Assembly (NCBI GenBank): GCA_020718085.1
Contig: DYDB01000002.1
Span: 1 to 52,349, forward strand
From: Micavibrio sp.
Lineage (GTDB): Bacteria; Patescibacteriota; Minisyncoccia; Moranbacterales; GCA-2747515
Length of the DNA stretch: 52,349 nucleotides
Direction of reading: 5' to 3'
Part shown: positions 1 to 52,349 of the stretch, one piece after another
Position numbering within the stretch: position 1 is the stretch's first letter
Layout: the number at the start of each line of letters is the position of its first letter
The notes under the pieces: model-generated
What the model was told of the DNA's origin: nothing
What the model saw: the letters and a program-made list of their open reading frames with translations, nothing else
The model's database searches: none
Translations under genes and position numbers: made by a program

Positions 1-240
1 TTAGCTGATATGCCAAACAAATTAACGAAACGTGTTGGTGATAAAATTTGGTGGAATGCAACGGACGATGAGGAAATCGATGAATACAAGTATTATTTCA
101 ATGGCAAAAAAACAAAAACTGAAGAAGCATTCTTTTTTGTGCCACAGGATACAAAGGCAGGTACATATATCCTGGAAATTCGTGCATATGATAAAGCGGG
201 AAATAAAGATGTAAAACACGTGACGATTGTGGTGCGATAA
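1..240 (+). CDS. C-terminal end of a secreted or surface Ig-like protein (partial)
   Basis: The frame is open at the left edge of the window, so only the last 79 codons are visible and the true start lies upstream. The visible segment has alternating hydrophobic residues and an acidic, aromatic-rich pattern, and it ends in a beta-strand-like stretch (TYILEIRAYDKAGNKD, then VTIVV). That ending is typical of the last strands of bacterial Ig-like or fibronectin-type domains, where the AYDKAGN turn is common. It is probably the end of an extracellular multi-domain protein. No catalytic motif is visible. A hairpin terminator follows 6 bases after the stop. Confidence 0.6.
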   Translation, partial: LADMPNKLTKRVGDKIWWNATDDEEIDEYKYYFNGKKTKTEEAFFFVPQDTKAGTYILEIRAYDKAGNKDVKHVTIVVR

Positions 241-246
241 AAAAAG

Positions 247-282
247 AAAACGACTTTTACCTGTTTGGATAAAAGTCGTTTT
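247..282 (+). terminator. Rho-independent terminator after the Ig-like gene
   Basis: A 13-bp perfect stem (247-259 with 270-282) closes a 10-nt loop. The right arm runs into a T-tract. The left arm begins with A residues, so it can also serve the converging small gene on the minus strand. Confidence 0.8.
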
Positions 283-303
283 TTTGAAACAAATGGATAC
301 CAA

Positions 304-636
304 TTAATTCAAATGAAGCCATAGATGCTTTTTCGCTGCCTCAACAATATCTTCGTTCTCATATTCCAATACAAATTCCTGTAGAACGATTTTCGTAGAT
401 TGTGAAAGACCTGTTGAGCGAAGTAGTTGGCAATAGGCGATGAATCTTGTCTCAGTGTCGCCGATGTCCAGTAATTTGACCAAAGCTCTTTCTGCTTCGG
501 GACATTCGTTATGTATGCGGATCATGCCAAGCTCATTCACTAATGTGTGATCGGATTTTTTTTCTTGGATGAGATCCCATATTTCTCTTGCTGGTAGATC
601 TGTTTTTCGTGCTGTTGCAATTATTGCAAACATCAT
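304..636 (-). CDS. Small helical protein of unknown function
   Basis: This is a 110-residue protein. The start is placed at the ATG at 636 because a strong ribosome-binding site (AGGGGGAA, about 643-650) lies just upstream, which rules out the longer frame to 693. The sequence is mostly amphipathic helix (RALVKLLDIGDTETRFIAY, then LQEFVLEYENEDIVEAAKKH), in the style of HEAT or TPR-like helical pairs. I do not recognise a family. A protein of similar size and style, also with a strong Shine-Dalgarno, lies at 34837-35157, and the two may be distant relatives. The gene is monocistronic and ends near the bidirectional terminator at 247-282. Confidence 0.65.
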   Translation of the reverse strand: MMFAIIATARKTDLPAREIWDLIQEKKSDHTLVNELGMIRIHNECPEAERALVKLLDIGDTETRFIAYCQLLRSTGLSQSTKIVLQEFVLEYENEDIVEAAKKHLWLHLN

Positions 637-754
637 AAATGATTCCCCCTTAAATATGATTGATGTTAAATAAACAGATAAGACACGAAACATCAGGCTA
701 GCACATTATTTTTGTATGGTCAAGGGTTGTTGCCATTGTGTGATGGTGCACAAA

Positions 755-779
755 AAAACCGCTCGATGTGAGCGGTTTT
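755..779 (-). terminator. Terminator of the infC-rpmI-rplT operon
   Basis: A 10-bp perfect stem (755-764 with 770-779) with a 5-nt loop lies 17 nt beyond the rplT stop. On the minus strand it is followed by a run of T. Confidence 0.85.
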
Positions 780-796
780 AGGGTATTTGTAGGAAG

Positions 797-1141
797 TTAT
801 TTGATCGCTTTCACGAACTGTGTGAATATCTCGGGATTATCCATTGCTAGTTGAGAGAGCACTTTGCGGTCAAGGATAATATCTTTCTTTTTCATTAAGT
901 CAATGAATGTTGAATATTTCAGATCATTGAGTCGAAGTGCATTGTTGAGGCGGATGATCCACAAATTACGCATTGTACGCTTTTTTGTGCGGCGATCACG
1001 ATATTTGTAAATTCCTGCCTTGATCACAGCCTGCTTTGCTGTTACATAATGTGATTTACGACGCCATCGAAAGCCTTTTGCAAGTTTGAGAAGATTCTTT
1101 CTACGTTTATTGGCAGCAACACCTCTTTTTACTCTAGCCAT
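797..1141 (-). CDS. rplT: 50S ribosomal protein L20
   Basis: A protein of 114 residues, close to the usual L20 length of about 117. It begins MARVKRGVAANKRRKN and carries the conserved GFRWRRKSHYVTAKQAV and YRDRRTKKRTMR segments that bind 23S rRNA. L20 is an early assembly protein of the large subunit and in many bacteria represses its own operon. It is the last gene of the infC-rpmI-rplT unit, 39 nt after rpmI, and is followed by a terminator. No strong Shine-Dalgarno precedes the ATG. I did not find a clear L20-binding pseudoknot in the short upstream spacers. Confidence 0.97.
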   Translation of the reverse strand: MARVKRGVAANKRRKNLLKLAKGFRWRRKSHYVTAKQAVIKAGIYKYRDRRTKKRTMRNLWIIRLNNALRLNDLKYSTFIDLMKKKDIILDRKVLSQLAMDNPEIFTQFVKAIK

Positions 1142-1180
1142 ATGTTTTGGGTAATTCTCGATTAATTAAAATGATTTAGT

Positions 1181-1372
1181 TTACACAAGTGCCTTCAGAA
1201 TATTTTTTTCATCCGTTTTGAAAAGACGCTTATCACTTCTCTTACTACGGGTTTTATTTCCAGATTCTTTGGCATTGAAATGATTTTGTCCTGTGGAACG
1301 ACGTGAGACTTTGCCATTCTTTGATACGGAATATTTTTTGGTCAATGCTTTGTTGGTTTTCATCTTCGGCAT
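1181..1372 (-). CDS. rpmI: 50S ribosomal protein L35
   Basis: A protein of 63 residues, very basic, beginning MPKMKTNKALTKKYSVSKNGK, with the L35 pattern of a Lys/Arg-rich body and an H-F-AK-S-K-R core (GQNHFNAKESGNKTRSKR). It is a structural protein of the large subunit. It lies between infC and rplT in the order found in most bacteria. The ATG at 1372 has no obvious Shine-Dalgarno; the upstream sequence is A/T-rich. Confidence 0.96.
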   Translation of the reverse strand: MPKMKTNKALTKKYSVSKNGKVSRRSTGQNHFNAKESGNKTRSKRSDKRLFKTDEKNILKALV

Positions 1373-1481
1373 AGTGTTTTTCTAATAAAATATACGTGCA
1401 AAATGCCTTTTTTGGCTTCTGCTGATAAAAATCAGTGACTATTAAAAGATTTTATAGTAATTTTGTTTTTTTGTCAAATAT

Positions 1482-2027
1482 CTACTCGGGTGCAATGATC
1501 GTATTGAAACCGCCGGGGAAGCGTTTGATCTCCTCCTCTGTGCGAAAAGGTACTTCTAAAAGTTTAATAAAATTTTGCATATTTTCTCTCGCGAGGTCTT
1601 GATGCGCTTTTTCGCGTCCGCGAAGAACGATCTCGATCTTTACTTTATTGCCTTTTGTGAGAAATTTTTCTGTTTGTTGTTTTTTGAAATTGAGATCGTG
1701 AGTGTCTGTGCGAATGCCGATGCGAACGCCTTTTGTACTCACAACTTTTTGTTGTGATTTACTTTGGCGAAATTGCTTGGTTTGAGCATATTGAAACTTA
1801 CCATAGTCAAGGATCTTACAGACAGGGGGGTTTGCCTTTGGAGAAACTTCAACGAGATCGAGTCCTGAAGTTTCTGCTAAAGTACGCGCTTCAGAAAGGG
1901 AAATTTCACCAATAAAATCATCATTTTGATCGATCAAAACAATCGGATCTGCAAAGATCTTTTCATTGGCGCGCATATGTGGCACCTGGGCTGTTCTTTT
2001 GGGTTTTCTGCGAAATCGTCTACGCAT
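1482..2027 (-). CDS. infC: Translation initiation factor IF-3
   Basis: A protein of 181 residues with the two-domain IF-3 layout. The N-terminal domain contains ANEKIFADPIVLIDQNDDFIGEISLSEA, followed by LVEVSPKANPPVCKILDYGKF, the signature around the inter-domain linker. The C-terminal domain contains KGVRIGIRTDTHDLNFKKQQ and KVKIEIVLRGREKAH. IF-3 binds the 30S subunit and checks start-codon choice. The gene starts with ATG, so the AUU autoregulation known from E. coli does not apply here. A basic extension (MRRRFRRKPKRTAQ) precedes the domain. First gene of the operon with rpmI and rplT. Confidence 0.97.
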   Translation of the reverse strand: MRRRFRRKPKRTAQVPHMRANEKIFADPIVLIDQNDDFIGEISLSEARTLAETSGLDLVEVSPKANPPVCKILDYGKFQYAQTKQFRQSKSQQKVVSTKGVRIGIRTDTHDLNFKKQQTEKFLTKGNKVKIEIVLRGREKAHQDLARENMQNFIKLLEVPFRTEEEIKRFPGGFNTIIAPE

Positions 2028-2050
2028 TTTAAAATAATTTACAATTTACG

Positions 2051-2120
2051 AATTTTCAATTTCCAAGAAATTTTCTCATTAATTTACAATGTGAAAATTG
2101 TAAATTGATAATTGAAAATT
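2051..2120. repeat. Nested AT-rich inverted repeats between infC and ssrA
   Basis: Two nested perfect inverted repeats lie between infC and the 3' end of tmRNA: an outer pair of 11 bp (2051-2061 with 2110-2120) and an inner pair of 10 bp (2081-2090 with 2097-2106). The sequence is almost pure A/T. On the minus strand the structure sits just downstream of ssrA and may act as its 3' boundary, but no strong T-tract follows it. Confidence 0.6.
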
Positions 2121-2127
2121 AATTTTG

Positions 2128-2551
2128 TGGAGATGGTGGGAATTGCACCCACGTCCAAATTTGTGGATCCGACAATACTTCTTACACGTTTAGAGCGTTT
2201 TTCGTGCCGATGCAAATCGGACATGTTCGATCATGGGTGATAAAGCGATCAAAAAATCCCACAGTCTATCATTGTAGATTTAGTCATAAAAAAGCAATGA
2301 TACTTCAATGCGACGAATCTCATGATATGACACCACGATCAATCTATGAGATATCGATTGTGTGATGGCTCAAGCGTTTATTACGCGAGAGACGGTGCAA
2401 AAGATGGAGCAAATGCGTTAGCAAATGCTACTTTTGCTTTGTTGATGAAGTTTGCACTTATCAATGGTGCATGCCAGTTTTACGGGGTGAACATACATGC
2501 CCGACGTGCATATTGGCAGACGACAAACTGTCGAAAGCTAAAAGCATCCCC
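2128..2551 (-). ncRNA. ssrA: Transfer-messenger RNA (tmRNA)
   Basis: The tRNA-like ends pair as expected: 5' GGGGATG (2551-2545) with CATCTCC (2135-2129), with one G-U pair. The T-arm is GTGGG-TGCAATT-CCCAC. CCA is not fully encoded. The 5' end carries the TTTAGCTTTCGAC segment typical of tmRNA. The resume codon follows the usual GCAAAC start at 2455; the tag frame runs to 2384 and ends in tandem TAA stops (2383-2378). It encodes 24 residues, starting ANFINKAK and ending FAPSLA, which is longer than the common 8-15-residue tags. The RNA rescues stalled ribosomes together with SmpB, whose gene ends 6 nt upstream on the same strand. Confidence 0.95.
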
Positions 2552-2557
2552 AATTGT

Positions 2558-3004
2558 TCATGAACGACGCAATGCACGCGCAATATTGCGATCAGTATCG
2601 CGTTTTTTGATTGACTGACGTTTATCGTACTTCGCCTTACCTTTTGCAAGGGCAAAATTCAACTTGATCAGTTTTCCCTTAGTATAAACACGAATCGGTA
2701 CCAATGTCAAGCCAGCTTGCTGCTTTTTGCCGATCAATGAGCGAATTTCTGACTTCTTCACAAGAAGTTTTCGAGATCGATTTGGGTCGTATTCTTTGAT
2801 GTTTGCTGCGTGTTTATAGAGAGGGATGAGAGCATTTGTGAGATATAGTTCATTGCCTTTGATCGTAACAAAAGCTCCTTTGAGAGACATGTGGCCGGTT
2901 TTAATTGATTTGACCTCGTGACCAAATAACGCCAAGCCTGCCTCATAGTGGTCAATGAGTTCGTAGTCGAATGTTGCTTGCTTGTTGTGAGCGATCACTG
3001 CCAT
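2558..3004 (-). CDS. smpB: SsrA-binding protein SmpB
   Basis: A protein of 148 residues, the usual size. It begins MAVIAHNKQATFDYELIDHY and contains the conserved GLALFGHEVKSIKTGHMSLKGAFV and LYLTNALIPLYKHA segments. The tail is basic (KAKYDKRQSIKKRDTDRNIARALRRS), the part that becomes a helix in the mRNA channel. SmpB binds tmRNA and brings it to stalled ribosomes. The stop codon (2560-2558) lies only 6 nt before the mature 5' end of tmRNA, so the two are almost certainly co-transcribed and the tmRNA 5' end is made by processing. Confidence 0.97.
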   Translation of the reverse strand: MAVIAHNKQATFDYELIDHYEAGLALFGHEVKSIKTGHMSLKGAFVTIKGNELYLTNALIPLYKHAANIKEYDPNRSRKLLVKKSEIRSLIGKKQQAGLTLVPIRVYTKGKLIKLNFALAKGKAKYDKRQSIKKRDTDRNIARALRRS

Positions 3005-3040
3005 AATGTTGTTATTATATCACGAAACGTGAGTATATCT

Positions 3041-3068
3041 ATCATAATGATAAAAATGGGTTCGTCAA
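3041..3068 (-). promoter_or_regulatory. Promoter of smpB-ssrA
   Basis: On the minus strand TTGACG (3068-3063) and TATGAT (3046-3041) are 16 bp apart. This predicts a transcription start near 3034 and a leader of about 30 nt. A second TATAAT lies closer to the start codon (3019-3014) but has no matching -35. Confidence 0.6.
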
Positions 3069-3141
3069 TCTTTGTTTTTGCGTTGATGTGGCGTATTTGT
3101 TATGATGATGACGCATGAGATTTTTTTAAGTGAAATTTTGT

Positions 3142-3690
3142 ATGAAAAAAATTGTATTTGTAACAGGCAACCAAAACAAAGCAGATTATTTGGCGAAGTA
3201 CCTTGATCATCCGATTGATCACAAGAAAATTGATCTGGACGAGATCCAGTCTCTCGATCTGAAGGAGATTGTTGAACATAAAGTACGACAAGCGTACAGA
3301 GAAATGAAAAAACCTGTCATTGTGGAGGATACATCTCTAGAATTCAAAGCATTGGGAGGATTGCCTGGTCCATTCATACGGTTTTTTGTTGATCATATGG
3401 ACTTCCAGACAATTTGCTCACTGCTCAATGGAAAAGATCGCACGGCTTATGCAAAATGTGCTATTGGGTTTTTTGATGGGAAAACGATAAAGATTTTTGA
3501 GAAAACACTTTCTGGACAAATCGCTAAAAAACCGTCCGGCAAAAATGGTTTTGGGTGGGATAAAATTTTTATTCCCAAGGGATATTCTGTAACGCGAGCA
3601 TCTCTCAGTGAAGCGGACGATCAAAAAACATATTTAAAACTTAAACCATTTTCTCAGTTGAAAAAATTTTTAAATGAGATCGCAATATAA
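3142..3690 (+). CDS. RdgB/HAM1-family non-canonical purine NTP pyrophosphatase
   Basis: A protein of 182 residues from the ATG at 3142; the in-frame GTG at 3130 only adds MKFC and is less likely. The family fold is clear. The N-terminus IVFVTGNQNKADYL matches the TGN-x2-K phosphate loop, VEDTSLEFKALGGLPGPF matches the EDTGL-ALGG-PG active-site region, and NGFGWDKIFIPKGY matches the GFGYDPIF motif. The enzyme hydrolyses ITP, XTP and dITP to monophosphates and so cleans the nucleotide pool. The canonical SHR near the C-terminus is not evident, so specificity may differ. The gene is alone between the smpB promoter region and the leuA leader. Confidence 0.88.
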   Translation: MKKIVFVTGNQNKADYLAKYLDHPIDHKKIDLDEIQSLDLKEIVEHKVRQAYREMKKPVIVEDTSLEFKALGGLPGPFIRFFVDHMDFQTICSLLNGKDRTAYAKCAIGFFDGKTIKIFEKTLSGQIAKKPSGKNGFGWDKIFIPKGYSVTRASLSEADDQKTYLKLKPFSQLKKFLNEIAI

Positions 3691-3715
3691 AACTGGGATT
3701 GTAAGAGTTTATAAG

Positions 3716-3743
3716 TTGACAATCCTTATATTTTTGCTATGAT
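3716..3743 (+). promoter_or_regulatory. Promoter of the leuA leader transcript
   Basis: A perfect TTGACA (3716-3721) and a TATGAT (3738-3743) are separated by 16 bp. Initiation about 7 nt past the -10 falls at about 3750, exactly the A of the first leader-peptide ATG, so that message would be leaderless. Confidence 0.85.
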
Positions 3744-3749
3744 TGCGTC

Positions 3750-3821
3750 ATGAAATATCATGCAACACAAAACCTGCTAGCTCTGCTACTCCTCGTTGAG
3801 GAAGGTTTTTGTGTTGGGTAA
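3750..3821 (+). CDS. Leucine-rich leader peptide 1 of the leuA attenuator
   Basis: A 23-residue open frame: MKYHATQ, then NLLALLLL, then VEEGFCVG. Six of seven consecutive codons (3774-3794) are Leu (CTG CTA, GCT for Ala, CTG CTA CTC CTC). It starts at the predicted transcription start with no ribosome-binding site. It ends at TAA 3819-3821, 38 nt before a terminator hairpin. Its final codons contain TGTTGGG (3812-3818), which can pair with the left arm of that terminator (3860-3866) with two G-U pairs. Such a layout is the signature of ribosome-mediated leucine attenuation. It resembles leader 2 at 3902. Confidence 0.85.
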   Translation: MKYHATQNLLALLLLVEEGFCVG

Positions 3822-3859
3822 ATGTTTTAAAGATAATATAAGACAAAACATTGATACCG

Positions 3860-3880
3860 CCTGACACTGTCAGGTTTTTT
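3860..3880 (+). terminator. Attenuator terminator 1 of leuA
   Basis: CCTGAC (3860-3865) pairs with GTCAGG (3869-3874), followed by six T (3875-3880). The left arm can instead pair with TGTTGGG inside the end of leader peptide 1, giving a mutually exclusive antiterminator. Confidence 0.85.
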
Positions 3881-3901
3881 GTTTGTCTAGACAGATTTTT
3901 T

Positions 3902-3976
3902 ATGAAACATCATTTTGTACAAAAATTGCATAAATGGTTGCCGCTCCTGCTGAGCGTATGTTTTTGTGTCGAGTGA
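3902..3976 (+). CDS. Leucine-rich leader peptide 2 of the leuA attenuator
   Basis: A 24-residue open frame: MKHHFVQKLHKW, then LPLLL, then SVCFCVE, ending in TGA at 3974-3976. It has five Leu codons, four of them within 3938-3952. It aligns with leader 1 (MK-x-H start, Q, a Leu block, then V-x2-x-FCV before the stop), so the two look like a duplication. Its last codons hold TGTCGAG (3967-3973), a perfect complement of CTCGACA (4007-4013), the left arm of terminator 2. No promoter or ribosome-binding site is obvious before it, so it is probably reached only when terminator 1 is read through. Confidence 0.8.
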   Translation: MKHHFVQKLHKWLPLLLSVCFCVE

Positions 3977-4005
3977 CGTTTTCACAAAGTTTTGTGGTAA
4001 TGGAG

Positions 4006-4030
4006 GCTCGACAGAAATGTTGAGCTTTTT
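4006..4030 (+). terminator. Attenuator terminator 2 of leuA
   Basis: GCTCGACA (4006-4013) pairs with TGTTGAGC (4018-4025) around a GAAA loop with one G-U pair, followed by five T (4026-4030). The same left arm is perfectly complementary to TGTCGAG at the end of leader peptide 2. Confidence 0.8.
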
Positions 4031-4088
4031 GGTTCGTTAACAACTGAAGGAAAAATAAGATACCTGAAAAATGAAAGGAGTGTGTGAG

Positions 4089-5714
4089 ATGGGAAAGAAA
4101 AAAGTTTGGTTGAATGATGTGACATTGCGTGAAGCTGCACAAGTGGATGGTGGTGCAATCACGCCTGCAGATCAAGATGCGTATGTGCGGAAAATCGTAC
4201 GAGGGGGCATTGATTGTATCGAAATTGGTTTTCCAGGGAGTGCCAAAGGCAATCCGAAGCGATGTCGAGAGATCGTTGATCTGGTACGGAATATGAGATT
4301 TGGTCATAAACCGATCCTCTCGGGATTGGCTCGCGCCGTGAAAGAAGACATTGATGCCGTTGCTGATGCTGGGTGTGATATGGTGCATATTTACATACCG
4401 GCAAGCGATGAACTCATGTCTGCGCAATTTGACACAAATAAGTATGGCGATACGCCGGAAGGAAAAAGGGTGTGGGCGATCGATACTGCAGTGGCAATGG
4501 TGCGTTATGCACGAGAAGTGAAAGGTTTCAAACATGTGCAATTCTCACCGGAAGATTCAGCGCGTGCTGGACGGGAGTATGTGTGCAGAATTACAGAGGC
4601 AGTCATTGACGCCGGTGCGACGAGTGTGGACCTACCAGATACAACAGGTTTGAACATCCTTAATGAATATGGGAATTTCATTGCATATGTATTTGCACAT
4701 GTGCCAAATATTCATAAAGTGCGTGTTGCATGTCATTGTCACAATGACAGTGATCATAGCACAACGAATGCCTTACAAGGAGTTCTTGCGGGCGTTACAG
4801 AAGTGCAGGGCACATTCTACGGACTGGGTGAGCGCAGTGGCATGACAAAGTTTGAATCTGTGATCATGAACATGCATACGCGCCAAGACATCTTTGGTGA
4901 CTATGTGATCCGATTTGATCCTGTGATGGTTGTGGAGATCGTGCACATGATCGCAAATTGTCTTGGTATGCCGGTACCGCGGCATTGGGTTGTTGTGGGA
5001 GAACAAAATTGCATATGCAGTTCTGGTACACATCAGGCAATTGAAGAGAAGGCGAAGAAAAATGGTGTAACCGTAAGCCCGTACTATAGTTGGGATCCTG
5101 CAAAATATGGACATGTTGGGGTAAAGACTGTGGTGACACAATTTTCAGGTAGAGAGGGTATCTCAGCTAAACTCAAAGAGCTGGGTTTTGCTGTAAAAAA
5201 AGATCAACTCATAGAGATCATGGCGGAAATCAAGCGTATTTCTGAGGGTCGTCGAGGCACATCTTTGGGTGATCGGGAAATCGTGGCTGTTGTTACGGAT
5301 GTGATCAAGGAAGTGCCATGTAGCATTGAAATTATTCATTCAACAATTGTGAGTGGCAAAGGTACAATTCCAACGGCATCTATTATTGCATCATCCGATG
5401 GTAGAAAAGAAACTGCTGTGTGTGTCGGCAATGGTCCGGTGAGTGCGGCATTTGATGCAGTTGTTACGATTGCAAAGGAGCTCTTCCCGCAATTGCAAAA
5501 ATACACGATCGTACAGGAATATTGGCGTCCCATACAGGTGACAAAGGGTGATGAGGCGCTTGGAGATGTGTATGTGCAGCTGAAAATGACGCATAATGTT
5601 ATTTCCGGTAGGGAGCATATTCACAGCGGACATGCCGTGCACGAAGATTCAATTCATGCAACAGCACAAGCAATTGCAAATGCGATCAGTTGGATGGTTG
5701 CATCTATTCAGTAA
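4089..5714 (+). CDS. leuA: 2-isopropylmalate synthase (LeuA family)
   Basis: A protein of 541 residues from the ATG at 4089, chosen because AAAGGAG (4074-4080) lies 8 nt upstream; the ATG at 4071 is part of that ribosome-binding site. The N-terminal HMGL-type TIM barrel has NDVTLRE (residues 9-15), the metal-binding HCHND (216-220) and GLGER (245-249). The C-terminal part has the LeuA dimer/regulatory features (VSGKGTIPTASI, VGNGPVSAAFDAV). The family condenses 2-oxo acids with acetyl-CoA; LeuA makes 2-isopropylmalate, the first committed step to leucine. The usual DGxQ after TLR is replaced by EAAQ, so homocitrate- or citramalate-type chemistry is possible from the protein alone. The Leu-specific double attenuator in front strongly supports the leucine branch. 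No leuBCD genes are in the window. Confidence 0.9.
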   Translation: MGKKKVWLNDVTLREAAQVDGGAITPADQDAYVRKIVRGGIDCIEIGFPGSAKGNPKRCREIVDLVRNMRFGHKPILSGLARAVKEDIDAVADAGCDMVHIYIPASDELMSAQFDTNKYGDTPEGKRVWAIDTAVAMVRYAREVKGFKHVQFSPEDSARAGREYVCRITEAVIDAGATSVDLPDTTGLNILNEYGNFIAYVFAHVPNIHKVRVACHCHNDSDHSTTNALQGVLAGVTEVQGTFYGLGERSGMTKFESVIMNMHTRQDIFGDYVIRFDPVMVVEIVHMIANCLGMPVPRHWVVVGEQNCICSSGTHQAIEEKAKKNGVTVSPYYSWDPAKYGHVGVKTVVTQFSGREGISAKLKELGFAVKKDQLIEIMAEIKRISEGRRGTSLGDREIVAVVTDVIKEVPCSIEIIHSTIVSGKGTIPTASIIASSDGRKETAVCVGNGPVSAAFDAVVTIAKELFPQLQKYTIVQEYWRPIQVTKGDEALGDVYVQLKMTHNVISGREHIHSGHAVHEDSIHATAQAIANAISWMVASIQ

Positions 5715-5723
5715 GTATAAACA

Positions 5724-5756
5724 AAAGGAGGTTTGTCACAATGACAAACCTCCTTT
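5724..5756 (+). terminator. Long hairpin after leuA
   Basis: A 15-bp perfect stem (5724-5738 with 5742-5756) with a 3-nt loop lies 10 nt after the leuA stop. The T-tail is weak. The left arm contains AAAGGAGG and the loop/right arm an in-frame ATG ACA AAC CTC CTT TAA, probably a coincidence of the stem sequence. Confidence 0.7.
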
Positions 5757-5826
5757 AAATATTTATATTGAAATATGCAGATATAAGATCAGGGTGTATA
5801 ATTAAAGACAATTAAATAAAAAATAT

Positions 5827-7161
5827 ATGACTAATGATCTTCCACCCGTACCCCAACCGCCAGTAAATAATGTACCACTCACACCTCCTCAACCACCAAT
5901 GCAAGATGGTAGTGTAAATGTGCCAACCCCTCCATTTCAAACAGAATCTTCTAATATAATGGTAACGGATTCCAAAAAATCCACTTTGAAAGTAGTGGTG
6001 ATCATTTTGACGATCCTGGGAGTAGCTTTTATAGCTGTTCTCATTTTTGTATTCATGCTATTTTCTAATCGTGATGACAAAGTTGAACAAAAATCGGTGC
6101 AAAAAGATATTACTGGATCGATAAATACGGATGTAAATACAAAAGTCAGTGAGGAAAAAAACACGACGCCAACAGATGTTACTGCTACAGCGACGATTGA
6201 TAATATAAAATGTGATAATGAATATAGCGCTTTGATTGAAGAACATGGGAGAGAATATGGTGAAGAATGTTTGGCAGGTGTCGGTGATATGGAATGTAAT
6301 AAATCTGAGAAGGCAGACTTAACAAGAAATGTGGTTATGATCATAGATGCCTCGGGAAGTATGGCTGCAAAAATGGGTGGAAAGACAAAAATGGAAGTAG
6401 CAAAAACAGCAGCAGATGAATTTGCGAAAGATTTGAGTGAGGATATCAATTTATCCATTGTCACTTATGGACATCAAGGTAATAACAGTGCTGCAGGAAA
6501 AGCTACTTCGTGCGCCGGGATAGAAGAGATCTATTGGTTAGGTACTCCAGTAGGAAATGTCATTCATGATAAGATCAGTGCTCTCAAAGCGAACGGCTGG
6601 ACTCCAATCGGAGGCGCTTTGCAAAAAGCTGAAGATATATTGTCCAAATACCCGTCGACAGAATATAACAACTCAGTCCTACTGATCAGTGATGGTGAGG
6701 AAACTTGTAATGGTGATCCGGTCTCAAAGGCTAAGGAGCTAAATTCTTCCAATATCAATGTGGTGGTCAATGTTGTTGGCTTTGATGTGGGCGGAAAAGC
6801 TGAATCACAATTGAAAAGCACGGCTGAAAACGGAAAAGGGGCATATTTTTCAGCGCGAAATGCCAGTGAACTAAGTGCGGCTCTCAATAATGTGACGGAT
6901 TCTTGTCTAAGAAAAGGAAAAAGTGTTGCACAGGTTCAGGCAAATTCCAGTGTACTGATCAATTGTGAAGCAGTCCTGGGAGGGGAATGGACAAGTATGA
7001 CGTTTGCTATAAACAAGGCTTCTGATGAATGTAGGACATATATCCGCAATAAATATGATGAAAGGTATAATAGTCTTAAGACTCAGTTCAAAGCGCTGGA
7101 TGCGCAGAATAAAAAGAACTTTAAAGATGCCTATGGAAGTGATAGTGGTTCGAGTAAATAA
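5827..7161 (+). CDS. Membrane-anchored von Willebrand factor A domain protein
   Basis: A protein of 444 residues. The N-terminus (1-50) is a Pro/Asn/Gln-rich cytoplasmic tail. One membrane segment spans about residues 55-79 (VVVIILTILGVAFIAVLIFVF), so the rest is outside. The vWA domain starts near 168 and has a complete MIDAS, DASGSM with D174, S176 and S178, a later Thr (NGWTPIGGAL) and an Asp strand (LLISDGEETC). Such domains bind ligands through a metal ion. Cysteines in and after the domain suggest disulfides. The C-terminal 80 residues are charged and helical. The neighbour at 7206 is also a single-span membrane protein, which may point to a shared surface role. The start codon has no Shine-Dalgarno. 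Confidence 0.85.
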   Translation: MTNDLPPVPQPPVNNVPLTPPQPPMQDGSVNVPTPPFQTESSNIMVTDSKKSTLKVVVIILTILGVAFIAVLIFVFMLFSNRDDKVEQKSVQKDITGSINTDVNTKVSEEKNTTPTDVTATATIDNIKCDNEYSALIEEHGREYGEECLAGVGDMECNKSEKADLTRNVVMIIDASGSMAAKMGGKTKMEVAKTAADEFAKDLSEDINLSIVTYGHQGNNSAAGKATSCAGIEEIYWLGTPVGNVIHDKISALKANGWTPIGGALQKAEDILSKYPSTEYNNSVLLISDGEETCNGDPVSKAKELNSSNINVVVNVVGFDVGGKAESQLKSTAENGKGAYFSARNASELSAALNNVTDSCLRKGKSVAQVQANSSVLINCEAVLGGEWTSMTFAINKASDECRTYIRNKYDERYNSLKTQFKALDAQNKKNFKDAYGSDSGSSK

Positions 7162-7205
7162 ATGTGTGAGGGCAGTGTGATAAAAAAGCAATCTAAATAA
7201 AAACT

Positions 7206-7730
7206 ATGAATCAACAAATCATTGATTATCTACAAAAGAACAAAGAAGCATATACTACAGAATCCCTTGTGCAACAACTGAGAAATGCCGGAAATGCGGA
7301 AAGAGATATTCAAGATGCGGTGAATATTGTGTATGGCACGGAAGTTTCACAACAACCAGTCGCACCACAACCAATTCAACCTATCATAACACCAACAAAA
7401 AAAACATCTCCCTGGGTGTGGACTATCGGGGGATGTCTCACGCTAGTCCTTCTCGGTTTCATCACTTTGGCTATCATTGGTTGTTTGGGCTATCAGAGGG
7501 TTAAAAGTGGTTTGCAAACACAACCGGGTTTACAACCATCTGCATTTCAAGAACATCCAACGCCTGTAGGAAATCCAACGCCTGCAGGTCAATCAACTCC
7601 TACAGGGCAGTCTACTCCATCAGGTCAATCAACCCCATCAGGCCAATCAACTCCTGCAGGACAGTCGATCCCCACGGGTCAGTCTACACCTGCAGGACAA
7701 GCAGCTCCTGAAGTACAACCATTCAAATAA
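7206..7730 (+). CDS. Single-span membrane protein with TPxGQS repeat tail
   Basis: A protein of 174 residues in three parts. Residues 1-45 (MNQQIIDYLQKNKEAYTTES, then LVQQLRNAGNAERDIQDAVNIVY) form a small helical domain that recurs at the start of the protein at 33161; similar domains are common at the N-termini of Patescibacteria membrane proteins. A membrane segment follows at about 74-96 (WTIGGCLTLVLLGFITLAIIGCLG). The outer tail is low complexity, with about seven copies of a six-residue unit TP(A/T/S)GQS encoded by an 18-bp repeat (about 7560-7715). The tail may be a flexible stalk. Function unknown. Confidence 0.75.
   Translation: MNQQIIDYLQKNKEAYTTESLVQQLRNAGNAERDIQDAVNIVYGTEVSQQPVAPQPIQPIITPTKKTSPWVWTIGGCLTLVLLGFITLAIIGCLGYQRVKSGLQTQPGLQPSAFQEHPTPVGNPTPAGQSTPTGQSTPSGQSTPSGQSTPAGQSIPTGQSTPAGQAAPEVQPFK
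7560..7715 (+). repeat. 18-bp tandem repeat encoding TPxGQS
   Basis: In-frame tandem repeat inside the gene at 7206, about seven units of 18 bp with third-position variation. It is translated as TP-A/T/S-GQS units and probably changes copy number by slippage. Confidence 0.75.
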
Positions 7731-8012
7731 ATTTTCTCTTTGATGTTGTTGGTGATTGTCATGAACATTTCATTGATCATGATTCTTTTCGATACAAAAG
7801 AGCTTTCAAAAGTACGCATGCTATAAGATATCTTTTTGCGTTCGCAATTTCTTTGACGAAAAGGTGTTTGGATAATATGATGAAAGCAGAGAAATAATGA
7901 ATGTTTCGATATGTTTTGCAATACCCATCTTTTTTATAATGCATATAATCATATCCCCGTGAGGGTAATACTTTAGTGTTCACGATTTTTTATTTTTCTT
8001 TATTTTAACCAT

Positions 8013-9254
8013 ATGAAACAATCACAATTATTTACAAAAACACAAAAATTTGCACCACAAGATGAGGTGAGTAAAAACGCGCAACTTCTTATTCGTGCCG
8101 GATTTGTGCACAAAGAAATGGCTGGGGCGTATGAATTTTTGCCTTTAGGTTGGCGTGTAATGAATAAGATCATGAATGTTATCCGTGAAGAGATGAATGC
8201 AATCGGATCTCAAGAATTATTCATGACATCGCTTCAACGCAAAGAGGTGTGGGAAGCGTCAGGGCGATGGGATGATGAAGTTTTGGATGTATGGTTTAAG
8301 ACATGTCTTAAAAACGGCGCAGAGATCGGTTTGGCGACAACACATGAGGAACCGTTGACGGCATTGATGAAAGATTACATTTCGTCGTATAAAGATCTGC
8401 CATTTAGTGCATATCAATTTCAAACAAAATTTCGCAATGAAGTGCGGGCTAAAAGTGGCATTATGCGTGGACGTGAATTCATTATGAAAGACGCATATTC
8501 TTTTTGTGCATCACAGGAAGAGCATGATGTATTTTATGAAAAAGCAAAACAGGCATATATAAATATCTTCCGGCGCTTAGGCATTGGTGATCAGACGTTC
8601 ATGACCTTTGCAAGTGGTGGGTCATTCAGTAAATATTCTCATGAATTTCAGACGATCTGTGATGCTGGTGAAGATATTATCTATGTTAGTGAAGAGAAAA
8701 ATATTGCAATCAACAAAGAGGTATATACTGACGAAGTTTTGGCAGATCTTGGTGTAACAAAAGAATCTTTGATGGAAAAAAAGGCGGCGGAAGTGGGAAA
8801 TATTTTTTCACTTGGCACAAAATTCAGTGATGCACTTGATCTGACATACGATGCAAATGATGGCACAAAACAAAAAGTTATTATGGGCTCATATGGCATC
8901 GGTCCTGCACGTGTTATGGGCGTCGTGACCGAATTGCTTTCGGATGATAAGGGATTGGTGTGGCCGGACGTTATTGCGCCATTCACTGTGCATTTGCTCA
9001 GTCTTGAACAAAATGAGGCGACTCAAAAGATCCATGATCAATTGACGGATTCCGGTATAGATGTGCTTTTTGATGATCGTGAAGTACGTGCAGGAGAAAA
9101 ATTTGCTGATGCGGAATTGATTGGGTGTCCATATCGCGTGGTTGTGAGTAAAAAATCTCTCGAAAAAGGTGGTGTTGAAATGCAGCGTCGTACAGAAGTG
9201 CAGAACGAGATCATATCGGTGGAAACATTGATCGATACATTATTGAAAGGATAA
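8013..9254 (+). CDS. proS: Prolyl-tRNA synthetase, short form without editing domain
   Basis: A protein of 413 residues. It has the class II core: ATTHEE (about 108-113), motif 2 FRNEVRAKSGIMRGREF (140-156), EVGNIFSLGTKFS (260-272) and motif 3 GSYGIGPAR (292-300). A C-terminal anticodon-binding domain follows (HLLSLEQNE to RRTE). Bacterial ProRS is usually about 570 residues because of an insertion that removes mischarged Ala-tRNA-Pro; that insertion is absent here, as in the shorter mitochondrial and alphaproteobacterial forms. Any editing must come from a separate protein, not seen in this window. The 282-nt stretch before it (7731-8012) holds no gene I can support. Confidence 0.95.
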   Translation: MKQSQLFTKTQKFAPQDEVSKNAQLLIRAGFVHKEMAGAYEFLPLGWRVMNKIMNVIREEMNAIGSQELFMTSLQRKEVWEASGRWDDEVLDVWFKTCLKNGAEIGLATTHEEPLTALMKDYISSYKDLPFSAYQFQTKFRNEVRAKSGIMRGREFIMKDAYSFCASQEEHDVFYEKAKQAYINIFRRLGIGDQTFMTFASGGSFSKYSHEFQTICDAGEDIIYVSEEKNIAINKEVYTDEVLADLGVTKESLMEKKAAEVGNIFSLGTKFSDALDLTYDANDGTKQKVIMGSYGIGPARVMGVVTELLSDDKGLVWPDVIAPFTVHLLSLEQNEATQKIHDQLTDSGIDVLFDDREVRAGEKFADAELIGCPYRVVVSKKSLEKGGVEMQRRTEVQNEIISVETLIDTLLKG

Positions 9255-9274
9255 ATTTATATATTTATTTAGTT

Positions 9275-9982
9275 ATGATCATTGGTTTTTCATGTGGAGT
9301 TTTCCATCAATTGCAAAATAATAGTAATGAGAGATTCTCCGAAGGGTTGATGCAAAGATTTCACAATGCCAATGCAAATGCAGTTGAGCTCATGTGTCAT
9401 ACTGTGGAGCATTTTACGTATCTATCAAATGGATCACATACACACATTGATCAATTCGAACATATTTCTATGCATGCGCCGGCAATCGCTTATGATGACG
9501 ATGTGATGTCACATGAAATACTGCAGAAAATGGAGATGCTGTGTAAAAAATTCTCCATTAAATATATAGTCTTTCATCCTGACGCGGTTAAAAACTGGAA
9601 TGTTGTCGCACAATATCAAAAAATTCCGATTGCAATCGAAAATATGGATGAGCGTAAAAGATCATTTAGAAATTTTGACGATATAAAAAACTTATTGGAA
9701 AAATATTCATTTGGACTTGTAATTGATCTGCAACATTGTTTTGCCAACGATCAAACCATGCAACTTGCGCGAGATCTCCACTGCACATTTTTGGAGCGAA
9801 TCGTTGGATATCATATTAGCGGATATGATGCTAAACTTTTGCATATACCGCTTTTTCAGACAAAGCAGGACATGATCATTCGTGAGTTGAAATGTGCGGA
9901 TGTGCCGATCATTATAGAGAGCTCATTTAAAGGGTATGGTGATGAAGTAGAGGAAAAACAATATATCATGGATCGCTTATAA
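9275..9982 (+). CDS. Xylose isomerase-like TIM-barrel protein
   Basis: A protein of 235 residues. The pattern of strands with metal-ligand-type residues (SMHAPAIAY, KYIVFHPDAV, PIAIENMD, LVIDLQHCF, GYHISGYD, PIIIESS) matches the sugar phosphate isomerase/epimerase and endonuclease IV-like barrel, where His, Glu and Asp at strand ends bind metal. The substrate cannot be told. It follows proS by 20 nt and is probably co-transcribed. The start ATG lacks a Shine-Dalgarno. Confidence 0.7.
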   Translation: MIIGFSCGVFHQLQNNSNERFSEGLMQRFHNANANAVELMCHTVEHFTYLSNGSHTHIDQFEHISMHAPAIAYDDDVMSHEILQKMEMLCKKFSIKYIVFHPDAVKNWNVVAQYQKIPIAIENMDERKRSFRNFDDIKNLLEKYSFGLVIDLQHCFANDQTMQLARDLHCTFLERIVGYHISGYDAKLLHIPLFQTKQDMIIRELKCADVPIIIESSFKGYGDEVEEKQYIMDRL

Positions 9983-10059
9983 ATATTTTGAGAATTTTTT
10001 TCAATGGTCTGTGTTACGGTAATCCATGTTGTAAATAGTTTTGTAATAAATATTAGAAT

Positions 10060-10326
10060 ATGCAAATTGAACTGCTATTGAAAGAAAAAAATGTTGAGCT
10101 CGTATTACGGGACAATGATCATGAGGTTGATCATATACAGTGGACAGATGAAAATGATCTGTTGGAAAGATTTTTTCCGGCAATTGATGATTTGCTTACA
10201 CATAACAATCTTGTTGTTGGTGATGTGAGCGACTTTGTGCTTGTGGCAGATATTCCCAAAGGATACACAACAGCACGTATTGCACGCACGATCATCAAGA
10301 CACTTAATTTTGCACGACATGCATAG
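10060..10326 (+). CDS. TsaB-like mini-protein (single lobe), tentative
   Basis: A protein of 88 residues. The layout, an N-terminal hairpin (IELLLKEKNVELVLRDND), a helix with LLERFFPAIDDLLTHNNL, then VSDFVLVADIPKGYTTARIA and RTIIKTLNFA, follows the N-terminal lobe of TsaB/YeaZ. There a similar helix leads to a GPGSFTGLR loop; here IPKGYTTAR takes that place. TsaB is the structural partner of TsaD in making t6A on tRNAs. Full TsaB is about 220 residues, so this would be a one-lobe remnant or a reduced lineage-specific form. It could also be an unrelated small protein. Confidence 0.5.
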   Translation: MQIELLLKEKNVELVLRDNDHEVDHIQWTDENDLLERFFPAIDDLLTHNNLVVGDVSDFVLVADIPKGYTTARIARTIIKTLNFARHA

Positions 10327-10416
10327 GCATGGTATGATGGGAGAAATCATTTTTCTTGTTCAGTGGAGAAGTGATAAAATATAGTAATAAATAATATAAT
10401 TTGTAATCACAAAATA

Positions 10417-11604
10417 ATGTCAGAAGAAAAAAAGACAGAAGAAGTGACGGAGGAAAAAAAAGCTCCGGAAGAAGAAAAGAATACCTGCGAAGGTAATACA
10501 TGTAAAGATGGTACCTGTAAAGACGGTGTGTGTGAAAGTGGTACGTGCGAAAGTAGTGTATGCGGTGATATGTGTTGCGGACAAGGCGGTAAGCGTATTT
10601 TTATTTGGCTTGTCATTGTTGTGTTGGTGGTAGGGGCGATTGCATATTTTCAAATGCAGAAGCGTAATACAGCTGGAGAGGAGCGACCTGTAAGCGAAAA
10701 AGTATCAGAACAAGTTAAAAAGAGCGCAATGGATCTGATCAATGGGGAATTAGTTCCTGAAGGTACAAAAGTAGAAATTGGTAATATAACAGAGGAAAGC
10801 GGTCTTTATAAAATGATCATTACTGTGGAGGGTCAAGAAGTGACGTCATATATGTCAAAGGATATGACCAAGTTCATCCCACAATTGATTGATACAAAGG
10901 AATTGGCAGAATCAAAGGCGGAAGAGGAAGCAGCACAAGCTGAAGCTGCAGAAGTAAAAGTAAAATCAGATAAACCGGAAGTAGAGGTTTTCGTAATGAG
11001 TCATTGCCCATATGGTACACAGATCGAAAGAGGTGTTCTGCCTGTACTTAAAGCACTTGGTACAGCTGTGAACTCAAAAATTAAATTCGTGGATTATGCA
11101 ATGCACGGAGATAAAGAGGTAAAGGAACAATTACGTCAATATTGTATTCAAGAAAAAGAACCGCAGAAATTCTATGCATATCTTGATTGTTTTTTGGCAA
11201 GTGCATCCGGTAGTGAGGCAGAGTCAAAAACATGTTTGGCAACAGCACAGATCAATCAAACATTGATGACACAATGTGTTGCTCAGACAGATCAACAATT
11301 TAAAGTTACAGCTTTGCTCAATGATAAGTCATCATGGGTAAGTGGACAGTTCCCACAATTCAATATCTCAAAAGAAGATAACGAAAAATATGGTGTACAA
11401 GGATCTCCAACCCTTGTCATTAATGGTGAAATGATCCAAGCTGGTCGCGATAGCGCAAGCTTGATGAAGGCAATTTGTTCAGCGTTCAATACACCGCCAG
11501 CAGCATGCCAAACAGAAATGTCTGCTGAAGCACCAGCCCCAGGATTCGGAACGACTGCGGCAGCAGCTACTAATGCAGATGCAAGCGCAGGTTGTGGTGC
11601 ATAG
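10417..11604 (+). CDS. Membrane-anchored thioredoxin-like protein with an N-terminal Cys pentad repeat
   Basis: A protein of 395 residues. Residues 1-22 are acidic. Residues 24-54 carry Cys at 24, 29, 34, 39, 44 and 49, an exact five-residue period (CxxxxC), then Cys 53-54. A membrane span follows (61-78), so the Cys repeat should be cytoplasmic and the rest outside. The outer part has a helical linker and a thioredoxin-like domain from about 188 with MSHCPYG (C197), a single-Cys active-site form, and a later cis-Pro-type GSPTLVINGE. Similar domains occur in DsbA- and GILT-like thiol oxidoreductases. Further paired cysteines (YCIQ, DCFL, TCLA, QCVA) suggest disulfides. The tail is Ala-rich and ends CGA. 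It probably acts in envelope thiol redox; the Cys repeat may bind metal. Confidence 0.75.
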   Translation: MSEEKKTEEVTEEKKAPEEEKNTCEGNTCKDGTCKDGVCESGTCESSVCGDMCCGQGGKRIFIWLVIVVLVVGAIAYFQMQKRNTAGEERPVSEKVSEQVKKSAMDLINGELVPEGTKVEIGNITEESGLYKMIITVEGQEVTSYMSKDMTKFIPQLIDTKELAESKAEEEAAQAEAAEVKVKSDKPEVEVFVMSHCPYGTQIERGVLPVLKALGTAVNSKIKFVDYAMHGDKEVKEQLRQYCIQEKEPQKFYAYLDCFLASASGSEAESKTCLATAQINQTLMTQCVAQTDQQFKVTALLNDKSSWVSGQFPQFNISKEDNEKYGVQGSPTLVINGEMIQAGRDSASLMKAICSAFNTPPAACQTEMSAEAPAPGFGTTAAAATNADASAGCGA

Positions 11605-11639
11605 GTTTTTTGTATAAAAATTTTTGCAGACGGTATTCA

Positions 11640-11668
11640 AAAAATCCCCAGTTTTAATGGGGATTTTT
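11640..11668 (+). terminator. Terminator after the thioredoxin-like gene
   Basis: An 11-bp stem (11640-11650 with 11658-11668) with a T-rich 3' side lies 35 nt after the stop. Confidence 0.85.
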
Positions 11669-11674
11669 GCTTGT

Positions 11675-11694
11675 TGTGGATAAGTTGTGGATAA
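11675..11694. promoter_or_regulatory. Two DnaA-box sequences upstream of rpoB
   Basis: TGTGGATAA occurs twice in direct orientation (11675-11683 and 11686-11694), 11 bp apart. It is the reverse complement of the consensus DnaA box TTATCCACA. The pair lies about 49 bp upstream of the rpoB -35 element. Binding by DnaA is inferred only from the sequence match. Confidence 0.55.
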
Positions 11695-11742
11695 TCTATT
11701 GATGGGTGACAATATTTTGTAGTTTACGATCCAAAAACATAG

Positions 11743-11771
11743 TTGACAACTTATTTTTTTTCTGCTATGAT
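11743..11771 (+). promoter_or_regulatory. Promoter of rpoB-rpoC
   Basis: TTGACA (11743-11748) and TATGAT (11766-11771) with a 17-bp spacer. The predicted start near 11778 gives an untranslated leader of about 200 nt before the rpoB start. I see no convincing attenuator or riboswitch in that leader. Confidence 0.85.
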
Positions 11772-11977
11772 TCCCGATACGGAAAATAATCCACTTTAAT
11801 GGTACGGGTTTTTTGTTGAAAAACAGGGAATTTCGTGTCAAATTGGATGCATCACATCGGACATTTTTGTGCGACAATTAAATAGTTAATCATTCAAAAC
11901 TCCATCAGAAAGATGTTTCTCATGCTTTCAAGACGTTGAACAAAGTAGAGAATATCGAGATGATGGGAGGTCTTTTT

Positions 11978-14900
11978 ATGGTTGAAAACAAGAAAATGAA
12001 GGTAAAGGGGAAATTCAGCGCCTCTTCATCGCTTGCAAAGCGAAAGTTTTTCAAGAAACAATTGGCTGTGTCATTACCAAATCTTATTGAGGCACAGACC
12101 GCTTCATACGAATGGTTTTTAGAGAAAGGATTGCAGGAATTATTGGATGAAGTAAATCCAATTGTGGATTTTGCAGGGAAAGAAATGGAACTTTCCTTAT
12201 CCAATTATTTTTTGGATGAACCGAAGTACGATGAACTGACATCTCGTGCAAAAAACATTTCTTATGAAGCACCGCTTCGCGCGAATGCAAAGCTTGTATT
12301 TAAAAAGACCGGAGAAGTAAAAGAACAAGAGATCTATTTTGGCGAATTCCCGATCATGACCGATCGTGGAACGTTTATTATCAATGGTGTAGAACGCGTG
12401 ATCGTTTCACAACTCATTCGCTCCCCCGGCGTGTTCTTTACGATGGAATATATCAAGGGTCGCAAATTTTTTGGTGCGAAGATCATTCCAAATCGTGGTG
12501 CATGGTTGGAACTTGAGACAGATCGTGACGGTGTGATCTATGTAAAGATCGATCGCAAACGTAAATTGCCTGTAACGGCGCTATTGCGTGCTTTTGGATT
12601 TGGAAGCGATGATCAGATCCGCGCACTTTTTGCGGAGGGTGTTGAGGTGATTGATGCAGATCATATTGGTGAAACACTTGCAAAAGATATTACAACTTCA
12701 CAGGGTGAAGGATATAAAGAAGTGTACAAACGTGTACGACCGGGAGATCTTGCAACAGAAGAAAATGCAAAGCAAATGATCGATGCAATGTTTTTCAATT
12801 TTGATCGTTATGATTTTGGTGCAGTGGGACGTTATCGTTTGAATCAACGATTAAAACTTGACCGCTCTAATAATCCAGAAAATCGTATTTTGAATGTTGA
12901 AGATTTTGTGCTTATCATCAAAGAGATCATTCGCATGAACAATAATCCACAAGCTCAAGCAGACGATATTGATCATTTGGGTAATCGTCGCGTACGCGGT
13001 GTGGGTGAACTTATTCAAAATAAAATGCGCATTGGTTTTGCACGTATGGCACGTAATGTTAAAGATCGCATGAGCACGTGTGATGTGGATACTGTGGTGC
13101 CTGGGCAAATTATCAATTCGCGACCAGTTGCTGCTGCAATTAAGGAATTTTTCTCCAGTTCACAACTCTCTCAGTTTATGGATCAGGTGAATCCTCTTGC
13201 TGAGTTGGAACATAAACGTCGTTTAAGTGCCCTCGGACCAGGTGGTTTGACACGTGAACGCGCAGGTTTTGAAGTGCGTGATGTGCATCACTCGCATTAT
13301 GGACGTATTTGTCCTGTGGAAACTCCTGAGGGACCAAATATCGGTCTTGTGGGTCATTTGGCGACATATGCACGCATCAATGAATATGGATTTCTAGAGA
13401 CGCCATATTTGAAGGTGGCTCAGGAAGTAGCAAATAATGCAGAGGCACTTGAGGGGCGTATTTTGACTGAAAAAATTGGAAGTTTTGCCATAGGAACGAA
13501 AATTGATGCAACGAGCGCAAAGCAAATTGCAAAAGAGAAAAAAGAAATGATCGGTGTTGTACCGTTTGTTACGGATAAAATTGATTATATCAACGCAACA
13601 GTGGAAGATCGTTTGACCGTTGCGCATGGTGGTACAAAACTTGATGAAAATCGTAATATCGTGGAAAAGATGGTTGAAGCTCGCGTAAGCGGTCAGCCGG
13701 ACATGGTGAACGTGACAGATGTGGATTATATTGATGTTTCACCAAAGCAATGTATTTCTGTGGCAACAGCACTCATTCCTTTTTTGGAGCATGATGATGC
13801 AAACCGCGCCCTCATGGGTTCGAACATGCAACGTCAGGCAGTATCATGTGTGAAACCGGAAGCCCCATTAGTTGGTACTGGTATTGAAGATAAGGCAGCG
13901 GCTGATTCCGGTCAGGCTGTGATCGCAAAAAGTGCGGGAACGGTTATTGCGGTGGATGGAAATAAAATTGTGGTTGAGGAAGATGCTCCAGCAGGTGCGA
14001 AGAAAAAAACGTACAAGAGAGAATACATGCTTCACACATTTATGAAATCCAATGCATTCACGTCAATGAATCAGGTGCCACGTGTGGCAAAGGGAGATGT
14101 GATCAAAAAAGGACAGTTGCTTGCAGATGGATCATCAACTGACCACGGTGAACTTGCACTTGGACAAAATATGCTTGTGGCTTTTGTGCCATGGGAGGGA
14201 TTCAATTTCGAGGATGCGATCATTATTTCAGAAAAAGTTTTACAAGATGATCGTTACAGTTCGATTCATATTGAAGATTTTACATTGGATGTGCGTGATA
14301 CAAAGCTCGGACCCGAGGTTGTTACGCGTGATATTCCAAACATCGGTGAAGATCGTTTGAAAAATTTGGATGAGACAGGTATTGTGCGTATTGGTGCAGA
14401 AGTATCATCTGGGGATATCTTGATCGGTAAAATTACACCAAAAGGTGAGGGTGATCTTACAGCAGAGGAACGTCTCCTGCGTGCGATCTTTGGTGAAAAA
14501 TCACGCGATGTGAAAGATTCATCCCTCTACTTACCGCATGGTGAGCATGGAAAGGTTGTGGACATTAAGGTGTTCACACGTGATCAAGGTGATCGTTTGC
14601 CAACGGGAGTAAGTCAACAAATTCAAATTTCTGTAGCACAATTACGTAAGATCGCAGTGGGTGATAAGCTCGCAGGTCGTCATGGAAATAAGGGCGTGAT
14701 TTCTCGTATCGCACCGGTAGAAGATATGCCATATTTACCAGACGGCACACCGGTAGATGTGATCTTGAACCCGTTGGGTGTAGCTAGCCGTATGAATATT
14801 GGTCAGATCCTGGAAACGCATCTTGGGTGGGCAGCGCGCGCACATGGGTATACAGCAGCAACGCCGGCACTTGATGGTGTGTCTGAAGCGGATATCAAAG

Positions 14901-15388
14901 CGGAACTCAAATCTGCAGGACTGCCAGAGAGCGGAAAGATCAAACTTGTGGATGGAAAAACAGGACGACCATTTGATAATGAATCAACGGTTGGTGTGAT
15001 GTATATTATGAAGCTAAACCATTTAGTTGATGATAAGTTGCATATGCGTTCAATTGGACCATACTCACTTATCACACAGCAGCCACTTGGCGGTAAAGCA
15101 CAGTTTGGTGGACAGCGTTTTGGAGAAATGGAAGTATGGGCTTTGGAAGGTTATGGTGCAGCTCATACATTGCAAGAAATGTTGACGATCAAATCTGATG
15201 ATGTACTCGGACGCTCAAAAGCATACGAGGCGATTATCAAAGGTGAAGAGATCAAGAGTCCAAATCTTCCCGCATCATTTCATGTTCTAGTGAATGAATT
15301 AAAGGGCTTGTGTTTGGATGTGGAACTCATCGGACAGAGAGTCGAGTCAGATGAGAAGGGCGCACGAGATGCAGAAGGAGAAAAATAA
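11978..15388 (+). CDS. rpoB: DNA-directed RNA polymerase subunit beta
   Basis: A protein of 1136 residues from the ATG at 11978, preceded by GGGAGG (11965-11970) at good spacing; the longer frame from a TTG at 11936 is rejected for that reason. Landmarks include [20 protein letters not shown], the rifampicin region ([39 protein letters not shown] in parts), [16 protein letters not shown], and the C-terminal active-site region [13 protein letters not shown] and [20 protein letters not shown]. This is the catalytic beta subunit of the core enzyme. It is followed by rpoC after 36 nt. The upstream L10/L7-L12 genes common in other bacteria are absent. Confidence 0.98.
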   Translation: [1136 protein letters not shown]

Positions 15389-15424
15389 TGCATCAATGTA
15401 TTAAATCTAAACTTTATCAAACAT

Positions 15425-18400
15425 ATGGAAAATGTAACAAAAGTAAGTGATTTCGATAGCGTCCGACTCCGTCTTGCAAGTCCAGAAAATATTCTTGAGT
15501 GGTCACATGGTGAGATCACAAAACCAGAAACAATCAATTATCGTACGCAACGTTACGAAATGGATGGTTTGTTCTGCGAGCGCATTTTTGGTCCATCAAA
15601 GGATTGGGAATGTTATTGTGGAAAATATAAGCGTATTCGTTATAAGGGAATCACCTGTGATAAATGTGGTGTAGAAGTGACGCGATCGATCATTCGTCGT
15701 GAACGTATGGGGCATATTCAACTTGCCGTACCTGTATCACACATTTGGTTCTTGCGAGGCGTGCCAAGTAAGATCGGTCTTGCACTTGGACTTTCTCCGC
15801 AGGCATTGGAAAAAGTGATTTATTTTTCGTCATATATTGTGACAGATGTGGATAATGACGCGCGTGAAAAAGCGATGGAGAATCTTGAAAGTGAATTCAA
15901 ACATAAGCAAAAAGATCTGAAAGCAAGTGGCGATGATGAACGTATGCAAGAACTTAAAAAACAGTTCCGCAACAAACGTGACGCACTGCGTAACCTTGCA
16001 CTCTATCAAATTTTGAGTGAGGTGGAATATTTCAATCTTTCTACAAGCTTTGGACAGGTGTTCACAGCCGGTATCGGTGCAGAAGCAGTGCGTGATATTT
16101 TGGTGGATATGAATGTTGAGGGAATGATGAAATTACTCGCATCACAACTTGATGACGCAGATTCCATTCTCAAGAAAAAAATTCTCAAACGTATCAAATT
16201 TTTTCAAGGTATCAAAAAAGCCCACATTAATTTGGAATGGATGTTGCCAACTGTTATTCCAGTAATTCCACCAGATCTTCGCCCGATGGTTGCTTTGGAT
16301 GGTGGTCGTTTTGCAACATCAGATCTCAATGACTTATATCGTCGTATCATCAATCGTAATAATCGTTTGAAGAAGTTGCTCGAATTACGTGCACCTGAGG
16401 TTATTACGCGTAATGAAAAACGTATGCTGCAAGAAGCAGTTGATGCGCTATTTGATAACTCGGCAAGACGTGGACAAGCGTCTGTTGCGGCATCAACCGG
16501 ACAGCGACGTCCGTTACGTTCTCTCGCAGATTCTCTCAAAGGAAAGCAGGGACGTTTCCGTCAAAACCTTTTGGGTAAGCGCGTTGATTATTCCGGACGT
16601 AGCGTAATCGTAATCGGTCCGCAGCTCAAGCTTCATCAAGCTGGTTTGCCAAAACGCATGGCATTGGAGCTTTTCAAGCCATTTATCATCAATAAATTGA
16701 TCGAACGTGAGTATGCGCACAATGTGCGTACAGCGGGTCGTATGGTGGACAATGAAACAGAAGAAGCTTATGAAATTTTGGATGATATCATTTCGCATCA
16801 CTATGTCATGCTTAACCGTGCACCAACCCTTCACCGTTTGTCTATTCAGTCATTCCAACCTGTTTTGATCGAAGGTAAAGCAATTCAGTTACATCCAATG
16901 GTATGTGCAGCATTTAATGCTGACTTCGATGGAGATCAGATGGCTGTACATGTACCATTGACAGACAAGGCTCGTGAGGAAAGCGCAAATATCATGCTTT
17001 CATCGAAGAACTTGATCAAGCCAGCTAGCGGTGAGCCAATCACCACACCGTCTTTGGATCTTGTATTGGGCATCTATTATCTTACACATATCCGTCCAGG
17101 CGCAAAGGGTGAAGGAAAGATCTTTGCAAGTGTTGATGAAGCAATTCTCGCATATCAATGTGATGCAATTGCGGTCAATGCCGAGATCACAATGCTTTAT
17201 GAAGGTAAAGTGTACAAAACATCAGTTGGACGAGGTATGTTCAATGATATTTTGCCGCAGTCAATGCGATTCTTAAATCAAGAGATGACAAAGAAAGAAT
17301 TGAAAGATGCTGTTGCAAAAATGATCGAGACAGTTGGGCAAGAAGAAACAGCTGCATTTATCGATCGTGTAAAGAACCTTGGCTTCAAGAATGTGACACT
17401 CTCTGGTATCAGCTGGGGCATGGATGATCTTGCAGTGCCTGTGGAAAAGAAGGCTATTCTTGCGGATGCACAGAAAAAAGTTGAAGATGTCAAAGAAAGT
17501 TTCAACATGGGACTTTTGACAAATGAAGAGCGTAAGAATCGTACAATTGATATTTGGAATAAGGCAAAAGATGATATTACAGATGTTGTGCGTGCAGGTT
17601 TGGACAAAGAAGGTCCTGTGTATTCCATGGTGTATTCCAAAGCTCGTGGTAGCGAATCTGTTGTGGTACAGATGACCGGTATGAAGGGTCTTATGGCTGG
17701 TGCAACAGGTGAGACATTGGAATTGCCTGTGCGCAGCTCATACAAAGAAGGTCTTGATGTGTTGGAGTACTTTATTTCTACGCATGGAGCACGTAAAGGT
17801 ATGGCTGATACAGCACTTCGTACGGCAACTGCCGGATACCTTACGCGTCGTTTGGTTGACGTGGCACAGGACGTGATCGTCACGGAAGAGAACTGTGGAG
17901 ATCGTACAGGTGGATATGTCTATCGTGAAGATTCAGATCGCATTGGTATTGTTTTTGCATCACGGGTAGAAGGACGTACATCTGCTGGTGCGATCAAGCA
18001 TCCAAAAACAGATAAGGTAATTGTAGAATCTGGTGTATTGATCGACAAAAAACAAGCACAAGAGATCGATAAATCTGGTGTGGATAAGGTAAAAATTCGT
18101 ACTGCAACATCTTGTAAAACACTTCGCGGTATTTGCCAAAAATGTTATGGTGTTGATCTTGGACGTAAAGACTTGGTGGCACTTGGACAAGCTGTGGGAA
18201 CGGTTGCGGCACAAGCGATTGGTGAGCCTGGTACACAGTTGACAATGCGTACCTTCCACATCGGAGGTGTTGCGGGATCTGATATCACACAAGGTTTGCC
18301 TCGTGTAGAAGAAATTTTTGAAGCACGTACGCCAAAAGGTGAGTCTGTCATTTCTGAGATCGATGGTTCAGTTGTTGAAGTTGAAGATGCTGGCGGCAAA

Positions 18401-18997
18401 ACTGTGACGATCGTGATCGAAAAAGAAGGAAAGCGCAAACAGCAAAAGAAATATAATGTGCCATCGAATTCAACGATCAATGTAAAGAAGGGTGATCTTG
18501 TTGCAAAAGGTACACAACTTAATGATGGTCATATTGATCTCAAAAAGTTGTATGAGACAATGGGCAAAGAAGATGTGCATCGTTACATTGTGCGCGAGAT
18601 CCAAGAGATCTATGCATCACAAGGTGAGGGTATCAATGATAAGCATGTTGAGATCATCATTCGACAAATGTTCTCTCGTATTCGTATTACAGAGGCTGGC
18701 GATACAACTCTCATTCCAGGTGAAATTGTGGAAATGAGCGAATTCAATGATGCAAATATTGAGGCACAAGAGCAAAAGGGTAGAGATGCTGAAGGTGAAC
18801 CTATGATCCTCGGTATTACCAAAGTTGCTCTTTCTACTGAATCTTTCTTATCAGCAGCATCTTTCCAAGAGACTGCACGCGTACTTATAAACGCAGCAAT
18901 TACTGGAAAGAAAGATCATCTCCGCGGTCTCAAAGAAAATGTGATTATCGGACGATTGATCCCAGCTGGAACTGGATTCCGCCAAGGGAAGAAATAA
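15425..18997 (+). CDS. rpoC: DNA-directed RNA polymerase subunit beta'
   Basis: A protein of 1190 residues. The N-terminal zinc site is C63-x-C65-x12-C78-x2-C81. The catalytic loop NADFDGDQMAVH lies at about 498-509 and holds the three Asp that bind Mg. The bridge helix/trigger-loop region includes GMKGLMAGATGETLELPV and ARKGMADTALRTATAGYLTRRLVDV. A second zinc cluster (SCKTLRGICQKCYG) and the C-terminal LGITKVALSTESFLSAASFQET are present. It is the second gene of the rpoBC operon, ending in a clear terminator. The length is near the usual 1200, so there are no large lineage-specific insertions. Confidence 0.98.
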   Translation: MENVTKVSDFDSVRLRLASPENILEWSHGEITKPETINYRTQRYEMDGLFCERIFGPSKDWECYCGKYKRIRYKGITCDKCGVEVTRSIIRRERMGHIQLAVPVSHIWFLRGVPSKIGLALGLSPQALEKVIYFSSYIVTDVDNDAREKAMENLESEFKHKQKDLKASGDDERMQELKKQFRNKRDALRNLALYQILSEVEYFNLSTSFGQVFTAGIGAEAVRDILVDMNVEGMMKLLASQLDDADSILKKKILKRIKFFQGIKKAHINLEWMLPTVIPVIPPDLRPMVALDGGRFATSDLNDLYRRIINRNNRLKKLLELRAPEVITRNEKRMLQEAVDALFDNSARRGQASVAASTGQRRPLRSLADSLKGKQGRFRQNLLGKRVDYSGRSVIVIGPQLKLHQAGLPKRMALELFKPFIINKLIEREYAHNVRTAGRMVDNETEEAYEILDDIISHHYVMLNRAPTLHRLSIQSFQPVLIEGKAIQLHPMVCAAFNADFDGDQMAVHVPLTDKAREESANIMLSSKNLIKPASGEPITTPSLDLVLGIYYLTHIRPGAKGEGKIFASVDEAILAYQCDAIAVNAEITMLYEGKVYKTSVGRGMFNDILPQSMRFLNQEMTKKELKDAVAKMIETVGQEETAAFIDRVKNLGFKNVTLSGISWGMDDLAVPVEKKAILADAQKKVEDVKESFNMGLLTNEERKNRTIDIWNKAKDDITDVVRAGLDKEGPVYSMVYSKARGSESVVVQMTGMKGLMAGATGETLELPVRSSYKEGLDVLEYFISTHGARKGMADTALRTATAGYLTRRLVDVAQDVIVTEENCGDRTGGYVYREDSDRIGIVFASRVEGRTSAGAIKHPKTDKVIVESGVLIDKKQAQEIDKSGVDKVKIRTATSCKTLRGICQKCYGVDLGRKDLVALGQAVGTVAAQAIGEPGTQLTMRTFHIGGVAGSDITQGLPRVEEIFEARTPKGESVISEIDGSVVEVEDAGGKTVTIVIEKEGKRKQQKKYNVPSNSTINVKKGDLVAKGTQLNDGHIDLKKLYETMGKEDVHRYIVREIQEIYASQGEGINDKHVEIIIRQMFSRIRITEAGDTTLIPGEIVEMSEFNDANIEAQEQKGRDAEGEPMILGITKVALSTESFLSAASFQETARVLINAAITGKKDHLRGLKENVIIGRLIPAGTGFRQGKK

Positions 18998-19024
18998 ATT
19001 ATTATTTCTCTTGAGCACATGTGA

Positions 19025-19053
19025 AAAACCACCCGTTTAGAGCGGGTGGTTTT
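19025..19053 (+). terminator. Terminator of rpoBC
   Basis: An 11-bp perfect stem (19025-19035 with 19043-19053) with a 7-nt loop and a T-tract lies 27 nt after the rpoC stop. Confidence 0.9.
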
Positions 19054-19097
19054 TTGTTTGTTATGATAGATGCAAAAAAAATCACAAAAAAAATCAC

Positions 19098-19128
19098 TGT
19101 CATTTCGACCGAAGTGGAGGAATCTCGC
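19098..19128. repeat. Short element of TGTCATTTCGACCGAAG type
   Basis: A 31-bp segment beginning TGTCATTTCGACC and continuing with a GAAGTGGAGGAATCTCGCG-like half. From memory, near-identical elements are repeated in many intergenic regions of unrelated genomes, notably Bacteroidota. Only one copy is in this window, so its repeat nature here is inference. Confidence 0.4.
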
Positions 19129-19181
19129 GTTGACACATAAGGTATATTTTATAAGTTTTTCAAGATCGGATGTTTGATTTT

Positions 19182-19210
19182 TTTACAAAATAATCACTTT
19201 TCTCTATACT
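19182..19210 (+). promoter_or_regulatory. Promoter of a candidate small RNA
   Basis: TTTACA (19182-19187) and TATACT (19205-19210), one mismatch each from consensus, have a 17-bp spacer. No open reading frame follows; the predicted start near 19217 leads into a structured region. Confidence 0.6.
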
Positions 19211-19216
19211 GAAAGG

Positions 19217-19362
19217 TAGTAAGTTGCTACATGTGAGCGAGTGACGAAAAACCACACTGATAGTGTTTGGCAAAGAAAGTTCTGCCATTCGGTAGCGCAT
19301 CCAGTGCTCTCGTAGCAAAAATCCCCACAAGAGAAATCTTTGTGGGGATCATTATTTATTTT
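19217..19362 (+). ncRNA. Candidate structured small RNA between rpoC and suf
   Basis: A non-coding stretch of about 140 nt with its own promoter and terminator. TTGCTAC (19224-19230) pairs with GTAGCAA (19312-19318) and closes the molecule. GAGC (19235-19238) pairs with GCTC (19306-19309) just inside. Inside are two hairpins: ACACT-GAT-AGTGT (about 19253-19265) and CTGCC-ATTC-GGTAG (about 19282-19295). The terminator stem at 19321-19349 follows at once. It does not match tRNA, SRP RNA, 6S or RNase P as I know them. The evidence is structure and promoter only, so identity and expression are open. Confidence 0.45.
19321..19349. terminator. Bidirectional terminator between the candidate RNA and sufCBD
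   Basis: ATCCCCACAA (19321-19330) pairs with TTGTGGGGAT (19340-19349). T-rich sequence flanks it on the plus side, and a run of A on the other side gives a T-tail for the minus strand, where the sufD stop lies 6 nt away. Confidence 0.85.
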
Positions 19363-19889
19363 TTATATTGCACTATATCTTTCAAAAATCCTTCGATCAA
19401 AAGATCGTGCGCGTTTGGCAGTGTAATACCGCGACTCATGAGATATTCTAGTTGATCATAGTCAAGCGGGGTTGTCTGAGAAGTGTGTGTGCAATGGACG
19501 TCATGTGGAGCAATTTCCAATTGAGGCATGCTGATCATGTGTGCCGATGGAGATAAGAGAATGTTTTTGTTTTTAAAGTCGGCTGTTGTTTCAGTAGCAT
19601 CTTTTTCCACATGAATTTTTCCGCATACTTGTAATTGTGCCGAGTCTTTCAAAACGCTCTTTATCAATGCAAAACTTTTTGCACGAGGCGCTGTGTGAAT
19701 TTGTGCGATAGTTACTGTGAACTGGTCAGTCTCCTTTCCACGGTAAAGCCCGTAGATCTCAACGTCTGCTTGTTCTGTGGCGATTGTAAAAGACAATTCT
19801 GCGCTGATATTTTCAAAATAAAAAATATGTTTACCTGGAGTGGTAATTGTGTAATCTTTTATACTGTTCTCTGTGATATGCGTATACAT
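19356..19889 (-). CDS. sufD: Short SufD-like Fe-S assembly protein
   Basis: A protein of 177 residues, less than half the usual SufD of about 400. It keeps only the beta-helix core end and the C-terminal helices: QLEIAPHDVHCTHTSQ matches the SufD region around the conserved His, and LDYDQLEYLMSRGI matches the LD-x2-x-L-FYL-x-SRG segment shared by SufB and SufD. In the SufBC2D complex SufD pairs with SufB and helps build the cluster on SufB. It starts 3 nt after the sufB stop and is the last gene of sufCBD. The long N-terminal helical domain is missing, a reduced form rather than a break, since the start fits the operon spacing. Confidence 0.8.
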   Translation of the reverse strand: MYTHITENSIKDYTITTPGKHIFYFENISAELSFTIATEQADVEIYGLYRGKETDQFTVTIAQIHTAPRAKSFALIKSVLKDSAQLQVCGKIHVEKDATETTADFKNKNILLSPSAHMISMPQLEIAPHDVHCTHTSQTTPLDYDQLEYLMSRGITLPNAHDLLIEGFLKDIVQYKK

Positions 19890-19892
19890 AAT

Positions 19893-21305
19893 TTATCTGA
19901 CGAAACGTTCCATTTCTAAATTAATTAGGCGATAGAGTTCCACGGAATATTCGAGAGGAATCTCCTTGGTAATTTCTTCAATAAATCCATTCACCATCAT
20001 ACTACGTGCTTGCGTCTCTGTAAGTCCGCGGGACATGGCATAAAATAATTTTTCTTTATCAAGACATTCGATACTTGCCTCGTGCGAAACTTTTGCTGAA
20101 TTGTTTTGAATGTCCATCGTTGGATATGTGTTTGATCGTGAAAGATCATCAAGGAGCATTGCGTCACACTGCGTATAGCTTTTTACATCATGTGCTTTTT
20201 TTGCAACTGTGATCAATCCGCGATAAGTGGATATGCCACCACCGAGAGAGATGGATTTGGAAATGATGTGTGACGTGGTATGCGATGCAAGGTGCATCAT
20301 TTTTGCACCCGCATCGATTGTCTGTTCTGTGTTTGCCAGCGCCATAGAGATCACGCTACCACGCGCATTTTTTCCTGTGAGGAGAACGGTGGGATATTTC
20401 ATAGTTGTGCCGGATCCGAGATTGCAATCGATCCATTCCATTGTGGCACCTTCCTCTGCTCTTGCGCGTTTGGTGACAAGGTTAGAAATATTTTTACTCC
20501 AGTTTTGAATTGTTGTATAGCGGATCCTTGCATTTTTGAGAGCAAATATTTCCACCACAGCCGCATGAAGTGATTGTGTAGAATATGCTGGGGCTGTGCA
20601 ACCTTCAATATAATGTACAGATGAGCCTTCATCGGCAATGATGAGCGTGCGTTCAAATTGTCCAAAACGTTCTGCATTTATACGAAAATATGCTTGCAAA
20701 GGAAGTTTGACATGTACATTTTTTGGGATATAAATAAATGATCCGCCAGACCATACAGCGGAATTTAGTGCAGCAAATTTATTATCTGTCGGAGGAATGA
20801 GCTTACCAAAATATTTTTTTACAATATCTGGATATGTGCGTACGGCACTATCCATGTCACAAAAGATCACGCCCTGTTCTGTCAGTTCTTTGTGTATGGA
20901 TTCATAGATCACTTCGCTTTCATATTGTGCACTTACTCCGGCGAGCCAGTTCTTTTCGTGTTCAGGTACTCCGATGCGATCATACGTTTCTTTGATCTCC
21001 TGTGGTAAGTCATTCCAATTTGCAGATTTTTTGTCTGTGGCACGAAGAAAATATACTATATCGTCAAAATTAATTTTGGATAAATCAGGCCCCCATGAAG
21101 GAAGGTCTTTTTTTGTAAAAATATCATATGCTTTCAATCGAAAGCCTTGCATCCATTTGTTCTCATTTTTGTAATCACTGATCGTACGTACGATGTCTGC
21201 ATTGATACCACGCCTCGCTTTTGTTACAGAAATCTCCGGCATGGAAAAATCATGCTTTTGCGCAAATGTTGGATCTATATTGTTTTGCCTAGGATGATCT
21301 GACAT
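19893..21305 (-). CDS. sufB: Fe-S cluster assembly scaffold SufB
   Basis: A protein of 470 residues, the normal SufB length. Landmarks are WAGVSAQYESEVIY-like sequence near 125, GVIFCDMDSAVRTYPDIVKKYFGKLIPP, AALNSAVWSGGSFIYIPKNV, the core SKSISLGGGISTYRG followed by VKSYTQCDAMLLDD (the conserved Cys), and KVSHEASIECLDKEKLFYAMSRGL at the C-terminus. SufB receives sulfur and iron and assembles clusters with SufC and SufD. It sits between sufC (2 nt away) and sufD (3 nt away). No sufS or sufU is adjacent in the window. Confidence 0.95.
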   Translation of the reverse strand: MSDHPRQNNIDPTFAQKHDFSMPEISVTKARRGINADIVRTISDYKNENKWMQGFRLKAYDIFTKKDLPSWGPDLSKINFDDIVYFLRATDKKSANWNDLPQEIKETYDRIGVPEHEKNWLAGVSAQYESEVIYESIHKELTEQGVIFCDMDSAVRTYPDIVKKYFGKLIPPTDNKFAALNSAVWSGGSFIYIPKNVHVKLPLQAYFRINAERFGQFERTLIIADEGSSVHYIEGCTAPAYSTQSLHAAVVEIFALKNARIRYTTIQNWSKNISNLVTKRARAEEGATMEWIDCNLGSGTTMKYPTVLLTGKNARGSVISMALANTEQTIDAGAKMMHLASHTTSHIISKSISLGGGISTYRGLITVAKKAHDVKSYTQCDAMLLDDLSRSNTYPTMDIQNNSAKVSHEASIECLDKEKLFYAMSRGLTETQARSMMVNGFIEEITKEIPLEYSVELYRLINLEMERFVR

Positions 21306-21307
21306 AG

Positions 21308-22024
21308 TTATTTCTGGTAACCCTCATTCTCGATCTTCTCTGCAAGTGAGGCATTTCCATGTTCAGTAATTATGCCGTTTTGCATCACAAGAACCTCATC
21401 AACGGGGAGTTGTGAGAGAATACGATTATAATGTGTGATAATAATAAATGTCTTCTGTGAGTCAGTGTCTTTCATTTGTGCGATAAATGCAGAAATTTTT
21501 ATGAGAGCATCTATATCCACACCAGTGTCGATCTCATCTAAAAAAATATATTTTGGATCAAGGATCCCAGCTTGAAGCATTTCCATCTTTTTGCGTTCAC
21601 CACCGCTAAAATCTTCATTGAGGGATCGTGTGAGAAGCTCTTTTTTTATCTCCAGATTACATGCCATTTTATTGATCTTTTCCAAAAGAACCTCGCTTGT
21701 GACAATGTCACGTGAAATTGCCGTGCGGAGCAGTTGTTGCACGGTTACGCCAGGAATTGCGAGCGGAGATTGTGGCGCTAAAAAGATCCCCATATGCGCG
21801 CGTTCGTGTGGAGGAAGTTTTGTGATATTTTTTTTATGTAAGGTGATATTGCCGGAAATAACGTCAAATGCCGGGTCGCCCATGATCGTTTTTGCAAAGG
21901 TGCTTTTCCCAGAGCCATTGACGCCCATAATGGCATAGATCTTGCCAGGTAAAAAATCAAAAGAAATATCGTGGAGAATTTCTTTATGTGCTGTTTTAAC
22001 AGTAATTTTTTGAATAGAAAGCAT
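21308..22024 (-). CDS. sufC: Fe-S assembly ATPase SufC
   Basis: A protein of 238 residues. ABC ATPase with Walker A GVNGSGKST (34-42), signature FSGGERKKMEMLQ in the form typical of SufC, and Walker B with IFLDEIDTGVDIDA. SufC hydrolyses ATP to drive shape changes in the SufBC2D scaffold. First gene of the sufC-sufB-sufD unit. The start ATG at 22024 has no Shine-Dalgarno. The sequence upstream (22025-22210) contains a GATCT-AA-AGATC palindrome (about 22068-22079), but I could not assign a promoter or an IscR/SufR-type site with confidence. Confidence 0.95.
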   Translation of the reverse strand: MLSIQKITVKTAHKEILHDISFDFLPGKIYAIMGVNGSGKSTFAKTIMGDPAFDVISGNITLHKKNITKLPPHERAHMGIFLAPQSPLAIPGVTVQQLLRTAISRDIVTSEVLLEKINKMACNLEIKKELLTRSLNEDFSGGERKKMEMLQAGILDPKYIFLDEIDTGVDIDALIKISAFIAQMKDTDSQKTFIIITHYNRILSQLPVDEVLVMQNGIITEHGNASLAEKIENEGYQK

Positions 22025-22213
22025 AGATTTATTCTTTGAATCCCTTTTTATGTCAGAGGTAAAATTGATCTAAAGATCAGGTTCTTTGACTAATGGGGAT
22101 GTAAATGTAGAAACGTGGATTAGGTGTACAATTTGTGACTCCATTAAAGACTAATTCTCAGAAAAAAGAAAATAGTATATGTACTTGTGGAGCCCATATC
22201 GTACGATATAGGG

Positions 22214-22300
22214 CGGAGGCGGAGGGATTCGAACCCCCGGTCCCCGTGAAGGGACTTCGGTTTTCAAGACCGATGCGTTCAACCGCTCTGCCACGCCTCC
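22214..22300 (-). tRNA. tRNA-Ser(UGA)
   Basis: The acceptor stem GGAGGCG (22300-22294) pairs with CGCCTCC (22221-22215), with discriminator G. Anticodon TGA sits in the loop CTTGAAA within stem CGGT/ACCG. A long variable arm typical of class II serine tRNAs is present, and the T-arm contains GGTTCGAATCC. CCA is not encoded (GCCC follows). Confidence 0.95.
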
Positions 22301-22441
22301 AGGATTTTTTTAATTTACAATTACTGTATAAATGTAGGATAATTAAGCGGTTTTTTCTGCATTTGATACAGCACTTATCATAGCAGGTGGTGGGGAATTT
22401 GTAAATATGGTATGATGTACATGTGAAAATAAAAAACCATT

Positions 22442-23209
22442 ATGAAAATGAATCTACGTGAAAACAAGATTGATAAGTTTTCTGCTCCAAAGAAAAAGAA
22501 TTTTTTTGGTTTTTTGAAAAAAGGGCAAGAGCCAAAAAAGATCGAACCGGCAAAAAAAATACAGCAAATTTCTGCACCAGAGCAACCACAACTTTTAAAA
22601 TCAGCACATGTTGATCGATTGGATTTGCCACAAAAAAAACAGTGGGTGCGCAAAGAGACTGAGAGATCAGTTGTAAAAGAGCTTTTGGACTTTCAAGAAA
22701 ATCATCAGCATATTGAAGAGCATTCCCGATACATCAAAGAATCTCCAGATGATGTTTTGGCACATTGGCGCGGTCCGGAATTTGAACATTACCCACGTGA
22801 TCGACAATGGTATGTGGGAGCAGCATTGATCCTTTGTGCAATCATTGTGTATGCGATCTTTACGGACAGTATTATCATGGCAATTGTTTTTATCCTTGTA
22901 GGACTTACGGGATATTTGCTTTTGTCACGACCGCAGAAGGTGATCGATTTCGCAATTACATACGACGGTGTTTTGGTGGGTGATGAGATGTATAAGTATG
23001 ATGAGATCAAATCATTTTGGATCTTTTATGAACCACCACACACACGCGTGATCAGTTTGCATATGAGAGGTCATTTTCGTCCATATCTGCATATCCCACT
23101 ACATCAGATCGATCCGGTAATTGTACTTGAGGACCTCAGACAATTTATTCCAGAGATCAAGCAGGAGCAGGGATTCATTGATATCTTTGAAAGGCTGTTG
23201 AGAATGTAG
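22442..23209 (+). CDS. Two-span membrane protein of unknown function
   Basis: A protein of 255 residues. A basic, Lys-rich N-terminus (1-60) precedes a charged linker. Two membrane spans with a short turn lie at about 122-158 (WYVGAALILCAIIVYAIF, then IIMAIVFILVGLTGYLLL). The cytoplasmic C-terminal domain of about 95 residues (VIDFAITYDGVLVGDEMYKYDEIKSFWIFYE in parts) has the strand pattern of PH-like domains that follow two spans in YdbS/YcxB-type proteins. Proteins of this build are frequent in Patescibacteria. The GVLVGDEMYKYDEI segment resembles the family turn. No enzymatic motif is visible. Confidence 0.7.
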   Translation: MKMNLRENKIDKFSAPKKKNFFGFLKKGQEPKKIEPAKKIQQISAPEQPQLLKSAHVDRLDLPQKKQWVRKETERSVVKELLDFQENHQHIEEHSRYIKESPDDVLAHWRGPEFEHYPRDRQWYVGAALILCAIIVYAIFTDSIIMAIVFILVGLTGYLLLSRPQKVIDFAITYDGVLVGDEMYKYDEIKSFWIFYEPPHTRVISLHMRGHFRPYLHIPLHQIDPVIVLEDLRQFIPEIKQEQGFIDIFERLLRM

Positions 23210-23291
23210 ATTTAAAAGCATATTTTGCTTACGTTGACTTTTTCGTTATTTTCGTGTAGAATGACTCTTGTTACGTTTTTTGTTATGTAAT

Positions 23292-23364
23292 GTCCTTGTA
23301 GCTCAGTGGATAGAGCGTTTGGTTGCGGTCCAAAAGGTCGTAGGTTCAACTCCTACCAAGGACA
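23292..23364 (+). tRNA. tRNA-Arg(GCG)
   Basis: A complete cloverleaf: acceptor GTCCTTG/CAAGGAC, D-stem GCTC/GAGC with loop AGTGGATA (A20 present, an arginine identity base), anticodon stem TTTGG/CCAAA with loop TTGCGGT, T-stem GTAGG/CCTAC, discriminator A. The anticodon reads GCG, so it decodes CGC and CGU. Most bacteria use ACG, edited to ICG, for these codons. CCA is not encoded. Confidence 0.93.
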
Positions 23365-23470
23365 CAGAGAAAGAAATCTGAAGAATAGTAGGTTTTTTGT
23401 TTCTTATAAAAACTTATTGAAATCAAATAATATCTCGGCAGGCAGGCCGCCTACCAAGGACACAGAGAAA
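23352..23470 (+). repeat. Direct repeat of the tRNA-Arg 3' end
   Basis: The 21 bp covering the end of tRNA-Arg and its downstream flank (23352-23372, CCTACCAAGGACACAGAG plus AAA) recur exactly at 23450-23470. The second copy is preceded by a GC-rich stretch (GGCAGGCAGGCCGCC) and followed by a terminator hairpin (23471-23497). It is not a complete tRNA. Confidence 0.8.
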
Positions 23471-23497
23471 AAATTTCCCGTGGAAGCGGGATTTTTT
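23471..23497 (+). terminator. Terminator after the repeated tRNA-Arg fragment
   Basis: TCCCG (23476-23480) pairs with CGGGA (23487-23491), extended by A/T pairs, with a T-run at 23491-23498. Confidence 0.6.
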
Positions 23498-23565
23498 TGT
23501 GGATTTTTTACTTGATTTCCTATTTTAATGATGGTACACTGGTTCTTGTACACAATGTGAATCAT

Positions 23566-23654
23566 GGAGAGGTGCCAGAGAGGCCGAATGGGGCACACTG
23601 CTAATGTGTTAGCTGGGTCAAACCGGCTCGAGGGTTCGAATCCCTCCCTCTCCG
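23566..23654 (+). tRNA. tRNA-Ser(GCU), probable integration target
   Basis: Acceptor GGAGAGG (23566-23572) pairs with CCTCTCC (23647-23653), with discriminator G. Anticodon stem GCACA/TGTGT with loop CTGCTAA gives anticodon GCT. A long class II variable arm and the T-arm GAGGG-TTCGAAT-CCCTC are present. Its 3' half overlaps the end of the recombinase gene on the opposite strand, as expected for an element inserted at the tRNA. Confidence 0.95.
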
Positions 23655-25103
23655 CAGTACTGAAAAATCGTTCTTATTCTCTGTCTTCGCAATCATGTTA
23701 TATGCATGATCGAAGCTTAGTTGAGCGATTTTTTCGTTTTTGATCGTAGCGTTCCAAAGTAAGATTTCAAGCTTTTCTTTCTTTTTGATTTGATCGGATG
23801 CTAAAAACTCTTTTTTGGCTCTGGAAGCGGTTAAAAAGATGTTTTTCTGTTGTTCCAAAGTTGATGCCTCAACATCCATGATCTTTTGCATTTTTGCTAT
23901 TTGCGCTTTGAGATCAATTTCTTGCTTGCTGTATTCACGTTCTTTTTCCGTGTAAGCGTCTTTTTTGACTGTACCGGAGCAAAGTACTTCCAAAAGGTTC
24001 TTTTGCTTTGTAGTGACCAATTTTAGCTCATCCAAGAGCGCATCTAGGGCATTTTGCTTGTATGATTGTGCTTTGTCCAGATCCTCCTTATCTGCCAAAT
24101 ACATGAAATGCACAAAATCCTCATTGAACTCTAAGCGATCAAACGTAGAAGCGAGTAGTTTTTCAATCTTTTCTTCACGCAGATATTTCTTGTGTTGATC
24201 ACAATTGCCTTTGCCGTTTGTGCAATAGTAATATACGTAGCCTTTTTTGGTTGTTGCCGTCAAAGCACACCCACATTCTTCACATTTCAAAAATCCACGA
24301 TACACAAAATCATGTGTTTGTCTTTTGGCTTTACCTTTACCAGACATCACAACTTGCACACGATCAAAAAGTTCTTTGTTAATTAAAGGTTCATGTTTGC
24401 CAAGATAATATTCACCATGCATGTGCATGACGCCATAGTAGAACGTATTTCTCAAGATCTCATTTAATTTGCTCTTGTGATACTTATTACCACCACGAGA
24501 ACGAAAACCCTCCTCATACAATTGCGAAGCAAGATCTTTCAAACTGATATTGCCAACCGCATACAACACAAAAGCACGTTCAACAAAATGTGCCTTTTTC
24601 TTATCAATGGTAATTTTTTCATTTCTGTTCTTGTAGCCAATCGGTGCATAGTTCGGCCAAATGCCTTTTTCCAATTTTGATTTGATGCCACGTTTTACAT
24701 TGGTACTCAGATCACGGCTGTATTGATTGGCCATGCCGGTGAGCAGGGCAAAGACAATGGCGTTATCTTCCGGACGATGTGTGCCATCAGATGTCACAAT
24801 TTCTTTGATCGTTTCACTTTGAAGCATCCACTGCACACGGCCAGCATCAAGGGGATTGCGGGCAATGCGATCAAGTTTCCACACAAGCAATCCGTCAGCT
24901 TTGCCAGATTCAATGAACTTGAGCATCTTTTCAAAAACCAAACGCCCGGGAGCTTTTGCCGATTTTGATTCTGAAAACACCTCCACAACATCTAAATCCC
25001 GATCTTTTGCAAGACGATTTAAATAGTTGATCTGATCATCAATTGATTGAATTTGCCGATCTTCACTCTCCGTGGACTTGCGGGCATAGATGATGTATTT
25101 CAT
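23601..25103 (-). CDS. Large serine recombinase (integrase)
   Basis: A protein of 500 residues. The N-terminal resolvase domain has IIYARKSTESEDRQ with the catalytic Ser at residue 10, then ADGLLVWKLDRIARNPLD. A recombinase domain follows (KRGIKSKLEKGIWPNYAPIGYKN), then a zinc ribbon (CEECGCALTATT, YYYCTNGKGNCDQH) and a coiled-coil region before the C-terminus, as in phage and ICE integrases. The last 18 or so codons (RRGRDSNPRAGLTQLTH) are the reverse complement of tRNA-Ser(GCU), so the natural C-terminus was set by the junction. It starts 23 nt after the Rep-like gene on the same strand. Confidence 0.93.
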   Translation of the reverse strand: MKYIIYARKSTESEDRQIQSIDDQINYLNRLAKDRDLDVVEVFSESKSAKAPGRLVFEKMLKFIESGKADGLLVWKLDRIARNPLDAGRVQWMLQSETIKEIVTSDGTHRPEDNAIVFALLTGMANQYSRDLSTNVKRGIKSKLEKGIWPNYAPIGYKNRNEKITIDKKKAHFVERAFVLYAVGNISLKDLASQLYEEGFRSRGGNKYHKSKLNEILRNTFYYGVMHMHGEYYLGKHEPLINKELFDRVQVVMSGKGKAKRQTHDFVYRGFLKCEECGCALTATTKKGYVYYYCTNGKGNCDQHKKYLREEKIEKLLASTFDRLEFNEDFVHFMYLADKEDLDKAQSYKQNALDALLDELKLVTTKQKNLLEVLCSGTVKKDAYTEKEREYSKQEIDLKAQIAKMQKIMDVEASTLEQQKNIFLTASRAKKEFLASDQIKKKEKLEILLWNATIKNEKIAQLSFDHAYNMIAKTENKNDFSVLRRGRDSNPRAGLTQLTH

Positions 25104-25126
25104 AGTTTTGTAATTAGTTAATCATT

Positions 25127-25918
25127 TTAACCCGATTCTTTTTCAAAATGCAAATGTTGATGAGGAAAGTAGAAATCCACAATATGCACACGACCGATGA
25201 ACGTATCAAATTCATACTCTGCAAAAAGTTCAAATGAGGGATTCTTTTTGAGTATGTTCATGGCAAAATCATATGCTTCATAAATGCCTTTTACTACCTC
25301 GGACTTGAGTAAGTTACGGGAGATCAAATAGCTTTTACGTCCAACTTTTACAAGCGCATCTTTGGTCATGTACTTTGTGACATAGTTTACAAGTTTTACA
25401 GGTTTGCCATACGTCTTTTGTTTGAACACAAGACCATGCGACCAAATCTTATTCACATACTTTTCACTGATGTTTCTCTTATCAACCAAAATATGATAAT
25501 GAATTGGGCCATGTTCAAGACCATATTTGTATTTTCGTTTTAATTGTTCTTCTGCCACTGCAATATATCTAATATCAGGATATTTCTTGCGCAGTTCTTT
25601 GATGAACAGATCAAAATGACGTAATGATTCATCATATTTGCATACGTTCATGCCATCATCTTCATAAGTCAATGTGAGAAAAGAAGACCCATTCACAAAA
25701 TTATTCCAAATATGTTCACGGACTTTTGATCGTGATCTGGCTAAAGATGATTCAAATCTGCCATTATCCATTTTCTTATTTTCTCTTTTCTTTCTTGTTT
25801 TTGGTAGTCCATTGATGTAATCGCCGACAGGTTTTACCTCAACCATACGAAGCATAGGACCAGATTTTACAGCTTTGGCATATTGTACATTCTCTCTACA
25901 AAAATTAATTCTCTCCAT
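25127..25918 (-). CDS. HUH-type replication initiator-like protein
   Basis: A protein of 263 residues. The three Rep motifs are recognisable in order: motif 1 FLTLTYEDD (80-88), motif 2 GPIHYHILVD (137-146) with the His pair H140 and H142, and motif 3 YVTKYMTK (179-186) with catalytic-type Tyr and Lys. HUH enzymes nick one DNA strand and stay bound through the Tyr to start rolling-circle replication. The arrangement is closest to my memory of Rep proteins of Microviridae-like phages and small plasmids. Together with the serine recombinase 23 nt downstream and hairpins at 27.0 kb, it suggests an integrated rolling-circle element. No relaxase-sized C-terminal domain is present. Confidence 0.75.
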   Translation of the reverse strand: MERINFCRENVQYAKAVKSGPMLRMVEVKPVGDYINGLPKTRKKRENKKMDNGRFESSLARSRSKVREHIWNNFVNGSSFLTLTYEDDGMNVCKYDESLRHFDLFIKELRKKYPDIRYIAVAEEQLKRKYKYGLEHGPIHYHILVDKRNISEKYVNKIWSHGLVFKQKTYGKPVKLVNYVTKYMTKDALVKVGRKSYLISRNLLKSEVVKGIYEAYDFAMNILKKNPSFELFAEYEFDTFIGRVHIVDFYFPHQHLHFEKESG

Positions 25919-25950
25919 ATATGTTATTTAATATTATGATAAGTGTTATG

Positions 25951-26154
25951 TTAGCAAGGCGCCCCTTCGGGGCTGGCCGTGCCCTCCGCCGAGGGCGGAG
26001 CGCCCGTCCCATCCCGTGAAGCGAACGACCTGTACAATCTCGCCATAGACGCCAAATACAGGTCAGCTTCTTCATCGGAGATCACCAAATCATGACGTTC
26101 TTTGCAGTACGCCCTAAATTGATTTCTCAAGTTTTCACTGTATTGGTATGGCAT
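25951..26154 (-). CDS. Small protein of the integrated element, C-terminus from a GC-rich palindrome
   Basis: A protein of 67 residues from the ATG at 26154 (MPYQYSENLRNQFRAYC); the longer start at 26199 would cross a terminator hairpin. Residues 1-45 are charged helices (ERHDLVISDEEADLYLASMARLYRSF). The last 20 or so residues (SRDGTGAPPSAEGTASPEG, then APC) are encoded by a GC-rich double palindrome that contrasts with the AT-rich surroundings, so the original C-terminus has probably been replaced. Family not recognised. It is the gene upstream of the Rep-like protein, 32 nt away, and may be part of that unit. Confidence 0.5.
   Translation of the reverse strand: MPYQYSENLRNQFRAYCKERHDLVISDEEADLYLASMARLYRSFASRDGTGAPPSAEGTASPEGAPC
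25961..26000. repeat. GC-rich double palindrome inside the small gene
   Basis: GCCCC-TTC-GGGGC (25961-25973) and CTCCGCC-GAG-GGCGGAG (25984-26000). The second shares TCCGCC-N3-GGCGGA with the palindrome at 38932-38946. The GC content far exceeds the surroundings. Confidence 0.75.
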
Positions 26155-26155
26155 G

Positions 26156-26184
26156 AAAAAACACGCTATATGAATTACAGCGTG
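26156..26184 (-). terminator. Terminator of the winged-helix-like gene
   Basis: On the minus strand CACGCT pairs with AGCGTG (26184-26179 with 26167-26162), followed by six T (26161-26156). The start codon of the small gene follows directly. Confidence 0.75.
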
Positions 26185-26245
26185 AGTATACAAAAACATG
26201 ATTAACTACAATTGTAGTCAATTTTTACTAGAAGAGTTTTTTGGC

Positions 26246-26947
26246 TTATTTAAGATATTTTTGATTGATCGTGACAAACCCGCTATTGCTGTAATTCGGC
26301 ACAAGAAAATCACAGATCACACCATTTGTCGCGTCCTTTATTTTCACATTGATGCGATCACATGCACTACTGAATGGCGCATGAGCGCTCTTCATTTTTG
26401 GATTGTATGTGTGACCGGTCAGCAGTTCGGCAAATTCTGCATAATCAAATTCACGAGAAAGATCATCAACATTTTCAATGAAGATGAATTTCATAATCTC
26501 ATGCTCTTTGTTGTTTATAATTATTTTAGCAATCTGAATATCATATCCGCCAATGGTCAAAATACTTTTTTTAGCATCAAAAGATTTGTAGATCAGTGGT
26601 TCATCATTTTCTTGCTCTTGTTCATTAGATTCTTCAAGTTCAATTTTACGCAATTTGATCTCAGCTTTAACCCAATCATGGAAAGGATCAAAAGCGTTTG
26701 TAATAGTGATCGTTAGTCCAAAGACCGCACCAATGACATCATGTCTTTTCACAACACCGATCTTGTTGAGATTTCCGATAATGTGAATGAGATCATTGTG
26801 TGGTACATTCTCAAATTTTGGAAGAATACCTAAAATGATCGAGCGATTGCCTCGTGTTCGGTATTTTTTCCGGATTTCTTGCAATACTTCAAAAAGCAAT
26901 TCAAGTTCCGGCAAATCCATTTTGTCTACGGGATAGATGGATGACAT
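26246..26947 (-). CDS. Element-associated protein with a winged-helix-like C-terminal domain
   Basis: A protein of 233 residues. The N-terminal half is helical (LPELELLFEVLQEIRKKYRT), then IIGNLNKIGVVKRHDVIGAVF, with a central acidic spacer (ESNEQEQENDE). The C-terminal 100 residues (ILTIGGYDIQIAKIIINN to FVTINQKYL) match a domain I have often seen in Patescibacteria proteins: a short hairpin starting IGGY, a helical region with FIENVDDL-x3-FDYAE, and a NxKI-x3-T segment, in the style of OmpR-type winged helices. It may bind DNA and control the element. It is divergent from the restriction-modification genes and followed by a terminator. Confidence 0.55.
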   Translation of the reverse strand: MSSIYPVDKMDLPELELLFEVLQEIRKKYRTRGNRSIILGILPKFENVPHNDLIHIIGNLNKIGVVKRHDVIGAVFGLTITITNAFDPFHDWVKAEIKLRKIELEESNEQEQENDEPLIYKSFDAKKSILTIGGYDIQIAKIIINNKEHEIMKFIFIENVDDLSREFDYAEFAELLTGHTYNPKMKSAHAPFSSACDRINVKIKDATNGVICDFLVPNYSNSGFVTINQKYLK

Positions 26948-26998
26948 ATCATGATCAACTAATTAGTAAGGTATTTTACCAATAAATGCCAAGAAGTT

Positions 26999-27160
26999 GC
27001 AAATTATCGCCTTAGTGCGGTAAAGGTAGTGCCTCACATGCGTTCGGCCTCCACCTTGACCGCAGGCGATAATTCGCAAAAAACCAAGTATGGCAGAAAA
27101 TGGGATTTTCTGCCGAAGGCGACAAAAGGGGCGATTTTGTGAAAACTGTTTGCGCAGTAA
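26999..27160. repeat. Array of large hairpins, candidate replication origin or att region
   Basis: Three inverted repeats in a row. First, a 79-nt imperfect palindrome (26999-27077): GCAAATTATCGCC with GGCGATAATTCGC, and inside it TGCGGTAAAGGT with ACCTTGACCGCA. Second, a 10-bp perfect palindrome (27092-27101 with 27105-27114). Third, CGACAAAA with TTTTGTG around 27119-27141. It lies between the winged-helix-like gene and the DNA methyltransferase, next to a HUH Rep-like gene. Rolling-circle origins are typically hairpins of this kind, but no nick site can be named. Confidence 0.6.
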
Positions 27161-27211
27161 TGAGGAGGGATATATAATAACTAGGATTGATTATAGCTAA
27201 AATGAGTTAAT

Positions 27212-28795
27212 ATGAAAAAAAAGCTGCTGAATTTAAAAGAAGCTTCTGATTTTGCCTCAAAGCTTTTAAATCGAGATATTTCTCAATCAAACATATCCTA
27301 TCTTCTTCAGTATGGGAAAATTACTAAATATGGAGATAATGGCAAAACTCAAATTGATTGTGAAGATTTAAAAAAATACTACAAGTCTTTTCATGGAGAA
27401 AGAGAAAATAATTGGAAAAAAAAGCTAGGTGATGATTTGAATTGGAACCTTTCCTTTGACTATTTACGCGAAAAAGATACCACTAAACATGTCCATCGAC
27501 TTCATCCCTACAAAGGCAAATATATTCCCCAATTAGTTGAATATTTTTTAGATGATCATACAGATGAATTTAAAAAAAAGCTTTTATTTAAGAAAGACGA
27601 TATTATTTTGGATCCATTTTCTGGTTCAGGAACAACGATAATTCAAGCAAATGAACTTGGAATGCATGCAATTGGAATCGATATATCAGAATTTAATTGC
27701 AATATCACAAAATCAAAGATGCAGAAATATGATCTTAATCAATTAGAAGTAGAAATTAATAAATTAAAAAAAATAATTGCTAACATTGAATCTGAAACAA
27801 ATATTAAGGATTTTGAAATAGATTTACTTGAAAATCTTTCTGTTTTTAATAAAAGATATTTTCCAACTCCAGATTTTCGCAGAGATATATTCACAGGGAA
27901 ATTTGATGAAAAAAAATTTGGCTTGTTAAAGGAAAAAATGTTTAATAAACAGTATGAGCAATTAGTAAGAAAATATAAAATCAAATTGAAACAAAAGAAA
28001 AAGAAAAGCTTTCTTGATTTTTGGTATATAAAAAATACTCGTGAAGAGATAGATAAAATATTCGAGCATGTTAAAAAAATCGAGAATAATCAGCTGCAGA
28101 TGATTATAATGATTATTCTTAGTAGGGCAATTCGATCTTGTCGCGCAACTACTCATTCAGACCTTGCAACATTGAAGGAGCCTCAGTTATCAACGTATTA
28201 TTGTTTCAAACATAAAAAGATTTGTAAACCAATTTTTTCTATTAAATCTTGGTTTACAAGGTATGCAAATGATACATTGAAACGACTTAAAGAATTTGAT
28301 AGCTTAAGAAGTGATAAAAAATGGGACGCAATTGCAGGTGATTCACGTATTGTTGATATACAAAAAGAAATTGCAAAAAAAGACTCTGTATTTGGAGAAT
28401 TAATTAGAAAAAAGAAAATAAAAGGAATTTTTTCTTCTCCTCCATATGTTGGTCAAATTGATTATCACGAACAACACGCTTATGCGTATGATTTATTTCA
28501 AATGAAAAGAAAAGATGAGCTAGAAATTGGACCATTGTATAAAGGAAAGGGTAAGAAAGCTCAGGAAAGCTATATAAAAGGCATATCAAAAGTTCTCTTA
28601 AATGCAAAAAAATATCTTGTTAAAGATTATGATGTTTTTCTTGTGGCAAATGATAAATTTAATCTATATCCATTGATTGCCGAAAGTGCTAATATGAAAA
28701 TAGTTAATCAATACAAAAGACCTGTTCTAAATAGAACAGAGCGGGACAAAAATCCATATTCCGAAATCATCTTTCATTTAAAAGAAAAAGTATGA
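27212..28795 (+). CDS. DNA methyltransferase of a type II restriction-modification system
   Basis: A protein of 527 residues. The N-terminus (7-60) looks like a MerR/excisionase-type helix-turn-helix (NLKEASDFASKLLNRDISQ). The SAM-binding motif DPFSGSGTT is at 134-142 and the catalytic motif SPPYVG at about 408-413. Ser-Pro-Pro-Tyr favours N4-cytosine methylation, though N6-adenine is not excluded. The SAM motif precedes the catalytic motif, and about 270 residues between them probably hold the target-recognition part. It overlaps the endonuclease gene by 4 nt (ATGA). Both genes are clearly more AT-rich than the core genes, a sign of transfer. Confidence 0.85.
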   Translation: MKKKLLNLKEASDFASKLLNRDISQSNISYLLQYGKITKYGDNGKTQIDCEDLKKYYKSFHGERENNWKKKLGDDLNWNLSFDYLREKDTTKHVHRLHPYKGKYIPQLVEYFLDDHTDEFKKKLLFKKDDIILDPFSGSGTTIIQANELGMHAIGIDISEFNCNITKSKMQKYDLNQLEVEINKLKKIIANIESETNIKDFEIDLLENLSVFNKRYFPTPDFRRDIFTGKFDEKKFGLLKEKMFNKQYEQLVRKYKIKLKQKKKKSFLDFWYIKNTREEIDKIFEHVKKIENNQLQMIIMIILSRAIRSCRATTHSDLATLKEPQLSTYYCFKHKKICKPIFSIKSWFTRYANDTLKRLKEFDSLRSDKKWDAIAGDSRIVDIQKEIAKKDSVFGELIRKKKIKGIFSSPPYVGQIDYHEQHAYAYDLFQMKRKDELEIGPLYKGKGKKAQESYIKGISKVLLNAKKYLVKDYDVFLVANDKFNLYPLIAESANMKIVNQYKRPVLNRTERDKNPYSEIIFHLKEKV

Positions 28796-29826
28796 ATGAT
28801 ACAAAAAAGCAAAAAATAGCAGAAGTGGTTATTGAAGTTTTAATAAAACGTTTTGAAAAATTCCCAGAAGACGCAACAAATAACCGAAATGCGCCTTTTC
28901 ATGCAGCTTTTTTAAATGCCTTTCGAGATAAATTGGAAAATCAAGATTTTGATGTTCCTTTTTTTGTGAGTTTGAGTAGTTGGCTACATGGATTGAGCAC
29001 GACTCTTGGTCAAACTTTTTTTGAGCGCACAGCACATATTCTATCTGATGGTGAAAAGAGAGAATACACCTCAAAAAAGCTAGGAAACCTACAAATGCAC
29101 CAAACTCAAAAAAATAAAATCAATGAAATAATGACGGCGCTTTCAAATTCTGAAAGAGTTCCAAATTTTATGCAAGAACAACAGGAAATTAATTCCTGTA
29201 GCTTAAATGAAATGATTAATTCCGTAGATTTTGCGGCGGATGTTTGGTATGAAGATAGCGATAATATTGTTGCTATTGAAATGAAATCTGTTAAGCCAAA
29301 TTCTGGCGAAATGAAAAACGAAAAAAATAGAATTTTGGAAGGTCGTGCATCATTAAAAAACAGTAATCCAAATAAGAATATATCATTTTATATTGGATTT
29401 CCATTTGATCCAACAAGTGATTCTGATGTGAATTATGACAAGAACCGCTTTATGGCATCAGTTATCAATATGAATAAATTTTTTGATCCTGATGAGGTGC
29501 TCTTGGCTAGTGAATTGTGGGATAAATTATCTGGAGAAACTGGAACCATGGAAAGTATTTTGATGATAATCAATTCAATTTCACAGACAAATTTTATGGA
29601 GAACTATCAATATTTGCAAGATGGTTCAAATAGAAACAATCCAAGATATGCGCAAATTCTAAATGACTGGTATTTATTTTCCGAATCGCGCATTTTGGAA
29701 AATGAGGCAAAGATAATAACTACAATTCAAGATGATATGGCTTTACAAAGATTTTTTAATCAAAAAATTTTTAAAAAAGAAAAGTATAACTGGGATCGAG
29801 CAAGCAAAATACTAGAAATAATTTGA
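28792..29826 (+). CDS. Type II restriction endonuclease, TdeIII-like
   Basis: A protein of 344 residues. The segment LSSWLHGLSTTLGQTFFERTAHILSDGEKREYT (in parts, about 61-93) is the part I associate with the TdeIII family, whose members cut GGNCC. A PD-(D/E)xK-type site is plausible with D150 (FAADVWYED) and E163-x-K165 (VAIEMKSV), followed by ENRILEGRA-type basic residues. It is translationally coupled to the methyltransferase by a 4-nt overlap, the normal order for a protective methylase and its nuclease. The specificity is inference from family memory and should be tested. Confidence 0.72.
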   Translation: MNDTKKQKIAEVVIEVLIKRFEKFPEDATNNRNAPFHAAFLNAFRDKLENQDFDVPFFVSLSSWLHGLSTTLGQTFFERTAHILSDGEKREYTSKKLGNLQMHQTQKNKINEIMTALSNSERVPNFMQEQQEINSCSLNEMINSVDFAADVWYEDSDNIVAIEMKSVKPNSGEMKNEKNRILEGRASLKNSNPNKNISFYIGFPFDPTSDSDVNYDKNRFMASVINMNKFFDPDEVLLASELWDKLSGETGTMESILMIINSISQTNFMENYQYLQDGSNRNNPRYAQILNDWYLFSESRILENEAKIITTIQDDMALQRFFNQKIFKKEKYNWDRASKILEII

Positions 29827-29937
29827 AATCATATTCAAAAAAAACAATATTAGTACAATATTATTAAGAACTGACAATGTAAAAAAAGTGAATATGTTAT
29901 ACTTCAGAAAGTGTTTATTGATATAGAATAGATCTAT

Positions 29938-30642
29938 ATGACGTGTATAATTACAGTTACTCGCAAAACATATGAAACCATTTTGATTTTCATTATAGTT
30001 GTTCTTTCTTTGCTTTTAATATGGGATTTTTTAGATTATTTTTCATCTAGATATGAAAATGTCTTTCAAGCAATAGCATCTTTAGGAATATTTATTATTC
30101 CACTCACATGGTGGCAATGGAAGAAAAAAGAAAAAGAAGCACTATCTAGAAGTTTATCAAGTATATCGGTGATTGACATTGATGCAAGCGCAATCGCAGT
30201 AATTAAAAACACATCAAATATTGATGGCTCCATACTTTTTATTAAAATATATAAACCTTTCGATTTTGAGAGATTTGAAAAAAATGGAGAATTTTTAAAG
30301 TATGTTGCAGGCTGTCAAGAACACTACGCTGAAAAAAAGAAAAATCTAATCAAATTTGGAGGAATTAATTGGGCAGAGCCAGCATTATGTGCAAAATTAT
30401 CAATCGGTGAATCCTTAAGTTTTCATCTTAAAGACGTGCAAGAAGTGAGTAAATTTGTTCATTTTGCACCAGTTAAGATAGAAATAAGCTTGAGTGAGTC
30501 TGATAATGAAGAAAAACCAATAATTAAATATATGCTTTTCGAATATGCCAGCTCAGAATTACGAACTGCCACATCAGCAGATGATTTCATGAAAAATCAG
30601 TTACACCCTTATAATAAATGGCATCTTATTTTTTCTAAGTAA
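29938..30642 (+). CDS. Two-span membrane protein of unknown function
   Basis: A protein of 234 residues. Two hydrophobic spans near the N-terminus (ILIFIIVVLSLLLIW about 15-29 and IASLGIFIIPLTWW about 46-59) are followed by a basic stretch (QWKKKEKEALSR) and a cytoplasmic domain of about 160 residues with no motif I recognise. AT-rich like the preceding restriction-modification genes. It is followed 27 nt later by the first copy of a dispersed repeat and a strong terminator, as in the genes at 39507 and 41620. Confidence 0.65.
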   Translation: MTCIITVTRKTYETILIFIIVVLSLLLIWDFLDYFSSRYENVFQAIASLGIFIIPLTWWQWKKKEKEALSRSLSSISVIDIDASAIAVIKNTSNIDGSILFIKIYKPFDFERFEKNGEFLKYVAGCQEHYAEKKKNLIKFGGINWAEPALCAKLSIGESLSFHLKDVQEVSKFVHFAPVKIEISLSESDNEEKPIIKYMLFEYASSELRTATSADDFMKNQLHPYNKWHLIFSK

Positions 30643-30668
30643 ATTTATAATTTGAAATATTTTTTAAT

Positions 30669-30702
30669 AAAAACGTTCCAACATCGTCCCACACTCCCCG
30701 CC
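30669..30702 (+). repeat. Dispersed AACATCGTCCC repeat, copy A
   Basis: Sequence of the type AAAACGTTC-CAACATCGTCCC-acactccccgcc, 27 nt after a stop codon and directly before a terminator. Related copies are at 40261, 41480 and 42346. The CTCCCCGC end resembles the acceptor 3' side of the serine tRNAs in this window. Confidence 0.75.
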
Positions 30703-30710
30703 AACAGGAA

Positions 30711-30744
30711 ATCTTCCTATTGCGTAAGTGATAGGAAGATTTTT
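30711..30744 (+). terminator. Terminator after repeat copy A
   Basis: ATCTTCCTAT (30711-30720) pairs perfectly with ATAGGAAGAT (30731-30740), followed by T. Confidence 0.85.
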
Positions 30745-30748
30745 GATT

Positions 30749-30799
30749 GGAGAGGGAGGATGAGAAGTTTATATTCTGCGGGTAAATTTTTCCCTCCCT
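30749..30799 (+). repeat. tRNA-Ser-like 52-bp element, copy 1
   Basis: Starts GGAGAGGGAGGATGAGAAG and ends CCCTCCC. It aligns along its length with 39383-39434 (shared GATGAGAAGTTTAT and GGGTAAAT segments). The ends can pair like a tRNA acceptor stem, but no cloverleaf can be drawn. Confidence 0.7.
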
Positions 30800-30805
30800 A
30801 CAATG

Positions 30806-30835
30806 AAAGACAGCCCATAAATACGGGCTGTCTTT
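30806..30835 (+). terminator. Terminator-type hairpin
   Basis: AAAGACAGCCC (30806-30816) pairs with GGGCTGTCTTT (30825-30835). No gene lies directly upstream; it follows the tRNA-like element. From here to 31051 I see nothing else I can support. Confidence 0.7.
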
Positions 30836-31051
30836 GTGTAGGGATGTAGTGTTAATCAGAATTTTATTGTAGGACTCTGGATGTGATACGTTCTAATGGC
30901 CATAAAGAGATATAAAAGTACAAGTGGCATATCTTGGCAAGAAAAGATATCTTAGATTCAGCACTGTTTATCAAAAGTGGACAGATTTATGTTAATATAA
31001 GGATGAAGCTATTTTTTGGGATCAGTTTTTAAGCATTCATAATAAAAAGAT

Positions 31052-31537
31052 ATGAAAAGTATGGAAAGCGCTTTCAACACATTGCGCAACGCTGAAACGG
31101 ATTACAAAAAAAATCAAGTAGCTGATCCTGTTCTTGCTGAGGAAATGGCCTATGCAGAGAAAGATGCACATAAGAAAAAGTTTGGCATCATAGATCCATC
31201 GGATGAACAATTGGAGAAAGGTCAAAAAGCAATGTTTGAGAGAGGTATAGAAGCGTTGGCAGCGGAAGCTGAAAAGATAGTTCCCAGCATGAAAATTCTT
31301 GAAAGACAAAAAAGAGAAAAAGATTTTGACGGAGAGCTTATCTCGTTTGAGTACGATGGTCATGTCTATAAATTTGATCATTTCATTTCTTTTCAAAAAG
31401 AAGACGATATGGCACCGGATTACTTTCAATTGGTAAGCGTGGATGACAGTGTGGAATTTACTGATGATGAAGAAAAACTAATAATACAGAAGTTTGAGAC
31501 TGCACTAAGAATGAAATTGGATGAGATGGTAAAATAA
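31052..31537 (+). CDS. Hypothetical cytoplasmic protein
   Basis: A protein of 161 residues. It is highly charged and probably largely helical for the first 85 residues (FNTLRNAETDYKKNQ, LEKGQKAMFERGIEAL, AAEAEKIV). A short beta region follows (LISFEYDGHVYKFDHFISF) and a final helix (EEKLIIQKFETALRMKLDEM). No signal peptide or span. Family not recognised. Monocistronic, with A-rich sequence before the ATG and no Shine-Dalgarno. Confidence 0.65.
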   Translation: MKSMESAFNTLRNAETDYKKNQVADPVLAEEMAYAEKDAHKKKFGIIDPSDEQLEKGQKAMFERGIEALAAEAEKIVPSMKILERQKREKDFDGELISFEYDGHVYKFDHFISFQKEDDMAPDYFQLVSVDDSVEFTDDEEKLIIQKFETALRMKLDEMVK

Positions 31538-31640
31538 TAGGATTTTTCTATATATGAAAACGAATAGAGAGGTTCTTTTCAATTCCACATGCTTTTTTAA
31601 TGTGTTAGTATGTAAGTTGTAAAACAAATAACATATACAC

Positions 31641-32399
31641 ATGACTTTCACGGCAATTATCATTGGCTGTATTACAGGTTTTATCTCTGCATTTTTTGGT
31701 TTTGGCGGCAGTAGTATAGACACGCCTCTTCTTAATGTTTTTTTACATCTTCCGCCGTATGTTGCACTTGGGACACCTTTACCCGTAGCAATTCTTACGA
31801 TCCTTATTGCATTAAGCGTATATTGGAAAAGTAATTTGATAAATTATCGCATATTTCTGTATAGTGCTCTCGGTGGATTACCTGGTGTTATGATTGGTTC
31901 ATATCTCTCACAATTTTTTCCAGGAAAAATTCTCATGATCCTTACGGCCGGAGTATTGTTTTTTATCGGATTGAATTTTTTGATCAATGACATTCATCAA
32001 AAGGAGTTATATGCCAAGAAGGGACAAGACAAAATTTCATCCGCATACATTTTGATCATGGCAATTGTGAGCAGTGTAATTTCCGGCATTTTGGCAAATG
32101 GTGGCGGACTATTTTTTGTCGCAATATATGTTATGCTTTTTGGCATGAAAATAAAAGAAGCGATTGCCACATCGTTGTTGACGGTTGCAGTGCTTATTTT
32201 GCCTTCATGTGTAATTCACTATTATTTAGGTCACATTGATCTTGATGTGAGCTTCGCTATGAGTTTGGGGGTTATTCCCATGGCTTATGCTGGGGCAAAA
32301 TTGGATCTTCGTACGAAATCATCCACAATAAAGATGCTTTTTGGATTTTTGCTCATTGCTTTTTCATTGTATTTTTTTGGCTATCAATTTTTAATATAA
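31641..32399 (+). CDS. TauE/SafE-family membrane permease (TSUP)
   Basis: A protein of 252 residues, about eight spans. The N-terminal GCITGFISAFFGFGGSSIDTPLL and the mid-protein SSVISGILANGGGLFFVAIYVML are the paired glycine-rich segments of the TauE/SafE fold, an internal duplication in which the G-GGG turn follows the first span of each half. The family exports or imports sulfite, organosulfonates and other anions; the substrate here is unknown. It ends 4 nt before the hydrolase gene, so the two are probably co-transcribed. Confidence 0.85.
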   Translation: MTFTAIIIGCITGFISAFFGFGGSSIDTPLLNVFLHLPPYVALGTPLPVAILTILIALSVYWKSNLINYRIFLYSALGGLPGVMIGSYLSQFFPGKILMILTAGVLFFIGLNFLINDIHQKELYAKKGQDKISSAYILIMAIVSSVISGILANGGGLFFVAIYVMLFGMKIKEAIATSLLTVAVLILPSCVIHYYLGHIDLDVSFAMSLGVIPMAYAGAKLDLRTKSSTIKMLFGFLLIAFSLYFFGYQFLI

Positions 32400-32403
32400 T
32401 AAA

Positions 32404-33015
32404 ATGAAAAGAGGAGTTATTATTGGAACTATACTTCTCATTTTGATTGGTGGATATTTCATTTTTGTAAAAAATGAGAAGATCGTAAATATGCCACCAA
32501 AGAATGAAAAGATCATTGTATTTGGTGATAGCTTAGTGGAGGGTGTCGGTGCAACGACGGGTTATGATCTTGTAAGCCTAATCGAACAAAGAACGGGAAG
32601 GGAGACCATAAATTATGGCAAGAGTGGTAATACAACGCGTGATGCGCTGGAACGCGTGGATCATGCTATGGCAGAGAAAGCTGGAGTTGTCATGATTATT
32701 CTCGGAGGAAATGATGTTCTCAAAAAAATTCCCAAAGAAGAAACATTTCAGAATTTGGAACACATGATTGACAGTTTTCAGAAGAATGGTTCCGTGGTAG
32801 TTCTTGTGGGCATACGCAGCGGTGTTGTCGGTGACGGCAGGGGTGATGATTATCGCGATCTTGCAAAAAGGAAAGGGGCTGTGTATGTGTCAGATATTTT
32901 GCAAGATGTTTTTGGACGAAGGGAATATATGTTTGACGCTGTGCATCCAAATGATGCAGGATATGCCATAATCGCTGACAGATTGGTGCCTATTATTGCA
33001 GATCTTTTTGAGTAA
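32404..33015 (+). CDS. Membrane-anchored SGNH/GDSL hydrolase
   Basis: A protein of 203 residues. An N-terminal hydrophobic anchor (IIGTILLILIGGYFIFV, about 5-22) precedes the enzyme. Block I is FGDSLVEG with nucleophile S43, block III is GGNDVL and block V is DAVHPNDAGY, giving the Ser-Asp-His triad of arylesterase/TesA-like enzymes. It probably acts outside the membrane on ester or thioester bonds. The substrate is not predictable. Partner in a two-gene unit with the TauE/SafE permease. Confidence 0.88.
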   Translation: MKRGVIIGTILLILIGGYFIFVKNEKIVNMPPKNEKIIVFGDSLVEGVGATTGYDLVSLIEQRTGRETINYGKSGNTTRDALERVDHAMAEKAGVVMIILGGNDVLKKIPKEETFQNLEHMIDSFQKNGSVVVLVGIRSGVVGDGRGDDYRDLAKRKGAVYVSDILQDVFGRREYMFDAVHPNDAGYAIIADRLVPIIADLFE

Positions 33016-33160
33016 ATATACAATGACGTTGTTTGGTGATATCATGAAAACGTAAGACCTCGTCGATCTTGATTGGAAAAACTTCAGGGAGTTTCATCGA
33101 TACTATCAAATTAAGAGAATAATTTCGGACAAATTGATATAATATTATTTATTAATCGAC

Positions 33161-34108
33161 ATGAATCAACAGATTTTAAGTTACTTGCAAGAAAACAAAA
33201 TAAATTATTCGCGGGAGATTCTAACGGAACAATTGAGAAAATCCGGATATCTCGAAAAAGATATTCAAGAAGCTTTGAATATTGTGTATGACTCGGAAAA
33301 TATTACGTTCAATTCCGAACCCATGAGATCAAGCGGGGGAGCGGAGATGGTAGATGTGGAAAAAGTCAAAATTTCTGCAAAAAAACTGTCAATTGGAGCA
33401 GCGATTCTCTGGAGCTTCTTGTGTCTCATGTTCTCACCAGTTGCATTTCTTGTGGCAGTTATGTCAACAGACAGTGGAAGCTCTGTCGGACTTGTCATAA
33501 TTCCTCTTATTTGTATATTCATATGGGCGTGCCCGTTGATAGTCATACGTTTGATTTATAAAAAAGAAAATTATAATGCAGTTCGTACCATGAGCAAAAT
33601 TGCGATCATTGGATTAGCAGGTTTGTTGGTCATAAATGGAGTTTTGGTATTTAGAGTTTTGGGAATCATCACGAAATTAGTTTTCAATGCTGGTGGATAT
33701 CCTTCCGAAATTCTTGTTTTGGCGGAAGATTCTGTTCCAAATGGTTTTATTAAAAAGGATATGGATAATCCTTTGACCTTGTTAAACGATGATTATTACA
33801 TTCAAACTTATGAACAAAAGACAGCGGGTTCAGAGCTGACGAGAACGATCAGTCTTGAATATCAAAAGCAACCATGTGATTATTTAGATGAAGAGATCGA
33901 TCCTTCTGTCAAAAAAATTTTTAGTTGCAAATGGAAAAGATGCACAATAGAAAAAAATGAATATGGAGCAGAAAATATATTTATTGAGGTTGTCGATGCT
34001 GAAAAAAACTCCTGTGTAACTATCAAGTTTCTCGCGGATCAATTGAGTGATCAATTTACTGATCAACAGGCTATGGATATTGTTAGGGCTTTGGAACGAA
34101 CCAAATAG
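33161..34108 (+). CDS. Membrane protein sharing the N-terminal domain of the protein at 7206
   Basis: A protein of 315 residues. The first 45 residues (MNQQILSYLQENKINYSREI, then LTEQLRKSGYLEKDIQEALNIVY) are clearly related to those of the protein at 7206, also at the DNA level. Three spans follow (about 75-110 and 120-175: ILWSFLCLMFSPVAFLVAVM, GLVIIPLICIFIWACPLIVI, IAIIGLAGLLVINGVLVF). The C-terminal 140 residues lie outside or at the membrane face and contain three Cys (QPCDYL, FSCKWKRC) and another in NSCVTIKF. A shared head on different membrane bodies suggests the head is a docking module. Function unknown. Confidence 0.7.
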   Translation: MNQQILSYLQENKINYSREILTEQLRKSGYLEKDIQEALNIVYDSENITFNSEPMRSSGGAEMVDVEKVKISAKKLSIGAAILWSFLCLMFSPVAFLVAVMSTDSGSSVGLVIIPLICIFIWACPLIVIRLIYKKENYNAVRTMSKIAIIGLAGLLVINGVLVFRVLGIITKLVFNAGGYPSEILVLAEDSVPNGFIKKDMDNPLTLLNDDYYIQTYEQKTAGSELTRTISLEYQKQPCDYLDEEIDPSVKKIFSCKWKRCTIEKNEYGAENIFIEVVDAEKNSCVTIKFLADQLSDQFTDQQAMDIVRALERTK

Positions 34109-34149
34109 TCGGACATTTCTGGGCATAAGTTATAATATTGTAAAATAAA

Positions 34150-34180
34150 AAGGTGGTATTCACTCTGGAAATACCACCTT
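34150..34180. terminator. Bidirectional terminator
   Basis: An 11-bp stem, AAGGTGGTATT (34150-34160) with AATACCACCTT (34170-34180), lies between converging genes, with A-rich left and T-rich right flanks. Confidence 0.85.
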
Positions 34181-34203
34181 GTTCAATTTTCGTGTGAAAT
34201 GGA

Positions 34204-34680
34204 TCATATAGTGCGTAGATGTATGATCGCCTCATGAATTATTTTTGCCAAATTGGCATAATAGGGGTCAACCTGATCCAGTTGTGTAAAATAACAAGGC
34301 TCATATACAAACTCGGTGTGCTCCAAATTGAACATTCCATTCACACCAAGTTCTTTTTCTGGTGCTGTGCGAAAATCGGTACGGTATACGATTGCTTTAC
34401 CCTGTGATGTGATGGCAATGCCGTATTCTATACTTGTGCCACTATCTGCATCTGGGCCATCAATGCACCCAATGTACAACACATCATCCCTTGCACATAT
34501 TGACCGGCAATCGTGTGACAATGCTTTAAGGTTTAGTTTTTCACCATCGAAAAAACGCAGAGCCTCTCTTTGTGGCAAAATGATCTCATAGCCAAACGGT
34601 TTAAGATGTTTCTCCAGATAGAGGATATGAAGTCTCTCACCTGCGTTGAAGAGTCTTCCAGCCAAATATATTTTTTTCAT
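34204..34680 (-). CDS. Nucleoside 2-deoxyribosyltransferase family protein
   Basis: A protein of 158 residues. The start ATG at 34680 is preceded by AAAGGAG. The N-terminal KIYLAGRLFNAGE matches the substrate-binding YLAGP-x-F segment. CARDDVLYIGCIDGPDADSGTSIEYG carries the Asp and the nucleophile Glu (E85) of the family, and GKAIVYRTDFR the next conserved block. These enzymes move deoxyribose between bases in nucleotide salvage. With the HAM1-type pyrophosphatase and the PurA homologue, this suggests purine salvage rather than synthesis. The gene has a stronger ribosome-binding site than most genes here. Confidence 0.88.
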   Translation of the reverse strand: MKKIYLAGRLFNAGERLHILYLEKHLKPFGYEIILPQREALRFFDGEKLNLKALSHDCRSICARDDVLYIGCIDGPDADSGTSIEYGIAITSQGKAIVYRTDFRTAPEKELGVNGMFNLEHTEFVYEPCYFTQLDQVDPYYANLAKIIHEAIIHLRTI

Positions 34681-34773
34681 GTCTCAGATCTCCTTTTGTA
34701 AAATGAACGATTCTTGTGCTTTCAAATGATCCTAATTTATAACATTTTGCGAGAACAAAGTCAATGTAAATAT

Positions 34774-34806
34774 AAAGCCGCAGTCTGATCTGCAGAATGC
34801 GGCTTT
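34774..34806 (-). terminator. Terminator of the small helical gene at 34837
   Basis: AAAGCCGCA (34774-34782) pairs with TGCGGCTTT (34798-34806). On the minus strand T-rich sequence follows. Confidence 0.75.
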
Positions 34807-34836
34807 TTGTGGAGAGATATGTGAAAAATAGTTACA

Positions 34837-35157
34837 TCATGCCAGTATGTGATTTGTGACAAAATCAATCACTGGTGCATTTTTTGGGTCTTCCTCAAAT
34901 GCATTGAGTGCCTGCAGCGTCTCTTCTGTCGGACATGTGATCTTGACCAGATGCAAATACAGTGTCTCTTGAGCCATTTCCGGTATATCCGCACGGGGTA
35001 GTTGTGTGCATAGATATTCCTCTGCGAGCGTGTCTCCGCATATTGCCAATACGCCGATTTCGCGGATGTAAAAGCTGCGTTGCTCCGGTGATAATCCTGA
35101 TTTTTGAAGTTCTCTCTGTAATTGTTCCAAGGTCAAGTCTGTCGTTCTCTCTAGCAT
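34837..35157 (-). CDS. Small helical protein of unknown function
   Basis: A protein of 106 residues from the ATG at 35157, which lies 6 nt after GGAGG (35168-35164); the TTG six nt upstream is less likely. It is made of amphipathic helices (LTLEQLQRELQKSGLSPEQR, TLYLHLVKI, ETLQALNAFEED). The style resembles the protein at 304-636, and both genes have strong Shine-Dalgarno sites. I do not recognise the family. It is not coupled to the deoxyribosyltransferase, because a terminator separates them. Confidence 0.6.
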   Translation of the reverse strand: MLERTTDLTLEQLQRELQKSGLSPEQRSFYIREIGVLAICGDTLAEEYLCTQLPRADIPEMAQETLYLHLVKITCPTEETLQALNAFEEDPKNAPVIDFVTNHILA

Positions 35158-35318
35158 AGCCAACCTCCATTAGCCAACGTTATGCAAATCATTTTTTACA
35201 TTCCTCTCCGATGCCGTATTTTAGCAGTGTTTTTGCATGAACGTCAATGTTGGTGCATAATGGACATTTCACTTTTATATGGTACGATAAGTTCACGAAT
35301 TTAGAATGTATCTTTTTT

Positions 35319-36302
35319 ATGAAACCGATCATACAGGTAAAAAATCTGACCAAAGAATTTACTTTTCCTGTCAAAAAAGCATCTGTGGGATGGGTAAAAA
35401 ATTTCATTAAACCGCAAAAACGTACTGTTGTTGCTGTGAATGATGTATCTTTTAGCGTGGGAGCGGGAGAGCGTATTGCGTTTATTGGTCCGAACGGCGC
35501 AGGAAAATCAACAACGATCAAGATGCTTACGGGAATATTACATCCTACACATGGATCAATTGATATAATGGGCTTTGATCCTGTGCAAAATCGCAAAAAA
35601 TTGGCATATCATATTGGAACTGTTTTCGGTCAGCGATCACAACTTTTGCCAAATTTGCCACTCACGGATTCATTGGAATTTTTTGGTGTGATGTATGATA
35701 TGCCGGATCGCGATATAAAAGAACGCATATCCGAACTGGTAACACTTTTTGAATTGGAGGACTTTATAGATCAGCCGGTGCGCAAATTGTCGCTTGGACA
35801 ACGCATGCGTGCAGAGGTTGCAGCGTCATTGATGCATCGTCCGAGGATTATTTTGTTGGATGAACCGACTGTTGGTTTGGATGTTGTGGCAAAAAAGCGT
35901 TTGCGAGAACTCTTGCTCAAGATCAATGCTGAGCAGGGAACGACAATATTTCTTACATCGCATGATGTTGGAGATATAGAATTATTATGTGATCGCACGA
36001 TCGTGATCCATCATGGCATGCTCATCAAAGATCTCCCCACAAAAGATCTGGCACATACATTTGTTTTTGAAAAATATATTGACCTAATCTCACAAGATGC
36101 CTTTGTACAATTTCCGGATTTGCCACAAGGTGTGCGATATCTCACAAAAGAAAAAGAAAAGATCTCTATCGCCGTGGATATTAACAATATCAGTATCACG
36201 CAAGCACTGACAAAAATACTGTTACTATTTGATGTGCAAGATGTGGATGTATATGATGCAGATCTGGAAACTGTGATCAGACATATTTATGAAAAAGCTT
36301 AG
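35319..36302 (+). CDS. ABC-2 type exporter, ATP-binding protein
   Basis: A protein of 327 residues from the ATG at 35319 (MKPIIQVKNLTKEF); the upstream in-frame ATG at 35247 lies in the promoter region. Walker A GPNGAGKST is at 57-65, the signature is KLSLGQRMRAEVAASL, Walker B is IILLDEPTVGLD, and the switch His lies in FLTSHDVGDIE. The C-terminal extension of about 90 residues is typical of drug/polysaccharide ABC-2 ATPases of the NatA/DrrA group. It overlaps the first permease gene by 14 nt. A possible promoter is TGGACA (35261) with TACGAT (35283), 16 bp apart. Confidence 0.92.
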   Translation: MKPIIQVKNLTKEFTFPVKKASVGWVKNFIKPQKRTVVAVNDVSFSVGAGERIAFIGPNGAGKSTTIKMLTGILHPTHGSIDIMGFDPVQNRKKLAYHIGTVFGQRSQLLPNLPLTDSLEFFGVMYDMPDRDIKERISELVTLFELEDFIDQPVRKLSLGQRMRAEVAASLMHRPRIILLDEPTVGLDVVAKKRLRELLLKINAEQGTTIFLTSHDVGDIELLCDRTIVIHHGMLIKDLPTKDLAHTFVFEKYIDLISQDAFVQFPDLPQGVRYLTKEKEKISIAVDINNISITQALTKILLLFDVQDVDVYDADLETVIRHIYEKA

Positions 36303-37089
36303 ATTGGCGGGGAAAATTATTACGACGTTGATAAAAGATCAATGGCATTATCGCAGCCGGCTAATTGCCGATCTGGTTTTGATGTTCGTACGTTGTGGCA
36401 TTTTGCTTGTACTTTATTCCTACGTATTTCGTTTGAAGGGAGATGTAATCCATGGTGCAAATTTTGTAACAGTGGCATGGAGTATCTTTTTTTATTTCGC
36501 ACTTTCCACATTGCGACTGCGAGACGTGGCTCGCTTGATCATGCAAGATGTGCAATCCGGTGCGGTGGAAACGATCTTCACGAAACCAATCTCCTATATT
36601 TTTTATCGTATGATGTGGCAGATTGGTGCAGGCATCAGTTCTTTTGTTGTAGCTTTTATTGCGGGAAGTGTGGCACTTTTGTTTTTTGTGGGCGCACCAG
36701 AGACAATGTTTGTCGGAATTTTTGTACCGTCATTCATTATTACTTTTTTTGCTGCAGTCGTGCTTAATTTGATCTTGTATGTCATCATTGGATTTATCTC
36801 TTTTTGGATCGAAGATATCAATCCCATTTTTTGGCTTGTGGACAAGACGATCATGATCTTGGGAGGCGCGTTTTTCCCCGTAGCGCTGTTTCCTGACTTT
36901 TTGTATAAAATGGCAATTTGGAGTCCTTTTGGTGCTGCGCAGTTCATTACACATACGGTCAATGCATCATGGCAGTATCAATGGTATATGCTTGTGGGTA
37001 TGCAGATCATGTGGATTTGTGTTGCGGGATTTATTTTGTTTTGGGTTAGCAAAAGAGCACAAAAAAGGGTGTCAATTAATGGCGGATAA
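36289..37089 (+). CDS. ABC-2 type exporter, permease 1
   Basis: A protein of 266 residues, six predicted spans (for example LIADLVLMFVRCGILLVLYSYVF, VVAFIAGSVALLFFVG, IITFFAAVVLNLILYVIIGF). The pattern ARLIMQDVQSGAVETIFTKPISYIFYRM, a cytoplasmic loop before the third span, is typical of the ABC-2 subfamily with two permeases per exporter. The gene starts inside the end of the ATPase gene and is followed by the second permease after 11 nt. Substrate unknown. Confidence 0.85.
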   Translation: MKKLRLAGKIITTLIKDQWHYRSRLIADLVLMFVRCGILLVLYSYVFRLKGDVIHGANFVTVAWSIFFYFALSTLRLRDVARLIMQDVQSGAVETIFTKPISYIFYRMMWQIGAGISSFVVAFIAGSVALLFFVGAPETMFVGIFVPSFIITFFAAVVLNLILYVIIGFISFWIEDINPIFWLVDKTIMILGGAFFPVALFPDFLYKMAIWSPFGAAQFITHTVNASWQYQWYMLVGMQIMWICVAGFILFWVSKRAQKRVSINGG

Positions 37090-37100
37090 GTTACATTTGT

Positions 37101-37895
37101 ATGTTCAAAGAAATGACATTCGCATTGTATGCGATCAAAAAAAATATTCAAAACAGCACGGAGCTGCGTGTGAGTTTTTTGTTGACTGTTGTCGGCATGG
37201 CCATAAATAATGGAGCATTTATCGCAACGTGGATATTTTTTACGCAATCTGTGGGCGAAATCAACGGATGGCAAATTGCGGATGTAGTTTCACTCAATGG
37301 ATTTGTTGCGATCTCTTACGGCATCATGTTCTCACTTTTTGTGGGAATCCGCAGATTGCCACAATATATTTCTGACGGCGTATTTGACCGCTTCCTTCTC
37401 TCACCAAAGAGCGTTCTCGTACGTGTAGCGACATCATCTTTCCACGCATCTGCCGTGGGTGATGTGCTTTTTGGTCTTATTTGTTTTGGCGCATATATAT
37501 ATTTGGCAGGTATGACAATACCGCAATTTTTACTCAGCATTTTACTACTAGGCAATGCAATTGGTATGTTCTTTGCCGTCAGTGTCATTGCATATTCGGC
37601 AGGATTTTATTTCACAGATGGATTTTCTGTGACATATAGTATCTTTGATCTTTTTATGACCCCAACACTTTTTCATGGAGGCATCTTTCATGGCGCGATG
37701 AGATTCGTATTTACATTTATTGTGCCATCGCTTGTCGTGGGAGCTTTGCCGGCAGAGATCTTAAAATCCGTTTCTTTTTTCCAAGCAGTGCAACTGACAG
37801 GTATTGTGTGCATATGGATATGTGGCGCATTGCTTTTTTTCCATAGATCAGTCAAGCGTTATGAAAGTGCAAACTTTATGACATTTGGACGATAG
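37101..37895 (+). CDS. ABC-2 type exporter, permease 2
   Basis: A protein of 264 residues with about six spans, similar in build to permease 1: ELRVSFLLTVVGMAINNGAFIATWIFF, then the loop RRLPQYISDGVFDRFLLSPKSVLVRV, then spans through WICGALLFFHRSVKRY. It should form a heterodimer with permease 1, driven by the ATPase at 35319. Last gene of the operon; no clear terminator before the YceI gene. Confidence 0.85.
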   Translation: MFKEMTFALYAIKKNIQNSTELRVSFLLTVVGMAINNGAFIATWIFFTQSVGEINGWQIADVVSLNGFVAISYGIMFSLFVGIRRLPQYISDGVFDRFLLSPKSVLVRVATSSFHASAVGDVLFGLICFGAYIYLAGMTIPQFLLSILLLGNAIGMFFAVSVIAYSAGFYFTDGFSVTYSIFDLFMTPTLFHGGIFHGAMRFVFTFIVPSLVVGALPAEILKSVSFFQAVQLTGIVCIWICGALLFFHRSVKRYESANFMTFGR

Positions 37896-37970
37896 GTTAT
37901 AGGGTCTTTTTGAAAGAATATATAGGATTTTGGTGTATTACATATCAGATAATATGTAATGATATATCTT

Positions 37971-38651
37971 ATGAAACAAATTATAATCGGGGGATTGATC
38001 CTTGCTGTGGTCATTCTCTCTGTAGTGATCATTTCGCGGTCAAAAAATGTTTCCCAAACAGAAAAAATGTCTGAGAATAAAGATGTTGTTGTACCACCCA
38101 CTCCTGTGGCGATAAAAAATTCTCGTGAGGTTGCGATCAGCGCGCAAAATAGTCAGATCATTTGGACGGGTCGCGCAGTCGGCAAAGAACATGTTGGCAC
38201 TGTGGGAATAAAAAATGGGACGTTCGATTTTGTAGAAAGTAAAATGGTCGGTGCGATGTTCACGATCGATATGTCCACAATTGCAGACAATGACCTTGAT
38301 GGTGCAATGAAAGAAAAGCTTGTTACGCATCTCAAGAGCGATGATTTCTTCGGTGTGGAAAAATATCCGGAGGCATATGTAAAGATCATGAGTGTTGAAG
38401 ATGGGGCTGATGCGGGTTACATCAAAGCGAATGCTGAGCTTACGATCAAAGGAATTACGCATCCTGTGTTGATATATGGTAAAACAAGCATGGAAAATGG
38501 TCGGGCAAAATTTGAAGGCGATGTGACGATCGATCGCACGCTGTGGGATATAAAATTCGGATCCGAAAAGTTTATCGAAGGCACTGGCATACAGGTAATT
38601 GACGACAACATCACATTTAACATCACGCTTGTAAGCGAAGAGATGTCATAG
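37971..38651 (+). CDS. Membrane-anchored YceI-family protein
   Basis: A protein of 226 residues from the ATG at 37971; an in-frame ATG at 37959 is also possible. An N-terminal anchor (IIIGGLILAVVILSVVII) is followed by a linker and the YceI barrel (about 50-226): SQIIWTGRAVGKEHVGTVGI, GAMFTIDMSTI, the HLKSDDFFGVEKYPEAYVKI block that defines the family, ANAELTIKGITHPV and GDVTIDRTLWDIKFGS. YceI proteins bind long isoprenoid-type lipids in a barrel. Followed by a terminator. Confidence 0.9.
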   Translation: MKQIIIGGLILAVVILSVVIISRSKNVSQTEKMSENKDVVVPPTPVAIKNSREVAISAQNSQIIWTGRAVGKEHVGTVGIKNGTFDFVESKMVGAMFTIDMSTIADNDLDGAMKEKLVTHLKSDDFFGVEKYPEAYVKIMSVEDGADAGYIKANAELTIKGITHPVLIYGKTSMENGRAKFEGDVTIDRTLWDIKFGSEKFIEGTGIQVIDDNITFNITLVSEEMS

Positions 38652-38681
38652 CAAAATGCACACATGGTGGCAAAAAAAGAT

Positions 38682-38719
38682 GAGGCACGATACAATGATG
38701 ATATCGGAGCCTCTCTTTT
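38682..38719 (+). terminator. Terminator after the YceI gene
   Basis: GAGGC (38682-38686) pairs with GCCTC (38709-38713), with GATA/TATC inside the stem, followed by TCTTTTA. Confidence 0.65.
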
Positions 38720-38736
38720 ATTTGATCAGTATGATA

Positions 38737-38898
38737 ATGAACAAAAACACACATGTACAAAAGAAAGTTGGACGGTTTGCAAAAGATCGTTTTGGTGATA
38801 TTATCGATGAGTCATATTCTGCAAAGGATAAGACGCATAAACTTGCAGATGGAAAAAAGCTGCAATCTGTGATCAAAAAAATTACACGCACAAGCTAA
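38737..38898 (+). CDS. Small basic protein of unknown function
   Basis: A protein of 53 residues from the ATG at 38737 (MNKNTHVQKKVGRFAKDRFG); the longer frame to 38656 would cross the YceI terminator. It is Lys-rich with no hydrophobic stretch and ends KKLQSVIKKITRTS. Family not recognised. The ATG at 38731 is an alternative start adding two residues. Confidence 0.5.
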   Translation: MNKNTHVQKKVGRFAKDRFGDIIDESYSAKDKTHKLADGKKLQSVIKKITRTS

Positions 38899-38902
38899 AA
38901 AA

Positions 38903-38946
38903 TGGAGAGGTGCCAGCCAGCCCAAGGCTGGTCCGCCTCGGGCGGA
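38903..38946 (+). repeat. tRNA-Ser 5' fragment joined to a GC-rich double palindrome
   Basis: TGGAGAGGTGCCAG (38903-38916) is identical to the start of tRNA-Ser(CGA) and its flank at 39243-39256. It is broken off by CCAGCC-CAA-GGCTGG (38917-38931) and TCCGCC-TCG-GGCGGA (38932-38946). The second palindrome core recurs at about 25985-25999. Confidence 0.75.
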
Positions 38947-38975
38947 AGTGGCAATATAATAACATTGGTGTGCTT

Positions 38976-39234
38976 ATGTATTACGTATATATTTTACAGA
39001 GTCAAAAAAATAAGCGATTATGTAAAGGTTTTACAAGTAATCTAACAAAGAGAATTACGGAGCATAACTCAGGAAAAAAATACATCTACCAAGAGCGGCA
39101 TTCCATGGAATCTAATCTATTATCAGGGATTTCTCAAAAAAACTGACGCATTGCGCGAAGAGGAATTTCTGAAGAGTGGAAAAGGTCGAGAGCGCATCAA
39201 ATATCTTTTGCAAGATGCGTTAAAAGAAAGTTAA
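38976..39234 (+). pseudogene. GIY-YIG endonuclease-like gene with a frameshift
   Basis: The frame from the ATG at 38976 (MYYVYILQSQKNKRLCKGFT) is a UPF0213/YhbQ-type GIY-YIG domain, but it ends early at 39144-39146. If one A is removed from the seven-A run at about 39074-39080, the frame continues as SGKNTSTKSGIPWNLIYYQG, then FLKKTDALREEEFLKSGKGR, and ends at TAA 39232-39234. This restores the usual length of about 85 residues, with the Glu of the EEEFLK block. Either a recent frameshift, a sequencing error in the homopolymer, or slippage on the A run. Cys stands where Tyr is usual in LYKGFT. Confidence 0.85.
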
Positions 39235-39243
39235 ATATATGTT

Positions 39244-39332
39244 GGAGAGGTGCCAGAGTGGTCGAATGGGACTGACTCGAAATCAGTTGTCTCGTTTTAA
39301 CGGGACCGGGGGTTCGAATCCCTTCCTCTCCG
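39244..39332 (+). tRNA. tRNA-Ser(CGA)
   Basis: Acceptor GGAGAGG (39244-39250) pairs with CCTCTCC (39325-39331), discriminator G. Anticodon stem ACTGA/TCAGT with loop CTCGAAA gives anticodon CGA. Long variable arm (GTCTCGTTTTAACGGGAC) and T-arm with GGTTCGAATCC. CCA is not encoded. Confidence 0.95.
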
Positions 39333-39338
39333 CGAATG

Positions 39339-39378
39339 AAAAATTCCCTTGTAACTTCATGTTATGAGGGGATTTTTT
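39339..39378 (+). terminator. Terminator of tRNA-Ser(CGA)
   Basis: An A-rich left arm with TTCCCTTGTAAC (39344-39355) pairs, partly by G-U, with GTTATGAGGGGATT (39361-39374) before a T-run. Confidence 0.7.
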
Positions 39379-39382
39379 GTTT

Positions 39383-39434
39383 GGAGAGGGCGGGATGAGA
39401 AGTTTATGCCCTGTGGGTAAATCTCTTCCTCTCC
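39383..39434 (+). repeat. tRNA-Ser-like 52-bp element, copy 2
   Basis: Starts GGAGAGGGCGGGATGAGAAG and ends CCTCTCC. The 7-nt ends equal the tRNA-Ser acceptor arms and can pair. It aligns with copy 1 at 30749-30799. A terminator (39441-39467) follows directly. Confidence 0.7.
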
Positions 39435-39440
39435 GCGAAC

Positions 39441-39467
39441 AAAATCACACAGTTAATGTGTGATTTT
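39441..39467 (+). terminator. Terminator after the tRNA-like element
   Basis: AAAATCACAC (39441-39450) pairs perfectly with GTGTGATTTT (39458-39467), followed by T. Confidence 0.8.
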
Positions 39468-39506
39468 TTGTGGTATGATTAGTGCATTAAGATAAATATA
39501 AAAAAT

Positions 39507-40241
39507 ATGAAGGAACAAAAAGTATCAACAATACTTGGCACAATTATTCTGATAATTATAGTTGCAACAGTTGCAGGATTTGTTTTGATTTGTTTCAAGA
39601 ATTATCCAGTGAAGTCTGATATGGTACAACTTGATAATTCTAAGAAGCAACAAAGTGTAAATACGATTTCTAATCAAAAAACTATCTCTATTGTGAAAAA
39701 AGGTGACATGAACTATGTTATTTATACAGACGAGAATGGTAGTGAGATTGAAATTGATAAGGCACCATGGAATAGAAAAAATTGGGAAAATGAAAATCGT
39801 AATGTCACAGAATACGTACCTTTCATTGATGCACGGTTATCTCAAACAAATGAATATATCATATATACGGCAGACGTTTATGATATCGGGGAAATTGCAA
39901 GGATTTATGATATTGAGAGGAAAATAAAAATTAAAAAGATACATGGTAATATTTTAGATTTTACTCCAGGAGAAAAATATGTTTTTTCTTGTGGTCAGGA
40001 TGTCTTTATTGGATATGGCAATGTCTATTCAGTGCCGGATTTTAAAGAAATTTATAGTGTACATGGGAAAGTGATAGGTGAGGAACAAATGGAGTATTAT
40101 AATAACTATCGAGTTGATTCATGCAACTTTGAGGAAAGAAAAAATGCGATTAGATTTCATCTAAGGAATGTATTAGATAATCAAGATACCAAAGATGTAT
40201 ACTTTGATTTAAATGCACACAACTTTTCAAAACAGGAATAG
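39507..40241 (+). CDS. Membrane-anchored protein of unknown function
   Basis: A protein of 244 residues. One N-terminal span (ILGTIILIIIVATVAGFVLICF, about 9-30) anchors an outer domain of about 210 residues with many strands and repeated Tyr/Asp (YVPFIDARLSQTNEYIIYTAD, IYDIERKIKIKKI, VFIGYGNVYSVPDF). The alternating pattern is reminiscent of beta-propeller blades, but there are too few repeats to claim one. AT-rich. It is followed 19 nt later by repeat copy B and a terminator. Confidence 0.65.
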   Translation: MKEQKVSTILGTIILIIIVATVAGFVLICFKNYPVKSDMVQLDNSKKQQSVNTISNQKTISIVKKGDMNYVIYTDENGSEIEIDKAPWNRKNWENENRNVTEYVPFIDARLSQTNEYIIYTADVYDIGEIARIYDIERKIKIKKIHGNILDFTPGEKYVFSCGQDVFIGYGNVYSVPDFKEIYSVHGKVIGEEQMEYYNNYRVDSCNFEERKNAIRFHLRNVLDNQDTKDVYFDLNAHNFSKQE

Positions 40242-40260
40242 ATATTTTTATAAACTCATC

Positions 40261-40296
40261 AAAAACGTTCTAACATCGTCCCGCACTCTCCGCGAA
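40261..40296 (+). repeat. Dispersed AACATCGTCCC repeat, copy B
   Basis: AAAAACGTTCTAACATCGTC followed by CCGCACTCTCCGCGAA. The CTCTCCGCGAA end plus ATGAAAAA equals the sequence just after tRNA-Ser(CGA). A terminator follows directly. Confidence 0.78.
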
Positions 40297-40300
40297 TGAA

Positions 40301-40326
40301 AAACAGCCAATATTTATTGGCTGTTT
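40301..40326 (+). terminator. Terminator after repeat copy B
   Basis: AAACAGCCAAT (40301-40311) pairs with ATTGGCTGTTT (40316-40326), followed by T. Confidence 0.85.
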
Positions 40327-40426
40327 TTGCATAGGACAATAGGGAGGTGAAATTTTATTTGAAAGATAGGGTACTATAATAAAGAAATGTTGAGTGATAA
40401 AAAAAGTAACTATTAATCCAAAAACT

Positions 40427-40807
40427 ATGGCTAAATATGTAGATGGGTTTGTGCTTGTCGTTCCAAAAGATAAAGTACAAGAGTATGAAAAAATGGCAAG
40501 CGAAGGCCGCGACATGTGGATGAAGCACGGCGCCATTGATTATTACGAGTGCATGGGCGATGACCTTAAAGCGCAAGAAATGGGTGGTATGAAGACGCTT
40601 ACGTTTCCAGAGTTAACAAAATCAAACGCAGACGAAACCGTATGGTTTTCATTTATTGTGTTTGAGTCCAAACAGCATCGCGACGAGGTGAACAAAAAGG
40701 TAATGGATGAGATGAGTGAAAAGTACAAGGATGCCAAAGATTTTTCCATGCCGTTTGACATGAAACGTCTCGCTTATGGCGGTTTTGAGGCTGTTGTTAA
40801 TAAGTAG
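40427..40807 (+). CDS. DUF1428-family protein (YbaA-like)
   Basis: A protein of 126 residues from the ATG at 40427 (MAKYVDGFVLVVPKDKVQEY); the earlier in-frame start at 40394 is unlikely. The signature MAKYVDGFVLxVPK, then GAIDYYECMGDD, then ETVWFSFIVFESKQHRDEVN is that of DUF1428, a ferredoxin-like dimeric alpha-beta fold with no known activity. The gene is visibly less AT-rich than its neighbours and uses many GCG/GAC codons, which suggests a recent arrival. It sits between repeat copies B and C. Confidence 0.85.
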   Translation: MAKYVDGFVLVVPKDKVQEYEKMASEGRDMWMKHGAIDYYECMGDDLKAQEMGGMKTLTFPELTKSNADETVWFSFIVFESKQHRDEVNKKVMDEMSEKYKDAKDFSMPFDMKRLAYGGFEAVVNK

Positions 40808-40953
40808 AAAAATGAGATAAAGATTTTGAACCCGTGTAGACATTTGGGCTGATTCGCCGAACCCAACCAGTTCCGTTCGGATATTTTCAAATAGATGTTG
40901 CAACGAAAAACAGCCTGTGGGGGGGACTATTTTTTAGCATTGTCACATTTTAT

Positions 40954-41439
40954 TTATTCAAAAACTAGTACGTTTTCTACTAGTAAAATATTGTATTTAA
41001 GCAGTATCCATAAAGCTAATCCACCGAACAGAATTTGCGGCAATCCAAACAATAGAAGCCCGAAAAAGAATATTGGTAGTAATGCAATTGTAATGATTGA
41101 AGTAAACATCAGGATACAAGTATTACCAAGTGTAAAAAGTAAAATGTATTTTAAGCCATTAGTCGATAAAAGCTGGTCAGTTTTATGTCTTAGCACAAGA
41201 ATAAATCCATATATGCATGATCCAAAGATTATTGGGAAAAATAATGCAATGGGAATAAATGTGTAGATTTCAGTAATTGATTTAACATCTTGCATTTCTC
41301 CATACATAAGCGATGCGATAGCAAAACGCAGAAAAGGAAGAATTACAAGTATTGCCACAAAAAATAAGACTTTTATAAGGCCTGATAATTTAAAGAATCT
41401 TCTCATTTGAAGGTCCAATAATTCAAAGAATTTTCTCAT
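40954..41439 (-). CDS. Four-span membrane protein of unknown function
   Basis: A protein of 161 residues with about four spans (LIKVLFFVAILVILPFLRFAI, IYTFIPIALFFPIIFGSCIYG, LFTLGNTCILMFTSIITIAL, and the last stretch to LLLFGLPQILFGGLALWILL). Few charged residues. It may be a small integral protein of the DUF type. It lies on the minus strand between plus-strand genes and shares the interval between repeat copies B and C with the DUF1428 gene. Confidence 0.6.
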   Translation of the reverse strand: MRKFFELLDLQMRRFFKLSGLIKVLFFVAILVILPFLRFAIASLMYGEMQDVKSITEIYTFIPIALFFPIIFGSCIYGFILVLRHKTDQLLSTNGLKYILLFTLGNTCILMFTSIITIALLPIFFFGLLLFGLPQILFGGLALWILLKYNILLVENVLVFE

Positions 41440-41479
41440 AATTTTTTATAATTAGTATATTTATTATATAAGATTTATT

Positions 41480-41514
41480 AAAAAAGTCCCAACATCGTTC
41501 CGTCTTCTCCGCTA
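41480..41514 (+). repeat. Dispersed AACATCGTCCC repeat, copy C
   Basis: AAAAAAGTCCCAACATCGTT followed by CCGTCTTCTCCGCTATT. It has the same core and CTCCGC end as copies A and B, and is followed by a degenerate hairpin. Confidence 0.7.
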
Positions 41515-41619
41515 TTCACAACAGCCTATATTTATGGACAGATTTTTGGTAGAATTGATTGGAAGTAATTTTTATATTAAATAAATAAAAAAAGTGATTA
41601 ATATTAAATTAATGAAATT

Positions 41620-42315
41620 ATGAATTTTTTAGGGGAAGAAAAATTTTTGCCAAGTATTGCAATGCGTAGATGGGCAAAACACTATGGTCTGCAATTCGAA
41701 TTTACGCCAATATCCTTCCCATATTTTATTTCTGGTGATGCAAATGGTGTGATCTGGGGGCATGTGAATGATGAACCCGTATTTGTTTTTGTTATGAGAT
41801 CACAAAGAAGTTATTTAGATAATTATGGTATACTTTTAACATTTTATAATGGAAATTTTTATAAAGGATTTTCATATGATCTTCTTGAAAAAATTCATCA
41901 AAAGTCAAATACGTTAGATGTCCAAGATGCAAATTATTCATTAAAAGATGATCCTTTAATGAGCAAAAATAAAGGATTTTGTGATGTTTTAGGAAAAACA
42001 TATCGATCATATTTTTCTGAAATTACTTATATAATAATGGGAAACTACTATTTGCACTACAATGTGAAATTATCACTTTCAGAGGTATGTCAATTTCATA
42101 AGATGCTTCTTTCTTTGTATTTTTCTTACAACAACATATTTGTGAGAATAGTATATTATGTAGGTATAATGCGGGGTTTAATTCCAAAACAATTTTTTGA
42201 TACACATCGCAATGAAATAATTTCGAAACTATCAAAAGAATTTTCTGATATGAATATTGTAATGGCATTACTTTCTGAATATGAATATCTTTATGAAAAG
42301 GACTCTATGAAATGA
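41620..42315 (+). CDS. Hypothetical cytoplasmic protein
   Basis: A protein of 231 residues, rich in Tyr and Phe, with no clear membrane span (ISFPYFISGDANGVIWGHVN, VFVFVMRSQRSYLDNYGILL, TYIIMGNYYLHYNV). The strand-rich first half and helical second half suggest an alpha-beta fold. Family not recognised. Very AT-rich, and preceded and followed by dispersed repeats (copies C and D). Confidence 0.6.
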   Translation: MNFLGEEKFLPSIAMRRWAKHYGLQFEFTPISFPYFISGDANGVIWGHVNDEPVFVFVMRSQRSYLDNYGILLTFYNGNFYKGFSYDLLEKIHQKSNTLDVQDANYSLKDDPLMSKNKGFCDVLGKTYRSYFSEITYIIMGNYYLHYNVKLSLSEVCQFHKMLLSLYFSYNNIFVRIVYYVGIMRGLIPKQFFDTHRNEIISKLSKEFSDMNIVMALLSEYEYLYEKDSMK

Positions 42316-42345
42316 AGTTTAACTTTGGTCATGTTAGGTTATACA

Positions 42346-42382
42346 AGAAAATCGCAACATCATCTTGCATTCCTTGCGGAAA
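42346..42382 (+). repeat. Dispersed AACATCGTCCC repeat, copy D (degenerate)
   Basis: AGAAAATCGCAACATCATCT followed by TGCATTCCTTGCGGAAAG, 30 nt after a stop codon and before a terminator-like hairpin ending GGTTTTTT at about 42404-42411. The most diverged of the four copies. Confidence 0.6.
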
Positions 42383-42461
42383 GACCATACATTTTCTATA
42401 GTAGGTTTTTTGTATTATGATGATCGTGAAACAATTATTTTTTACGCAATAGTGCCCATGT

Positions 42462-43616
42462 ATGAATAATAAAGACATCACAAGTAACGGTTTTAATAAG
42501 GTGTTGGGAATGATGAGCCTGAATGGGTTTGCAATGTCTTTTGTGTCAATTTTCGTTCCTATTTATCTTTTTAACTTAGGATATTCTTTTCAAATGGTGA
42601 TGGTATGGATGATGATTCACCATGCCACACTCCTTTTGTTCGCTTTTGTCACTGTTAAAGTATCAAATAAAATAGGATTGGTGCATTCACTGCATGTAAG
42701 ATTCGGATTATTACTCACATATTTCCTACTTCTTCTGTTTGGTTTGAAAGATGTGCCGATACTTTTTTATTTAATTCCCATTATTTCTGGTGCAGAATCT
42801 GCATTTTATTGGATACCGCTTAATATTCTTTTTGTACGCAACACCAAAGAAGAAGGTATGGGGAAATCTATGAGTAAATTTTTTGTTGTACCAAAAGGGC
42901 TGTCCATGGCAGGTCCTCTTGTTGGAGCATTTATAGCGATGCATTATGGATTTAATATTTTGTTTGCTTTTGCTATGCTCTTATTGTTCCTTACTTTTTT
43001 ACCAATATTGTCATTGAAATCAGAAAAAACGAATTTCGTTTTTTCAAAAGAAAGATTTAAAGAAATATGGCAAAAAAACAAGCAATACTTTGTACCAGAA
43101 ATTATAGATAATTTAGCTGAAGATGCTATGGCTCTATGGATCATTTTCATCTTTTTACAGCTCGCAAGTACTTTGGAAGTAGGAATTATAGGAACAATTA
43201 CAGCGGTTGCTTCACTATTTTTTACATTAACTTTAGGAAATTTAACTGACAAATGGAACAAACACAAGCTAATTAAAATAGGCGCGATTCTTGTAAGCGT
43301 TGTTTGGTTTATTAATTTTACTATTGGAGAATTTTTTCCTAACCAATACTTATTTTACATAGCAACTATTTTTGCCACGTTATCACTAAAGACATTTCTT
43401 GTGCCCTATAGTTCGCTTATGTACAATCAAGCGCGCAAAGATGATGCACAATTTTTGGTGTTGCGTGAAATACCAACAGTACTCGGCAGACTCATATTAT
43501 TTTCTATAGCAATACTTCTTCATAATTATCTACCGCTCATATTTTTGTTTGTAGGTATTATATTTATTTATTTCTGGTTTTTAGATACGAGAAAACTAAA
43601 TGAATCTACTTATTAA
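42462..43616 (+). CDS. MFS-family transporter
   Basis: A protein of 384 residues, 11-12 predicted spans. The spans come in two groups separated by a charged loop (LKSEKTNFVFSKERFKEIWQ, about 185-210), the MFS halves. NLGYSFQMVMVWMMIHHATLL and the loop VSNKIGLVHSLHVRFGL occupy the place of the A-motif between spans 2 and 3, in diverged form; TLGNLTDKWNKHKLIKIG does so in the second half. Substrate unknown. Monocistronic. Confidence 0.8.
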   Translation: MNNKDITSNGFNKVLGMMSLNGFAMSFVSIFVPIYLFNLGYSFQMVMVWMMIHHATLLLFAFVTVKVSNKIGLVHSLHVRFGLLLTYFLLLLFGLKDVPILFYLIPIISGAESAFYWIPLNILFVRNTKEEGMGKSMSKFFVVPKGLSMAGPLVGAFIAMHYGFNILFAFAMLLLFLTFLPILSLKSEKTNFVFSKERFKEIWQKNKQYFVPEIIDNLAEDAMALWIIFIFLQLASTLEVGIIGTITAVASLFFTLTLGNLTDKWNKHKLIKIGAILVSVVWFINFTIGEFFPNQYLFYIATIFATLSLKTFLVPYSSLMYNQARKDDAQFLVLREIPTVLGRLILFSIAILLHNYLPLIFLFVGIIFIYFWFLDTRKLNESTY

Positions 43617-43641
43617 AGAAGTAATTTTTGCTGAAAGTAAT

Positions 43642-43656
43642 CTAGGACCGTCCTAG
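43642..43656. repeat. 15-bp palindrome CTAGGAC-C-GTCCTAG
   Basis: A perfect inverted repeat with a single central base lies between the MFS gene and a tiny membrane gene. With no T-tract it is not an obvious terminator. It may be an operator for the small gene at 43740. Confidence 0.5.
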
Positions 43657-43739
43657 TTATACAGTTTTGTGGTATAAGCTCTCAATGTCGTTTTATATTG
43701 TAGTATAATAAAAATATATTAATTTATATAATATTGATT

Positions 43740-43907
43740 ATGGAAAAGATCAAAGTTGAGCAACATGGTTTCACGGCATTTTCGTGGTGTGCCGGATGGC
43801 TTTTTACTATTGGATTTCTCCAGTTGACTTTTTGGAAGGGCGTGTTGGCGATCCTATTGTGGCCATATTATATTGGTGTGGCGATTAGTCAGGTGATCGC
43901 ACAATAG
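43740..43907 (+). CDS. Tiny membrane protein (55 residues)
   Basis: An open frame ATG 43740 to TAG 43905-43907, MEKIKVEQHGFTAFSWCAGW, then two hydrophobic stretches (LFTIGFLQLTFW and GVLAILLWPYYIGVAISQVI). The short charged N-terminus and two closely spaced spans are typical of small inner-membrane proteins. AT-rich promoter-like sequence (TATAAT at about 43727) lies upstream, and a strong terminator follows 40 nt downstream, which supports a real transcription unit. Confidence 0.65.
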   Translation: MEKIKVEQHGFTAFSWCAGWLFTIGFLQLTFWKGVLAILLWPYYIGVAISQVIAQ

Positions 43908-43947
43908 ACTTGAAAAGTTAAAATAATTTTGTGTAATTGACAGCAAA

Positions 43948-43998
43948 AGACGCAATAGATATTTATTTTCTTCATTGAGAAAAAAATCTATTGCGTCT
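43948..43998. terminator. Bidirectional terminator
   Basis: AGACGCAATAGAT (43948-43960) pairs perfectly with ATCTATTGCGTCT (43986-43998). It separates the tiny membrane gene from the converging repeat-protein gene, whose stop codon lies in the right arm. Confidence 0.8.
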
Positions 43999-44293
43999 AT
44001 TTTGATAATAACAGCAAGAGCGCAGCTCCGCCGATGAGAGTGGACATATTACATGTCCCGGCAACTTTATGATCAACTGTGAATATTTTGGTTCCTGCGA
44101 CATATCCGATGATCGTGTTTTTCGCATCGTGAACGCGTAGGCAACTTATGCGACCAACGACATTTTGATGTTGATCGACCAATTCTGATCCGCTGATGAA
44201 TCCGATACACTGATCTTTCAGATCATAGATGTGTACATACTTTAAGCGACCGACAATCTGACCTTTTGCATTGGTAATGTCGACTGTTTTCAT
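43997..44293 (-). CDS. Small beta-repeat protein with a C-terminal hydrophobic tail
   Basis: A protein of 98 residues. The ATG at 44293 is preceded by AGGAGG. Five units of about 16-18 residues follow a pattern (I/V)xDxxxxx(I/V)G(R/F/Y)xxG: GQIVGRLKYVHIYDLKD, QCIGFISGSELVDQHQ, NVVGRISCLRVHDAKN, TIIGYVAGTKIFTVDH, KVAGT. This suggests stacked beta hairpins, like PRC-barrel or carboxypeptidase-regulatory style repeats. The end (LIGGAALLLLLS) is hydrophobic and could be a tail anchor. Function unknown. Confidence 0.65.
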   Translation of the reverse strand: MKTVDITNAKGQIVGRLKYVHIYDLKDQCIGFISGSELVDQHQNVVGRISCLRVHDAKNTIIGYVAGTKIFTVDHKVAGTCNMSTLIGGAALLLLLSK

Positions 44294-44419
44294 GAGCCTC
44301 CTAGTATTGTGTAGGGGTGATTTTTAGATGTTAATTTTTTAATACGAATATCAATTATAGCATATTTTAGTGAATTTGTCCATATGCACATTTAACGACG
44401 ATCAAAGGCAAAAAAGGTT

Positions 44420-44448
44420 TTGACAGTGACACGGTAGCGTGTTATAAA
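44420..44448 (+). promoter_or_regulatory. Promoter of purA
   Basis: TTGACA (44420-44425) and TATAAA (44443-44448) with a 17-bp spacer. The predicted start near 44455 gives a leader of about 65 nt ending in the ribosome-binding site AGAGGAGG (44507-44514). Confidence 0.8.
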
Positions 44449-44523
44449 TGGAAGTTGTTCTTTAAATAGGAATAGGTTATTTGCGAAAGAAGTGCATACC
44501 ATCAACAGAGGAGGTAGATTGTG

Positions 44524-46026
44524 ATGAGACAAGACTTGTATGACGATTTATTGAATTATTTTTTCTCCGGATCGGTGATTTCCGTTCACTGTAACCAGTG
44601 GGGGGACACGGGGAAAGGGAAGATCCTGGATCTGATCATGGCAATTGCAAAGATCGGCGAGCGTCCGATGGGTGCGGATAATTGCGGACATACGATGGTT
44701 ATCAATGGGAAGAAGATCGTTACACATATGATCCCTTCATCGATCATGCATGACGCGCAGGGTATCGTATCAGTTATTGGACGTGGTGTTGCATTCAATC
44801 CGCTCACTGCATACAGAGAACTGAAGATGCTTATGGATTCTGGAGAGACGTGGGAAAATCTGAAGATCTCATTCCGCGCAAAGCTCACAATGCCGTATCA
44901 TATTCTGTTTGATCGCTTAAATGAAGCCCGTGCCAATCCTGATAAAAAAATTGGCACAACAGGGCGTGGTGTGGGGCCGGTCTTCCAAGATCATGTTGGA
45001 CGTATGGGACTGTGTGTGCGTGACATGCTGGATGCGGATGTGATGTGTCAAAAGCTGTACCATGTATTGCCGGACAGGATCGCATTTCTCCAAACGCTTG
45101 ATCCACAATTGATCAGAGAGATCTTGCATCATGACGATCTGGAAAATGGTCTATTCTTCCATCCAACAGAGATGCTGGACGTGGATGCGATCATTGTGCG
45201 ATATCTCGAACATGGAAAGTTTTTCAAAAATGTGATCACCGATGCGGAAAAATATGTACGGTCTCACGTTGGGAAATCGACAATTGCGTTGGAAGGCGCA
45301 CAAGGTGCACTTCTCGACATTGACGATGGCTCATATCCATTTGTGACATCATCCAGATGTACTGTCGCCGGCTTGGCCCATGGAGCGGGCTTGAGAGAAG
45401 GTGATATCACGCATCGGATTGGTGTGGTCAAAGCGTATCAGACACGCGTTGGTGCGGGATGCATGCCCACAGAGATCGGTGGACGCAATGCCGTGGAAGT
45501 TTTTGCACGGGATTACAAACAACATTCTGCTATATCTGATTTCTCACTACTGATCAATGATCCGGATCCCGTGATCCAAGGTGCTGCGATTGGTCGTGTT
45601 GGTGGAGAATTCGGCGCAACGACCGGGCGATTGCGTCGTATTGGCTGGCTTGATCTTGTTGCACTGCGGTACGCTGTGGGAATCAATGGTCCAGAAATTG
45701 CGATCACCAAACTTGATGTGTTGACCGGGATCAAAAAGATCCCTGTATGTGTGGGTTATGAGTATTGTGGCTCAGACAATCCTGCTATTGGTTTGATGCA
45801 TGGCCAAATTTTGGACGTCATGATGCCGGAAAACGATATCCTTGAGCAGTGCACGCCGATCTATGAAATTCTCGATGGGTGGGATGAGGATATCAGTGGT
45901 GCGATAAGTTATCATGATCTGCCGGAAAATGCACAGCGTTATCTCGACTTTATCGAAGTACGTGCTGATGTAAGTATCATCCTCATCAGTGTTGGACCGG
46001 ACCGCGAACAAACATTTTTTGCGTAA
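44524..46026 (+). CDS. purA: Adenylosuccinate synthetase homologue
   Basis: A protein of 500 residues from the ATG at 44524; the GTG at 44521 is equally well spaced from AGAGGAGG. The enzyme joins IMP and aspartate using GTP on the way to AMP. Motifs: QWGDTGKGK (25-33) replaces the usual QWGDEGKGK, keeping the catalytic Asp and the Lys residues; then NCGHTMVINGKK with the catalytic His, GTTGRGVGPVFQDHVGRMGL, EGAQGALLDIDDGSYPFVTSS, VGAGCMPTEIGG, TTGRLRRIGWLD and TKLDVLTG. The length exceeds the usual 430, with an insertion around 150-210. The Asp is kept, unlike phage PurZ. No other purine synthesis gene is nearby, so the product may serve salvage. Confidence 0.87.
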   Translation: MRQDLYDDLLNYFFSGSVISVHCNQWGDTGKGKILDLIMAIAKIGERPMGADNCGHTMVINGKKIVTHMIPSSIMHDAQGIVSVIGRGVAFNPLTAYRELKMLMDSGETWENLKISFRAKLTMPYHILFDRLNEARANPDKKIGTTGRGVGPVFQDHVGRMGLCVRDMLDADVMCQKLYHVLPDRIAFLQTLDPQLIREILHHDDLENGLFFHPTEMLDVDAIIVRYLEHGKFFKNVITDAEKYVRSHVGKSTIALEGAQGALLDIDDGSYPFVTSSRCTVAGLAHGAGLREGDITHRIGVVKAYQTRVGAGCMPTEIGGRNAVEVFARDYKQHSAISDFSLLINDPDPVIQGAAIGRVGGEFGATTGRLRRIGWLDLVALRYAVGINGPEIAITKLDVLTGIKKIPVCVGYEYCGSDNPAIGLMHGQILDVMMPENDILEQCTPIYEILDGWDEDISGAISYHDLPENAQRYLDFIEVRADVSIILISVGPDREQTFFA

Positions 46027-46048
46027 GTGTGATCAACACACGCGAAAG

Positions 46049-46085
46049 AAATCCCCATAGATTTATATCAAATCTATGGGGATTT
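46049..46085 (+). terminator. Terminator of purA
   Basis: A 16-bp perfect stem (46049-46064 with 46070-46085) with a 5-nt loop and T-rich tail. Confidence 0.9.
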
Positions 46086-46145
46086 TCTATTGTAAGATCA
46101 TACAGGTTCGATAGTAAAAATTGTGGTATGGATCAAAGATAGGAC

Positions 46146-46265
46146 ATGGAAAAACAAGATCAATTTTATACAAATTTAACAGAGAAAAAAGCACCGGCAA
46201 AAATTCAATCATGGTTTGACGATTTTGATTCAATGCTCGAAACGATCGAGTTTGCACATAAATAA
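46146..46265 (+). CDS. Small acidic protein (39 residues), tentative
   Basis: An open frame ATG 46146 to TAA 46263-46265: MEKQDQFYTNLTEKKAPAKI, then QSWFDDFDSMLETIEFAHK. The composition is protein-like (an amphipathic helix with WFDDFDSMLETIEF) and the frame fills the space between the purA terminator and the copper operon. No promoter or Shine-Dalgarno is strong. Family unknown. Confidence 0.45.
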   Translation: MEKQDQFYTNLTEKKAPAKIQSWFDDFDSMLETIEFAHK

Positions 46266-46276
46266 GGCAGGATTCT

Positions 46277-46693
46277 TTACTCGAAGGTGACTATGAAGTT
46301 GTACATGCCCATGCTACAGGTTCCCCTTAGTTTTTCGCTGTTTTTGAATGTTCCAATATCTATTATTTCTTCACCTGTCGGTTGAAGGATCTTGTGAAAA
46401 GATAATTGTTTGATGACAAAAGATGCTGAACAGTCAAATGTCCCATTTGTTTTCACAATTAATTTTGTAGGTATATCAGCTTTGGCAGAAGATGTTTTCG
46501 GGGAATAGCCATTCTTGGCGGAGATGGTGACATATTGGATGCCATCACGGATCTCCACATTAGATGTTGGCTGTTGCGGTGTGGGTGCAGTCGTTGTTTG
46601 GATGTTGGCTCTCGTTTTATTCAGCAGATAGTACGAGCCTCCTCCAATGATGAGTAGGCTAACTACAATTAGTATGATCAGATTTTTTTTCAT
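46277..46693 (-). CDS. Membrane-anchored cupredoxin-like protein
   Basis: A protein of 138 residues. An N-terminal anchor (LIILIVVSLLIIGGGSYYLL, 5-24) and a Thr/Pro/Gln linker (33-45) precede a domain of about 90 residues. It has the strand order of the cupredoxin-like fold (QYVTISAKNGYSPKTSSAKA, PTKLIVKTNGTFDCSASFVI) and possible copper ligands C88, H100, C126, M128 and M130 (GTCSMGMY). It probably binds copper outside the membrane. Last gene of the csoR-copA operon, 4 nt after the HMA permease gene, which supports a copper role. Confidence 0.8.
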   Translation of the reverse strand: MKKNLIILIVVSLLIIGGGSYYLLNKTRANIQTTTAPTPQQPTSNVEIRDGIQYVTISAKNGYSPKTSSAKADIPTKLIVKTNGTFDCSASFVIKQLSFHKILQPTGEEIIDIGTFKNSEKLRGTCSMGMYNFIVTFE

Positions 46694-46697
46694 ATGA

Positions 46698-47711
46698 TTA
46701 AATATTAAATAGTGGATTAATGATACCTATTCCTGCAAGCCCGCCGAGGAGAGAAAAAATGCCCAGCCCTATCACAACGATTCCTGCAGTTTTAAAAAAT
46801 AGTGGGGCATATCGTGAATTGGCAAATGAGATCGATGTGTATGACAGGAGCATGAGAACGGGAAATGTGCCGAGGGCAAAGAAAAACATGATGGTCGCGC
46901 CACTGATGAATGATCCCGAGGAAAGCGCCTGGATCTGCATTGATTGTGTGAATCCGCACGGGAGAAAAAATGTGCCAAACCCGATCATTATTGGTGCAAA
47001 TGTATGATGTTCGATCTTTTTGAAAAAAGAGAATGTGTATGTTGGCAGAGTGATGTAATTTTTTTTGCATATGCCAGCAAGAGTGCACCCGAGCAATATC
47101 ATTACGATGGAAGCGAGAATACCGAGAATTGCACTGAATGTAAAATTGATACCAATTGTACCTCCGAGAAATCCGAGTAGCCCACCGAGTGTAGCAAATG
47201 ACACAATTCGTGCGATGTGAAAAAGAATGAACACCCTCTTATTATTTTTGTCGTCTTCTGCGAGCTTTGCCGATAAAGATAGGACGAGACCGCCAACAAC
47301 AGCAAGACATGATGACACTGACGCGATCAGTCCGATAAGAAAACTTGTGGGAGCCGTTATCCTCTCTCCAAATCCGATATTGAGAACGCCAGATCTTTGC
47401 AAGATGAAAAAGAGTGCAAGAACACTAAACCCGAGCGGAATCGCCTTCCAGATAAGTTTAGGATCGTGCTTTTTTCCATCAAATGAAATTTTTTCTTCTG
47501 AAAGTGTGTACCCATTATGCGAAAGTTTTTCATTGAGTTCTTTTGTAAGTGTGCGCTTGTCATCTGTAAGATCTGTTTCAAACGAAACAGTCTTTTTTTT
47601 AAGATCGACAAAAGCCTTATATAGGCCATCCTGCTCGTTTATGATGTCTTCAATGAGCATTTTGCATGAGGCGCAATGTGTACCGTCAACATGTAGAGTA
47701 ATTTTTTTCAT
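46698..47711 (-). CDS. HMA domain fused to a UreH/DsbD-like permease
   Basis: A protein of 337 residues. The start at 47711 lies 6 nt after AGGA that overlaps the copA stop; a start two codons earlier is possible. Residues 1-70 form a heavy-metal-associated domain with the metal-binding CASC (C13, C16, in THCASCKM). The rest has six to seven spans of the UreH_2/CcdA-DsbD type, with Cys in spans (VSSCLAVVGG, FFLPCGFTQSMQI). Such HMA-permease fusions accompany CopA in copper operons and probably move copper or electrons across the membrane. Coupled to copA. Confidence 0.85.
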   Translation of the reverse strand: MKKITLHVDGTHCASCKMLIEDIINEQDGLYKAFVDLKKKTVSFETDLTDDKRTLTKELNEKLSHNGYTLSEEKISFDGKKHDPKLIWKAIPLGFSVLALFFILQRSGVLNIGFGERITAPTSFLIGLIASVSSCLAVVGGLVLSLSAKLAEDDKNNKRVFILFHIARIVSFATLGGLLGFLGGTIGINFTFSAILGILASIVMILLGCTLAGICKKNYITLPTYTFSFFKKIEHHTFAPIMIGFGTFFLPCGFTQSMQIQALSSGSFISGATIMFFFALGTFPVLMLLSYTSISFANSRYAPLFFKTAGIVVIGLGIFSLLGGLAGIGIINPLFNI

Positions 47712-47719
47712 ATACATTC

Positions 47720-50023
47720 CTATAATTTTTTAGTTTTGATCCTGAGTGAATTGGATATGACAGACACAGAGGACATTGCCATCGCAAATCCTGCAAAAAC
47801 AGGTGAGAGGAGCCATCCAAAGACGGGGTAGAATGCACCAGCGGCGAGAGGTATGCCAATCACATTGTAAATAAATGCCCAAAATAAATTTTGTTTGATG
47901 CCGTGCATGGTCATTGCGGAGAGATCTACAGCTTTTACGATCTTTGAAATATCGCCACCGAGCAGTGTAATGCCTGCAGATGCAATTGCAACATCAGTTC
48001 CTGTGCTCATCGCTATGCCAACATGTGCCTGTGCGAGTGCTGGTGCATCATTTACACCATCTCCTGCCATGACAACGACATGTCCCTTGTCTTGGAAATC
48101 TTTGATGACATGTAATTTATCTTCTGGTGTTACTTCAGCGATCACTTGATCAATACCAACTATTTTTGCAATATATTCCGCTGTATTTTTATTGTCTCCT
48201 GTGAGCATGACAACGGTTTTTTTGCGTTTGTGAAGTTCACGCACAGTCTCGATCACTTCCGGTTTTATCGGATCGGCGACGTATATGATCGCAAATAATT
48301 CATTTTTATTTGCGAGTAGTATGGGTGTTTTTCCGCTATGCGTTTCTTCATCAAGATGTCTTGTATCAAATGAGAGCTGCAAGTCTGAGGCAATGCGTAT
48401 ATTTCCTGCAATATATTCTGTGCCATCTATTACGCCCGAGAGACCTTTTCCTTTCATAGCTGCAAACTGTGACATGTTCTTCAATGTGATATTTTGTTCT
48501 TGTGCATACTGTACGATCGCGTGTGCGATTGGATGTTCTGAACGTGATTCAAGTGTTGCGAGAATCGATATGATCTCATGATCTGTATACGTGCTTTTGT
48601 TATCGATTTTGGTGAAACGCGGCTTTCCCTCGGTGATCGTGCCTGTTTTATCTACGACAACTACATCTGCTGTGTGTAAGGCTTCAAGTGTTGCAGCATC
48701 TTTGATGAGAATACCTTCTCTTGCACCTTTACCGACGCCAACGATAATGGCTGTTGGTGTGGCAAGGCCGAGAGCGCATGGGCATGCAATGATGAGCATG
48801 CCGACAAAAGAAGTTAATGCAAAAGAGAGTGCTGTGGAAAACCCAAGTGTGGGTATACCGAAATAAAGCCATGCAATGACCGCAATGATCGCCAATATTA
48901 AGACGATTGGCACAAAGATCGATGATATTTTATCTGCAAGAGCTTGAATGGGTGCTTTACTTTCTTGCGCCTCTTCTACCATTTTTATGATGTTGGCAAG
49001 TAAAGTCTCAGAGCCAACTTTTTTGGTTGTAAAATTAAATGTGCCTGTTGTATTGATCGTACCGGCAACAACGCGTGCGCCGATATTCTTTTCGATTGGC
49101 ATAGGTTCTCCTGTGATCATTGATTCATCCACAAACGATGAACCCTCTATCACAATGCCATCTGTGGGAATTTTTTGACCCGGTTTGATGATTACAATAT
49201 CTTCACGTTGCACGTGAGCGATAGGTATTTCGATCTCTTTTTTATCACGAAGGACGAGGGCGGTTTTTGCTTGGAGATCAAGTAATTTTTCAATCGCATC
49301 ACCGGTTTTTAATTTTGATCTGGCTTCCAAATATTTGCCAAGCGTGATAAACGTAATAACGACAATTGCTACGTCATAATATGTATAGGTGACATCGATA
49401 TAGGATCCTAATATTTTTTCGAATGAAGCGATGATGAAACTATAAATAAATGCCACAGAGGTGCCAAGTCCGATCAACGTGTCCATATTGGCTTTCCCAT
49501 ATCTGAAGAAACGATACACACCGAGAATGTACGGCTTGCCAATCGTGACAAAAATATATGTGGCAAAAAGCGGGAGTAGATGATGGGCAAAATTATAAAA
49601 CGTTTCCGGTATCGGGGGTATCCAATTGTATTTCGCAAAGATCTCCCAGCTCATAATGAAAATGCTAAAGACTGCAAGGGGAAGTGCAGCATAAATTTTT
49701 CTTTTTAGCTCATTGATCTCTGTGAGTTTTTCTTTCTTTGTCTGATGCATGTTGAGATGTTCCGCATGGAGATCTTTATCTGCAGACAACGATGTATCAT
49801 CATGCGCACGTGTGTTCAAAATGGTATAGCCGAGTGGTGTAAGTTTTTGATTGAGAATGTCCACAGAAGTTTTGTTTTCATCAAGATCGATGAGCGCTTT
49901 TTCTGTACCACTATTTACTACAATGCTATTCACGCCGTCAATTTTTTTGACAGTTCTTTCGATGATGTGTGCACATGATGCACAGTGCATACCTTTTACA
50001 TTGTAGAATTTTGTGGATTTCAT
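47720..50023 (-). CDS. copA: Copper-exporting P-type ATPase CopA
   Basis: A protein of 767 residues. One HMA domain (GMHCASCAHIIE, C14 and C17), then eight spans with the CPC copper site in span 6 (IIACPCALGLATPTA). Phosphatase TGEP (MITGEPMPIEK), phosphorylation site DKTGT, HP motif (SEHPIAHAIV) and GDGVNDAPALAQA are present, and YN and MxxSS-type residues in the last spans (FIYNVIGIPLAAGAFYP, MAMSSVSVISNSLRI) mark the P1B-1 Cu(I) group. It pumps Cu(I) out of the cytoplasm. Second gene of the csoR operon, with tight spacing on both sides (3 and 8 nt). Confidence 0.96.
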   Translation of the reverse strand: MKSTKFYNVKGMHCASCAHIIERTVKKIDGVNSIVVNSGTEKALIDLDENKTSVDILNQKLTPLGYTILNTRAHDDTSLSADKDLHAEHLNMHQTKKEKLTEINELKRKIYAALPLAVFSIFIMSWEIFAKYNWIPPIPETFYNFAHHLLPLFATYIFVTIGKPYILGVYRFFRYGKANMDTLIGLGTSVAFIYSFIIASFEKILGSYIDVTYTYYDVAIVVITFITLGKYLEARSKLKTGDAIEKLLDLQAKTALVLRDKKEIEIPIAHVQREDIVIIKPGQKIPTDGIVIEGSSFVDESMITGEPMPIEKNIGARVVAGTINTTGTFNFTTKKVGSETLLANIIKMVEEAQESKAPIQALADKISSIFVPIVLILAIIAVIAWLYFGIPTLGFSTALSFALTSFVGMLIIACPCALGLATPTAIIVGVGKGAREGILIKDAATLEALHTADVVVVDKTGTITEGKPRFTKIDNKSTYTDHEIISILATLESRSEHPIAHAIVQYAQEQNITLKNMSQFAAMKGKGLSGVIDGTEYIAGNIRIASDLQLSFDTRHLDEETHSGKTPILLANKNELFAIIYVADPIKPEVIETVRELHKRKKTVVMLTGDNKNTAEYIAKIVGIDQVIAEVTPEDKLHVIKDFQDKGHVVVMAGDGVNDAPALAQAHVGIAMSTGTDVAIASAGITLLGGDISKIVKAVDLSAMTMHGIKQNLFWAFIYNVIGIPLAAGAFYPVFGWLLSPVFAGFAMAMSSVSVISNSLRIKTKKL

Positions 50024-50026
50024 ATA

Positions 50027-50296
50027 TTAATTTGAAAGATTATAGATCTTGAGCAATTCTTTGATCGCTTGATCCTTGTTTTCTTTGAGCTGATGTACAG
50101 CGCATGTATTCAAATGACCTATGAGCAATTCTTTCTTGACGGATTTTAGTAATCCTGACACACTATCTGCTTGTTGGATGATCTCAGGACAATATGCGTC
50201 ACTTTCGATCATTGCGATCACTTTATCAAGTGTGCCGCGTGCTTGACGAGCAAGCGTGAGAGATTTTGTCTTTTTCAGGGAAAGTTCTTTGTGCAT
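50027..50296 (-). CDS. csoR: CsoR-family copper-sensing repressor
   Basis: A protein of 89 residues, the usual CsoR size, an all-helical DUF156 protein. The Cu(I) ligands C36, H61 and C65 (YCPEI, then GHLNTCA) form the C-H-C pattern. Such proteins bind GC-centred palindromes as tetramers and leave DNA when Cu(I) binds. It heads the operon with copA and the two envelope copper proteins, and a matching palindrome overlaps its transcription start. Confidence 0.93.
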   Translation of the reverse strand: MHKELSLKKTKSLTLARQARGTLDKVIAMIESDAYCPEIIQQADSVSGLLKSVKKELLIGHLNTCAVHQLKENKDQAIKELLKIYNLSN

Positions 50297-50320
50297 AACT
50301 TATATTGTTTAATGTTATTA

Positions 50321-50342
50321 ACCTATAGCCTAGGGTATAGGT
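50321..50342. promoter_or_regulatory. CsoR-type operator
   Basis: The palindrome ACCTATA-GCCTAGGG-TATAGGT has 7-bp perfect arms (50321-50327 and 50336-50342); its centre resembles the TACCC-TA-GGGTA core of CsoR boxes. It covers the predicted transcription start, so bound repressor would block initiation. Confidence 0.75.
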
Positions 50343-50373
50343 ATAATAGAACATGTCTTGAAAAAATGCAATA
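50343..50373 (-). promoter_or_regulatory. Promoter of the csoR-copA operon
   Basis: On the minus strand TTGCAT and TATTAT (50348-50343) are 17 bp apart. The predicted start falls near 50336, inside the operator. Confidence 0.7.
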
Positions 50374-50480
50374 GGGAGAAACCTGTGCAAGTTTTTTGCA
50401 GTAGTTTTTATGAAATTGTGATCGTTCGTATGAAATATAAGTGCGTATTTATGCGTATTAATTATAAGAAGAAGTGTTTT

Positions 50481-50690
50481 ATCAAGGTTAATTTCCACTG
50501 CGTGATTTTGGTCCGATAAAAACAAAAACTTGCTTTGTAGAGGGGGAAGGGCGCGATAACGTAATACGTGATATCCTGACGAATTGGTTTTTTGGGATGT
50601 CGTTGCCGACCAGTGGAAATGCGAAGAGATTTAAATGGGACCGGGATGGTCCGCTCTTCTCCCTTGGAGGTGGTTTCTTTGCGGTGAAAT
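50481..50690 (+). ncRNA. Candidate structured RNA of about 200 nt
   Basis: A non-coding region between csoR and the DoxX-like gene with dense pairing. A perfect 10-bp helix, ATTTCCACTG (50491-50500) with CAGTGGAAAT (50611-50620), encloses about 110 nt. Inside are ACAAA/TTTGT (50522-50538), GATA-CGT/ACG-TATC (50555-50575) and GTCG-TTGC-CGAC (50599-50610). After it, GAAGAG (50623-50628) with CTCTTC (50654-50659) encloses GGACC-GGGAT-GGTCC (50638-50652), then CTCC-CTT-GGAG (about 50658-50669). GGTCC at 50510-50514 could also pair with GGACC. There is no coding frame. The raiA-motif RNA came to mind for its size and 3' part, but I cannot confirm it. The strand is uncertain; plus is chosen from the pairing layout. 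Confidence 0.55.
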
Positions 50691-50748
50691 TTATGTGGTA
50701 ATGTGTGTGTAGTACAGTGAAGAGGTGTTTTTATTTAACAAAACATAT

Positions 50749-51126
50749 ATGACATCGAAAAAGACAGTGGTCATCTTTTGGATCACAACGACAATATTGT
50801 TCTTATTTGAAGGTGTTTTGCCTGCGTTAACCTCTCAAACAGAGATGGCAAAGGAAGGCATTCGTCACTTGGGCTATCCTGAATATTTTGGTGTTACGCT
50901 GACCGTTTTTAAGATCATTGGTGCGTTGGTTTTGATTTTGCCGTTTGTTCCAAAACGTGTAAAGGAGTGGGCATATGCCGGTTTTGCATTTGATTTTATT
51001 TTTGCAACTGTAAGTTTGTTGATGGTAGACGGATTTGATCTCATGTCAATTTTTCCATTGTTCTTTCTCGGCATTTTGACCATTTCCTATGTTTCTTTTC
51101 ATCAAATGGATTTCAAAAAAGCATGA
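50749..51126 (+). CDS. DoxX-like membrane protein
   Basis: A protein of 125 residues from the ATG at 50749; the GTG at 50725 is an alternative. Four spans (VVIFWITTTILFLFEGVLPAL, LTVFKIIGALVLILPF, WAYAGFAFDFIFATVSLLMV, IFPLFFLGILTISYVSF) with the loop GIRHLGYPEYFGVTLTVFKI between spans 1 and 2, the signature of the DoxX_2 family. No biochemical role is firmly known. It may share a transcript with the structured RNA just upstream. Confidence 0.85.
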   Translation: MTSKKTVVIFWITTTILFLFEGVLPALTSQTEMAKEGIRHLGYPEYFGVTLTVFKIIGALVLILPFVPKRVKEWAYAGFAFDFIFATVSLLMVDGFDLMSIFPLFFLGILTISYVSFHQMDFKKA

Positions 51127-51202
51127 AAGAAAAAGGTGTATTTTGCGTATTACGGTGCAGAAGTTGAATTGATCTTTGTTTAATTATTTAAGTTTATCCA
51201 CT

Positions 51203-51478
51203 ATGACTCTATTGTATCCTTTCGTACACTCTATGCATGTTTATGATCACACTGGTATGTGGGGTGGCTATGGAATCATCGGTGATATGATTATGTTCAT
51301 ATTATGGATCATGGTTATCGGTGCGGTCATTTATTTTGTGGTGCGCTATGCAGGCGCGGGGCAATGCATGCCTACAGCGAGACCACATAATTCCGCGTTG
51401 GACATTTTGAAGGAGCGGTATGCAAAAGGGGAGATCAACAAGGAAGAATTTGAAGAGAAGAAAAAAGATCTCCAGTAA
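51203..51478 (+). CDS. SHOCT-domain membrane protein
   Basis: A protein of 91 residues from the ATG at 51203 (MTLLYPFVHSMHVYDHTGMW); earlier in-frame starts add nine residues. One span (MIMFILWIMVIGAVIYFVV, about 29-48) is followed by a short linker and a C-terminal SHOCT domain (ALDILKERYAKGEINKEEFE, then EKKKDL). SHOCT domains are short two-helix modules at the ends of membrane proteins. The Met/His-rich outer N-terminus could bind copper, which would fit the nearby operon, but that is inference. Followed by a terminator. Confidence 0.85.
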   Translation: MTLLYPFVHSMHVYDHTGMWGGYGIIGDMIMFILWIMVIGAVIYFVVRYAGAGQCMPTARPHNSALDILKERYAKGEINKEEFEEKKKDLQ

Positions 51479-51497
51479 TTCATTCGAAACTTTTTGA

Positions 51498-51528
51498 ACG
51501 GTCACAGGTTGTGGCCGTATTTTTTTTG
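51498..51528 (+). terminator. Terminator after the SHOCT gene
   Basis: ACGG-CAC (51498-51505) pairs with GTG-CCGT (51511-51518) with one mismatch, followed by eight T. Confidence 0.8.
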
Positions 51529-51577
51529 TTCAGAATTGATGTTATAATGAAAAAATTGATATTTTGTGAAAATAAAA

Positions 51578-52349
51578 ATGACAATGCGAAAAAAAATTGA
51601 GAAAAATAATGCATATTTACCGCCAATCTTTTTGTTTGCCCTGGTAGTATTTTTTTGGACGCTTTTTGATAACACATTGACATACGTCACACCGCTACTC
51701 ATGGAGGAGCATGGATTCTCTGTGGGCATGATAGGACTGATCATAGGATCATCATCCATAAGCGGAGCATTGTTTGATTTTTTGATCTGTAAAATTTTCA
51801 AAAATTCAGATTTTAGAAAAATATTTTTGATCATGTTCGCGATCTGTCTTTTTTATCCGCTCATCTTATCACATGCAAATACTATATGGCTTTTTCTTTT
51901 TGCTATGGCGGTGTGGGGTGTCTATTACGATCTTAGTGGGTTTGGTATTTTTAATTTTGTGGGACGTTATACAAAAAAAGATGATCATGCAACAAGCTTT
52001 GGTGTAGTGCAGATCTTTAGGGCGATGAGCGGCGTGCTTGCGCCTTTGATTGCCGGATTGGTGATCGCTGTGGCGGTTGATTGGCGGCTATTTGCAATAT
52101 CGTGGTTTTTTCTTGGGGCGGGGTTTGTACTTTTTAGCATTCTCTTGTTCTTAATGCGTAAAAATTATGTGGCAGATCAGACGCATCGGCACGTAGAGCG
52201 AAGAAAGAATTTTTTTCTGGAGGTTCATCTGTGGAGGAAGTTGGGTAAGATCATGACGCCTGTATTGTGTGTAACATTTTTCTTATCACTTGTAGATGCA
52301 TTTTTTTGGACATTGGCACCTCTTTATGTGGAAGCGATGGATTTTGGTA
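51578..52349 (+). CDS. MFS-family transporter (partial, cut by the window end)
   Basis: The frame opens at ATG 51578 (a second in-frame ATG at 51584) and runs off the right edge after 257 codons. At least seven spans are visible, with TLFDNTLTYVTPLLMEEHGF between spans 1 and 2 and a GGAL-like loop (ISGALFDFLICKIFKNSDFRK) where the MFS A-motif lies. A basic central loop (RKNYVADQTHRHVERRKNF) separates the halves. Substrate unknown. TATAAT at 51543-51548 may be its -10 element. It is distinct from the MFS protein at 42462. Confidence 0.78.
   Translation, partial: MTMRKKIEKNNAYLPPIFLFALVVFFWTLFDNTLTYVTPLLMEEHGFSVGMIGLIIGSSSISGALFDFLICKIFKNSDFRKIFLIMFAICLFYPLILSHANTIWLFLFAMAVWGVYYDLSGFGIFNFVGRYTKKDDHATSFGVVQIFRAMSGVLAPLIAGLVIAVAVDWRLFAISWFFLGAGFVLFSILLFLMRKNYVADQTHRHVERRKNFFLEVHLWRKLGKIMTPVLCVTFFLSLVDAFFWTLAPLYVEAMDFG

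Follow-up and report, generated by a model that had tools for sequence, protein, structure and literature searches.

Attenuation of transcription through translation of a leader peptide is a textbook mechanism. In the enterobacterial trp, leu and his attenuators, as in the actinobacterial leuL, ilvL and trpL leaders, a short open reading frame (ORF) with codons for the end product is combined with mutually exclusive antiterminator and terminator structures (PMC8079986, PMC1262725). The leuL peptides of Streptomyces lividans, encoded upstream of leuA and leuS, are leaderless (PMC8079986), and actinobacterial leuA leaders often have no terminator (PMC8079986, PMC1262725). The authors of a 2010 survey knew leader-peptide systems only from Proteobacteria and Actinobacteria, to which their survey added Firmicutes (PMC2965389). 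In the Salmonella mgtCBR leader, which has been called a singular example, two short ORFs each control transcription into the same operon, and these ORFs, mgtM and mgtP, answer different signals (ATP and proline) and lack typical intrinsic terminators (PMC3641672). Tandem T-boxes (PMC12452182) and tandem riboswitches (B. clausii metE being an example cited in PMC3641672) place repeated sensors before a single gene, in some cases each having its own terminator, and there the RNA itself senses tRNA or a metabolite directly.

We analyzed a 52,349-nt stretch of DNA from a member of the Patescibacteriota (contig DYDB01000002.1), hereafter the window, in which a leuA-like gene is preceded by a leader of this general kind. 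Like the enterobacterial and actinobacterial attenuators, the leader combines ORFs bearing end-product codons with exclusive antiterminator and terminator pairings; it differs from them in having two complete modules in series, in belonging to a different phylum, in serving a solitary leuA whose genome lacks LeuB and LeuC, and in a two-strand switch in which the end of the peptide-coding sequence pairs directly with the left arm of the terminator. It shares with mgtCBR the presence of two short ORFs in one leader, but its copies are duplicates, both with Leu blocks and each with an intrinsic terminator. As in some tandem T-boxes and riboswitches, each repeated sensor has its terminator, whereas the proposed sensor here is the translating ribosome. 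A known Rfam element or T-box was rejected for the leader: no Rfam family, T-box or riboswitch reached the gathering score in the window, in which only chance-level matches (E > 1) occurred. The features of the locus are as follows.

3716-3743, + strand: sigma-70-like promoter (TTGACA 3716-3721, 16-nt spacer, TATGAT 3738-3743)
3750-3821, + strand: leader peptide ORF1, translation MKYHATQNLLALLLLVEEGFCVG*
3774-3794, + strand: Leu block of ORF1
3812-3819, + strand: antiterminator strand 1 (TGTTGGGT), pairing with the left arm of terminator 1
3859-3880, + strand: terminator 1 (GCCTGACAcTGTCAGGT at 3859-3875 plus a U-run), left arm 3859-3866, right arm 3868-3875
3902-3976, + strand: leader peptide ORF2, translation MKHHFVQKLHKWLPLLLSVCFCVE*
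3926, 3938, 3944, 3947 and 3950, + strand: Leu codons of ORF2
3967-3974, + strand: antiterminator strand 2 (TGTCGAGT), pairing with the left arm of terminator 2
4006-4030, + strand: terminator 2 (GCTCGACAgaaaTGTTGAGC at 4006-4025 plus UUUUU at 4026-4030), left arm 4006-4013, right arm 4018-4025
4074-4080, + strand: Shine-Dalgarno sequence of leuA, AAAGGAG (anti-SD duplex -8.4 kcal/mol)
4089-5714, + strand: leuA-like gene, with an HMGL-like domain and a LeuA_dimer regulatory domain (Pfam, over cut-off)
5724-5756, no strand assigned: perfect 15-bp inverted repeat (AAAGGAGGTTTGTCA/TGACAAACCTCCTTT) just past leuA

The two short Leu-block frames, which the initial annotation had described as related, are indeed homologous (DNA alignment z = 10 against shuffles; peptide p = 0.0005); an assembly duplicate was rejected because the module copies differ widely. 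A terminator follows each frame, as had been proposed; terminator 2 has a folding energy of -12.2 kcal/mol with its flanks and is absent from the terminator list under a stricter tail rule. The complementarity of each peptide end to the left arm of its own terminator proved slightly longer than claimed, with 8 bp in each module, TGTTGGGT (3812-3819) pairing with GCCTGACA (3859-3866) and TGTCGAGT (3967-3974) with GCTCGACA (4006-4013). Leucine accounts for 6 of the 23 residues of ORF1 and 5 of the 24 of ORF2, in clusters; considered by itself, this enrichment is modest (P = 0.005 and 0.026). The six Leu codons of ORF1 (CTG, CTA, CTG, CTA, CTC, CTC) are all of the kinds that make up 28% of Leu codons in eight genes of the window, CTT, TTG and TTA making up 72%; this bias to rare Leu codons is not shared by the leader of a related genome, G110.

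The promoter of the leader matches the consensus at 11 of 12 positions, and a TG precedes its -10 element. Since the gap between the -10 element and the ATG at 3750 is 6 nt, the same distance as in the G110, G013, G115 and G117 leaders, the transcript probably starts at or beside this AUG, and the leader peptide of ORF1 is likely to be leaderless, as is leuL in S. lividans. ORF2 has neither a Shine-Dalgarno sequence nor a promoter of its own within the leader; an own promoter was rejected as none was found in the promoter search, and the missing Shine-Dalgarno sequence is a caution only, because in many ORFs of the window the first possible start likewise has none in front of it. ORF2 would be translated without such a sequence. 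The most likely start of leuA is 4089, behind AAAGGAG, rather than the longer ORF start at 4071.

The best reading of these modules is classical leucine attenuation duplicated in tandem, with two ribosome-mediated transcription attenuators one after the other, each sensing charged tRNA-Leu, a prediction from sequence and computation to which we give a probability of about 0.85. With the RNA starting at or next to AUG 3750, the ribosome would probably load on its 5' end. When Leu-tRNA is plentiful, the ribosome would reach the ORF1 stop and cover strand 3812-3819, terminator 1 would fold, and RNA polymerase would halt near 3880. A ribosome stalled in the Leu block would instead leave strand 3812-3819 to pair with the left arm of terminator 1, and with this antiterminator formed the polymerase would enter module 2, where the choice would be repeated (3967-3974 with 4006-4013) with a stop near 4030. 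Because leuA mRNA would require passage of both modules, read-through should multiply; a steeper or tighter response from the tandem would be reasonable arithmetic, not a result.

Folding under a codon-by-codon ribosome mask of fixed footprint, in a simple equilibrium model rather than a kinetic simulation, placed the switch, for either copy, where the Leu block ends. Terminator 2 has a probability of about 0 while the ribosome sits on the Leu block, rising to 0.24 at L17 and to 0.96 from S18, and the exclusivity of antiterminator and terminator in module 2 is set cleanly by ribosome position. Sequestration of the left arm in module 1 amounts to 84-96% with the ribosome at L13-V16 and drops to 5% from E17, figures that apply while the right arm is still to be transcribed. 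At equilibrium terminator 1 prevails even with a stalled ribosome, the antiterminator being favored only transiently, and exclusivity here is kinetic only. Since terminator 1 prevails, module 1 must, under this model, work kinetically or be weak. With no ribosome both modules terminate, with a probability of 0.99 for module 1 and 0.91 for module 2. In seven leaders from other loci the switch falls at, close to or inside the Leu or Ile block, and roughly so in two more.

A search of 131 genomes of the order yielded one LeuA of the window's type besides the window's own (G110, 52% identity), and a class sample of 384 genomes yielded one more (G351, 50% identity); none was found in five congeners or in a phylum sample of 380 genomes, and the viral contigs searched held no relative. 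All genomes in the class and phylum samples measure about 0.4-1.5 Mb, in keeping with the Patescibacteria assignment of the initial annotation. G110, which holds the nearest LeuA relative, has one leader (MKHYMNQNLANLLLLQKESFCAG) at the same position, homologous to both window copies. Homologous leaders lacking the Leu blocks or the complementary strands, which by the initial annotation would refute the proposal, were sought, and this sole clear homologue keeps both, with the same pairing logic. At more distant synthase loci, Leu leaders were found in G013, G061, G123, G351 and G177, and Ile or Ile/Val leaders in G115, G117 and G322. The synthases of G115 and G117 were judged by eye to be citramalate-synthase-like (cimA-like), and the amino acid sensed agrees with the type of gene, Leu leaders standing before leuA types and Ile leaders before these cimA-like genes. 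With G110 included, nine other genomes of the class carry a single leader of this kind before a synthase gene. The automated upstream scan found one leader per leader-bearing genome and two only in the window. The one distant Clostridiales leuA found has no leader at its locus. A Cys-rich ORF before leuB of G312 lay below the pairing threshold (-6.4 kcal/mol) and was set aside; the G351 leader, which was accepted, also pairs weakly (-6.0 kcal/mol). Across the 384 class genomes, the DNA pattern of the leader peptide matched the window's two copies and G273, a match dismissed by eye as looking like chance, situated within coding sequence of the opposite strand.

Covariation, which the annotation had looked to as a check on both helices, was counted over modules 1 and 2 and the G110 leader, that is, over three sequences only, in a hand-made three-strand alignment biased towards structure, which was used because MAFFT put terminator 1 in the wrong place when aligning these leaders; slides and shuffles served as controls. 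Cells were paired in 100% for the antiterminator and 92% for the terminator, and pairs had changed on both sides in 2 and 4 cases, respectively, with none in any slid version. Compensating changes are present in both helices; column shuffles reach these values in 67/500 (antiterminator) and 16/500 (terminator) cases.

A Leu-rich frame and unrelated terminators might have come together by chance between two genes: the Leu enrichment is modest by itself, and the upstream gene, which ends at 3690 on the same strand as leuA, could use a downstream terminator. We scored modules with a detector that calls an ORF 12-40 codons long containing an amino-acid run, a terminator 12-60 nt past its stop, and a duplex of peptide end and left arm of -10 kcal/mol or lower; it was designed after seeing this leader, and its numbers are a guide. 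Only the two leader modules match strongly in the 52 kb on both strands, one further window ORF falling below the pairing threshold (-3.6 kcal/mol) and being set aside. Among 3000 dinucleotide-preserving shuffles of 3691-4088, 2 contained one module and 0 contained two. Over nine leaders from eight genomes, peptide ends pair better with their own arm than with the arms of other leaders (permutation p = 5e-5). Taken singly, module 2 is not significant against shuffled peptide ends (p = 0.27; 0.03 under another null) and module 1 gives p = 0.08-0.28; a definition of the arms restricted to the hairpin's own MFE pairs gave weak single p values. With the shuffles empty of double modules, a homologous leader at the same place in G110 and a switch at the Leu block in both copies, coincidence is the least credible explanation, and we regard it as extremely improbable.

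The ORFs could alternatively encode genuine small hydrophobic Leu-rich peptides, such as membrane peptides or a toxin-like pair, followed by ordinary terminators, and both peptides are in fact short, with a hydrophobic mid-part and a terminator after each. Such peptides would not account for a peptide-end strand that matches its own terminator arm, for folding that switches at the Leu block, for Ile-rich instead of Leu-rich leaders before cimA-like genes, or for leaders that always lie directly upstream of a Leu/Ile-pathway synthase, and this explanation appears highly unlikely. More serious, though still unlikely in our judgment, is that a single module is active and the other, either module 2 or module 1, is a decaying duplicate. 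The loss of the module 1 antiterminator at equilibrium, the lack of a Shine-Dalgarno sequence or own promoter for ORF2, and the G110 relative that manages with one module all point in this direction. Both copies, however, retain an intact ORF, Leu codons, a terminator and exact complementarity despite wide divergence, which counts against decay because decay would break these features first.

The LeuA protein conserves the HCHND and FSPED motifs, has TLRE in place of TLRD, and misses all NCBIfam LeuA equivalog cut-offs; it likely has isopropylmalate synthase activity, its substrate being uncertain because of the TLRE replacement and the missed cut-offs. TLRE[SA] for the usual TLRDG marks a divergent LeuA subfamily, seen in the window and at loci L005 and L007, in three genomes only among those searched, each of which lacks LeuC and LeuB. 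In the window's genome (98.6% complete), family searches, on which the absence of the pathway rests, gave no match to Iso_dh (LeuB family), IlvD or the aconitase family (LeuC), and the same searches were positive in 14 of 14 control genomes; leuA is thus an orphan there. Neither this nor the recurrence of single attenuators on synthase genes of relatives figured in the initial annotation. The LeuC family is also absent from G110, G351 and G013, and the leuA neighbors in G110 and G351 show, by eye, no sign of a leucine operon. The LeuB family is absent from all 10 leader genomes (G000, G013, G061, G110, G115, G117, G123, G177, G322 and G351; leader-bearing synthase loci L003, L005, L007-L011, L022 and L023). 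The two genomes with LeuB, G014 and G312, have no leader by automated scan at the leuA, leuB and leuC loci checked. This association of leaders with absence of LeuB (Fisher p = 0.015, 12 related genomes) is exploratory and uncorrected for phylogeny, with some of the genomes only 87-92% complete.

No report joining Patescibacteria, leader peptides and attenuation was found in the open-licence literature, which is weak evidence given that scope, and the open literature found contains no description of leader-peptide attenuators arranged in tandem for one and the same signal. Ribosome-mediated attenuation is apparently new to this phylum, and as far as the searched open literature goes the locus would be the first tandem of leader-peptide attenuators for one amino acid. 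If true, uncultured bacteria with small genomes would couple transcription to translation, probably using leader peptides that are leaderless. The recurrence of the switches on orphan synthases is a more surprising part than the tandem: the leaders label functionally genes that are seemingly useless without LeuB and LeuC yet would respond to Leu or Ile shortage, and since they would answer such shortage, these synthases probably serve amino-acid supply, perhaps by partner exchange. A tentative and rather doubtful extension is that, in reduced genomes of this group that lack the later pathway, orphan synthases of the committed step (isopropylmalate or citramalate synthase) have time and again acquired Leu/Ile attenuators, with starvation triggering production of an intermediate that is completed elsewhere or by an unrecognised alternative route. 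For example, the intermediate might be exported to a host or partner, bypassing its feedback-inhibited first step, and the amino acid taken back; such exchange as the reason for leucine control without LeuB and LeuC is speculative. If it holds, the tandem would represent the tightest form of this arrangement.

Several minor observations concern the neighboring genes and relatives. On the minus strand of loci L010 and L011, citramalate-synthase-like genes are preceded by leader peptides rich in Ile/Val, MQKIVLKIIEIISIVIIGRQFFVRVCI and MQKIVKKIIGFISIVIIRRKFFTLVCA, with a terminator and with a promoter at a distance of 6 nt from the ATG. In G123, a genome without a LeuB-family gene, contig C12:6920-10006 (L009, L012) carries two synthase-like genes in tandem on the same strand, behind one Leu leader. 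The inverted repeat at 5724-5756 is probably the terminator of leuA, which would therefore be monocistronic; the repeat also has a AAAGGAGG core resembling a Shine-Dalgarno sequence.
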